IMG/VR virus record: IMGVR_UViG_3300025085_000061 | Coordinates: 1 to 40,834 of that record | Source: a virus | Reading direction: 5' to 3' (one strand) | Length of the DNA: 40,834 nt | In this document: positions 1-40,834 of the stretch, piece after piece | How the letters are laid out: every line of letters begins with the position of its first letter | Numbering within the stretch: position 1 is the stretch's first letter | Translations under genes and position numbers: made by a program | The notes under the pieces: model-generated | What the model was told of the DNA's origin: nothing | Databases searched by the model: none | Seen by the model: the letters and a program-made list of their open reading frames with translations, nothing else

Positions 1-137
1 AAGTCTGCTTAGTTTTAAATAAGACATAATGTTATATAATGTAATAGGAATAAACCTATTGAGTTAGTAAAAGTGGTGAAATGTGGTGAATGTGATGTAG
101 TAGACGCATTCGTGTGTTGTTAAGATGTGGTGTCAAT
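1..137. other. Left-edge noncoding stretch
   Basis: I see no gene, promoter or convincing RNA fold in these bases. The stretch is AT-rich with several GTGGTG-like runs around 73-135. It lies downstream of the minus-strand terminator and may be the tail end of an intergenic region that continues outside the window. Confidence 0.4.
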
Positions 138-162
138 TAAAAAAAAGAAGGCTATGAAGCCT
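138..162 (-). terminator. Rho-independent terminator of the minus-strand gene
   Basis: Read on the minus strand, a 5-bp stem AGGCT/AGCCT (plus bases 149-153 and 158-162) with a 4-base loop is followed by a U-rich tract opposite the A-run at 138-146. The stop codon of the minus-strand gene (152-154) lies inside the hairpin. This supports that gene as really transcribed leftward. The stem is short, so efficiency is uncertain. Confidence 0.65.
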
Positions 163-370
163 CCTCAATTCTAATAACTACTCCAGGAACAATCTTGTCA
201 AAGATTGCTTCCTCTTCAGTATACCAAATCTCGCCTTTTAAGTCGACGATTTGCTTACTGTCCTTGTCGTAGGACTGACTGCTTGCAGTCCAGCCGTAAC
301 GACACGGTGTCCCGTGACGATTAACAGTTGCGTCACTCACTGACGCCAAAGTAATTTCTCTTACTTTCAT
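152..370 (-). CDS. Hypothetical protein, 72 aa, only minus-strand gene
   Basis: Function is not recognised. The reading frame can be extended upstream to 451, but I prefer the ATG at 370 (protein starting MKVREITLAS). The upstream part would run through a strong RNA hairpin (394-456) and reads as low-quality sequence. The product is soluble and mixed-charge, with an acidic C-terminal half (EEEAIFDK, RIEEAS) and no membrane segment or signal peptide. It is transcribed opposite to every other gene here and has its own terminator. It may therefore belong to a differently timed (early or regulatory) unit that extends beyond the left edge. The transcription direction is well supported by the terminator; the function is unknown. 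Confidence 0.6.
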   Translation of the reverse strand: MKVREITLASVSDATVNRHGTPCRYGWTASSQSYDKDSKQIVDLKGEIWYTEEEAIFDKIVPGVVIRIEEAS

Positions 371-393
371 AATACACAATTTATTTAAGTTAT

Positions 394-456
394 AGAGCGG
401 GGCTATCCCAACTCCGAGACATAGTGTGGGTCTTTGCAAGAGTTGGATCACGCTCT
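394..456 (-). ncRNA. Structured 5' leader / small RNA hairpin
   Basis: Three stacked helices can be read. AGAGCG (394-399) pairs with CGCTCT (451-456). CCAACTC (408-414) pairs with GAGTTGG (440-446). AGAC (417-420) pairs with GTCT (430-433), closing a 9-base loop. On the minus strand this lies 23 nt upstream of the ATG at 370, so it would form the 5' leader of that gene. An imperfect -7 element (AATTTTTG on minus, about 456-463) sits where a start near 450 would be expected. It has no U-tract, so it is not a simple terminator. It is not a tRNA cloverleaf either. A regulatory leader or small RNA is my inference. Confidence 0.45.
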
Positions 457-509
457 CAAAAATTTTCCAGAAAAAATTTTTTTTGGTAGGTTTTAACCTA
501 GTGATAAGC

Positions 510-517
510 TATCTTTG
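510..517 (+). promoter_or_regulatory. Bacteroidota-type promoter (-7 TAnnTTTG)
   Basis: TATCTTTG at 510-517, extended as TATCTTTGCAT, matches the Bacteroidota -7 consensus TAnnTTTG. A transcription start near 522 would give the gene at 539 a leader of about 16 nt. A possible upstream TTTTG at 481-485 is spaced 24 bases away, wider than the usual 19-21, so the -33 box is doubtful. Confidence 0.65.
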
Positions 518-538
518 CATTCTTAAAATTTAGAAGAT

Positions 539-739
539 ATGTACAACGACACAAAATATAATGCAGAAGTAGAAGCTGCAAAAGAGAAAAAATGCCAATG
601 CGGAAAGAACTTATTAACTTGTGAATGCAAGTCAAAAGACGAAGCTTTCTTTGATGCTTGGACTAAAAGTTTAGAGAAAATGGAGCAGCCAAAAGCTTGT
701 TCTGTTAACAACCCAGATTGTGAAAACTGCGGAAGTTAG
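539..739 (+). CDS. Small Cys-rich protein, 66 aa, unknown
   Basis: Not recognised. Seven cysteines are grouped as C-x-C (CQC), C-x-C (CEC) and a C-terminal set ending DCENCGS, which suggests metal binding rather than disulfides in a cytoplasmic product. The middle is an amphipathic charged helix (residues about 33-48). There is no signal peptide. It sits alone between two promoters, each with the identical 11-mer TATCTTTGCAT, so it is probably a monocistronic, well-transcribed gene. A zinc-binding regulator or host-takeover protein is plausible but unsupported. Confidence 0.6.
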   Translation: MYNDTKYNAEVEAAKEKKCQCGKNLLTCECKSKDEAFFDAWTKSLEKMEQPKACSVNNPDCENCGS

Positions 740-749
740 AAAAATTATG

Positions 750-757
750 TATCTTTG
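750..757 (+). promoter_or_regulatory. Bacteroidota-type promoter driving the 763-1023 RNA
   Basis: TATCTTTG (750-757), again continuing CAT, is identical over 11 bases to the element at 510-520. Transcription would start near 762, just before the first hairpin of the structured noncoding region. I see no convincing -33 TTTG box at normal spacing. Confidence 0.65.
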
Positions 758-762
758 CATAA

Positions 763-1023
763 TTAGAAGCACACGTTACAGTGTATCACCCTTGAGGGCC
801 GAGAGGTAAGTAGAGGGTCAGACGTTGGATTGTAGATCCTAAATAAGGATTAGAGTTTTCTCCAATAGCTTCGGAAAGAGAGGATATAGCCCCTAGGTTG
901 GATACATGTCACATAAGTAGGTGTGGTGAATTAACACTGATTTTAGTATCCATGGGTCTCCGGTAGTGCCGGAAGAACTACTAGCATGGTAAAATTCCAA
1001 TTGAAATAGGTGTCTCAAGGGGG
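763..1023 (+). ncRNA. Candidate structured noncoding RNA, about 260 nt
   Basis: This long gap between promoter and SET gene holds no ORF but many matching helices. CCCTTGAG (789-796) pairs perfectly with CTCAAGGG (1014-1021) and closes the whole domain. GCC-GAGA-GGU (798-807) is a stem with a GNRA-type tetraloop. TAG/GGG (811-817, one bulged A) pairs with CCCCTA (890-895) and encloses TTGGA/TCCAA (825-829/861-865), which encloses ATCCT/AGGAT (836-840/846-850). TGGATAC/GTATCCA (899-905/946-952) forms another arm, and CCGG/CCGG (960-963/969-972) the last. A 5' hairpin ACAC/GTGT (771-784) precedes the domain. It matches no RNA class I can name. It could act as a free RNA or as the 5' leader of the gene at 1039. 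Confidence 0.6.
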
Positions 1024-1038
1024 AAACTATATCCATAT

Positions 1039-1392
1039 ATGAAGTTAATTAAACATAAAGGAGTATACATAGATCAAAGCAATGTAGATGGTTGGGGCGT
1101 TTTTACTTCACAAGATATTAGTGAAGGTGAAATAGTTGAAGAATGTCCAGTACCAGAAGCTTTGTTTCCTGTAGAATATAGGACTAAGTTTATGCATTTT
1201 CTACCTTTTCCCAACTTGAAAGATAGAATAGCACTGTGGCAACCTACTGGATTTGCACCACATCTTAATCATTCTCCTAAATACAATGTAGTATGGTCTA
1301 TAGATCAGGACAAAATGATAGCTACATTTACTGCACACACAGATATAAAGGCAGGTCAAGAACTTTTTATTAATTATAATTTGGAAATGTAA
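1039..1392 (+). CDS. SET-domain protein (putative protein-lysine methyltransferase)
   Basis: The 117-aa product is essentially one SET domain. GWGVF (residues 18-22) matches the SAM-binding N-terminal motif. N-H-S (77-79) matches the conserved NHS/NHxCxxN core. IKAGQELFINY (103-113) matches the G-E-E-L...Y motif, with Tyr113 as the expected catalytic tyrosine. It lacks pre-SET and post-SET cysteine domains, like other compact bacterial and viral SET proteins. Such enzymes methylate lysines of proteins using S-adenosylmethionine; the substrate here is unknown (host nucleoid protein or the phage HU-like protein are guesses). It follows the structured RNA with only about 17 nt between, so the RNA could be its leader. 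Confidence 0.8.
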   Translation: MKLIKHKGVYIDQSNVDGWGVFTSQDISEGEIVEECPVPEALFPVEYRTKFMHFLPFPNLKDRIALWQPTGFAPHLNHSPKYNVVWSIDQDKMIATFTAHTDIKAGQELFINYNLEM

Positions 1393-1404
1393 AGTATTTT
1401 TTTA

Positions 1405-1412
1405 TAACTTTG
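1405..1412 (+). promoter_or_regulatory. Promoter of the co-chaperonin gene
   Basis: TAACTTTG (1405-1412) matches TAnnTTTG, and TTG at 1381-1383 lies 21 bases upstream, the expected Bacteroidota -33/-7 arrangement. A start near 1417 leaves about 20 nt of leader before the ATG at 1438. This is the best-formed promoter in the window. Confidence 0.7.
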
Positions 1413-1437
1413 TAGCATTAACCAAATTATAGAAATA

Positions 1438-1713
1438 ATGGCAAAGGAATTAACATTTCAACCCTTCGGAGCGTGGATCATTGTACCACGTCCAGATGCA
1501 AAAAAGACAGAATCAGGAATCATCCTTGATGACGCAACTGCAAAAGCATTACAAACAAACATAGTAGAAGTATTGGCGGTAGGCCCGCAAGTTACGCAAA
1601 CTAAGGTAGGAGATACTATTATGGTAGACCCTAACACAGAGGCTATGCTTATTCATATAGAAGATAGGCCTTACTTGTTTGTAAATGAGTTTCAGGTATT
1701 AGGTAAATTCTAA
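1438..1713 (+). CDS. GroES-like co-chaperonin
   Basis: The 91-aa product has GroES length and order. An N-terminal strand (FQPFGAWIIVPRPD) aligns with the 'PLxDRVxVxRxE' start. KKTESGIIL (residues about 22-30) is at the mobile-loop position. VEVLAVGP (about 42-49) and VGDTIMVD (about 57-64) match the conserved GxVxAVGxG and VGDxVxF blocks. The end (FVNEFQVLGKF) matches the 'ESDILAxxE' strand. Phage co-chaperonins such as T4 gp31 pair with host GroEL to fold the capsid protein; that role here is inferred from family knowledge. No GroEL is in the window. It is the first gene of a tightly overlapping run through 5803. Confidence 0.85.
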   Translation: MAKELTFQPFGAWIIVPRPDAKKTESGIILDDATAKALQTNIVEVLAVGPQVTQTKVGDTIMVDPNTEAMLIHIEDRPYLFVNEFQVLGKF

Positions 1714-1985
1714 TGAAGATTCCAGGTACTGTAACCATAGATTTAAAAGACTACTTAGATTTGGTAGAATACAATCAAAACGTTAGTACGCTTAAAGACA
1801 ATACGTCTAGAGCGGCTAAGGAGATGTCTGTATTTCTATCTTTTCTGTGTACCAGGTCTGATATAACTCAGTATGTAGAAGAATTTAATAGGCAAGCTAC
1901 CACAGCTAAGATTGTTATAGATAATGGTAGAGCCACAATAGAATTTAAAGATGATACGAACAAAGTTTCAGACGGAGAGCTTTGA
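1713..1985 (+). CDS. Hypothetical protein, 90 aa
   Basis: Not recognised. The start codon overlaps the co-chaperonin stop (TAATG at 1711-1715), suggesting translational coupling. The product is acidic to neutral and mostly helical by appearance, with two cysteine-free halves around one Cys (FLCTRSD) and a C-terminal strand-like stretch (ATTAKIVIDNGRATIEF). There is no TM segment or signal peptide. Confidence 0.65.
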   Translation: MKIPGTVTIDLKDYLDLVEYNQNVSTLKDNTSRAAKEMSVFLSFLCTRSDITQYVEEFNRQATTAKIVIDNGRATIEFKDDTNKVSDGEL

Positions 1986-2142
1986 TGAGCTCTTTGAATT
2001 GTATGATGAATTTGAAAGTAAACTAACTATGTGGTCAGAAAAAAATATTGATGCTACCTGGGATATACAAATCTTTATAGGAGATCATGAGTACACAATA
2101 ATAGTAACAGTAAAAGACGATGCAGACGAAAAAACCAAATAA
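1951..2142 (+). CDS. Hypothetical acidic protein, 63 aa
   Basis: Not recognised. It overlaps the preceding gene by 35 nt and the next by 23 nt in different frames. The product is strongly acidic, with a helical N-terminal half (FDELFELYDEFESKL) and a beta-like C-terminal half (YTIIVTVKDD). The overlap pattern matches that of its neighbours, which is the main support for it being real. Confidence 0.5.
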   Translation: MIRTKFQTESFDELFELYDEFESKLTMWSEKNIDATWDIQIFIGDHEYTIIVTVKDDADEKTK

Positions 2143-2305
2143 GAAAAGAATATATATAGATGGAGGACCAATGAAAGTTGATTACCGTGTATATGATTTA
2201 TTAAAAGAACAGACTCTTAAGATACAGCAGTATGAAGCAATTCTTGCTGCATATCTAAAGGAGAAGGAAGAAAAAAATCAAGATGGAGAAGAAAATAACG
2301 ATTAA
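2120..2305 (+). CDS. Hypothetical helical protein, 61 aa
   Basis: Not recognised. Two starts are possible. The ATG at 2120 overlaps the upstream gene. The ATG at 2171 (protein starting MKVDYRVYD) has GGAGG at 2162-2166 a few bases before it, the clearest Shine-Dalgarno-like site in this cluster. The product is a charged helix or coiled coil (LLKEQTLKIQQYEAIL) with an acidic tail. It overlaps the following gene by 23 nt. Confidence 0.5.
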   Translation: MQTKKPNKKRIYIDGGPMKVDYRVYDLLKEQTLKIQQYEAILAAYLKEKEEKNQDGEENND

Positions 2306-2615
2306 CGTAAACTCTACGTACAAATTTTTACAAGTTTGGAATGGTATTTTTAATCTAACTAGTATGGAGCTAAAAGTTTTATCATCTTTAGTAGACTGTG
2401 CTGCAGGTTTAGGAGATATTAATATATGTAGTCCTGATTCTAAAAAAGCAGCTGCTAAAGTATTAGGTATTAAGGATTACAATACTTTAAATAACTATGT
2501 TAAGAAATTTAAAGATAAAAAAGCACTTAGAAAAGAAGGTAAGAACTATTTACTTAGTAAGCTTTTAGATTTAGATACAAAGAGTGTAAAAATTAATATA
2601 AACTGGTATGAGTGA
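2283..2615 (+). CDS. Winged-helix-like putative DNA-binding protein, 110 aa
   Basis: The sequence has the look of a helix-turn-helix protein. LTSMELKVLSSLVD (residues about 25-38) resembles the first helix of MarR-type or replication-initiator winged helices. KKAAAKVLGIKDYNTLNNYVKKFKDK (described by its positions, about 58-83) reads as turn plus recognition helix, followed by a short wing (LRKEGKNYLLS). pI is basic, with no other domain. It sits among small pre-terminase genes. A DNA-binding role, possibly regulation or terminase recognition, is inferred from pattern only. Confidence 0.5.
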   Translation: MEKKITINVNSTYKFLQVWNGIFNLTSMELKVLSSLVDCAAGLGDINICSPDSKKAAAKVLGIKDYNTLNNYVKKFKDKKALRKEGKNYLLSKLLDLDTKSVKININWYE

Positions 2616-2913
2616 TAATAAAACACCTGGCATTTGGTCTATGACTAAAAGCTTTAGTAGAGATTTAGCAAAATGGGTAAAAGAAGGAGCACCTAATGTG
2701 TCTCCAGAAGATTATACTGAAAGACTATCTGATTGTAATGCATGTGAGCATTTAATTAGGGATAAGATGAGATGTGGTAAGTGTGGGTGTCTGATTGAGC
2801 ATAAAGCAAAATGGAAAACTACTAAATGCCCAATAAATGTATGGAAACCACAAACAATAAACAATGACCAAGTCCAAGAAGGAGATAATACAGATACTAG
2901 CGACAAAGCATAA
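2608..2913 (+). CDS. Zinc-ribbon phage protein (DUF6171-like), 101 aa
   Basis: A four-to-six cysteine zinc ribbon is obvious: CNAC (residues about 43-46), CGKCGC (about 56-61) and a later C-P (about 74-75) followed by W. The spacing, with K-A-K-W between the second knuckle and the final CP, resembles the small phage family I recall as DUF6171. The C-terminus is acidic and disordered. It overlaps its neighbours by 8 and 50 nt. Its role is unknown; zinc ribbons of this type usually bind nucleic acid or structure small virion proteins. Confidence 0.65.
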   Translation: MSDNKTPGIWSMTKSFSRDLAKWVKEGAPNVSPEDYTERLSDCNACEHLIRDKMRCGKCGCLIEHKAKWKTTKCPINVWKPQTINNDQVQEGDNTDTSDKA

Positions 2914-3094
2914 TTTATCTTTAGAGAAAGTGGAGTCAATAGTTAATAGTCAGTTTAAGTATGTATCTAAAACAATGTCTGCTGGAACATTTGACTCTGT
3001 AAGACTACCATACTTTGGTAAGTTTTCATCTAAGAAAGCAAGAAGAGATAATATAACAAAAAGAAAGAATGAATCTACTGGAGATAGTAAATAA
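2864..3094 (+). CDS. HU/IHF-like DNA-binding protein (short)
   Basis: KSKKEIIQILATKHNLS matches the N-terminal helical dimerisation arm of HU/IHF. It continues with VESIVNSQFKYVSKTMSAGT and the strand VRLPYFGKFSSKKARR, which corresponds to HU's 'I-x-G-F-G-x-F-x...R-x-A-R' block. At 76 aa it stops soon after that strand and lacks most of the DNA-bending beta arm. It could bind DNA differently or act with a host HU partner. IHF-like subunits are a known component of crAss-like phage genomes. It overlaps the zinc-ribbon gene by 50 nt. Confidence 0.7.
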   Translation: MTKSKKEIIQILATKHNLSLEKVESIVNSQFKYVSKTMSAGTFDSVRLPYFGKFSSKKARRDNITKRKNESTGDSK

Positions 3095-3575
3095 TGTAGC
3101 AGTTCCTTCTCCTTACACTCTTACAATAGAAGAGTTTAAAGGATTAGACACTAAAGAGTTGGCATATGTATTTTTTATGTGTGACCATACTTCTCCTTTT
3201 GCTGTATTTGATGTTGAACAAAGACATGATGAGGTAAAGCTAAGTGTTTATGGTAAAAGTAAATGGACAGCATCATCTAAGGTGAAAGGTGCTTGTGATA
3301 AGTATAGAAAACTAAAAGAAACCTCAGCGGTTAAGTTATTAAAGGCTGCAAGGAACTCTATAGTTAAATTAGAGAGATATTTTGACACTGTAGATTTAAC
3401 ATTACTAGATGATAACGGTAAACCTATCTACCATGCAAAAGATTTAGTTGCAAACTTATCTAAGATGGGAGATGTAGTAGATGGACTAATAAAACTAGAG
3501 GATCAGGTTAAAAAACAAGAGCAAGTCAACACAAATGCACGTGGAGGAGTTGTAGTTAACAAATATAGTTCGTAA
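3069..3575 (+). CDS. Putative small terminase-position protein, 168 aa
   Basis: No family is recognised from sequence. The central part (about 57-110) is basic and helical, and the C-terminal half (about 130-157) looks like a coiled coil (MGDVVDGLIKLEDQVKKQEQV). Those features, and its place two genes before the large terminase, fit a small terminase subunit or other packaging factor. This rests on size, charge and position only. It overlaps the HU-like gene by 26 nt. Confidence 0.45.
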   Translation: MNLLEIVNNVAVPSPYTLTIEEFKGLDTKELAYVFFMCDHTSPFAVFDVEQRHDEVKLSVYGKSKWTASSKVKGACDKYRKLKETSAVKLLKAARNSIVKLERYFDTVDLTLLDDNGKPIYHAKDLVANLSKMGDVVDGLIKLEDQVKKQEQVNTNARGGVVVNKYSS

Positions 3576-3584
3576 ATTGGGAGC

Positions 3585-3863
3585 ATGGATTTTTTAGATG
3601 ACTTAGAAGCATACAATAGCTCAATGGACAACGCATATAACTTTATAACTAAGAAGATAACTCTTGATGATATATATGAAGCCGCAGAAAATGAGGGAGA
3701 ACTAATGGAATTTTATTTACCATTTGATCCTATAGAAGGAGACGGAAGAGATGAAGCTACACTAGAATTATTAATATCACATTTTATAGAAATAGAAGAA
3801 TACGAGAAATGTCAGGAGTTAGTAAACATAAAGAGGAAGTTTTTAGAGGCACCAAGGGATTAG
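3585..3863 (+). CDS. Hypothetical acidic protein, 92 aa
   Basis: Not recognised. It is very acidic (DFLDDLEAYNSS, EAAENEGELMEFYLP, HFIEIEEYEKC) with a hydrophobic helix near the C-terminus, but no TM segment. It overlaps the terminase start by 55 nt in another frame, consistent with coupled expression. Acidic proteins next to terminase can be partners of basic packaging proteins; nothing stronger supports that here. Confidence 0.55.
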   Translation: MDFLDDLEAYNSSMDNAYNFITKKITLDDIYEAAENEGELMEFYLPFDPIEGDGRDEATLELLISHFIEIEEYEKCQELVNIKRKFLEAPRD

Positions 3864-5803
3864 CTCCTGCGGCTACGTTATATTTAGAGAATGGCTACTA
3901 CACGAATGCCTTACCCGGTACAAAAGCATATTATGACTACTGGGATGAAGAAAGAAAGCGTTGTGTGTACGGATTTACTCATAATGATATTACAATAACA
4001 GGTAATCATTACTTTTATCTTAATTATTGTCCCATTGACAGGTCTGTTGATGAGGAATTACCAGATGGTTCTACTATAGCTCGTAGAGAGCGTACATTTC
4101 CTGCGTTTTATGACGGAGATTGGAGATACTTTACTGCAATTGATAATTGTAGGAAAACAAACAAGCATATGACTGTTCTTAAGTCACGTCGTAAAGGATA
4201 TTCTTATAAAGCAGCCGCAATGCTTGCTAGAAACTACTTTCATATAAGAAATAGTAAGAATTATGTATTTGCAGGACAAAAAGAATACTTAATTGGGGAT
4301 GGTTTACTATCTAAGGCTTGGGAGATCCTTTCTTTTGTGGATGATAACACAGCATGGACGCAACCTAGACTTACAGACAGAGAAATGAATAAAATGTCTG
4401 GATATAGGAAGAATGTAAACGGAGCACTAGTACAATTAGGAATGAAATCCCAAATAATGGGAGTATCACTAAAAGATGACCCAGATAAAGTAAGGGGTAA
4501 GGCAGGAGAGCTTATATTCTTTGAAGAAGCAGGTTCATTTCCAGGATTATTAAAAGCATGGGAAGTTGCAATGCCTACAATGCGTCAAGGTAATAAAACA
4601 CTAGGAACAATGGTAGCTTTTGGTACAGGTGGTACAAAAGGTGCAGATTTTTCAGGTATGGAAGAGTTATTTTACAATCCAGACGCATATGATTGCCTAT
4701 CTTTTGAAAATGTATGGGATGATGGAGCTAGAGGTACTACATGTGGCCATTTTGTACCTATATACGAGAACTTAGAAGGATTTATAGACGATGATGGTAA
4801 TTCTAACGCACAATTAGCTATAGAATTTGAAGAAGGCAACAGAAATAAGAAAAAAGGTACGAATGACCCTAAAGCATATGATCAATATATAGCGGAACAC
4901 CCAATGTGCCCAGCTGAAGCTACATTACAAGTGTCAGGTAATCTATTTGACATAGGATCACTACAAGAACAGTATAATAAGGTAAAAGCTAACAAGTTAC
5001 ACACTATTGGTACAGCAGGTAGGCTTTATTATGGTAAGAATAATCTTATAAAGTTTGAACCAGACGGAGATGCTAGGCCTATTCTAAGGTATCCTCATCG
5101 TAAGGAAGATAATCTTGAAGGAGCCATTGTTCTTTATGAAGGCCCTTACAAAAATCGGGAGGGACAAACTCCGCATAACCTATATGTAATTTGCCATGAC
5201 CCGTATGGACAAAACCAATCAGCAGACTCCAGCTCTTTGGGTGCTGCGTATGTGATAAAGAGAGTAAATAATATATCAAAACCTGATGATTTAATTGTTG
5301 CTAGTTATGTAGGTAGGCCACACACTCAAGACGAATATAACAAAAATCTATTTATGTTAGCTGATTATTTTAATGCTAAGATAGGATTTGAGAATGATAG
5401 GGGTGCTGTAATACAATATGCAAAGCAGCATAGGAAGTTACATAAGCTTCAAGAAGAATTTGAGATGTTAGACAAGAAAGACTTAAGATCTAAGACGGTA
5501 AAACGTCAATATGGTATGCATACAACAGAGGCTAGGAAAAGACAGGGAGAGTTATACATACGAGATTGGTTAAGTGCAGTAAGATCTGTAGAAGAGGATG
5601 GAAAGACTATACTAAACCTACATAAAATTTATGACCTTGCGCTTTTGCAAGAACTTATAAAGTTTAATACTAAAGGTAACTTTGACCGCGTTATGGCACT
5701 AATGATTGGTATGTATCATACTAGAGAATTGTACAATGCAGAGGTTAAAGAGATATTAGAAGATAATGCAAGTAATGATTGGTTTGATCAGAACTATCAT
5801 TAA
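3809..5803 (+). CDS. terL: Large terminase subunit (packaging ATPase and nuclease)
   Basis: The 664-aa product carries the two terminase domains. The ATPase part has a non-classical Walker A, LKSRRKGYSYK (about residues 122-132). Walker B is ELIFFEEAG (about 234-242), followed by the coupling segment VAFGTGG. The C-terminal RNase H-like nuclease has acidic positions in VICHDPYG (about 459-466), IGFENDRG (about 523-530) and NFDRVMALMIG (about 622-632). Length is typical of crAss-like TerL. It translocates DNA into the prohead through the portal and cuts the concatemer. The chosen ATG at 3809 overlaps the upstream gene; the conserved part begins soon after, at about residue 15. Confidence 0.9.
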   Translation: MSGVSKHKEEVFRGTKGLAPAATLYLENGYYTNALPGTKAYYDYWDEERKRCVYGFTHNDITITGNHYFYLNYCPIDRSVDEELPDGSTIARRERTFPAFYDGDWRYFTAIDNCRKTNKHMTVLKSRRKGYSYKAAAMLARNYFHIRNSKNYVFAGQKEYLIGDGLLSKAWEILSFVDDNTAWTQPRLTDREMNKMSGYRKNVNGALVQLGMKSQIMGVSLKDDPDKVRGKAGELIFFEEAGSFPGLLKAWEVAMPTMRQGNKTLGTMVAFGTGGTKGADFSGMEELFYNPDAYDCLSFENVWDDGARGTTCGHFVPIYENLEGFIDDDGNSNAQLAIEFEEGNRNKKKGTNDPKAYDQYIAEHPMCPAEATLQVSGNLFDIGSLQEQYNKVKANKLHTIGTAGRLYYGKNNLIKFEPDGDARPILRYPHRKEDNLEGAIVLYEGPYKNREGQTPHNLYVICHDPYGQNQSADSSSLGAAYVIKRVNNISKPDDLIVASYVGRPHTQDEYNKNLFMLADYFNAKIGFENDRGAVIQYAKQHRKLHKLQEEFEMLDKKDLRSKTVKRQYGMHTTEARKRQGELYIRDWLSAVRSVEEDGKTILNLHKIYDLALLQELIKFNTKGNFDRVMALMIGMYHTRELYNAEVKEILEDNASNDWFDQNYH

Positions 5804-5833
5804 TGCTATATATATAAAGAAAGCTTAAAAATA

Positions 5834-5858
5834 TATACACATAGTATAAATGTGTGTA
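5834..5858 (+). promoter_or_regulatory. Inverted repeat just upstream of the portal promoter
   Basis: A 9-bp inverted repeat, 5834-5842 with 5850-5858 (core ACACAT...ATGTGT, one G-U), encloses a 7-base loop. It ends 8 bases before the -7 element at 5867 and covers the -33 region. It could be an operator, or a weak terminator ending the terminase transcript, although no U-tract follows directly. Confidence 0.45.
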
Positions 5859-5866
5859 AAAAACAT

Positions 5867-5874
5867 TAATTTTG
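5867..5874 (+). promoter_or_regulatory. Promoter of the portal gene, near-leaderless
   Basis: TAATTTTG (5867-5874) matches TAnnTTTG. The expected transcription start is around 5879-5881, essentially at the portal ATG (5881), so the mRNA would be leaderless or nearly so. No clear -33 TTTG is seen at 19-21 bases. Confidence 0.55.
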
Positions 5875-5880
5875 TAACAT

Positions 5881-8151
5881 ATGTATCTAGGGGGAGACAA
5901 AATACCGCAGCAAAAGCTGCCTTTATCAAAGAAAAATAAAAAGTGGAGAGAAAGCTGCTTAGAAGCTTTTATCGACTTATCTAATCAAGGAGTCAACCAG
6001 AGAAAGGATGACCTTAAAAGATTATATGACTATTATAACGGTGTAATTTTAGAGGATGACTATCGTTACGTGACTCACCCGTATGGGAAGAGTCGTAATA
6101 ATTTCCCCTCTAAAATGCGTAACTATCCTATTATCAAGCCTATAATTGATCTTCTTCTAGGTGAAAAGTCAAAACGCCCTCTGAATTACACCGTTACAGT
6201 ACAGAATGGAGATGCTGTAAGTGAAAAAGAAAAAGCTAAACAGCAAGTTATATTTCAAAACCTTCAACAAAGGTTTATACAAATGATGGCTAAAACAAAT
6301 CCAGAGCTTGTAGAAAATATAGAAACTCCAGAGGACATTCCATTACCAAAAGACGTAGCAGCACAGTTTGATAATAGTTATGTAGATAACAGAGCTATTA
6401 AAGGGCAGCATGCTTTGACTTATATAATGCAATCTGAAGAAGTATACGAAAAATTACAAAAAGGTTGGTTTCATTTCTTAATATCTGGAGAAGTATATAC
6501 TCACAGAGGAGTTAGAAGTAAAGAACCTTTTTATGAGATACTTAATCCTATTGATGTAGATTATGATAAAGATCCAGACATTGAGTTTGTAGAAGATGGC
6601 GATTGGGCTTTAGTTAGAAAATATGTACATGCTTCTACAGTTGTAGATCATTTTTATGATTTTTTAAATGACGAAGAGGTACTATCTTTAGAAGAACCTA
6701 GACACTCTGATCCAGAATCTTATCTATTATACAGACAAGCTAGATCAGGGGCAGATTCAAATGTTCAAAGAAACAGACTTATTGAAGTATGTACTGTATA
6801 TTGGAAATCTAGAAAAAGAATTGGCTTTTTAGAATACATGGACCAAGAAACTGGTGCTATGGAGGAAATGGAAGTTAATGAAGGATTTAAAATGCCTGCA
6901 GAATTAAAAGAACTAGGAGCTAAGGTTACATACCTTTGGGTAAATGAAGTATGGGAAGGTACTAGAATTGATGGTAGATTATATGTCAACATCAATCCTG
7001 TAGCTAATCAAAGATTATCATTAGATAACCCATCTGCTTGTAAACTTCCTATTAATGGTAGAAAATATTCAGATATAAACTCTGATAACATATCTTTAGT
7101 ATCATTAGGTATACCTTATCAGTTAAATTACAATATTTACAAATATAGATTAGAATTAGCTATTGCTAGATCAAAAGATATTATTGCACAGTTTGATATT
7201 AACATGATTCCAAAGAAATGGGACATGGACAAGTTTATGTATTACGTTGAAGGTACGGGTATTGCTTGGGTGGATTACAACAAAGAAGGAATACAATTGA
7301 ACCCACAGCATCAATCCGTACTGGATATGTCTATTAAGACTATTGGACAGTATATACAATTATTAGAGTCAATACTAAATGAATGGGAAAAACTTTCAGG
7401 AGTTAGTAGACAAAGACAGGGTACAATTGGGGCATACGAAGGTAAAGCTAGTTCACAACAAGCTATTGTACAATCTTCACATATTACAGAAGATTTATTT
7501 AGAAAGTTTGCAAGATTAGAACAAAGAGATTTACAAGCAATGTTAGATTACTCTAAAGAAGCTTGGCTTACTGGTAAAAAAGGAATGTTTGTAATGCCAG
7601 ACGGTACTACAGACTTTTTAGACCTTGATACTTTACAACATATGGAATCTGAATACGGAATATTTGTATCAGACTCTGGTAAAGATCAACAAAGGTTAGA
7701 TCAGATAAAAGGTCTTACACAAGCAATGGTTCAAAATGGAACTAAAGCTTCTACAGTAGCTGACATGATGGATGCAGAAAGCTTCCCTCAAATTAAAGCT
7801 AAATTAAAAGCAGCAGAGAAAGCGGCTGAAGAATTAGAAGCAGCTCAGCAGCAAGCACAACAACAAGCTCAGCAACAACAGATGCAAATGGAGCAAAATA
7901 AATTAGAGCAGACAAAAATTGAATCTGAGAAAGATAGACAGAAAGATATTGAGATTGCCTTAATAAATGCTGAAGCTAAGCAAAATCCAGAACTAGATGG
8001 ATTTAATATGCAGAAACTTATGCAAGATTTTGAATTAAAACAGCAAGAGTTAGCTATTAGGGAAAAAGAAGTAATGGATAAGTCACAGATAGCACAAGAT
8101 AAAAATAACATAGCAAGAGAGGGACAAAATGCTAAACAATCAGACTCGTAG
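5881..8151 (+). CDS. Portal protein
   Basis: The 756-aa length, position directly after terminase, and conserved-looking core (PIIDLLLGEKSKRP, GEVYTHRGVRSKEPF, NPIDVDYDKDPDIEF, WEKLSGVSRQRQGTIG) identify the dodecameric portal that forms the DNA gate and head-tail vertex in crAss-like phages. The N-terminal third forms the wing. The long helix LEQRDLQAMLDYSKEAW (about 550-566) fits the stem-crown region. The C-terminus (about 640-756) is a Gln-rich coiled coil that would project into the head as a barrel. It has its own promoter, and its stop overlaps the next gene by 23 nt. Identification combines order, size and recollection of the family. Confidence 0.85.
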   Translation: MYLGGDKIPQQKLPLSKKNKKWRESCLEAFIDLSNQGVNQRKDDLKRLYDYYNGVILEDDYRYVTHPYGKSRNNFPSKMRNYPIIKPIIDLLLGEKSKRPLNYTVTVQNGDAVSEKEKAKQQVIFQNLQQRFIQMMAKTNPELVENIETPEDIPLPKDVAAQFDNSYVDNRAIKGQHALTYIMQSEEVYEKLQKGWFHFLISGEVYTHRGVRSKEPFYEILNPIDVDYDKDPDIEFVEDGDWALVRKYVHASTVVDHFYDFLNDEEVLSLEEPRHSDPESYLLYRQARSGADSNVQRNRLIEVCTVYWKSRKRIGFLEYMDQETGAMEEMEVNEGFKMPAELKELGAKVTYLWVNEVWEGTRIDGRLYVNINPVANQRLSLDNPSACKLPINGRKYSDINSDNISLVSLGIPYQLNYNIYKYRLELAIARSKDIIAQFDINMIPKKWDMDKFMYYVEGTGIAWVDYNKEGIQLNPQHQSVLDMSIKTIGQYIQLLESILNEWEKLSGVSRQRQGTIGAYEGKASSQQAIVQSSHITEDLFRKFARLEQRDLQAMLDYSKEAWLTGKKGMFVMPDGTTDFLDLDTLQHMESEYGIFVSDSGKDQQRLDQIKGLTQAMVQNGTKASTVADMMDAESFPQIKAKLKAAEKAAEELEAAQQQAQQQAQQQQMQMEQNKLEQTKIESEKDRQKDIEIALINAEAKQNPELDGFNMQKLMQDFELKQQELAIREKEVMDKSQIAQDKNNIAREGQNAKQSDS

Positions 8152-9715
8152 ACAAATACTAAGCGAAGCTAGACAAACTGGTTTCCAAGGTAGTGTATTA
8201 GACTTGTTTCAATTAGCGGAACAAGGAGCTGATGTATCTGGTATGTTACAATCTGAGGCGCAGGCTAAACAGCAACAGCAGCAAATGCAAGTTGCACAAA
8301 CAGCTAAAGAGCAAGAGGTAGGACTAAGAGAAGAACACGCGCGCGGGAACACTGGTGCATCTATGGCATTTCCTAATGTAGCTCCTAACCAAGCATTTAA
8401 TACAGAAGGCATGAAAGTGCCTATCAATATATCAAAGGTAGATGAACAAGGACATCTAGTTCAATCTTTTAATAACGTACCACCTGGTATTAAGAATTTA
8501 CCTACAGGACCAAAGCGGGGTACAGTTATAGAAACGCCTGCTTATAAAAATGGTGGATATAAAGGATACAAGCAAAAGTATCAGAATGCAGGGTTTAAAT
8601 TACCTCCACTTGGTAGTACTAATCTTGATGTAAGAGCTTTAATGAATCAGGAACTAAACAATCAAAATACTTCTTTAGATACGAACCCAGCAACTGCTGT
8701 GCAGCAAAAGAATGTAGTTACTGAAAATCTTAATACTCAGAATAAAAAGCTTTATGATCAAACAATATCTAATATAAATACTAAAAAGGCAAATAACGAA
8801 CAGTTAAATGCTTCTGAAATGGCAGTTATTCAGGCCGGTCCAAATGCACAATTTGATACTAAGAATACAATAAAGAAAGTAACAGATATGCAAACTGCAT
8901 CTCTTCCTGAAAATCAAGGTGAGTTTAGAGATGTGGTTAAAGATAATATGAGAGACGTAATGGCTAACTCTTTTTTAGCTAGTCAAATAGCTTCAGGATA
9001 TGGTGGAGATTACATAAATCAATCTCTTCAAGATCAAAACAACTATGAAGAAAAATTTGATAATCTTCTTAGTGGTACAGGGCAAAAAACTATGCAACAA
9101 GTTGCTTTATCTACTATGGGTGTTGGATCAAGTGCTTCACTTGCAAGAAATCCTGCTTCTACTAATTTTGCAAAAAGAGCTCTTGCTTATCCAACAGATA
9201 AAACCGCTAAAGGTATTAATACGTTACTAACTACTCCTGGGGTTAAAGGTAAACTTGGAACAGGTTTAAATACTTTATATAATTATGGTTATATAAGTGG
9301 ACTGCCTAAAGTTTTGAGTAGTACTGCTGAAGCAGGAGTAGGATATTCAGCCGGAGAAAAATCAGGACAAGAGGCCGGTTTAAAGATAGGAGTAAATGCT
9401 TTAAACTATATTCCTGCTGTTAAAGGGTTTAATACCGCTAATAAATATATACAACCTGTTGCACAAAATTATAATAAAATTAAAACAGTAGCAAAAGCAG
9501 GGTATGATCTTTATAAAGGTAATCCTGAAGATGCTGCGATACGAATGACAGAGCTTGTTGGAGGAGGAAATAGTAAATATTATAAAAAGTATCTTAGAAA
9601 ATTACTGCCTGATGATATTAAATCAGATATTACAAAAAGTACTATAGATGCATTTGTTCCTAAAGTTTATGGAGGCCGGCCTTCTCAAAACTTATTAAAT
9701 TTTGAAGGCAAGTGA
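8129..9715 (+). CDS. Putative virion protein, 528 aa
   Basis: It lies between portal and scaffold-like genes, as a conserved but uncharacterised crAss-phage gene does. The N-terminal 80 residues form a Gln-rich helix (EAQAKQQQQQMQVAQ) like the portal C-terminus. Residues about 137-156 hold a Lys/Tyr/Gly patch (NGGYKGYKQKYQNAG) related to the K-Y-Q-x-G-G motif of other proteins here. The middle (about 160-300) is Asn/Gln/Thr-rich. The C-terminal 200 residues are Ala/Gly-rich with hydrophobic stretches (about 325-450), as in internal virion or ejection proteins that contact membrane. No enzyme domain is visible. A packaged cargo or minor head protein is my inference. Confidence 0.55.
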   Translation: MLNNQTRRQILSEARQTGFQGSVLDLFQLAEQGADVSGMLQSEAQAKQQQQQMQVAQTAKEQEVGLREEHARGNTGASMAFPNVAPNQAFNTEGMKVPINISKVDEQGHLVQSFNNVPPGIKNLPTGPKRGTVIETPAYKNGGYKGYKQKYQNAGFKLPPLGSTNLDVRALMNQELNNQNTSLDTNPATAVQQKNVVTENLNTQNKKLYDQTISNINTKKANNEQLNASEMAVIQAGPNAQFDTKNTIKKVTDMQTASLPENQGEFRDVVKDNMRDVMANSFLASQIASGYGGDYINQSLQDQNNYEEKFDNLLSGTGQKTMQQVALSTMGVGSSASLARNPASTNFAKRALAYPTDKTAKGINTLLTTPGVKGKLGTGLNTLYNYGYISGLPKVLSSTAEAGVGYSAGEKSGQEAGLKIGVNALNYIPAVKGFNTANKYIQPVAQNYNKIKTVAKAGYDLYKGNPEDAAIRMTELVGGGNSKYYKKYLRKLLPDDIKSDITKSTIDAFVPKVYGGRPSQNLLNFEGK

Positions 9716-9744
9716 TATATAATAAAGGCATAACTAAAAACCAT

Positions 9745-9768
9745 ATTGCATGTGTAACAACTTGCAAT
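9745..9768 (+). promoter_or_regulatory. Inverted repeat upstream of the scaffold-like gene promoter
   Basis: ATTGCA (9745-9750) pairs with TGCAAT (9763-9768) across a 12-base loop and is followed by TTTAATTATTTTT. It could terminate the upstream transcript or serve as an operator. It ends only 6 bases before the -7 element at 9775, repeating the layout seen before the portal gene. Confidence 0.4.
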
Positions 9769-9774
9769 TTTAAT

Positions 9775-9782
9775 TATTTTTG
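9775..9782 (+). promoter_or_regulatory. Promoter before the scaffold-like gene
   Basis: TATTTTTG (9775-9782) matches TAnnTTTG. A start near 9787 leaves about 17 nt before the ATG at 9805. TGTG at 9751-9754 lies roughly at -33 but is a weak match. Confidence 0.5.
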
Positions 9783-9804
9783 TAAAAACTAAATTTATAT
9801 AGAT

Positions 9805-10902
9805 ATGACACCAGATGAAGAAAACATTGGATTAGACGACATTTCGTTTGACGATGTATTAGACGGAGGATCTACAGAAACGCCAAGTGATTTGGCAATA
9901 GATACTCCAGAAGCAGAAGCTGATGAGCTTGATGCGGATGCAGAAGAATTACAAGAAGAAGAATCTAACGAAGAAGAAGTTGAAGATGATGATACTGAAG
10001 AAGAGTTAGAGGAAGAAGAAGAAGATGATGATGATGATGAGGAAGTAGAAAGAGAAGGTTCTACTGTAGTATCAGAGATTCTAGAAAAACTAGGATATGA
10101 GACTGAAGAAGAGTACGATGATACAACAGAAGGACTATTAGCTATGACTCAAGACGTAGGAAAACAAATGGCAGAAGATCAATTAGATGGCCTGTTTGAA
10201 AACTTTCCTTTAGTTAAAGATCATTTAGAATACGTTCTTAACGGAGGAGACTCTCAAGATTTTATGCAAGCATACGATCCTAACCTAGATTATAGTAGGA
10301 TAGAGTTAGACGAAGAAGATTCTAGAAGTCAGAAAGGAATACTATCTGATTACTTCGTAACAAAAGGTCACGATAAAGATTTTATTGATGAATTATTGAC
10401 TGACTATGAAGACACTGGTAAATTATACCAGAAAGCTGAAGCTGCTAGAAAGGCAATGGGTAAGATGCAAGAGCAATCTAGATCTCAGTTAGTTGCTAGA
10501 AAACAAGAAGAAAGGCAACAAGCGCAGGAACAGCAACAAAATTTTTGGAATGGTGTATATGAAACCATTAATGAAACTGATGACTTTTCAGGTATATCAA
10601 TTCCAAAAAGAGAAAAATCAAAGTTTTTTGATTATGTCTCTAAACCTGTGACCAAAGATGGTAGAACACAGCGAGATTTAGATCATTCTGAATCAGAAAT
10701 AGAAACTAAGTTAGCAATTGACTACTTAATGTATAAAGGCTTTGACTTATCTAAGTTTGTAGATAAAAAAGCAAAAACACAAAGTGCTAAATCGCTAAAA
10801 GATAGAATTTCTAGAAATGAAGAAAGAGTTAAAAGCGCACGAAAAGCAACAAGACGCAAGAGTAAGCAAGTAGACTTAGATGATTTAGATCTTAACTTTT
10901 AA
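9805..10902 (+). CDS. Acidic scaffold/assembly-like protein, 365 aa
   Basis: Position immediately before the major capsid gene and composition point to a scaffold or head assembly protein. Residues about 30-85 are an almost pure Asp/Glu tract (for example EEEEEDDDDDEEVE). The middle (about 150-250) is helical and Gln-rich (KMQEQSRSQLVARKQEERQQAQEQQQ). The C-terminal 60 residues are basic (SARKATRRKSKQ), like the capsid-binding tails of scaffolds. No protease triad or other enzyme motif is visible. It has its own promoter. Scaffolding is inferred, not proven; a capsid-associated internal protein is the alternative. Confidence 0.55.
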   Translation: MTPDEENIGLDDISFDDVLDGGSTETPSDLAIDTPEAEADELDADAEELQEEESNEEEVEDDDTEEELEEEEEDDDDDEEVEREGSTVVSEILEKLGYETEEEYDDTTEGLLAMTQDVGKQMAEDQLDGLFENFPLVKDHLEYVLNGGDSQDFMQAYDPNLDYSRIELDEEDSRSQKGILSDYFVTKGHDKDFIDELLTDYEDTGKLYQKAEAARKAMGKMQEQSRSQLVARKQEERQQAQEQQQNFWNGVYETINETDDFSGISIPKREKSKFFDYVSKPVTKDGRTQRDLDHSESEIETKLAIDYLMYKGFDLSKFVDKKAKTQSAKSLKDRISRNEERVKSARKATRRKSKQVDLDDLDLNF

Positions 10903-10958
10903 TAAAAAATGGCAATTTTAAAATGCAACTTAACTTAAATAAATAAAATTAGATAATT

Positions 10959-12401
10959 ATGAGCTTAAACGGAACAAATATAAGCGTTCAAAAAACGTTT
11001 TATAACGATTCACAAATGACAGACATGAATAGTCTGGCAAATGCTCTTTTGTCAAAACCAACTGAACTTTCTCCGATTATCACACACTTGTCTGGTAAGG
11101 ATGATAAGCGTTTTCCATTATCTTTCTTAACAGAAGGAGCTGGTAACGTTCAATCAATCGACAGATTAGAGTATGAATATCGTGTGGCTACTCACAAATT
11201 GAGAACACGTCCAGTTGCTGTGGCAAATGCAGGAGCATCTTTAGGTCAAGGAGGATCAACATTTACGTTGGTATTCCCTGATAAACGATTTATTTTCCCT
11301 TACGTATTAGTAAACTCAAAAGGTGAGCTAGCGCGTATTATGGCAGAGCCTAAGCCTTACGCAGGTGGTTCTGGTTGGGAATATACTTTACAATTAGTAA
11401 ACCCAGCTGCTACAGCGGTTCTTTCAGGAGGATTCAATGCAGGAGATCTTTGGGCGCAATTATATGCACCAGTAGGTGTTGACTTCTCAAGAGGTAACGC
11501 TTCTAACTGGCAAGCACCAGGTAAAGTTCGTAACAAAATCACAACTGTAAGAAAATCTTACCACATGTCAGGTAATGCTAAAGACTTCGTAGCGGAGTTT
11601 ACTTTACCAACTAAAGGTGGATCTTCTACTAAGTTATGGATGGATTACGAAGAGTACCAACACATGCTTGACTTTAAAGAAGAGTGTGAGATGTACTACT
11701 GGTACGGACAGAAAACTTACGACTCTAACGGATCAACTTTCATGAAAGATGAGAATGGCCAACCAGTAATTGTTGGACCAGGTTTATTCGAGCAAATCGT
11801 AAATACTGACACTTACTCAACTATGACTGAGTCTAAGTTGAAAAATATTATTGGTGATTTATTCTATCAAATGACTGACGCTAATCAGAAGCAGATTACT
11901 TTGTATACTGGTACTGGTGGAGCGCGTGAATTTGATGAGGCTCTTAAATCTCACTTTGCAGGTAACACTTTCAAAGTAGGTGGTGAGAACAGATTTATCA
12001 CAGGTTCTGGTCGTAACTTAGGTTTGACTGGATATTTCACAACTTATGAGCACGTAGACGGACACGTAATCAATGTGGTAAAAATTCCACTATTTGATCA
12101 TGGTCCTGTTGCACAAGCTCGTGAGAAGCACCCAGTAACTGGTTACTCTATGGAGTCTTACCGTATGGTATTTGTTGACCAGTCTAACTATGACGGACAA
12201 GCTAACTTGACAATGATCTCAAAGAAAGGTCGCGAGATGATGAGATGGTGTGTTGCTGGTTCTGTTGTACCTAGAGGATTCTCTGGATCAGACGCAAGAG
12301 CATCTGATGTTGATGGTGCAAGTGTACACATGTTGAAGACAGCGGGTATCTGCTTACGTAGATTTGATACTTCTCTGGATATTCAATGTGTAGCTTCCTA
12401 A
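10959..12401 (+). CDS. Major capsid protein (HK97-fold, crAss-like)
   Basis: The 480-aa product matches the crAss-like capsid protein in length. I recognise C-terminal blocks of that family: YRMVFVDQSNYDGQANL, SKKGREMMRWCVAGSVVPRG and DVDGASVHMLKTAGICLRRF. These proteins assemble the icosahedral shell with the HK97 fold. There is no obvious N-terminal scaffold domain, consistent with a separate scaffold gene upstream. Codon choice shifts from neighbours toward C-ending codons (AAC, TAC, TTC, CGT), as expected for the most highly expressed gene. The leader is A/T-rich with no Shine-Dalgarno site. A hairpin terminator follows at 12455-12490, limiting read-through. Confidence 0.9.
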   Translation: MSLNGTNISVQKTFYNDSQMTDMNSLANALLSKPTELSPIITHLSGKDDKRFPLSFLTEGAGNVQSIDRLEYEYRVATHKLRTRPVAVANAGASLGQGGSTFTLVFPDKRFIFPYVLVNSKGELARIMAEPKPYAGGSGWEYTLQLVNPAATAVLSGGFNAGDLWAQLYAPVGVDFSRGNASNWQAPGKVRNKITTVRKSYHMSGNAKDFVAEFTLPTKGGSSTKLWMDYEEYQHMLDFKEECEMYYWYGQKTYDSNGSTFMKDENGQPVIVGPGLFEQIVNTDTYSTMTESKLKNIIGDLFYQMTDANQKQITLYTGTGGAREFDEALKSHFAGNTFKVGGENRFITGSGRNLGLTGYFTTYEHVDGHVINVVKIPLFDHGPVAQAREKHPVTGYSMESYRMVFVDQSNYDGQANLTMISKKGREMMRWCVAGSVVPRGFSGSDARASDVDGASVHMLKTAGICLRRFDTSLDIQCVAS

Positions 12402-12419
12402 TTTAGGAGGTTAAAAGAG

Positions 12420-12431
12420 GCGAGCATTCGC
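12420..12431 (+). other. Small hairpin after the capsid gene
   Basis: GCGA (12420-12423) pairs with TCGC (12428-12431) around a 4-base loop, 18 bases after the capsid stop codon. It may help stabilise the 3' end of the capsid mRNA ahead of the main terminator. Confidence 0.35.
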
Positions 12432-12454
12432 AAGTCTATATATTGGTTTTTTGG

Positions 12455-12490
12455 TTGAGGTTGTGGGGGGCTTCGTGCTCCCCTCAATTT
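12455..12490 (+). terminator. Terminator after the major capsid gene
   Basis: TTGAG (12455-12459) pairs with CTCAA (12483-12487). A GC-rich inner stem GGGGGGC/GCTCCCC (about 12465-12471 with 12477-12483) closes a UUCG-like loop, and a T-rich tail (ATTTCTACTTT) follows. The T-run is interrupted, so termination may be partial, giving high capsid and lower downstream expression. Confidence 0.65.
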
Positions 12491-12555
12491 CTACTTTACG
12501 ATACTGGAGAGTTATACTTTACATCCACTAATCAACACTTTAAAAGTACCAAATT

Positions 12556-13365
12556 ATGAGTAAAAAAGTTTATTTACGAGCAAAAGCGATTAACAATCAT
12601 TTGCCAAAGGAAATTAACGCAAGCGCTATTAGGAAACTAAGTAGTGTATATGTCAACAGACAACCACTAAAACCTTTTGACTCTGTAGAAGAGAAAAAAT
12701 ATTTAATGGGAATGTTAGATGTAGATCCCGCTCACATGGAGTGGCCAAAACACACCAAAAAATTCTGGGCTGAATTTACAGTTTCAGTAGGCTTTGAGGG
12801 TGTAGAATTAGAAGTAGGTACAACAGATGATGATGCACCTATTGACATTACTGACTTTTTAAAATATCATTTTGCTTTGAAACATCCACATGTAGCATTA
12901 TCAGAAGAAGAAATGAATGCAGATTCGCAGAAACGTTTCTTTATACAAGATCTTGCTAAAAAGGATTTAAGACGTAACAATGATATTCAAGTTAAGAAAG
13001 ATGCAGATAAAGCATTTATCAAAGTATCTTCTGACGAAAAGCAGATGCGTAGAGTCTTTAGACTATTAGGTAATATTAATCCTGAAACGTTAACAAGAGA
13101 GCAAGTTGAAAACATGCTTTATGACATTAAGGAAAAGCAACCTAAGAAGTTTATTAAAGTTTGTGCCGACAAGCACTTAGAAATGAAAGCAGAAATCGAG
13201 ACAATGGTTACTGCAGGAGTACTAAGAAAGATTGGAAACCAAGTTATTTTTATTGACGAGGTATTAGGAGAAACTATGGATGATACAGTAATACACCTGA
13301 ATGACAAAAAGAACTCAGGCAAATTAACAATTTTAAGAGCAAAACTTAAACAACTAGCATCTTAA
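12556..13365 (+). CDS. Conserved head/assembly protein, 269 aa, crAss-like position
   Basis: No domain is recognised. It follows the capsid gene exactly where crAss-like genomes have a conserved uncharacterised structural gene. The N-terminal third is basic (YLRAKAINNHLPKE). A central segment (about 95-150) is charged and helical, and a Lys-rich helix-strand repeat ends the protein (NSGKLTILRAKLKQLAS). There is no signal peptide or TM segment. The stop overlaps the next start (TAATG), implying coupled translation and a stoichiometric partnership with that product. Confidence 0.5.
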   Translation: MSKKVYLRAKAINNHLPKEINASAIRKLSSVYVNRQPLKPFDSVEEKKYLMGMLDVDPAHMEWPKHTKKFWAEFTVSVGFEGVELEVGTTDDDAPIDITDFLKYHFALKHPHVALSEEEMNADSQKRFFIQDLAKKDLRRNNDIQVKKDADKAFIKVSSDEKQMRRVFRLLGNINPETLTREQVENMLYDIKEKQPKKFIKVCADKHLEMKAEIETMVTAGVLRKIGNQVIFIDEVLGETMDDTVIHLNDKKNSGKLTILRAKLKQLAS

Positions 13366-14528
13366 TGAATGTAACTGAAATGCATATAGCTATACAGCAG
13401 GGAGTGGATAAGATTAATTCACTCCAAGCTGATAGCTTATTATCTGAAGAGATAGATATTGAATTGAACAAAAACATGTTCAGATTCATCAATACTAAGT
13501 ACGGTAGAAATAACATGTACAGAAAAGGTTTTGAAGAATCACAAAAAAGAATAGACGACTTACGTACGCTTGTACGCGAGTACGAAGCTCCTGTATCTTT
13601 TAAGGAGCAATTAAAAACAAAAATATTTGTTGACACATTCCAATTACCTACAGATTATATGTATTTGGTAAATCAACAATCAAGATTATGGATTAACAAT
13701 TGTCAGTTTATAGACTACTCTTTAGTTAATCCACCAGCTATATATTTCTTTACACTAGATTTGAATAATTTTGTGTTAGATAATGCAGACGGAAGTTCTA
13801 CTGCATTTATAAATGGGATTAATATGGTTGCAGATATTACAGGAACTGATGCTACATCTGCTAACATATGGTCTCCTTCTGCAGCTTTTATAGCATCTGG
13901 ATGGACTCCTGAGTCTTACCCTGCTAATATAGAAGCTACTAAACAAGACATACTAAACAATGCAGGTGCAGGGTTTAACATATACTGGGAAGAATATGAA
14001 ACACTTAATTACCCAGGACAGTTTATAGTAACTGTAGACGTTGACAGTTATGATTGGATAAATTGGGATTCATCAGTAGGTAATGCAACATTTGCTACTG
14101 GAGTTCCTGCTACAGGACAAACTGCTCCATCACCGCAAGGTTTACAAATAATGGATACTACGTATTCAGAAAGAAGAGAGCCATTAGCGTTCTCAGAAAG
14201 AATAACTGAGGGAAATAGATTTTCTCAGCAAGACGACATATTTAAGCTTTTAAGTGATCCGTTTAATACGACAAAACATACCTCTCCACTAACAACTATG
14301 AGAGGAAGTTCTATAGACATATACACTAGTGATATATTTATAATAGATACTCTAAAAATAACGTACATCAGAAAGCCTAACGAAATATCCTTATCTTTGG
14401 GGGTAAATTGCGAATTACCAGAGCATACGCATCAAGAAATTGTAGCTATGACGGTAAGTAGCATTTTAGAAGCTATAAGTGATCCTAGATATAAATCTGC
14501 GATTATGGAAGTAACAAAGAATGAATAG
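13365..14528 (+). CDS. Putative head-tail connector/ring protein, 387 aa
   Basis: The N-terminal 90 residues are helical and charged (MHIAIQQGVDKINS, NMFRFINTKYG). They are followed by beta-rich sequence with a large insert (about 115-265) rich in Asn, Ser, Thr and aromatic residues. The C-terminus returns to helix (THQEIVAMTVSSILEAI). This architecture and the gene order match ring or connector proteins of crAss-like tails, which dock below the portal. It is coupled to the upstream gene by a TAATG overlap. Which ring it forms cannot be told from sequence. Confidence 0.55.
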   Translation: MNVTEMHIAIQQGVDKINSLQADSLLSEEIDIELNKNMFRFINTKYGRNNMYRKGFEESQKRIDDLRTLVREYEAPVSFKEQLKTKIFVDTFQLPTDYMYLVNQQSRLWINNCQFIDYSLVNPPAIYFFTLDLNNFVLDNADGSSTAFINGINMVADITGTDATSANIWSPSAAFIASGWTPESYPANIEATKQDILNNAGAGFNIYWEEYETLNYPGQFIVTVDVDSYDWINWDSSVGNATFATGVPATGQTAPSPQGLQIMDTTYSERREPLAFSERITEGNRFSQQDDIFKLLSDPFNTTKHTSPLTTMRGSSIDIYTSDIFIIDTLKITYIRKPNEISLSLGVNCELPEHTHQEIVAMTVSSILEAISDPRYKSAIMEVTKNE

Positions 14529-14557
14529 AATTATTAATCTCACTAAAATATAAAAAA

Positions 14558-15475
14558 ATGAGACAATTATTAATCGGAGATGGTACAGCTGCAAGTTATT
14601 CAAATAACTTATTAGCTGCTGGATCTATTGACATACAAAAATTATCAGCTGACGGGAATACAAGTCTTGTACCAGGTGATACAATTTCAGATTCTGATAG
14701 CATCAGATTTGTACAAGGAACAGGGGATAAGCAAATTGCAAGCCCTTGGATTAAAGGAAAAAACGTTGTAGCATACGGCGGTAAAGCAGGTGCAGCTCAA
14801 ACTGCAGAAGTAGCTAGAATTGCATTAGCAACTAACGCAGTTGCGGCAGGACAGCATACTCTTAAAGTAATTAACTTAACTAATGGTGCAGAACCATTTA
14901 ACTTTAAATCTTACACAATTACTGTAGCTGCGGGTGCAACTCCAACTACACAGTGTACAGCTTTTACTACAGCTATTAATGCTGACTTACCTTACTGGGT
15001 AAATAGTATTACTAACAACGGTACAAGTATTGATTTTACTTGCTTTAAGAAAGGTGAAAGTTTAGCTGATGGATCAGTTCAATCTGAGCTAGTTCACATA
15101 GACTTTGCATTTGAAGCTATTGATGGTAATGGTAACGGAACAGCTGATACTATAACTTATCAAACTGCAGGTTCTAGAGGATTTGGAGATGGATTTTACA
15201 TCAGAGAATTTGAAGAAGAATTACAAGGTTCTGGATTTGGATACTACAACAGAGTTGAGTTACCAGTTCAACCAACGCTTCACAGTGTTACAAGTAATGT
15301 TTATGACATGTACCATATTGTAGCTAGTAAGGACGGAAGTACAACTTCAGGAATTAACGGTGTAGATAACTTAATAGAAATCTATATTGCAATTGACGAA
15401 AACGATGGTGTAGCTTTTGAAAATCAACTTAACGGGTATTTAGCTTCTGCTAATTTTGCACCTGTTATCTTATAA
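14558..15475 (+). CDS. Putative virion structural protein, 305 aa
   Basis: The product is beta-rich, low in Lys/Arg, high in Gly, Ala, Ser and Thr, and has no enzyme motif. It starts MRQLLIGDGTA. The middle contains KVINLTNGAEPFNFKSYTI and a Thr/Ala-rich repeat-like stretch, and the end is LNGYLASANFAPVIL. Composition and neighbours suggest an abundant auxiliary capsid protein. No exact family is recognised. The leader before the ATG is A-rich (ATATAAAAAA). Confidence 0.5.
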   Translation: MRQLLIGDGTAASYSNNLLAAGSIDIQKLSADGNTSLVPGDTISDSDSIRFVQGTGDKQIASPWIKGKNVVAYGGKAGAAQTAEVARIALATNAVAAGQHTLKVINLTNGAEPFNFKSYTITVAAGATPTTQCTAFTTAINADLPYWVNSITNNGTSIDFTCFKKGESLADGSVQSELVHIDFAFEAIDGNGNGTADTITYQTAGSRGFGDGFYIREFEEELQGSGFGYYNRVELPVQPTLHSVTSNVYDMYHIVASKDGSTTSGINGVDNLIEIYIAIDENDGVAFENQLNGYLASANFAPVIL

Positions 15476-15500
15476 TATTAATATTTAAAAATAAAATAAA

Positions 15501-15878
15501 ATGGCACATCCAAAATTAATGACAGCACACGCTAAATACGACTTCGCAGTCGATGGTGGCGCTGCAACTACTATTGTACCAGCTAACTCTGCAATTATCC
15601 CTGATAATGCAGTTATCGTTAGATGTTATTCTGTAGTTACTACAGCAATGACAAGTGATGGTTCAGCAACTTTAGCTCTTACTACGGGAGGAGTTACTTT
15701 AAAAGCTGCAACAGCATTTGATAATGGAGCTTTTGATGATGAAGACGTAACAGAACATACTGTTGTGGACAAGACTACATCTTCAACAGGTATTCAGTTT
15801 GTAATTGCAACAGCGGCTTTAACTGCTGGTGTAGTTGAAGTATTTGTTGAGTACTATATCTCAAACATATCTGCGTAA
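15501..15878 (+). CDS. Putative capsid decoration protein, 125 aa
   Basis: A small, all-beta-looking acidic protein. The pattern ANSAIIPDNAVIVRCYSVVTTAMTSDGSATL and the ending LTAGVVEVFVEYYIS (given as separate blocks within residues 29-60 and 105-122) resembles small head-decoration or tail-fibre-tip domains seen in many marine phages. No signal peptide is present. It follows the 305-aa protein by 25 nt and ends just before a strong terminator, so the two are probably co-expressed at high level. Decoration is inferred from size, fold look and place. Confidence 0.45.
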   Translation: MAHPKLMTAHAKYDFAVDGGAATTIVPANSAIIPDNAVIVRCYSVVTTAMTSDGSATLALTTGGVTLKAATAFDNGAFDDEDVTEHTVVDKTTSSTGIQFVIATAALTAGVVEVFVEYYISNISA

Positions 15879-15897
15879 GTAGATATTTAATTTAATT

Positions 15898-15937
15898 AGA
15901 CTCACAGGGGACTTGTTTCCCCTGTAGGTCTTTTTTT
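15898..15937 (+). terminator. Strong rho-independent terminator
   Basis: CAGGGG (15905-15910) pairs with CCCCTG (15919-15924), extended outward by AGAC (15898-15901) with GTCT (15928-15931). The loop is 8 bases, and seven or more Ts follow (15931-15937). This is the clearest terminator in the window and separates the head block from the appendage block. No matching promoter is obvious between it and the next ATG at 15956. Confidence 0.9.
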
Positions 15938-15955
15938 ATAAAAATTTAAAACAAC

Positions 15956-16471
15956 ATGGCATTAAACATATCAACAACTTCTGATTGTAAAAAGATTGTA
16001 GTAACAGTTACCAACTCAGATGTAGGAGCCACTAATCAAATAAAAATTAGTGATAATGGTAATGAGTATACATATTCATTTCCGGGAGGAGCTTCTAATA
16101 CTCGTGTAGTATCTATTTCAAGTTTAGGTATTTCTTCAGCAAATGGAGGCAGTGGTATTTTTACTGTAGAGCATTTAGCAAACTCTGAGGTTTCTCAGAT
16201 AGGAGCTGTAATGCTTTCTTGTGATGTATTATGTTGTTTAGCCAAAAAAATGGAAGACTTGCTTGACTGTAACTGTGAGTGTAGTAAATGCTCAGAGGAC
16301 TTAGTTTCAGCTCAAAAAATTTATTTATTATTAAAAACTGCAGAGGCAGAGTTAGCTACTAGTTCAGGAGCTGGATCTTTAGTATCAGTAAAAGCTGTAA
16401 TAGCTAATGCAGAAAAGAAATATAACAAGGCTGTCGAAATGTGTGGCGGTCACTGCGGATGTAATTGCTAA
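15956..16471 (+). CDS. Cys-rich virion-associated protein, 171 aa
   Basis: Residues 1-80 are beta-rich (KKIVVTVTNSDVG, EYTYSFPGG). After that comes a dense cysteine region (SCDVLCCLAKKMEDLL, then C-x-C-x-C and C-x-x-C to about residue 112), a helix, and a C-terminal cluster CGGHCGCNC. The cysteine pairs suggest metal binding or cross-linking in the virion. No family is recognised. Its stop overlaps the start of the 1422-aa protein (TAATG at 16469-16473), implying the two are made and used together, perhaps as base and appendage. Confidence 0.55.
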   Translation: MALNISTTSDCKKIVVTVTNSDVGATNQIKISDNGNEYTYSFPGGASNTRVVSISSLGISSANGGSGIFTVEHLANSEVSQIGAVMLSCDVLCCLAKKMEDLLDCNCECSKCSEDLVSAQKIYLLLKTAEAELATSSGAGSLVSVKAVIANAEKKYNKAVEMCGGHCGCNC

Positions 16472-19400
16472 TGGCTACATTAAACACTTTTCATACTAGT
16501 AAATGTCTTAGAGACTCAACTGGATCAGTATTTTTGGTTCTTATATCAGGATACCAGAATCCTATTGCGAAAGTTGATTTTGGAGATCAAAAAATTGAAT
16601 TTACTGAAACTCGAAGTATTTTATCTGAAGGTAACAGTGAGATAGTTATACGTATTACAAATACTGTATCATCATCAGAAATTTATTATAATTTACTATT
16701 TGAAAGTAGAGATACTATTACAGGACGTATAGGAGTTCCTACCTCTAATAATATTTTAGCTGTACCATTTGAAACTTTAACTAGAGCTTTTTCTGTTACT
16801 CCAAATACAAAACTTAATACATATGATTTTGTAGACCTTTTAGAATACCCAAGAGAGAGTCAACAAAGACAAACTGTAATTTATCCGTCATCAAGACAGG
16901 AATATTTAGATACTAGTGATAGATCTGATTTTTATTATTTATCATCAGGAGCTTTTGCATACATTGCATCAACCTCACTACAAAATAGTTTTTTAAATAA
17001 TATTAGGTATGAACTTAAAGACGAATCTTCTGATACGCTAGGTAAATTTAAAGGAACATCTACTCCACAATCTTTATTTATATTGGCTTCTCCAGTTGTA
17101 GCTGCATCTGCAGGAGATATTAAAGGGCCTTTAATCTTTGGAGAGATAAATGTTATAGATATTCTTGACACTGGTGGACTGCCAGAAATTTTTATTTGTA
17201 AAGATCCTGCAGCTGCAAATTACATGCTTATAGGGTGTGAAGATAATTCTTTTCCTTGTACAGATGATGGGAGTGCGCACGCACAGGCTTGCGATGGTAC
17301 TACACTTACTTCTACTATAATTAATAACAGTGTGCTTCAAGGTGCACTATGTTGTACTGTAGGCTGTGAAGGCTTTAGTGTAACTACAGGGAGTATTGGA
17401 GATGCAAGTGCAAATATAGCTAACGGTACAGCAGGTTTTACTGTAGCTAACGGAGTTGCTAATTATACAGTAGTTGTAGATGATTATGAATTAAATGATG
17501 CTAATGCCGCAGGAACAGCTTTTAGTACTTCTAATACAACACAAACTGAAGATTCATTTACTATTTCATCATTATACGCAGGTACTTATGAAATAGAAGT
17601 AACAGATTCTAACGGATGTAAATCTTCTATACTTTTTACAGTACCTTTAAAAGGTGGAGGTACTAATCCAGATAATACCTACGGGTGTAAAACTGCTTCT
17701 GCTATAAATACTGATAGCGGAGCTACTAATGACTTAGACGAGCTTTGTATATTTTGTAATGCTACAACTGGTTTATTAGAATCGTCAGGTAGAAATACTT
17801 TTACAAATGATTGGGTGTTGGTTAATTCCCCAAGCACAGCAACTGCTGCAAGCTCAACTCCAGTTGGAGGAGATATTGATAATGGTACTTTAACTATTCC
17901 AACTTTAATTTTTCCAACATACGCTATATACTATGCAGCATATCAAGAAGAATATGTATTTAGCACATCAGAGTATTTTGATACGAGTAATCAAGCTAAT
18001 CCTTACACGTATAAAACATACAGATTAAATATATCTGCTCAAGATTATGGAGCTGGTTATACTGATGCATTGAATACCGGTGCAAGTACTTTAAATTTTT
18101 TAACTTCTAACGCTACCTTAGTAGATACTTCTACTAATAGTAATGGAGGTTCTGTAGAGGTAACAGGGTTAGGTCCTGGAACATATGTTACTGTTATACA
18201 ATATAACAATGATGGTACTTTAGACGGAGATGATGAAGTTGAACAGTGTTATGTTATAACAAGACCCGCTGTTGTAACACAGGGAGGATGTACAGATCCA
18301 GAAGCAAATAACTATAACGAAAGCGCTACTTTTAGTGATGGTAGTTGTAACTATGATAATACTGACACTGAAGACTGTACTGGTGAGATTATTTTAAATC
18401 CTACGTTTGAATGTGCAGATTCATTAGTAAATGGCCCTTCTATAATTTTTAGTTATCAAAATGCCTTAGATACAAATCCAGCATTAATGAATGCTGTTCA
18501 AAATGGATTTACTTTTACGCAGGGAGAAAGCGCAGGAACGTTCGTAGGTCCTACAGCTTTTAATGAAGCTCGTAGTTCTAATACTCTTGAATTTTATATA
18601 TTTTCAGAAATATTTTGTCATGATAATACTAACAATGTCGGGTATCTACCGTATTCTGTAGAAGGAAATAACACTGATCCTACGTATTACCAAGGAAACG
18701 TAAATATAAATTCTAATGGTGATAATGCAAACACCATAGAGACACAATTTATTATAGTAAATACTACTTTTGTATTTGCAGATGGGTTTGAAATTACAAG
18801 TCCGTCGTCTTTAAGTAATTTTCTTAATCCTAATTCTAATGCAGGTGTTAGTCTTAGTGCTAATCTTCTATCGCAACATGGTGGTTTAGTTTCTACATCA
18901 TATTCTTATAATTTTGGTACTTTTAATGTGTGGGAATATACCTACCAATCTGAGCCATATGTTTTAAGTCAAGAGGAAATTGATTTAATAAATGATTGTG
19001 TTTTTGATACTCCAAGTAGTAGAGAGTGTACAGATATTCTAGCAAATAACTACTGTTGCCCAGTTGGTACAGAAAATGTTATATCAGATAATAATCTTTG
19101 TACATATGACGAAGAAGAAGAAGATATTGTAGGATGTATGGATATAACTGCCATTAACTATAATGCGGCAGCAACCATAGCTGATAATTCTCTTTGTATT
19201 TATCCAGAGTTAGGTAAATGGATATGTAAGACTCCAGGAAATTGTCAGTATGAAGCAGATGCAGTTGAAGGCTATGCAACAGAAGCAGAGTGTATTCAAA
19301 ATTGTGCTGGAGATGACCCTACAGACTGTGATGAATTAAATACATTTGTAAATGATTCTGGTTATACTCTTGGCATTACATCTACTAATGCTCCTACAAG

Positions 19401-20739
19401 CTATACTACTTTAGATTCAAACGGAGAACCTTGTGATTATACAGCACCAGGATCAGTAACAATAACAATACCAAGTGTAACAGAACTTAATAATAGTATT
19501 GATAATCCATTAGGTGTATACTATTATATACTTGCTACTTCAACTAATTCTACAGGGCAAACTATTTACACTGGTAGTTATATGCCTGGGGGACTAGGAA
19601 TATTAGGAGCAGGAGGATTTGGGATACCAGGCTCAGGAGAGTATTTAGAGGCTGCGACAAATCCAACTCATACATTAAACTTAAATCCAGGAGTTTGGAA
19701 TTTAAGTGTTATATTTACTACAGATGCATATACTAATAATGCAGGACTTGTTAACGTTAGTAATGTTAATTGTAACGAAAGTTTTAATGACTCAGTTCTT
19801 ATATCTAAAGATGATTGTAATGAAGATGTAGATCCAGTAATATATGGATGTACTGACCCTAATGCTGAAAATTATAATGCATCTGCAGGTTATGATGATA
19901 ACTCTTGTACATATCCATGTTTAGATTGTAATGGTGAATGTCCTTGTATTGATGGAACCTACAGTGTAGATTGCTGTACTCCAATTTTAGTATCAGGTTG
20001 TACAGATAGTACAGCTGTTAACTTTGATGCTTTTGCAACATATCCATGTAATGATAATAATAGCTGTTGTCAATATCCAACAGATAATCCTGGTACAGCT
20101 GGAACATCAGTAATACCAGCCTGCATACCTTCATCTATAAACGAAATACTAGATTATAATGCAGAATGTATTAGCAGATCAGGTAATAGATTTTACACTA
20201 AACTTCTTACAGGTTTAGCAGATGACTGCTCTACAATGGAAGCTTGGAAGATGATTATCATTCAAGAGATACTAAGTGTGAGAGGATTACCTTGTATATA
20301 TAACTGTTCTGATTCTGGTTCTCCAGCTCTTAGCGATGTAATTACAAATTGCGAAGAAGTTTGGACAGAGGGAGGAGCAATAATATGGAGCCCAGTAGTA
20401 GCCCTTTCTTTAGGGATAGGATCTTCTGTGCAGAGAGATGGAAAAATATTTATAGCAGTATCTAGTAGTGGTCTTGATATAGATCCACTTAACTCTATAT
20501 CTACTAATACTGTAACTACAGGATGGAAGCTTTGTACAAATGTAGCGGCCCCTGCAGATAATTCGGATTATTTAGAAAAATTTATTAGCTTTGCAAGAAG
20601 CTATTGTAAAGATTGTGGAATTCCTCCTTACTTACAGGAAACACAGAAAAATACAGAAGTATCAGATAACTTCACAATAGGTGGGTCATCATTAACTAAC
20701 AATGGAGTTTCTTTTGGAGACGAAAACCTTCCCAGATAA
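16471..20739 (+). CDS. Giant Cys-rich repeat protein, probable appendage/adhesin, 1422 aa
   Basis: I choose the ATG at 16471, which overlaps the upstream stop, over an in-frame TTG at 16465. There is no signal peptide. The N-terminal about 230 residues are beta-rich and may anchor to the virion. A segment near 17578-17646 (AGTYEIEVTDSNGCKSS) resembles a SprB repeat of flavobacterial gliding adhesins. At least four repeats of the form G-C-(T/M)-D...N-Y/F...S-C lie at about 18286-18350, 19132-19203, 19850-19915 and 19996-20070, with a degenerate copy at 17194-17255. Such repeats are common in marine Bacteroidota surface proteins. The C-terminal 200 residues (AWKMIIIQEILSVRG onward) form a separate non-repeat domain. 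A host-contact fibre or tailspike is inferred. Confidence 0.65.
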   Translation: MATLNTFHTSKCLRDSTGSVFLVLISGYQNPIAKVDFGDQKIEFTETRSILSEGNSEIVIRITNTVSSSEIYYNLLFESRDTITGRIGVPTSNNILAVPFETLTRAFSVTPNTKLNTYDFVDLLEYPRESQQRQTVIYPSSRQEYLDTSDRSDFYYLSSGAFAYIASTSLQNSFLNNIRYELKDESSDTLGKFKGTSTPQSLFILASPVVAASAGDIKGPLIFGEINVIDILDTGGLPEIFICKDPAAANYMLIGCEDNSFPCTDDGSAHAQACDGTTLTSTIINNSVLQGALCCTVGCEGFSVTTGSIGDASANIANGTAGFTVANGVANYTVVVDDYELNDANAAGTAFSTSNTTQTEDSFTISSLYAGTYEIEVTDSNGCKSSILFTVPLKGGGTNPDNTYGCKTASAINTDSGATNDLDELCIFCNATTGLLESSGRNTFTNDWVLVNSPSTATAASSTPVGGDIDNGTLTIPTLIFPTYAIYYAAYQEEYVFSTSEYFDTSNQANPYTYKTYRLNISAQDYGAGYTDALNTGASTLNFLTSNATLVDTSTNSNGGSVEVTGLGPGTYVTVIQYNNDGTLDGDDEVEQCYVITRPAVVTQGGCTDPEANNYNESATFSDGSCNYDNTDTEDCTGEIILNPTFECADSLVNGPSIIFSYQNALDTNPALMNAVQNGFTFTQGESAGTFVGPTAFNEARSSNTLEFYIFSEIFCHDNTNNVGYLPYSVEGNNTDPTYYQGNVNINSNGDNANTIETQFIIVNTTFVFADGFEITSPSSLSNFLNPNSNAGVSLSANLLSQHGGLVSTSYSYNFGTFNVWEYTYQSEPYVLSQEEIDLINDCVFDTPSSRECTDILANNYCCPVGTENVISDNNLCTYDEEEEDIVGCMDITAINYNAAATIADNSLCIYPELGKWICKTPGNCQYEADAVEGYATEAECIQNCAGDDPTDCDELNTFVNDSGYTLGITSTNAPTSYTTLDSNGEPCDYTAPGSVTITIPSVTELNNSIDNPLGVYYYILATSTNSTGQTIYTGSYMPGGLGILGAGGFGIPGSGEYLEAATNPTHTLNLNPGVWNLSVIFTTDAYTNNAGLVNVSNVNCNESFNDSVLISKDDCNEDVDPVIYGCTDPNAENYNASAGYDDNSCTYPCLDCNGECPCIDGTYSVDCCTPILVSGCTDSTAVNFDAFATYPCNDNNSCCQYPTDNPGTAGTSVIPACIPSSINEILDYNAECISRSGNRFYTKLLTGLADDCSTMEAWKMIIIQEILSVRGLPCIYNCSDSGSPALSDVITNCEEVWTEGGAIIWSPVVALSLGIGSSVQRDGKIFIAVSSSGLDIDPLNSISTNTVTTGWKLCTNVAAPADNSDYLEKFISFARSYCKDCGIPPYLQETQKNTEVSDNFTIGGSSLTNNGVSFGDENLPR

Positions 20740-20763
20740 CTCAAATAATAAAATAAAAATACA

Positions 20764-22227
20764 ATGGCAGAAATAACATCACTATCAACGCTTTCAAAAA
20801 CAAATGCATTAGCTACAGATTTTCTATTAGTAGCTAACTCAAGTACAAAAGCGGCAAGAAAGTTTCAACTAACTAGTTTATATCCTACAGTATCTACAGC
20901 AGGAACTAGTTCTGAAACTATATATACAAGTGCAACTCTTACAAACAAAAATCAAATTGTATTTAAAGGAATAGCATCTGGAGATACAGGACTGTTAACA
21001 GTAGCAACAACTTCTAATAATGTTGTATTAACTGTACTAGAAGCAGGAATAGATCTTAGTCTTTGTAATAATGCAACATCAGGATTTATATCTGGCATAG
21101 ATTTTACAGGAACTGTTACAGGAGAATGTGGAGTTACAAACGGAGGTACAGGATTATCTACAATAACTAAAGGATCTTTATTGTATGCAAGTGCAGATGA
21201 TACGATTGCAGCTACAACAGCAATGTCTACAGATGGACAGCTACTTATAGGTAATGCAACTAATGGTTATCCATCAGTAGCAAGACTTACAGCTGGTACT
21301 AATATGACTGTTACTAATGGTGCAGGAGCAATTACTTTAGCAGCATCTTTGACTACACTTACTGCAAACCTAGATACAGCTTCTTATAATATTGATCTAA
21401 ATACAAATTACATTAGTGGAGACGGATCTGACAGAGGTATATATGTACATACTAACGGTAGAGTAATTCTTAATGACGCTGGTTCTACTATAACTACAGG
21501 AGAAGCTACAGGTCAATTAAACATACAAGGATCTACTGCATCAGCAATAACTATTGGTAATACTGCAGCATATCAATCAACATACACAATTGGTAACGTT
21601 ACATCTGCTTCAGGTGTGGCAGGAGCTGCATTAAGTATATCTTCAGCTACAGCAGGTGGGGGTAACTTTGCAGGTGGAGCTTTAAGTTTACTAGCAGGTG
21701 CAGGTACAGGTTCAGGCGCGGGTGGTTCATTAACATTAGCAGCAGGAGACGCAGCTAGTGGTACTGCAGGTAGTGTTCTTTTAAGAACATATACTGCGGG
21801 AGGAGCACTAACTACAGCATTAACTGCAGATACTGCACAAGATGTTACAGTAAATGCAGGTAATTTAATTATTACTGGAGCTACAAAAGGTATTGTACAT
21901 ACTAATAGTGGTACAGTAACTCAATCAAGTGATCATACTACAGGAGTAACACTAAACACTACTTCTGGTGTAATTACACTAGCAGCAGTAGCTTTAAATG
22001 CTGCGACTAACGCAGAGTTTACATTTACAAATAGTACAATACAAGCAGATTCTGTAATTTTGATAACAGTGCAAGATGATAATACAACAAATAACGCACA
22101 ACTTACTGCAGCTTTAGTTGGTGTCGATGATGGACATTGTGAAATAAGTATACATAATCCAGCGGCAACAGGAGCAACTTCTACAACAGCAAGTAAAATT
22201 CACTTTTTAGTGATAAATAATAGCTAA
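20764..22227 (+). CDS. Fibre protein, 487 aa
   Basis: The low-complexity Gly/Ala/Thr/Ser sequence is typical of trimeric phage fibres. The N-terminus (TSLSTLSKTNALATDFLLVANSS) resembles fibre attachment segments. Residues about 120-150 contain NGGTGLSTITKG, a fibre repeat also found in the protein at 27545. Residues about 290-345 are a glycine-rich beta-helix-like stretch (AGGALSLLAGAGTGSGAGG). The C-terminal about 90 residues (NATNAEFTFTNSTIQADS, SKIHFLVINNS) look like a compact terminal domain. It may be a head or tail fibre. No signal peptide or enzyme motif is visible. Confidence 0.65.
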   Translation: MAEITSLSTLSKTNALATDFLLVANSSTKAARKFQLTSLYPTVSTAGTSSETIYTSATLTNKNQIVFKGIASGDTGLLTVATTSNNVVLTVLEAGIDLSLCNNATSGFISGIDFTGTVTGECGVTNGGTGLSTITKGSLLYASADDTIAATTAMSTDGQLLIGNATNGYPSVARLTAGTNMTVTNGAGAITLAASLTTLTANLDTASYNIDLNTNYISGDGSDRGIYVHTNGRVILNDAGSTITTGEATGQLNIQGSTASAITIGNTAAYQSTYTIGNVTSASGVAGAALSISSATAGGGNFAGGALSLLAGAGTGSGAGGSLTLAAGDAASGTAGSVLLRTYTAGGALTTALTADTAQDVTVNAGNLIITGATKGIVHTNSGTVTQSSDHTTGVTLNTTSGVITLAAVALNAATNAEFTFTNSTIQADSVILITVQDDNTTNNAQLTAALVGVDDGHCEISIHNPAATGATSTTASKIHFLVINNS

Positions 22228-22252
22228 TATTAACCAATCAATTATATAGACA

Positions 22253-22654
22253 ATGAAAGTAAAAATGAAAAATGGTGAGTTTGTTGAGTTATTCAACGGA
22301 TTAACCTCAGTACAAAAACTAAAAGGAGTTAAGTTAGGACTGTTAGTTTCTAAGAACATTAGAATCATACAGGAAGAACTTAAAGATATTGAAGAAGCTA
22401 GTAAGCCTTCAGATGACTTTTTAGAATTATCTCAGAAAGTTCAGATTCTTATGAATCAAGATAAAAAAGATGAGATTGCTGACCTTGAAAAAGAGAATGC
22501 AGAACTAGTACAATCTAGAAAAGATCAGTTAGAAGAAGTAGATAAACTTTTACTTGAAGAAACTGAAATTGAATTACATGCAATACCAGAAGACTGTTTA
22601 CCAACAGATATTACTGGAGAGCAAATTATTAATATTGACAAGATTATAGAATAG
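22253..22654 (+). CDS. Hypothetical coiled-coil protein, 133 aa
   Basis: Not recognised. The N-terminus (MKVKMKNGEFVELFNGL) is a short strand pair. The rest is charged helix with heptad-like stretches (about 75-110: EIADLEKENAELVQSRKDQLEEVDK, described by position). There is no TM segment. It sits between the fibre and the exported-protein cassette. An assembly chaperone for a fibre would fit the size and position, but nothing in the sequence proves it. Confidence 0.5.
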   Translation: MKVKMKNGEFVELFNGLTSVQKLKGVKLGLLVSKNIRIIQEELKDIEEASKPSDDFLELSQKVQILMNQDKKDEIADLEKENAELVQSRKDQLEEVDKLLLEETEIELHAIPEDCLPTDITGEQIINIDKIIE

Positions 22655-22658
22655 TAAA

Positions 22659-23696
22659 ATGAAATTAAGAATTTTTATATTTTTATTTTTAGCATTTTTT
22701 GCAAATACAGTAGATGCACAACTTAAAAAACCATTTAAGTTTTCTACTTTTTACATAGCAGCTAATGGTGGTACATCACTAGCAGATGAAAATATATATT
22801 CTGTAAACAATAGTTATTTAGGGGTAGACACAGTTCTAACCCCTTTTGACTATTCATTAACATTAGGTATTCGTAAGATAAAAAGATTTGGGTACGAGGA
22901 TAGAAGAACATTTAAAGATGGTACAGAAGCTGCTTATGGAGATGCTGCTACTATTGGACTTTCTCCTTTTGAGTATTTATTTGAAGTAGACTATAGAAGA
23001 CAAGAAGGAATAGAATACCTAGATCAACAACACTTTATGAGATATGTAAAGCCAGTATGGATGGCAAAGGTTGCATATATCAAAGAAGGGTTTGCTGACA
23101 TAGAGTATTTTGAATCTACACAAAGACTAAGATTAAACGGTAAAAAGAAACTATCATTTAATATTGGAGCTGCACAAAGATTGGCAGAACCATACGGTTT
23201 TGATCCATTAGAAGAATGGTTGATAGCTTCAGGACAACTACACTATACTTGTTTAGCAATTGAAGAAGGTTACAGCGTAGATGTATACGAATCTGAGTAT
23301 AGAGATCCAAACGGTAATTTAGTAGCGGAAAACGCAACTGTATGGAATCAGGTTGTTATACCTGAAATGCTAAATGATTACGTAGAAAAGAAAAAGAATG
23401 AGTTAGACAATCAATGGCAATACTCTTTGGTAGTAGGATTTGATTTTTATCATTACAAAAAGAATTTTTGGTTACACTCTTGGGGTAACCTAATGCCTTA
23501 TCACTATGATGGTGGAGGTGAATATTCATATCACAACTTTAACGATGGAGAACAGTGGTATGACTACTCAGGAGGATTGATCTTTGGATACAACCTAAAC
23601 AGAAATGTTGGTTGTTTTATAGAAGGTAAATATAACAAGTACTGGAATAGAGAATGGTACGATTTTAAATTTGGTGTAAACTACAGAATATTTTAA
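22659..23696 (+). CDS. Exported outer-membrane beta-barrel-like protein, 345 aa
   Basis: The first 20 residues are a clear Sec signal peptide (MKLRIFIFLFLAFFANTVDA), with cleavage expected before Gln21. The mature part is rich in aromatic residues in alternating strands (SLTLGIRKIKRFGYED, SLVVGFDFYHYKKNFW, GGLIFGYNLNR). It ends in Phe (FGVNYRIF), the usual C-terminal signature of outer-membrane barrels. Acidic, aromatic segments (about 275-300) may be extracellular loops. No known enzyme motif is visible. A phage-encoded outer-membrane protein could alter receptors or block superinfection. A virion role is also possible, because the genes on either side are structural. Confidence 0.6.
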   Translation: MKLRIFIFLFLAFFANTVDAQLKKPFKFSTFYIAANGGTSLADENIYSVNNSYLGVDTVLTPFDYSLTLGIRKIKRFGYEDRRTFKDGTEAAYGDAATIGLSPFEYLFEVDYRRQEGIEYLDQQHFMRYVKPVWMAKVAYIKEGFADIEYFESTQRLRLNGKKKLSFNIGAAQRLAEPYGFDPLEEWLIASGQLHYTCLAIEEGYSVDVYESEYRDPNGNLVAENATVWNQVVIPEMLNDYVEKKKNELDNQWQYSLVVGFDFYHYKKNFWLHSWGNLMPYHYDGGGEYSYHNFNDGEQWYDYSGGLIFGYNLNRNVGCFIEGKYNKYWNREWYDFKFGVNYRIF

Positions 23697-23699
23697 ACA

Positions 23700-23975
23700 A
23701 TGGCAAAAGAACTAAACGAAGAAACAGGGTTCAATATAAGTGTAAAAACATTAATAGGCATAGGCTTTGCAATGGCAACTTTAATAGGTATGTGGTTTAC
23801 GCTACAAGCAGACATAGCAGAAGCAAAAGAGCTTCCTAAACCAGAGATTTCTAAAATGGAGTTTAATATGAAAGATGTTAATATACGTCAGTCTATTAAG
23901 AATACAGAGAAAAATGTGGAAAAGTTAGAAGAACGAATGATTCGCATGGAGGACAAAATTGATGCATTAAGATAA
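23700..23975 (+). CDS. One-TM coiled-coil membrane protein (holin- or spanin-like), 91 aa
   Basis: One TM helix (LIGIGFAMATLIGMWFTL, about residues 18-35) is followed by a charged coiled coil to the C-terminus (about 60-90). That shape fits an inner-membrane spanin or a small membrane accessory protein. A holin usually has a shorter soluble tail. It lies 3 nt after the outer-membrane-like gene, and its stop overlaps the next start by 1 nt, so expression is coupled within the export cassette. Topology is seen; the function is inferred. Confidence 0.55.
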   Translation: MAKELNEETGFNISVKTLIGIGFAMATLIGMWFTLQADIAEAKELPKPEISKMEFNMKDVNIRQSIKNTEKNVEKLEERMIRMEDKIDALR

Positions 23976-24328
23976 TGAAAAAGATAGCAGAATGGAAGAT
24001 ATTTGGAATGTACTTGTTAGTATTATTTTTATTGGTAGCCTCGCATACTGCTTTTTCTCAGGTAAAAGTAATTCACTTTAATGCTGACTTTAATTCAGCT
24101 AATGATGTAGTTTGGTTCTCAAAATTAAAGGAATGTGATAGACAAACACTTTTGATAGAACAAAATGATAATCAAACTAAATACGAAATAGCTATTGTAC
24201 CAACAATAGTAGTGTTTGATGATGGTGAAGAAGTAAAAAGATTTCAAGCAGACATAAGTTTTAAAATGGCTGCTACAAGAAAAGAGGTACAAGAATATAT
24301 TGATGAATTAATAATAAGCAAATTTTAA
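23975..24328 (+). CDS. Exported thioredoxin-fold protein lacking CxxC, 117 aa
   Basis: A signal peptide or anchor spans residues 1-28 (cleavage expected before Gln29). The mature part follows a thioredoxin pattern. The strand VKVIHFNADF is followed by helix DVVWFSKLK, and AIVPTIVVFDDGEEVKRF (about 73-90) carries the cis-Pro loop (Pro76) and the last two strands. The redox motif is absent: the expected CxxC position (about 40-43) reads N-S-A-N. The only cysteine of the mature chain is at 54. It is therefore unlikely to be a disulfide oxidoreductase; a binding or chaperone role in the periplasm is more likely. Both ends overlap neighbouring genes by 1 nt. Confidence 0.65.
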   Translation: MKKIAEWKIFGMYLLVLFLLVASHTAFSQVKVIHFNADFNSANDVVWFSKLKECDRQTLLIEQNDNQTKYEIAIVPTIVVFDDGEEVKRFQADISFKMAATRKEVQEYIDELIISKF

Positions 24329-26313
24329 TGAACAAGTTTACTAAATTTTTATACGCATTTATTATGGTTGTAGTGTTTACACTATCAACTGCTTTTTCTC
24401 AATGTCCTAATGGAACATACTTAAACATTGTAATAAATCCAGATCAATACCCACAAGAAACATCTTGGGCTTTATTAAATGGTAATTTAGACACTATAGT
24501 TACAGGAGGGCCTTATACTGATATAATAGATTATTCACCTCAAGTAACACAGCTTTGTGTACCTAATGGTGATTACTACTTTGACATATATGATTCTTAT
24601 GGAGATGGTATGCAGGGTAGCTTATGGGGTGGGCAAGATGGTTCATACTATCTACTAAGATGTAATGATACTATAGTTGAAATGGATTCAGCTAACTTTG
24701 GTACTTACGCGTACCACGGATTTACAGTAGAAGATTGTGCACCTCCACCACCAATATATGGTTGCATGGATGAAAGCTTTGTAGAGTTTTTACCAATAGC
24801 AACATTAGACACAGGTATGTGTTACACTCCAAAGCTATACGGGTGTACAGATGAAGAAGCATTTAATTATGACAGTATAGCTAACACTAATATATTAGTA
24901 GACAGTTGTTCTTACACTTTAGAATTAACAGACTTAGCTGGTAACGGTTGGGCTGGAGCTTTTCTACAGGTATTTCAAGGTGACAACTTTTTAGGTATAT
25001 TTACTCTTGATGATGGTTTTGACACTACTTTTACCTTTGATTTAAGTATATCAGAGCCCGTAGAAGTAAAATTTAATACTACACAACAATCACAGTTTAC
25101 ATCCGTACAATGTGGTTATAGCTTATATTCAGAAGAACACTTAACGATAAGCGAACCAGGAGGTTTTGCAAATCCTTTAATCCCTTTTGCAATAAACTTA
25201 GGTATGCCGTATTGCGGTAATAGTTGTATAGAAAAAATATTTGGTTGTATTGATGATACAGCTTTAAATTATAATGATGGTGCTAACACAGATGACGAAA
25301 GCTGCTACTACGTTGAAGGATGTACGAATCCAATTTACATTGAGTATAACGCAGATGCTGACTTTGATAACGAAACCTGCGCTACACTTATCGTTCTTGG
25401 CTGCATGGATTCTACAGCCTTGAATTATAATCCTGAAGCAAACACAGAGTTAGATGGTTCTTGTGTTGAAGTTGTTGAAGGGTGTACAGACAATACAATG
25501 TTTAATTTTAATGTTAATGCAAATTTAGATGACGGATCATGTATATCATATATGTATGGTTGCACAGACGTTACTGCATTAAACTATGATTCATTAGCGA
25601 ATACAGACGATGGTACATGCATTGCTTACGTCTGGGGTTGTACCGATGGTGCAGCCTTTAACTACAACCCACTAGCAAATAGTGATGATGATAGTTGTAT
25701 TGATGTAGTATTTGGATGTACTGATAATACAATGTGGAATTATGATTTAACAGCAAATACAGACAACGGAAGTTGCATACCTTTTTATTATGGATGTACA
25801 GACAGCACAGCAATTAATTACGATGATAACGCAAACACTAATAATGGTACTTGTGTTTATCCTTTGTATGGGTGCATTGATCCGTCTGCTATTAATTATA
25901 ATCCACAAGCTAACATGGCAGACAGTACTTGCTATTACTCTGCTGGGTGTTATTCTGGTGATGTATACTATGTGCCTAATGCGTGTTTTGAGTGGGTTAT
26001 CTCAGTAGATCCTTATTGTTGTAATACAACATGGGATGAGGGATGTGATGGACTATATGCGTATTGTGCAGACGGTTGGACAGGTCCTACAGATATAGCA
26101 ATGTTTGAAAGAATGGGAGTAATACCTTACCCTAATCCATCAAGCGGGTTAATCAGTTTTAACTCTGAAGTTGATATAAAAGTTTACGATGAGTTAGGAA
26201 GACTTGTATATGAAGCTAATAAAGTATTAGACGTAGAGCTTAACAAAGGTTTTTACCTAATTAAGATTTCTAAAGATAATTTAAGTATAACTAATAAAAT
26301 AATAATAAAATAA
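24328..26313 (+). CDS. Secreted repeat protein with T9SS sorting domain, 661 aa
   Basis: Residues 1-24 are a Sec signal peptide (cleavage expected before Gln25). Residues about 30-135 form a beta module with DIYDSYGDGMQG, and about 190-300 a related module with DLAGNGWAGAFLQV. About 11 repeats of G-C-(T/M/I)-D...N-Y...A-N...S/T-C run through residues 143-537. A Cys-rich linker follows. The last 64 residues (about 598-661) match the type A T9SS sorting domain: IPYPNPSSGLISF, VYDELGRLVYE, KGFYLIKIS and a Lys-rich end (KIIIK). T9SS exports such cargo across the outer membrane of Bacteroidota and attaches it to the surface. The gene is coupled to the thioredoxin-like gene by a TAATG overlap. Confidence 0.85.
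   Translation: MNKFTKFLYAFIMVVVFTLSTAFSQCPNGTYLNIVINPDQYPQETSWALLNGNLDTIVTGGPYTDIIDYSPQVTQLCVPNGDYYFDIYDSYGDGMQGSLWGGQDGSYYLLRCNDTIVEMDSANFGTYAYHGFTVEDCAPPPPIYGCMDESFVEFLPIATLDTGMCYTPKLYGCTDEEAFNYDSIANTNILVDSCSYTLELTDLAGNGWAGAFLQVFQGDNFLGIFTLDDGFDTTFTFDLSISEPVEVKFNTTQQSQFTSVQCGYSLYSEEHLTISEPGGFANPLIPFAINLGMPYCGNSCIEKIFGCIDDTALNYNDGANTDDESCYYVEGCTNPIYIEYNADADFDNETCATLIVLGCMDSTALNYNPEANTELDGSCVEVVEGCTDNTMFNFNVNANLDDGSCISYMYGCTDVTALNYDSLANTDDGTCIAYVWGCTDGAAFNYNPLANSDDDSCIDVVFGCTDNTMWNYDLTANTDNGSCIPFYYGCTDSTAINYDDNANTNNGTCVYPLYGCIDPSAINYNPQANMADSTCYYSAGCYSGDVYYVPNACFEWVISVDPYCCNTTWDEGCDGLYAYCADGWTGPTDIAMFERMGVIPYPNPSSGLISFNSEVDIKVYDELGRLVYEANKVLDVELNKGFYLIKISKDNLSITNKIIIK
24757..25940 (+). repeat. 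Tandem Cys-repeat array inside the T9SS protein gene
   Basis: About 11 coding units of roughly 80-110 nt each encode G-C-x-D...A-x-N-Y...A-N-x-D-x-S-C. The first two are separated from the other nine by a non-repeat beta domain (about 24906-25230). Protein spacing is regular, while DNA identity between units is moderate. The array is therefore old or diversified rather than a recent expansion. Confidence 0.8.
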
Positions 26314-26314
26314 A

Positions 26315-26686
26315 ATGGCAACAGTAACAGCAAAATTAACTCTTACAAGTTCTAACACTCCAAGTGATTCTTTAAACTTAACAGTTACAGATACTTTAAG
26401 TGTACTAGGACAGATAAATAGAAAAACAATAGTCACTTCAGCTACTGCCGCAGTATTTGCTACAGCATCAGGGTATACAGATGCTTATGTATTTTTAAAA
26501 AATAAAAGTACTACAGCAGCTGAGATAATTCATATACGTGTAGGAGCAACTGATTCTGCAGATGTAATGTCTTTAGGAGCAGGAGAGTTTACAATATTTC
26601 CTTGGAGTAGTGATGAAGACTTAGTGTACGATGCAGCAACAGGTACTCCTGTTTTAGAAGTAATGATATTTCAAGCAGCAGCATAA
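26315..26686 (+). CDS. Small beta virion protein, 123 aa (paralogue 1)
   Basis: The start MATVTAKLTLTSSNTPSDSLNLTVTDTL is described by position (1-28). It aligns well with the next gene's start, and both have a matching later block (GAGEFTIFPWSSDEDLVYDA here, PGEFTWFTLAPSEGLECRA there). The product is beta-rich with no Cys. The pair probably arose by duplication and may decorate the virion or cap a fibre. It follows the T9SS gene by 1 nt. Function is unknown. Confidence 0.55.
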   Translation: MATVTAKLTLTSSNTPSDSLNLTVTDTLSVLGQINRKTIVTSATAAVFATASGYTDAYVFLKNKSTTAAEIIHIRVGATDSADVMSLGAGEFTIFPWSSDEDLVYDAATGTPVLEVMIFQAAA

Positions 26687-26710
26687 TAATAATAACTTAA
26701 TAATAATAAG

Positions 26711-27076
26711 ATGGCAACATTATCAACAAAATTAACATTGAACAGCTCAACTGCTGCATCAGATACTATCAACATTACTCTTTCTGATACTCTAAATGTT
26801 ACAGATCCTATAGAAATAAGTAAAAGAAATATTACTACAGCTGTAGCAGGAGGGGGCGAAATAGTTCCTGCATCTGATTCTAATACATATTATGTGTTTA
26901 TAAAGAACATAGATTCTACAAACTTTATATATGTACAAGATGCTGCAGCAGCTACTTTTGGTAAATTACATCCAGGAGAGTTTACATGGTTTACTTTAGC
27001 ACCGTCTGAAGGACTTGAGTGTAGAGCAGATACAGATACTGTAAAGATAGAGTACGGTTTATTTAAAAAGGCATAA
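26711..27076 (+). CDS. Small beta virion protein, 121 aa (paralogue 2)
   Basis: Paralogue of the previous gene: MATLSTKLTLNSS versus MATVTAKLTLTSS, then DTLNVTDPIE versus DTLSVLGQIN, and shared Y-V-F-x-K-N (YVFIKN / YVFLKN). It ends IEYGLFKKA. It has no signal peptide or enzyme motif. Keeping two diverged copies suggests distinct positions in one assembly. Confidence 0.55.
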   Translation: MATLSTKLTLNSSTAASDTINITLSDTLNVTDPIEISKRNITTAVAGGGEIVPASDSNTYYVFIKNIDSTNFIYVQDAAAATFGKLHPGEFTWFTLAPSEGLECRADTDTVKIEYGLFKKA

Positions 27077-27077
27077 T

Positions 27078-27545
27078 ATGAAACTTAAAGTACTAAGATT
27101 TAGTTCACAAGTAGATTGTACTCATGGTTTGTTATTTGAAGATACAGACATAGGTAAAAGGTTTTTATGTTACACACTAGAAGATGAACAAAGAGCATTA
27201 AAGGTAAAAGGTGAAACTAGAATACCTGCAGGTACGTACAAAATAGAACTAAGAAAAGAAGGAGGATTTCATGCAAGATACGATAAAAAATATCCTGGTA
27301 TACACCGTGGTATGCTTCATGTCACTGATGTTCCTGGTTTTGAGTATATTCTTATTCATACTGGAAACACTGACGAGCACACTGCTGGGTGTCTTATCGT
27401 TGGAGACAGTCAAGAAAACAATCTTATTCTCCGCGATGGGTTCGTTGGTAAAAGCGTTAACGCATATAAGAGGATTTATCCGTCTATTGCAAAAGCACTA
27501 GATCAGGGAGAAGAGGTAACAATAGAATATGTTGATTTCGCTTAA
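27078..27545 (+). CDS. DUF5675-like protein, putative peptidoglycan lysin, 155 aa
   Basis: Recognised from the block LIHTGNTDEHTAGCLIVG (residues about 91-108), whose H...G-N...G-C-L-I-V-G resembles the DUF5675 family. That family is often annotated as putative phage lysin and recalls the H...G-C motif of L,D-transpeptidase-like folds. The N-terminal half (LEDEQRALKVKGETRIPAGTYKIELR, by position 34-59) also fits the family. The putative catalytic residues would be His93 and Cys104. There is no signal peptide, so it would need a holin. It is 1 nt upstream-overlapping with the fibre gene at 27545. Confidence 0.65.
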   Translation: MKLKVLRFSSQVDCTHGLLFEDTDIGKRFLCYTLEDEQRALKVKGETRIPAGTYKIELRKEGGFHARYDKKYPGIHRGMLHVTDVPGFEYILIHTGNTDEHTAGCLIVGDSQENNLILRDGFVGKSVNAYKRIYPSIAKALDQGEEVTIEYVDFA

Positions 27546-29422
27546 TGAAGTTTATAGGTCAATACATACAAGATTTTATTGCTAGATTTAGAAGCGATGT
27601 TTATTTAGAAAATATAGACAGCGGTACTATTGCTAGTGGTGGAAGCTTAGGCCTAGACTCAAATAATAAAATAGTAAAAGCTTCTGCATCTGCAGCCCCT
27701 GACGCTGATGCTACAACTAAAGGTATAGTAGAATTAGCAACTACAGCAGAAACAACTACGGGTACAGATGCTACAAGAGCTGTTACACCTGACGGATTAA
27801 AAGATGGGTTTCAGGGTTCTTCAAACATTGTAGCTGTAGGCACTATAACTTCAGGTGCATGGAGAGGTATTGCTATAGATCAAACCTACCTAGTTGGACA
27901 AAGTGGTACTAATACTGGGGATCAAACTACTGTAAGTGGCAATGCGGGAACAGCAACTAAGTTAGAAACAACTAGAGCTTTGCAAGTAACACTTAGTGAA
28001 ACTGACTCAGCCAACTTTGACGGTAGCGCTGCTGTTACTGATATAGGAGTTACTGGTACACTAGCAGTTGGTAATGGCGGAACAGGGTTAACTAGTATAT
28101 CAACATTATTAAATTCCAATGTTACATCTGTTTCTGGTAATGCAGGCACAGCAACAGCATTAGCTACAGCTAGAGATATTAATGGAGTAAGCTTTGATGG
28201 TACTGGAGACATAACTGTTACCGCTGCTGGATCTACCCTGTCTGATACAGTAACAGTAGCTAAAGGTGGAACGGGAGCAACAACTTTAGCATCAAACTCT
28301 ATACTAACAGGTAACGGTACATCTGCGGTTCAAGCTGAATCAGGTTTAACATACGACTCAGAGTCACTGGTTATTGGTGATGATGACAACGGTGCTGCTC
28401 AAATAAAAAGATTACGACATACTGATGATGCAGGAGGAGATTTATATATAAGAGGTGGCGATGCTACTGGCACAGATAAAGCAGGGGGAGCTTTACAATT
28501 GTTTGGTGGTAGAGCAACTGGTAATGGAGCTGGGGGAGCGGTAATAATACAATCAGGAGAAACACACGGTAGTGGAGGTGTAACTACTCTTAGAGGAACT
28601 AACGTAATAGCTAGCTTTAGATCTGATGGAGATACTCTTTTACAAGGTAATCTTATATTTGAAGGATCAGTTCCAGATGCGCACGAAACAACTTTTAGTA
28701 TAACAAATCCAACGACTGACAGAACAATAACAGTTCCCGATGCAGATGTAGATTTAACAAAAGTAAGAGCTGCCTCAGATACATTAGACGGTGTTGTTGA
28801 ATTAGCTACAACAGCTGAAGCTGATACAGGAACTGATACATCTAGAGCAATAACAGCTGCAGGTTTAAAGTCTCATGTTGATAAAAGGTATTCTTATCAA
28901 TACTTAACATGGGAAGTTAATACTGCTAGTTTTACAAGTACTAATTACGAATGGCCTGCTTCAAACGGAGGATTTGGTTCCGAAGAGTTTACTACAAATA
29001 CATCTATCGCTAGAAACACATCTATTGTAGATGGACATCTTGACACACCTACTTATAGTGCTGCTAAAAATTTACAACACATGGGTTGGTATGTTCCTCA
29101 CGCATGTCAGCTAGTAGGTGTTTCTGGGGCGTTTAGAAACAATGGAGGTTTGACAACTCCAAGAGATGTAGCTGTGTTTGTTGGTACTCCTGATATAGGG
29201 TCTACAGCAACACCTACATATACACAAAGAGCTTTTGCGGCTGGAGATGTTGACGGCGGACAAGCTAATAGTCGAACATATACTACTAACGTAACTCTTG
29301 CTACACCATTTGATTTAGTAGCTGGTAATGTAGTTATGCCCGCGGTTTGTGATGCAGCTGGTAATAGCTCAGTTTTTATGCAAGGTAATTTTAGTATAAT
29401 AATTAGAACATTAATAATATAA
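27545..29422 (+). CDS. Tail fibre protein, 625 aa
   Basis: It contains classic fibre repeats. ATTKGIVELATTAE (about residues 58-71) with RAVTPDGLK (about 79-87) recurs as DGVVELATTAEADTGTD with RAITAAGLK near residues 415-445. GNGGTGLTSIS and KGGTGATTLASNS are fibre repeats shared with the protein at 20764. Residues about 300-345 form a Gly-rich segment (GGALQLFGGRATGNGAGG) like that fibre's beta-helix stretch. The C-terminal 160 residues are a distinct non-repeat domain with aromatic residues, likely the receptor-binding tip. The N-terminus (MKFIGQYIQDFIARFRSDVYLE, residues 1-22) probably docks to the tail. Confidence 0.75.
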   Translation: MKFIGQYIQDFIARFRSDVYLENIDSGTIASGGSLGLDSNNKIVKASASAAPDADATTKGIVELATTAETTTGTDATRAVTPDGLKDGFQGSSNIVAVGTITSGAWRGIAIDQTYLVGQSGTNTGDQTTVSGNAGTATKLETTRALQVTLSETDSANFDGSAAVTDIGVTGTLAVGNGGTGLTSISTLLNSNVTSVSGNAGTATALATARDINGVSFDGTGDITVTAAGSTLSDTVTVAKGGTGATTLASNSILTGNGTSAVQAESGLTYDSESLVIGDDDNGAAQIKRLRHTDDAGGDLYIRGGDATGTDKAGGALQLFGGRATGNGAGGAVIIQSGETHGSGGVTTLRGTNVIASFRSDGDTLLQGNLIFEGSVPDAHETTFSITNPTTDRTITVPDADVDLTKVRAASDTLDGVVELATTAEADTGTDTSRAITAAGLKSHVDKRYSYQYLTWEVNTASFTSTNYEWPASNGGFGSEEFTTNTSIARNTSIVDGHLDTPTYSAAKNLQHMGWYVPHACQLVGVSGAFRNNGGLTTPRDVAVFVGTPDIGSTATPTYTQRAFAAGDVDGGQANSRTYTTNVTLATPFDLVAGNVVMPAVCDAAGNSSVFMQGNFSIIIRTLII

Positions 29423-29856
29423 TGAATTACGTATATAAAAATATAACAGCTACAGTTGAGCAAACGTTAATTCCTAGATCGTCAGGAGGAACAACTACTG
29501 TACATAAATGTCAGATAGCAAATGTAGATAGTTCTGCTGCTGTAGTAGATGTATATATAGAAAGCATAGATGAGACAAAGACTATAAAAGTACACGGATC
29601 ATTAGAGAGTAATTATAATTCTACTACAGATGACTATGTAAATAAAGAAGGTACAAAAACTTATTATGAAATTAAAGGAGTAACAATACCTGTAGGAACT
29701 ACACTGTCTTTATTTACAGATCATCCATGTAGTCATTCTAATCAGTACGCTCTTAAAATAGTAGCAACATACAATGTAGATGTATTAGTAGAATATGATA
29801 GTGTAATAACATCTACTACACAAAGAAATACTAACAGAACAACAAATCAATATTAA
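29422..29856 (+). CDS. Hypothetical beta-rich protein, 144 aa
   Basis: Not recognised. The sequence is beta-rich with two Cys (HKCQIANVD and DHPCSHSN) and a Thr/Asn/Arg-rich tail. It starts 1 nt inside the fibre stop (TAATG), so it may be a fibre-associated or tip-cap protein. It resembles the 121-123-aa paralogues in general character (short, beta, K-x-x-N-V-D-S-S block) but not clearly in sequence. Confidence 0.5.
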   Translation: MNYVYKNITATVEQTLIPRSSGGTTTVHKCQIANVDSSAAVVDVYIESIDETKTIKVHGSLESNYNSTTDDYVNKEGTKTYYEIKGVTIPVGTTLSLFTDHPCSHSNQYALKIVATYNVDVLVEYDSVITSTTQRNTNRTTNQY

Positions 29857-29857
29857 T

Positions 29858-30277
29858 ATGATACAAAACGTTTTAGGCGGATTATTTGGCAAAGTGCTAG
29901 ACAACGCAGAAGGAATTTTAGACAAGGTTATAACAACTGATAAAGAGAGAGACGAAGCTAAGTTAGCTATACAAAAAGTTTTATTAGATGCAGAGCGAGA
30001 AGCATTTGCTAAAGAGGTTGAAGATAGAAAATCTGCAAGAGAACTGTATAAAGACGATGCAGTTATACAGAAAGTATTAGCAACATTATTCACTGTAGCA
30101 TACTTTGGAATTAGCTTTGTTATGTTTAATCACTTCATTTTAGGAGATATTAACCTAGGAGAGTTTGAAATTAGCTTTATTTCCACTATATTTGGGGCGA
30201 TGAGTGCAAAAGTCAATACTATTGTTGACTTCTTCTTCGGGGGAAGTTCAAATAAAAATAGTAAAGACGCCAAATAA
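29858..30277 (+). CDS. Holin-like protein, 139 aa
   Basis: The N-terminal half is an amphipathic charged helix region (TTDKERDEAKLAIQKVL, KEVEDRKSARELYKDD). It is followed by two hydrophobic segments (VLATLFTVAYFGISFVMF, about residues 68-85, and ISFISTIFGAMSAKVNTIVDFFFG, by position about 103-126) and a short polar tail (GSSNKNSKDAK). This layout matches the family I recall as 3-TM holins of gene transfer agents. Holins form membrane pores and release lysins such as the DUF5675-like protein. Assignment is by topology and family resemblance. Confidence 0.65.
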   Translation: MIQNVLGGLFGKVLDNAEGILDKVITTDKERDEAKLAIQKVLLDAEREAFAKEVEDRKSARELYKDDAVIQKVLATLFTVAYFGISFVMFNHFILGDINLGEFEISFISTIFGAMSAKVNTIVDFFFGGSSNKNSKDAK

Positions 30278-30292
30278 ACCAAAACCAATATT

Positions 30293-31423
30293 ATGACTAA
30301 AGATGAAATTAAGGCTTTTCTACAAGATAAACCTGGATACCTAAAAGAAGGTGCAACTAGATTATCAGAAAAGTTAGATTGTAGCGTAGAAACTTGTAGA
30401 CACGCATTGAAAGAAGCAAGATTAGACGCAAAAGGAAATGACTGGGATATAGATAATATAAATTCGTCTGAGATCAGTGATTTTAAACAGTTCTTAAAAG
30501 ATAATGAAATAGAAGAAACAGATGTCAAGTCTGTTAAGTTCTGGCAGAATATGCAAGGAGACCACAGGTTCTCTGTTGTAGTCAAAGGAGAAGATGACTT
30601 AATGGCAAAAGCAAAAATTGAAATTGTTGAGCTATTAGAATCTTACAGCCCAAAGGTTGAAGCGGACTACAAACAAGTTCAGGACGCAGTAGTATATGAA
30701 ATTTCCTTACCAGATATACACTATGGTAAGTATACTGGACAGACACTTGACGAAGCTGAGGAAGAGTATATGAATGCTATAAAAGAATTACTTGCTAAAG
30801 CACAAGGCTTAAACATAGAAAGAATTCTTCTACCAATAGGTAATGATGGTATGAACTCTGAGGGATATTCCCGTGCTACCACTAAAGGTACACCTCAGCA
30901 AGATTCTGCAGAATGGCAAGAAACATTTGTAGGTTATTGTAATCTTATGGTAAGAGCAATAAACTACTTAGCTCAATCTGCACCAGTAGATGTGGTTGTT
31001 GTACAAGGTAACCATGACTACGAAAGAATGTTTTATGCAGGAGAATTCCTAAGAGCATTCTTTTTAAATGACGAAAGAGTAGCAGTTGATAACTGTTTTG
31101 ACTCTAGAAAATATTATGAATACGGAACTAACATGATTATGTTTACTCATGGTGATAAAGAAAAACCTGCTAATATGCCGCTTATAATGGCAACTGAGCA
31201 GCCTATGATGTTTGCACGAACTAAGTTTAGAGAAGTACATTGTGGACACATGCATAAGGAAATGGTTAACGAGTATAGAGGAATTAAAGTAAGGTTTATA
31301 CCTTCTATCTGTGCTAACGATGCATGGCATAAAATGATGGGGTATTCAGCTAAAAGAACAGGCCAAGCACATATATGGAGTAAAGAACGCGGATACGAAG
31401 GTTATTTACAAACTAACATATAA
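30293..31423 (+). CDS. Calcineurin-like metallophosphoesterase, 376 aa
   Basis: All metal-binding motifs are present in order: D-x-H in LPDIHYGK (about residues 141-143), G-N-D in PIGNDGMN (about 183), G-N-H-D-Y-E in VQGNHDYER (about 239), T-H-G-D in MFTHGDKE (about 285) and G-H-M-H in HCGHMHKE (about 317). The N-terminal 100 residues are a separate helical, charged domain that may bind DNA or a partner (KDEIKAFLQDKPGY). The enzyme would hydrolyse phosphoester bonds with two metal ions. Substrate (nucleic acid or nucleotide) is unknown. It lies between the holin-like and structural genes, an odd place for a metabolic enzyme, so a packaging or ejection role is possible. Confidence 0.85.
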   Translation: MTKDEIKAFLQDKPGYLKEGATRLSEKLDCSVETCRHALKEARLDAKGNDWDIDNINSSEISDFKQFLKDNEIEETDVKSVKFWQNMQGDHRFSVVVKGEDDLMAKAKIEIVELLESYSPKVEADYKQVQDAVVYEISLPDIHYGKYTGQTLDEAEEEYMNAIKELLAKAQGLNIERILLPIGNDGMNSEGYSRATTKGTPQQDSAEWQETFVGYCNLMVRAINYLAQSAPVDVVVVQGNHDYERMFYAGEFLRAFFLNDERVAVDNCFDSRKYYEYGTNMIMFTHGDKEKPANMPLIMATEQPMMFARTKFREVHCGHMHKEMVNEYRGIKVRFIPSICANDAWHKMMGYSAKRTGQAHIWSKERGYEGYLQTNI

Positions 31424-31426
31424 CAA

Positions 31427-32113
31427 ATGACATTAAACGAGATTGCATATAATATTTTAAATTTAGTTAGGGGAGGTAGATCTAGCAACAATGAGCACAT
31501 ATCTACCAGCCAGATTAAATTTAATGTGAAGTACTACAGAGCTATGCTTGTACGTAGAGACTTTGCCAGAAATGGTATGATTACTAGACACCTAGAACAG
31601 GACTTGGGTTGTTTAGAATTAGTAAAAGTTGATGCTTCTAAATGCTGCAGTCTCCCTGTAGAATGTGCTGTATATAGAACAGTAAAGAAAATACCTAAAA
31701 CTGTAAGGTTTAATTTTAAAGATGCTATTACACATGTAAGTGACGTAACTGGATTAGGTACTATACCTATGGTTGAGTCACATACTGTACAATGGTTACC
31801 GTATGAAAAGTTTACAGCAAAAAAGTATAAGGCATATATGATAGAAGACTATTTGTATATATATAATGCAAATGGTTTAGGCTATGTAAATGTCAGAGGT
31901 GTATTTGAAGACCCTGAAGATGTTGCATTATTTGACTGCGACGGATCTGATTGTTACGATGATGACACTGAATTTCCAATACCAATGGATATGCTACAAA
32001 CAATTACTCAAGGGATTATGAGTGGTGAATTAATGATGTTAGCTAGTTCTACTAACGATACAACTAATGATACTTTGCAGGATCAGGGACGCCCTGCACA
32101 ACCTAAAAAATAA
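31427..32113 (+). CDS. Putative tail/connector structural protein, 228 aa
   Basis: The start TLNEIAYNILNLVRGG with ISTSQIKFNVKYYRAMLVRRD (about residues 27-47) resembles a family I recall near tail genes in Bacteroidota phages. The centre is beta-rich with Cys residues (SKCCSLPVEC). The C-terminal part carries an acidic patch (DCDGSDCYDDDTEFP) and a helical end (MDMLQTITQGIMSGELMML). It has no signal or TM segment. Adaptor or ring placement is inferred from family and location. Confidence 0.55.
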   Translation: MTLNEIAYNILNLVRGGRSSNNEHISTSQIKFNVKYYRAMLVRRDFARNGMITRHLEQDLGCLELVKVDASKCCSLPVECAVYRTVKKIPKTVRFNFKDAITHVSDVTGLGTIPMVESHTVQWLPYEKFTAKKYKAYMIEDYLYIYNANGLGYVNVRGVFEDPEDVALFDCDGSDCYDDDTEFPIPMDMLQTITQGIMSGELMMLASSTNDTTNDTLQDQGRPAQPKK

Positions 32114-32121
32114 TTATAATT

Positions 32122-32622
32122 ATGAACTATAAAATGAAAAAAATGTACGGAGGTACTAAAAAGAAAATGCAAGCAGGAGGCGTAGATAAAACTTCTGAAA
32201 GATTTAAGAACGCTCAGGCTAACACTAAAATTAGAAACGAAAGACAGGGAGAAGAAAAGAGATTGAGTAACGTGAAAAAAAGTGGAAAGGATGTAAACTA
32301 TGCAGATAGAACTAAAATGCAAAAAGGTGGGGCTAAGCCTGACTATTTAGATATGGACGGAGACGGAAATAAAAAAGAGTCTATGAAGTCTGCAGTTGCT
32401 AGTAAAAAGAAAATGCAAAAAGGCGGACTTAAAGGTAATAAAAGAAGAACTAAAAGAATAGCAAAAATACAAAGTAAACTTGATAAATCTTTTAGCGGAG
32501 AAAAGCCGTTAAGTGAAAAGAAAGCTCAAAGACTTACTGGTAAACAAAAGAAAATTGCTAGCAGAATGAAATACCAAGCAGGAGGATTTCTTGAGCCGCC
32601 TGTATATGATTTAGACGCATAG
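32122..32622 (+). CDS. Very basic protein with K-M-Q-x-G-G motifs, 166 aa
   Basis: The product is highly basic and mostly disordered-looking. The motif recurs: KKMYGG (residues about 4-9), KKKMQAGG (about 12-19), TKMQKGG (about 66-72), KKKMQKGG (about 93-100) and KYQAGG near the C-terminus (about 152-157). Between them is a possible metal-binding DMDGDGN (about 79-85). DNA packing in the head, or being a processed internal protein, would fit the charge. No family is recognised. A related motif occurs in the proteins at 8129 and 39678. Confidence 0.55.
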   Translation: MNYKMKKMYGGTKKKMQAGGVDKTSERFKNAQANTKIRNERQGEEKRLSNVKKSGKDVNYADRTKMQKGGAKPDYLDMDGDGNKKESMKSAVASKKKMQKGGLKGNKRRTKRIAKIQSKLDKSFSGEKPLSEKKAQRLTGKQKKIASRMKYQAGGFLEPPVYDLDA

Positions 32623-33086
32623 TGAATCATACTATTTCTCACATATACGAATTGTATAAAGAAGCTGACAATAGTGTATCTAAAAAAGTATTTGTAGATA
32701 TATGCAGTGAGTTTAATATTATGATTATGGATTATATTCTTAGCGGAAAAGAGTTTAAGATGGGGCACAACCTATCTACTCTTTCCGTTGTAAGAATGGA
32801 TAGAGACCCTAGAAACCCAGCTATAGATTGGGGAGAGTCAAATAAGTATAAAGCAGAGTTAATTGCTAACGGCGATAAGCTTTTTGACAGTGAGTCTGGC
32901 GAAGGAATAAAATGGCACTTATACTATACTGATGGTGAGTATTTAAAGTACTACTGGAGAAAAGGTAAGTGTACAGTAAAGAACAAATCAGTGTACAGGT
33001 TTGATGCTACACGAGGAGTTAAAGGGAATAAAGGCAAGTTAAAAGAACTTGATGAATTAGATTATTTAAAATTTAGAAAAAATTAG
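32622..33086 (+). CDS. Hypothetical basic protein, 154 aa, GTG start
   Basis: It begins with GTG at 32622, overlapping the upstream stop by 1 nt (TAGTG), so translation is probably coupled. Core blocks are VFVDICSEFNIMIMDYILSGKEFKMGHNLSTLSVVRM (by position about 24-60), then WHLYYTDGEYLKYYWRKGKC and a basic end (GVKGNKGKLKELDELDYLKFRKN, by position). The N-terminal helix plus 'GHNLSTLSV' strand pattern resembles a family I recall in Bacteroidota phages and faintly recalls HU ('LP-x-x-G-x-F'). Function is unknown; DNA binding is possible. Confidence 0.55.
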   Translation: MNHTISHIYELYKEADNSVSKKVFVDICSEFNIMIMDYILSGKEFKMGHNLSTLSVVRMDRDPRNPAIDWGESNKYKAELIANGDKLFDSESGEGIKWHLYYTDGEYLKYYWRKGKCTVKNKSVYRFDATRGVKGNKGKLKELDELDYLKFRKN

Positions 33087-33088
33087 AT

Positions 33089-33289
33089 ATGCCAAAAGAT
33101 GCGTGTTATAATAAAGTAGTAGCAAGATATGGTCCTAAGACATCTGCATACAGAAGTGGTGCGATGGCTAAGTGTCGTAAAATGGGAGCTGCAAACTGGG
33201 GAAATAGTAAAAAGAAAGAAGACGGCGGATTAGCTCGTAGTATTATGTCAGATAGATATAATATGGGAAAGCTTAAAAAGAAAAAATAA
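33089..33289 (+). CDS. Small basic phage/virus protein, 66 aa
   Basis: The block MPKDACYNKVVARYG-x-K-T-S-A-Y-R-S-G-A with KCRKMGAANWG is a pattern I recall in small proteins of phages and large DNA viruses ('SAYASGALVKCRKVGAANWGN'). It has about 15 Lys, two Cys, and ends GKLKKKK. An EDGG element recalls the x-G-G motifs of its neighbours. It is the first of three tightly spaced small basic genes. A packaged, DNA-associated virion protein is inferred. Confidence 0.55.
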   Translation: MPKDACYNKVVARYGPKTSAYRSGAMAKCRKMGAANWGNSKKKEDGGLARSIMSDRYNMGKLKKKK

Positions 33290-33576
33290 TGGCTGTAAGA
33301 AAGACTGCAGACGGAGCAAGACTTAAGCGTTGGTTTAAAGAAAATTGGAAAACCCCTAAAGGTAATAAAGATTACTCTAAAGGAGAAAATACATTTAGAC
33401 CTACTACTCGTGTATCTAAGGATACTCCTACTACATGGTCTGAACTTAGTCCTGCAGAAAAGGCAGCAGCTAAAAAAGAAAAGAATACTAAAGGAAGAGT
33501 TAGTAGATATAAAAAGAAAAAGAAAACGGTAGCTAAGGGTGGTGGATTTATACTACCTGGACCTTCAAAAATTTAA
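33289..33576 (+). CDS. Small basic DUF5872-like protein, 95 aa
   Basis: LKRWFKENWKTPKGNKDYSKGE (by position about 12-33), then FRPTTRVSKDTPTTWSELSPAEKAAAKKEK (by position about 35-64), matches the family I recall as DUF5872, which occurs in phages and algal giant viruses. It ends with a KKKKK run and AKGGGFILPGPS. Its start overlaps the upstream stop (TAATG). Function unknown; likely virion- or DNA-associated. Confidence 0.6.
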   Translation: MAVRKTADGARLKRWFKENWKTPKGNKDYSKGENTFRPTTRVSKDTPTTWSELSPAEKAAAKKEKNTKGRVSRYKKKKKTVAKGGGFILPGPSKI

Positions 33577-33578
33577 AC

Positions 33579-33842
33579 ATGGCAGAAGCGTGGACTAAAA
33601 AATCTGGTAAGAATCCTAGTGGAGGATTAAATGAGAAAGGACGTAAGTCTTATGAAGCAGCTAATCCTGGATCTAATTTAAAGGCACCTACTAAGAAAGG
33701 TCCTAGGAGAGGTAAATTTTGCAAACGAATGTGTGGAATGAAAGCTAAAAATACTAGTGCTAAAACAGCTAGAGATCCACAATCAAGAATTAACAAATCG
33801 CTACGTGCATGGAATTGCGGTAGCTGTAGTAACTGGAGATAA
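33579..33842 (+). CDS. Small basic DUF6321-like protein, 87 aa
   Basis: AWTKKSGKNPSGGLNEKGRKSY (by position 4-25) plus FCKRMCGMKAKNT and DPQSRINKSLRAWNC fits the family I recall as DUF6321. It has Cys pairs C-x-x-x-C and C-x-x-C near the end that could bind zinc. It is strongly basic and packed with the two preceding genes (gaps of 2 nt), forming a module. Role unknown. Confidence 0.6.
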   Translation: MAEAWTKKSGKNPSGGLNEKGRKSYEAANPGSNLKAPTKKGPRRGKFCKRMCGMKAKNTSAKTARDPQSRINKSLRAWNCGSCSNWR

Positions 33843-33844
33843 AC

Positions 33845-34798
33845 ATGGCAGTATATAAAAACATATCAAGTAAAATGGTTATTAGAAAGGTCATGAGAGA
33901 TCTTAAACCTAATAACGCAGAGTGGATAGATGACAGTATAGAGTGGATAGGTGAAGCTTTAGAGCATATAGGATCTGCATCACAACTATGTCAGAAACAA
34001 TGTACTCTAACTATAAAAGACCACAAGGCTTGTTTACCAGGAGACTTGTATTTTGTTAACCAAGTAGCTATAAGCTCTAGTGCAAGTCCTGCACGAGATG
34101 AAGAGTTAGATGTACTTACTACACAAGTTAGAGAACTTAAGTCTACTATAGCTGCTTATAATAGTCAGTTAGAATTAGATGTAGCTAACAATGGAGCTAA
34201 CATAACTAATGCAGACTTAACAACTTACGATACACAATATAAAGCTAACGTAGCAGAATTAAGAGAACTAATCAGTAGGATAACCGTTTTAGAGGGGATA
34301 TATTTTAATACTGATACTGGGGGTGCTGGCCTAGAGCCTTTGAGCTATAGTGCCAGTACTTTTCATAACTCTATGCACTGTGAGAATTGTGTAAATGAAT
34401 TTGCAAATCACAAAGACAGTTATATTATTGACTGTGATTATATTAAAACATCTTTTGCATCAGGTACTGTATGCATAAGCTACACAGCTTTCCCAGTTGA
34501 TGAGGATTGCTATCCTATGGTGCCAGATGATATTAGCTATAAGGAAGCTATGTTTTGGTACATATATAAGCAAATGCTATTAGGAGGATATGATAAACCT
34601 AATAACAAAATAGATTACAATTTTGCTGACAGTAAATGGAAGTACTACTGCACACAAGCTAGAAATGCAGCTAACTATCCAGACATTGATAAGTATGAAT
34701 CATACATGAATCAGTGGGTAAGACTAGTGCCAGACATTAATAGACACGCTGCATTCTTTGAAACACTTAACGATAGAGAAACACTAAATAGAGGTTAA
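33845..34798 (+). CDS. Putative ring/adaptor protein, 317 aa
   Basis: The N-terminus AVYKNISSKMVIRKVMRDLKPNNAEWIDD (by position 2-30) continues with IEWIGEALEHIGSASQL (about 36-52) and HKACLPGDLYFVNQVAI. It resembles a head-tail junction family I recall from Bacteroidota phages. A coiled-coil insert (about 85-140) is followed by CISYTAFPVDEDCYPMVPDD, KEAMFWYIYKQMLLGGYD and a long helical end. It overlaps the giant tail gene by 1 nt (TAATG), consistent with adjacent tail positions. Confidence 0.6.
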   Translation: MAVYKNISSKMVIRKVMRDLKPNNAEWIDDSIEWIGEALEHIGSASQLCQKQCTLTIKDHKACLPGDLYFVNQVAISSSASPARDEELDVLTTQVRELKSTIAAYNSQLELDVANNGANITNADLTTYDTQYKANVAELRELISRITVLEGIYFNTDTGGAGLEPLSYSASTFHNSMHCENCVNEFANHKDSYIIDCDYIKTSFASGTVCISYTAFPVDEDCYPMVPDDISYKEAMFWYIYKQMLLGGYDKPNNKIDYNFADSKWKYYCTQARNAANYPDIDKYESYMNQWVRLVPDINRHAAFFETLNDRETLNRG

Positions 34799-37700
34799 TG
34801 GCTAAATACGTAAAAGGATTAAACAAAGACGCTGCACCAGTAGATCAGCCAGAAGGTACATATAGATATGCTAAAAATGCATTATCTAATGAGACAGCAG
34901 GTGCTATATCTAACGAGCCGGGTACTAGAAAAGCAGCATCTCTAAATCCAAATTCTGTAATACTAGGTACAATAGAAATCACTGACGATAGAGTTGTAAT
35001 GTTTCAAGTAGACGAAGATGGAGACTGTAGAATTCTTTTATATAATGGAGCGTCTGAAAGTACACAAAACGTTGTATTAAAAACTACATCAGGAAATGTT
35101 ATTAACGGTAGTGACTTTGATTTAAAGTTTAATAAACTTTACCCTATTGAAGGGACATATAAAATTGATCCTGATAATAATTTAATAATATATTGGACAG
35201 ATAATTTTAATCCTCCTAGAAGTTTAAATGTTACTAGGCAGATTGCAAGCAATAATATAAATAGAATATATGGAGTTAAACCATCAACGTCTCCTAATAA
35301 AAATTACATAGACAGAATTAATCTATTTCCACATGCAGGTCCTGTACCTCATATAGAGTTTAATGGTATTGCTTCAGGTGGTGCATTAAAATCTGGAGTA
35401 TACTATTTATTCTTAGCTTATACAGATAAAGACTTTGTACAAACAAACTATGTATCTTATTCATTAGCTGTACCTATTGTAGAAGACACAGAATCTACAT
35501 TACCTATAGAAAGGTATGATGGAGCTCCTGCAGAAACACAAACAGGTAAATCTATTGTTTGGACAGTTAATAATCTAAACACTGATTATGAATTTCTACA
35601 ACCTGTAGTTGTGTCTAGAATAGGAGGAGTAGAAAACGCATACAAATTAAATCAAGTAGATATTCCATCAGACGGCATTCAAACTGTAACATTCTCTATG
35701 TTAGAAGGGTTTGAGGCTACTTCTGTAGAAGATACTATTATAGATACTGTTTCTTACGACACAGCTAAAACTATTACACAGTTAGATAGTGTATTATATC
35801 TAGGTAATCTATCAGGTAGTAGAGATATTGGATACCAGAAGCATGCTAACTTTATAAAGCTATCTACTGTAACACACGAGTTTACTCCTTTTGATCCTTA
35901 CGAAATTAGCTCAGACAATTTAATGTTTGGTTACTTAGGTGATAATCCTTTTGAAGCTGATAAAGAAAAAGGGTATAGAGGTATGTTTAACTTAGCAGGT
36001 GCAAACAATAGAAAAGGATATATGCGAGATGAAGTATATGCTTTTTATATAGCGTTTGTACTTAACGATGGTACTATGTCTTATGCATATCATATACCTG
36101 GTAGAGAAGCATACACAGGTATAACATCATCAGACGTTAGGAAAGTTGGTAACGATGGAACTATGCCTGGTACAGTTGATGAGCTAGATTTTATAACTGA
36201 AGATATAGACTCTGATATAAGTACTCTTACACAAGGCTCTGGTCAACTGTTTCAGTTCTATTGTTTTGGTATTTTTGGAAATCGTGATACAAACTTTTGG
36301 CAAAATGCAAATGAGTTTTATCCTAACACAGATGACTATAAAGTATTCAATGGTATAACAGAAGTTGCAGCAGATAACCTTCAAACTAAAAATGTAAGAC
36401 ACCATAGAATGCCTTCTAATGCTTCTAAACCTTTTATCACATCAAATTCTGATGACTTTCAACCTTCTACAGAAACTGAAACGAATGTGTATTATTTTTA
36501 TTGGGGAGGCTTGCCTGAAGATTTAGGGCAAGAATTGGATAATCTATTATTAGGAGATTTTTCTAGTACTACGTCTCCTATAGATGAAGAAACATCTTTT
36601 CTTGGAGTACCTACATATGTTGATTGGCAAAATGGATCTGACGAGCTTCAAGATGCGTTTGGACCTATATCAGGTTGGGAGTACACAGTTCCTAATGAAT
36701 CTAGTGTAGGTACTGAAGGATATTTTTTATGGAAATCTACTGGTAACGTTCAAAGTGGTGGAACTACTGCAACAATTACAGAGATTCTAGACAATGGAGT
36801 AAGAATAAACCAAACAGCTGAGACTGGAGGAGTTTTTAGTAGTGTAGATCAGTTAAATAGTAGTCCAAATAATATATATGGATATTTTGTTTGGGAAGAG
36901 ACTGTAGACGCAGTACAAGCTTCGGGGGCTATAGAACAAACAGTTGAAGCATTAGGCGTTAAGCTTGATGATATAAAGATACCAAAAGAAATTGCAGACA
37001 AAGTACAAGGCTTTAGAATATACTACGCAGAAAGAGATCACGCTAATAGAAGAATACTAGGGCAAGATGTTATCAAAAGAGTACCTGGATTACCTAGTGT
37101 AAATCTAGGGATGTGTAATACCGATGGTAGTAGTTCTGCTCAAGAAGATTTTTTATTATCACCTGGTGTTATAGAACATGGCGGAGCATCTAGAACTACT
37201 AGGGAAGTTACATTTCATGACTTCTATCTACTAGACGGAGAAGGTACAGGAGAAGCTGGAGGACAGAGAAAAAGTTTAGTACCTGGTACACACACAACGC
37301 ATGAATTTAATATTGAGTTTCTTTCTTTTAGAGGTCCGGGACATGACTATTATGATTTGGATGAGAATGAATGTCAAGCAGTTGACAGTTATAGTTCTTT
37401 TCACATAGGTAGAAACTTTAATCAAGTTCTAGGAAGATCGGGAGATACTAATCAATTTATGCATTTCCCTATTAGAGAAAAATGTAAAACATATCTTAAC
37501 GGAGACTCTATATATGATGGTAGAGCATTAGGATTTGGTAAAAGAATATACAACTTAGGAGGAGAGTCTTCTATACTATTAGGATATAAACCAAATAGAA
37601 CTCCTAGCATACCTCAATTTTTAGATGCGTCTCCAGGAGGAGGAGCATTTTGGCACAATACTGTAGGAGCAGGTTTATCAGTATCTTACGGAAGTAATAG

Positions 37701-39675
37701 TAATGGTAACTTTGATGATATTGCTAAATTGCAAGTTCATAATTTTCAAGCGTATAAAACAGACATGTATCTATCTTATGATACTCAAGAGTTAATATGG
37801 ACAGGGTATGAAGTTTTAGGAGAAGAGTTAGAAAACTACACTTTAAAAGAAGATGGTACACCTACTGCAGGAGCTAATTTTACAACTGATGATATATACG
37901 GTGGAGATACATTTATATGCAGACATGGGTATAGAATAACACATAGACCAGAATACGAGGGAGCAAGTGCTAGAGACCACAAGAGTCTTATTTATACTAT
38001 GTGTGAGTCTACAGATAACATAAACTTTAGACATGAGACAGATGCAGATTCTTCATACTTTCCTGCAAGTCCTGTAAAAAAGATGTTAGATCAAAGAGCT
38101 AATGTAGATTACACTGATGTAGATAACATGCATTATAATAGAGATTACTCTTTAGGGGTAGCAGATATTAAACCTGTAATACCGTATCCTTTGAGAGATG
38201 CTAGTCCTACTATATTTGAAACAAGAGTGCAGAGATCTGCAAAAGAAGATAATACAAGTATTAGAGATAACTACCGTGTACACTTAGCATTACAGTTTAA
38301 AGACTTACCTAGAGATAGAGGTAGTCTTTGGAAACTTGTAGCTTTAAACAACTTACTATTCTTACATACAGAAGATAGTTTGTTTAGAACTAAAGGTAAG
38401 CAGTCTATGAAACTATCTGATGGTTCAGAATCATTTGTAGGTAGTGGTGATATATTTACACAAGATCCAGATGAGGTTATACAAACTAAATTTGGATACG
38501 GTGGTACACAGTCTCAGTGGGTATCCTTAGTGACTAAGCACGGATACTTCTGTTTAGACTATAGAAATCGTAGAGTCTTTATGTTTAAAGATAACCTGTA
38601 TGATATAGGTAAAACAGGATTAGAGTCTTGGTTCCAAGATAACATTCCTTATGCATTAGAGCAGTATGGATTACCTTCAGGATTTGATAATCCTATTGCA
38701 GGTATAGGTTTTACATCTATGTATGATGAGCGTTACGATAGAGTACTTCTTACAAAAAGAGATCTTAAGCCTACTCAAGCATTTCTAGATCTTTATGCTG
38801 CAGGGCAAGAGTTACAAGAAGTTAATAACTTTAATACTACGGTAGCATGGGTTGATGAGCTTAATAGTTTTGCAATAAGAGTTCAAGCACATCCTTCTAT
38901 TGGAGGATTTATAAATACTCCTATAAAGTTTGATGACACAGAGTACTTTACAAAAGACGGATGGACAGTATCTTACGACGTAGAGTTAAATGTGTGGGTA
39001 TCATTTCACGACTACATACCTTATACATACTCTAGATCTCAAGATAATTTAATGTCGTTTAGTGATGCTACTCTAGATAGAGCAATACATATACACGATG
39101 ATGAAGATAATAGAGGAAACTTTTATGAAACTCTTTATCCTTTTGAGTTTGAGTTTATATACAATCTAGGTAAAGATCAAGATAAGGTATTCTACAGTTT
39201 TAACTACATGATAGATGTAAAACGTAGTGTATCAAAAGCATTACTACATGACCAAGGGTTTACTAGTTTTTATGTATATACTACACATCAAATATCTGAT
39301 GAGCAAGAAATAGAGTATATGATAAACACTAGACGTATAGGTAATGAATGGAAAATAAATAAGTTTAGAGACTTAGCTCTATTACAGAATACCGCGGTAG
39401 GACCATTTACTGGATCTAACTTTGGTGTACCAGGAGCTAGTGTAGCAGGAACAACTCTTACAAGTGTAGAGACAACTACTACAAATACTATGTTTAATAT
39501 TGATGGAATGAATGAAACTATAAATAATAGTTTTATAGATGCTACAAAATCATGGAATAAACAACGTAAGTTCTCAGACAAGTGGGTAGGAATACGATTA
39601 AAATATAGTAATTCCAAGAAAAATTTAATAAATTTGTATTCCACTGACGTGGCTGCAAAAAAATTCTATAGATAA
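34798..39675 (+). CDS. Giant tail muzzle / propeller-like tail protein, 1625 aa
   Basis: The start MAKYVKGLNKDAAPVDQPEG with TYRYAKNALS and ISNEPGTRKA (residues 1-47) is a block I recall at the N-terminus of large crAss-like tail tube/muzzle proteins, related to beta-propeller tail proteins such as P22 gp10. The remainder is beta-rich with many Tyr/Asp/Asn (for example VYYLFLAYTDKDFVQ, LGYKPNRTPSIPQFL, FWHNTVGAG). It shows no signal peptide and no simple tandem repeat. At 1625 aa it is the largest gene here and would form the distal tail through which DNA passes. The C-terminal basic stretch (KKNLINLYSTDVAAKKFYR) may dock to the next component. Confidence 0.75.
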   Translation: MAKYVKGLNKDAAPVDQPEGTYRYAKNALSNETAGAISNEPGTRKAASLNPNSVILGTIEITDDRVVMFQVDEDGDCRILLYNGASESTQNVVLKTTSGNVINGSDFDLKFNKLYPIEGTYKIDPDNNLIIYWTDNFNPPRSLNVTRQIASNNINRIYGVKPSTSPNKNYIDRINLFPHAGPVPHIEFNGIASGGALKSGVYYLFLAYTDKDFVQTNYVSYSLAVPIVEDTESTLPIERYDGAPAETQTGKSIVWTVNNLNTDYEFLQPVVVSRIGGVENAYKLNQVDIPSDGIQTVTFSMLEGFEATSVEDTIIDTVSYDTAKTITQLDSVLYLGNLSGSRDIGYQKHANFIKLSTVTHEFTPFDPYEISSDNLMFGYLGDNPFEADKEKGYRGMFNLAGANNRKGYMRDEVYAFYIAFVLNDGTMSYAYHIPGREAYTGITSSDVRKVGNDGTMPGTVDELDFITEDIDSDISTLTQGSGQLFQFYCFGIFGNRDTNFWQNANEFYPNTDDYKVFNGITEVAADNLQTKNVRHHRMPSNASKPFITSNSDDFQPSTETETNVYYFYWGGLPEDLGQELDNLLLGDFSSTTSPIDEETSFLGVPTYVDWQNGSDELQDAFGPISGWEYTVPNESSVGTEGYFLWKSTGNVQSGGTTATITEILDNGVRINQTAETGGVFSSVDQLNSSPNNIYGYFVWEETVDAVQASGAIEQTVEALGVKLDDIKIPKEIADKVQGFRIYYAERDHANRRILGQDVIKRVPGLPSVNLGMCNTDGSSSAQEDFLLSPGVIEHGGASRTTREVTFHDFYLLDGEGTGEAGGQRKSLVPGTHTTHEFNIEFLSFRGPGHDYYDLDENECQAVDSYSSFHIGRNFNQVLGRSGDTNQFMHFPIREKCKTYLNGDSIYDGRALGFGKRIYNLGGESSILLGYKPNRTPSIPQFLDASPGGGAFWHNTVGAGLSVSYGSNSNGNFDDIAKLQVHNFQAYKTDMYLSYDTQELIWTGYEVLGEELENYTLKEDGTPTAGANFTTDDIYGGDTFICRHGYRITHRPEYEGASARDHKSLIYTMCESTDNINFRHETDADSSYFPASPVKKMLDQRANVDYTDVDNMHYNRDYSLGVADIKPVIPYPLRDASPTIFETRVQRSAKEDNTSIRDNYRVHLALQFKDLPRDRGSLWKLVALNNLLFLHTEDSLFRTKGKQSMKLSDGSESFVGSGDIFTQDPDEVIQTKFGYGGTQSQWVSLVTKHGYFCLDYRNRRVFMFKDNLYDIGKTGLESWFQDNIPYALEQYGLPSGFDNPIAGIGFTSMYDERYDRVLLTKRDLKPTQAFLDLYAAGQELQEVNNFNTTVAWVDELNSFAIRVQAHPSIGGFINTPIKFDDTEYFTKDGWTVSYDVELNVWVSFHDYIPYTYSRSQDNLMSFSDATLDRAIHIHDDEDNRGNFYETLYPFEFEFIYNLGKDQDKVFYSFNYMIDVKRSVSKALLHDQGFTSFYVYTTHQISDEQEIEYMINTRRIGNEWKINKFRDLALLQNTAVGPFTGSNFGVPGASVAGTTLTSVETTTTNTMFNIDGMNETINNSFIDATKSWNKQRKFSDKWVGIRLKYSNSKKNLINLYSTDVAAKKFYR

Positions 39676-39677
39676 TT

Positions 39678-40834
39678 ATGGCAAAGAAAAATAATAACGG
39701 TGGTGGTAACGACACAATAAGAGTAAGCGCAAACGATCAAGCACTTGTTAGAAAAAAGCTTCAAAGAAAGTTTAATGGCAGAATTCCAAAAGATGCAGTT
39801 CTTACTTATGACAAAGATAGTAAGCAATATACATATACAGTTCTTCCAAAACCTGCCCAGATAAGTCAAAAGAAAGACGGGGGGTACATGGATCGTATGG
39901 CAAAGTACCAAGCAGGTGGGTTAAGTCAAACTCCTATGTATGGAGCTAACACTATGCCGGGTACTCCAGAGACTGCACAGCTTACTTATCAAGAAGCAGA
40001 CCAAGCAAAGCTAGATGCATTAGATGAGCAGCTTAAAGAGCAGCAAGAGTCTACTGCGTTTATGGATGAGGCTAAAGCTAATACAGATGCACAAGCAGCT
40101 AAGGTTGCAAAGCTAGAACAAGGCTTATCTATGGGAATTAAAGGATTAGATAAAGTTGGTGTATTTGATAAGCTAAAACAAAAAGGTATTGATAAAGCAG
40201 CAAAGTTAGCTGCAGACAAGTTAAAAAATAAAGGGGTAGAGCTAGTTGCTGATAAAGGAGCTGAATTTGTTACAAGTACAGTTCTACCTGAAGCAGGAGC
40301 TAAAGCACTTACACAACCTATTGCAGGATCTTTTACTCAAGGATTAGCTGCAAAGGGGGCTGAGCAGGCTACTAATGTTGTGTCAAAAGGAGCTGGTGCT
40401 GCTGCTGGAGCAGGGGCAGGTATAGGTCTGGGTGGTGTTGGAGCTATTGCGTCACTTGCAGGTGAAGGTATTAAGATGGCATCAGATGATCAAGATGCTA
40501 CTACGATGAATACAGGTGAGACTGTTGGTTCTGGGCTATCAGGTATTGGTACAGGTATTGGTGCAGCTATGACAACTGCAGCATTAATGGGATCATCACT
40601 AGGTCCTGTAGGTACGGCGGCTGGTGTTATAGGTGGTGCTGTATACGGACTAGGTAAAGGACTTATACAAAGAGGCAAGGCTAGAAAAGAAGAAGACAAG
40701 GCTGAGGAAAAACAAGAGGTTGCTTTAAACAAAATTAAAACAAAACAAAAAATAGAAGGTCTTAAAGATAGACAGTATTCAGGATACGACATGGGACAGA
40801 ACCTTGCTATGTATGGTGGTATGAAACAATATCA
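39678..40834 (+). CDS. Large Ala/Gly-rich virion protein (partial, runs off the window)
   Basis: The frame opens at ATG 39678, 2 nt after the tail gene, and stays open for 385 codons to the window edge, so the C-terminus is missing. The N-terminus is basic (KKNNNGGGND, VRKKLQRKFNGRIP). Residues about 76-81 are KYQAGG, the recurrent motif. A Gln/Glu/Ala helix follows (about 100-150). Then comes an Ala/Gly-rich membrane-active-looking region (GAGAAAGAGAGIGLGGVGAIASL, by position about 232-256; then GIGTGIGAAMTTAALMGSSLGPVGTAAGVIGGAVYG, about 287-322). The region resembles the C-terminal third of the 528-aa protein at 8129. An ejected internal protein is my inference. Confidence 0.6.
   Translation, partial: MAKKNNNGGGNDTIRVSANDQALVRKKLQRKFNGRIPKDAVLTYDKDSKQYTYTVLPKPAQISQKKDGGYMDRMAKYQAGGLSQTPMYGANTMPGTPETAQLTYQEADQAKLDALDEQLKEQQESTAFMDEAKANTDAQAAKVAKLEQGLSMGIKGLDKVGVFDKLKQKGIDKAAKLAADKLKNKGVELVADKGAEFVTSTVLPEAGAKALTQPIAGSFTQGLAAKGAEQATNVVSKGAGAAAGAGAGIGLGGVGAIASLAGEGIKMASDDQDATTMNTGETVGSGLSGIGTGIGAAMTTAALMGSSLGPVGTAAGVIGGAVYGLGKGLIQRGKARKEEDKAEEKQEVALNKIKTKQKIEGLKDRQYSGYDMGQNLAMYGGMKQY

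Follow-up and report, generated by a model that had tools for sequence, protein, structure and literature searches.

The window analysed here, meaning the whole stretch of DNA under study, corresponds to a 40,834-base virus contig in IMG/VR. Its virus is crAss-like, judging by comparison of its terminase, which is 41-42% identical to those of gut crAss-like phages of the Suoliviridae. Its portal and major head proteins match phage families of the same gene block. The features relevant to this study are as follows:

539-739, plus strand: small Cys-rich ORF upstream of the RNA, with its own TATCTTTG at 510-517
750-757, plus strand: promoter-like Bacteroidota-type -7 element, TATCTTTG, directly ahead of the RNA
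763-1034, plus strand: whole structured RNA, two domains, about 270 bases
766-872, plus strand: domain 1, a four-way junction (P1-P4)
873-881, plus strand: purine-rich linker joining the domains, GGAAAGAGA
882-1034, plus strand: domain 2, a three-way junction (P5-P7) with terminal helix P8
1039-1392, plus strand: SET-domain ORF (PF00856, E = 8e-12), starting 4 nt after P8
1405-1412, plus strand: separate promoter element of the GroES gene, TAACTTTG
1438-1713, plus strand: GroES-like co-chaperonin, the first constant gene downstream of the RNA
3809-12401, plus strand: late genes, from terminase large subunit and portal to major head protein

The 5′ end of the RNA is placed from its distance to the promoter and the 3′ end from P8. 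The original prediction described a region devoid of ORFs that starts at a promoter, and both observations hold. No ORF of at least 60 aa occurs between 740 and 1038, and the element at 750-757 has counterparts in relatives: of 79 distinct copies of the RNA, 69 are preceded by TAnnTTTG at a distance of no more than 45 nt. Other copies carry TATCTTTA upstream or directly abut the stop codon of the Cys-rich ORF, with no promoter element in between. Many relatives keep this ORF immediately before the RNA, and searches of Pfam and PHROGs with the window copy returned no match. In the window, a search downstream of the RNA revealed no terminator-like hairpin, and a discrete 3′ end would therefore need processing or read-through.

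The folding energy of the single window sequence is unremarkable (z = -1.8), and therefore the case for a structured RNA rests on comparative evidence. We read the RNA in the sense orientation because it has many G-U pairs (for example 824-866), which would be A-C on the opposite strand. The proposed pairings are listed below:

766-770/868-872, plus strand: P1
771-774/781-784, plus strand: P2
788-792/814-818, plus strand: P3, with a GNRA cap (799-800/805-806)
824-829/861-866, plus strand: P4
836-840/846-850, plus strand: P4a
882-889/1027-1034, plus strand: P8, whose end pairs are weak
893-896/981-984, plus strand: P5
899-905/946-952, plus strand: P6, which bears hairpins P6a and P6b
909-912/921-924, plus strand: P6a
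925-928/935-938, plus strand: P6b
959-961/971-973, plus strand: P7
953-956/1014-1017 (within 953-1017), plus strand: candidate pseudoknot, 71.5% of cells paired

Across 26 sequences, 98.3% of the cells in domain 1 are paired, compared with 88.1% after shuffling and 35-47% in slid controls, and 12 of its 27 pairs have changed on both sides. When gut phage copies are included (42 sequences), pairing stands at 94.2% versus 77.2% shuffled and both-sided changes reach 23 of the 27 pairs, in an alignment that was fitted to the covariance model and leans towards it. In domain 2, 89.6% of cells are paired versus 82.3% shuffled, with both-sided changes at 18 of 36 pairs. Exchanges of TAGG-CCTA for TTGG-CCAA, with exceptions, lend partial support to the pseudoknot, which we regard as suggestive only. 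Structural subtypes were also encountered: P2 is absent from a second subtype of the RNA, and in others the P4 arm is 40-60 nt longer with the junction intact (L361 4942-5115; L368 2-158; L374 2543-2699). These alignments show a two-domain fold that is kept by compensatory mutation, and the RNA is almost certainly a real conserved structure.

Much of the architecture first proposed from the window sequence reappears in this fold. The GNRA hairpin is found as CC-GAGA-GG at 799-806. The 7-bp arm is P6, in which 99.7% of cells are paired in 50 sequences and three pairs have changed on both sides, and the hairpin at about 960-972 is P7, where every pair has done so. What had been read as a three-layer nested arm at 811-895 is really P4 plus P4a, and its 824-866 portion covaries. 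The 8-bp stem (789-796/1014-1021) thought to close the entire structure did not survive comparison. Its pairing is perfect in the window sequence, and across 26 sequences 76.7% of cells are paired versus 75.6% shuffled. Its 5′ strand instead belongs to P3, and its 3′ strand to the likely pseudoknot with 953-956. Homologs had been proposed as the place to look for covariation, and they provide it for the arms at 824-866, 899-952 and 960-972, with the long closing stem as the only exception. P1 and P8, two helices that define the fold, were absent from the earlier reading. The broader claim of an undescribed multibranched structured RNA behind a promoter is borne out by compensatory changes in most helices, seen among about 100 contigs.

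Locus L003 encodes a SET-like protein that is 72% identical to that of the window, and the DNA upstream is a diverged copy of the RNA with compensatory changes. Searches used patterns from the window and L003 copies and then a covariance model of domain 1 (R1, 26 sequences), which scored 90 matches among 98 sources, almost all of these IMG/VR loci. When the search was begun from the terminase instead, the RNA was present in 44 of the 48 relatives selected. The four without a match are L358, which reaches only about 2.7 kb upstream of its terminase, and L367, L377 and L378, which have at least 3.6 kb upstream and no RNA even with filters off. A blastn search of phage records with the window region produced no match, and a scan of bacterial and archaeal genomes with the domain-1 pattern produced none either. 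A 15-base domain-2 pattern yielded 91 taxonomically scattered matches in the bacterial and archaeal scan, where several hundred would be expected in random sequence of 257 Gb. Applying the model to 80 of these loci revealed nothing credible (best E = 0.028).

R1 also recognises copies in the gut phages cr118_1 (Suoliviridae, E = 3e-8) and cr111_1 (Steigviridae, E = 8e-6). Both matches are independent of the model, because R1 was built from environmental copies only. The match in cr128_1 (Steigviridae) is weaker (E = 0.001-0.003). In a control of 627 kb of bacterial DNA the model score rose to 21.7 bits, and a score of about 22 bits alone is thus no proof. We therefore accepted cr128_1 only in conjunction with an adjacent, co-oriented domain-2 match (E = 0.03-0.08) and with blastn links, which run from cr128_1 to crAss001 and cr112_1 at 5e-11 and to cr111_1 at 5e-5. 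The crAss001 copy (MH675552, about 655-985) has mainly part of domain 2 in common, and the model fails to recognise domain 1 there. A further model, R3, was trained on gut copies, and so its matches to gut copies are not independent. The RNA was not detected in p-crAss (MT006214), phi14:2, crAss002, DAC15, Fpv2, the Azobacteroides phage or most other Suoliviridae tested, where diverged copies are possible. Based on these comparisons, the RNA is kept across at least two families of crAss-like phages.

No known RNA family accounts for the locus. With Rfam 15, and with a match defined as a score at or above the gathering threshold of the family, none of the 4227 families searched matched, in agreement with the original reading, which could match the region to no tRNA, tmRNA, RNase P, 6S, cobalamin riboswitch, group I/II intron or ribozyme core, and the window as a whole yielded no match at the curated thresholds. 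Extending the search of 480-1440 up to E = 10 produced chance matches only. A tRNA search of the region found none, again as first proposed, and in the further loci scanned with Rfam nothing falls over the RNA, the only matches being tRNAs in L208. In the open-access literature, we found no earlier account of an RNA like this one from crAss-like phages. The RNA is a new family, and the mechanism behind its function may yet prove to be a known one in modified form.

That phages can carry structured RNAs without a known function is not in itself a new idea. GOLLD and ROOL RNAs, which are about 600-800 nt long and often carried by phages or prophages, likewise stand alone, fold elaborately and have no known function. 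In contrast, the RNA described here is much smaller, lacks an Rfam match, was found in one phage order and heads late genes. The put RNA of phage HK022 also lies directly behind a promoter and heads a phage operon. However, put consists of two simple stem-loops of about 65 nt, whereas the present RNA is about 270 nt with two multi-helix junction domains, and the late genes have a further promoter element downstream. The pRNA of phi29 likewise belongs to a phage, with packaging genes and perhaps a genome end close by, but its fold and size differ, and it accompanies a phi29-type packaging ATPase rather than a large terminase. With 6S RNA there might be control of the host RNA polymerase in common. 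That RNA forms a single long rod with a central bubble, unlike the four-way and three-way junctions predicted here, and again there is no Rfam match.

Genome context provides additional clues. In the environmental loci, the RNA is followed by a variable segment (0 to about 2.5 kb), then by GroES and eventually by the terminase, portal and capsid genes, all on one strand. Wherever the GroES-terminase block was found, the RNA lies upstream of it and points in the same direction, and in 73 of 77 loci a separate TAnnTTTG follows the RNA, ahead of the first labelled gene. Among the loci examined, the SET ORF adjoins the RNA only in the window, in the near-identical contig L002 and in L003 (1657-2007). 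In the window and L003 this ORF begins a few bases after P8 with no promoter in between, and so the RNA would there also be a 5′ leader. In crAss001 the RNA is flanked by gp2 (minus strand) and gp3 (plus strand), in the gap between divergent gene sets; in cr118_1 it likewise occupies such a gap, and in cr128_1 it is first on the late strand. Where records show the early/late strand switch, the RNA is at or beside it. These modules are transcribed in crAss001 as early and late, with the late genes turned on as one module at 30-60 min and a presumed dependence on host RNA polymerase (PMC8375218). An origin or strand-skew explanation was rejected, as in cr118_1 the GC skew changes at a place other than the RNA. 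In DAC15 (MT074136, L320 1-1842), an annotated exact direct terminal repeat of 1842 bp ends in the strand-switch gap, and no copy of the RNA was detected in this gap, which is its site in relatives.

Given this collection of features, our best reading is that of a conserved, discrete RNA of crAss-like phages that acts in trans and binds protein, a function we infer and to which we assign about an even chance. Such an RNA would be transcribed from its own promoter or, in some relatives, made within the Cys-rich or SET transcript and then trimmed. It would fold compactly, bind its protein and work away from its site of synthesis. As a first guess, the partner might be a factor, from the host or the phage, involved in the switch of transcription ahead of late gene expression. 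We count in favour of this reading the covariation far above shuffled and slid controls, the many matches in IMG/VR loci and terminase-selected relatives, the homologues in other families, the place of the crAss001 and cr118_1 copies between divergent gene sets, the RNA's own host-type promoter element and the variable genes and separate promoter element that follow it, and against it the missing terminator-like hairpin, the leader position ahead of SET and the gaps in phage distribution.

The main rival, which we consider doubtful, is a cis-acting leader of late transcripts, for example a put- or EAR-like processive antiterminator that acts on its own polymerase so that a long late operon is read through. 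Where the context is known, the RNA is the first element behind a promoter heading the late genes, and its position before SET, the lack of a following terminator in the window and the activation of the crAss001 late genes as one module, thought to depend on host RNA polymerase (PMC8375218), all fit this possibility. However, 73 of 77 loci have a separate promoter element before the constant late genes, and transcripts from there would lack the RNA. The RNA is also far larger and more complex than put.

A role in DNA packaging or genome-end processing, comparable to that of phi29 pRNA, is improbable. The RNA is located upstream of the terminase, the DAC15 terminal repeat ends in the same strand-switch gap and several contigs break off 100-300 nt before the RNA begins. 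Opposing this, the phages have a large terminase, no Rfam packaging-RNA family matched, DAC15 itself has no detectable copy, and AT-rich flanks and the selection for hallmark genes both confound the bias in contig ends.

Likewise improbable is a cis-regulator of the next gene, such as a riboswitch or a translation control element. In its favour, only 4 nt separate P8 from the SET start codon in the window, and in L003 the start codon also follows P8 closely. Against it, the next gene differs between phages and may be SET, gp3 (in crAss001), another ORF, or GroES with a promoter element of its own. Variable genes occupying as much as about 2.5 kb between the RNA and GroES argue against control of a single adjacent gene. 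Likewise, the variable next gene together with the separate late promoter element argues against a riboswitch and weakens the proposal of a put-like leader.

A Y-RNA-like partner of a phage TROVE (Ro60-like) protein is very unlikely as a general explanation, since such proteins occur in crAss001 (MH675552 96870-98288) and cr111_1 (NC_055880 77241-78038) but the domain is absent from 16 of the 18 records searched, some of them fragments, including cr118_1, cr128_1, the window and nine further RNA-bearing environmental contigs.

The preferred reading of a trans-acting RNA can be extended, tentatively, to a more ambitious one. The RNA might be an old Crassvirales component shared by environmental and gut phages that forms part of the trans-acting core of infection, as a ribonucleoprotein on RNA polymerase, a late switch or a packaging machine. 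If so, its lack of a protein product would explain why it was overlooked. Few viruses of the human gut are as abundant as crAss-like phages, which, to our knowledge, have been studied almost solely through their proteins. An RNA kept by compensatory mutation in at least two families, and placed ahead of late genes, makes a strong candidate for the role of central regulator or cofactor. The phage crAss001 can be cultured on Bacteroides intestinalis. Moreover, strand-specific RNA-seq data from crAss001 infection have been published (PMC8375218). With both resources available, expression of the RNA and its timing can be checked at once.

Lastly, many whole contigs (L080, L083, L116, L031, L033, L054, L066, L158, L171, L060 and L151) end about 100-300 nt upstream of the RNA. 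These ends could be genome termini or, alternatively, places where assembly broke in AT-rich DNA.
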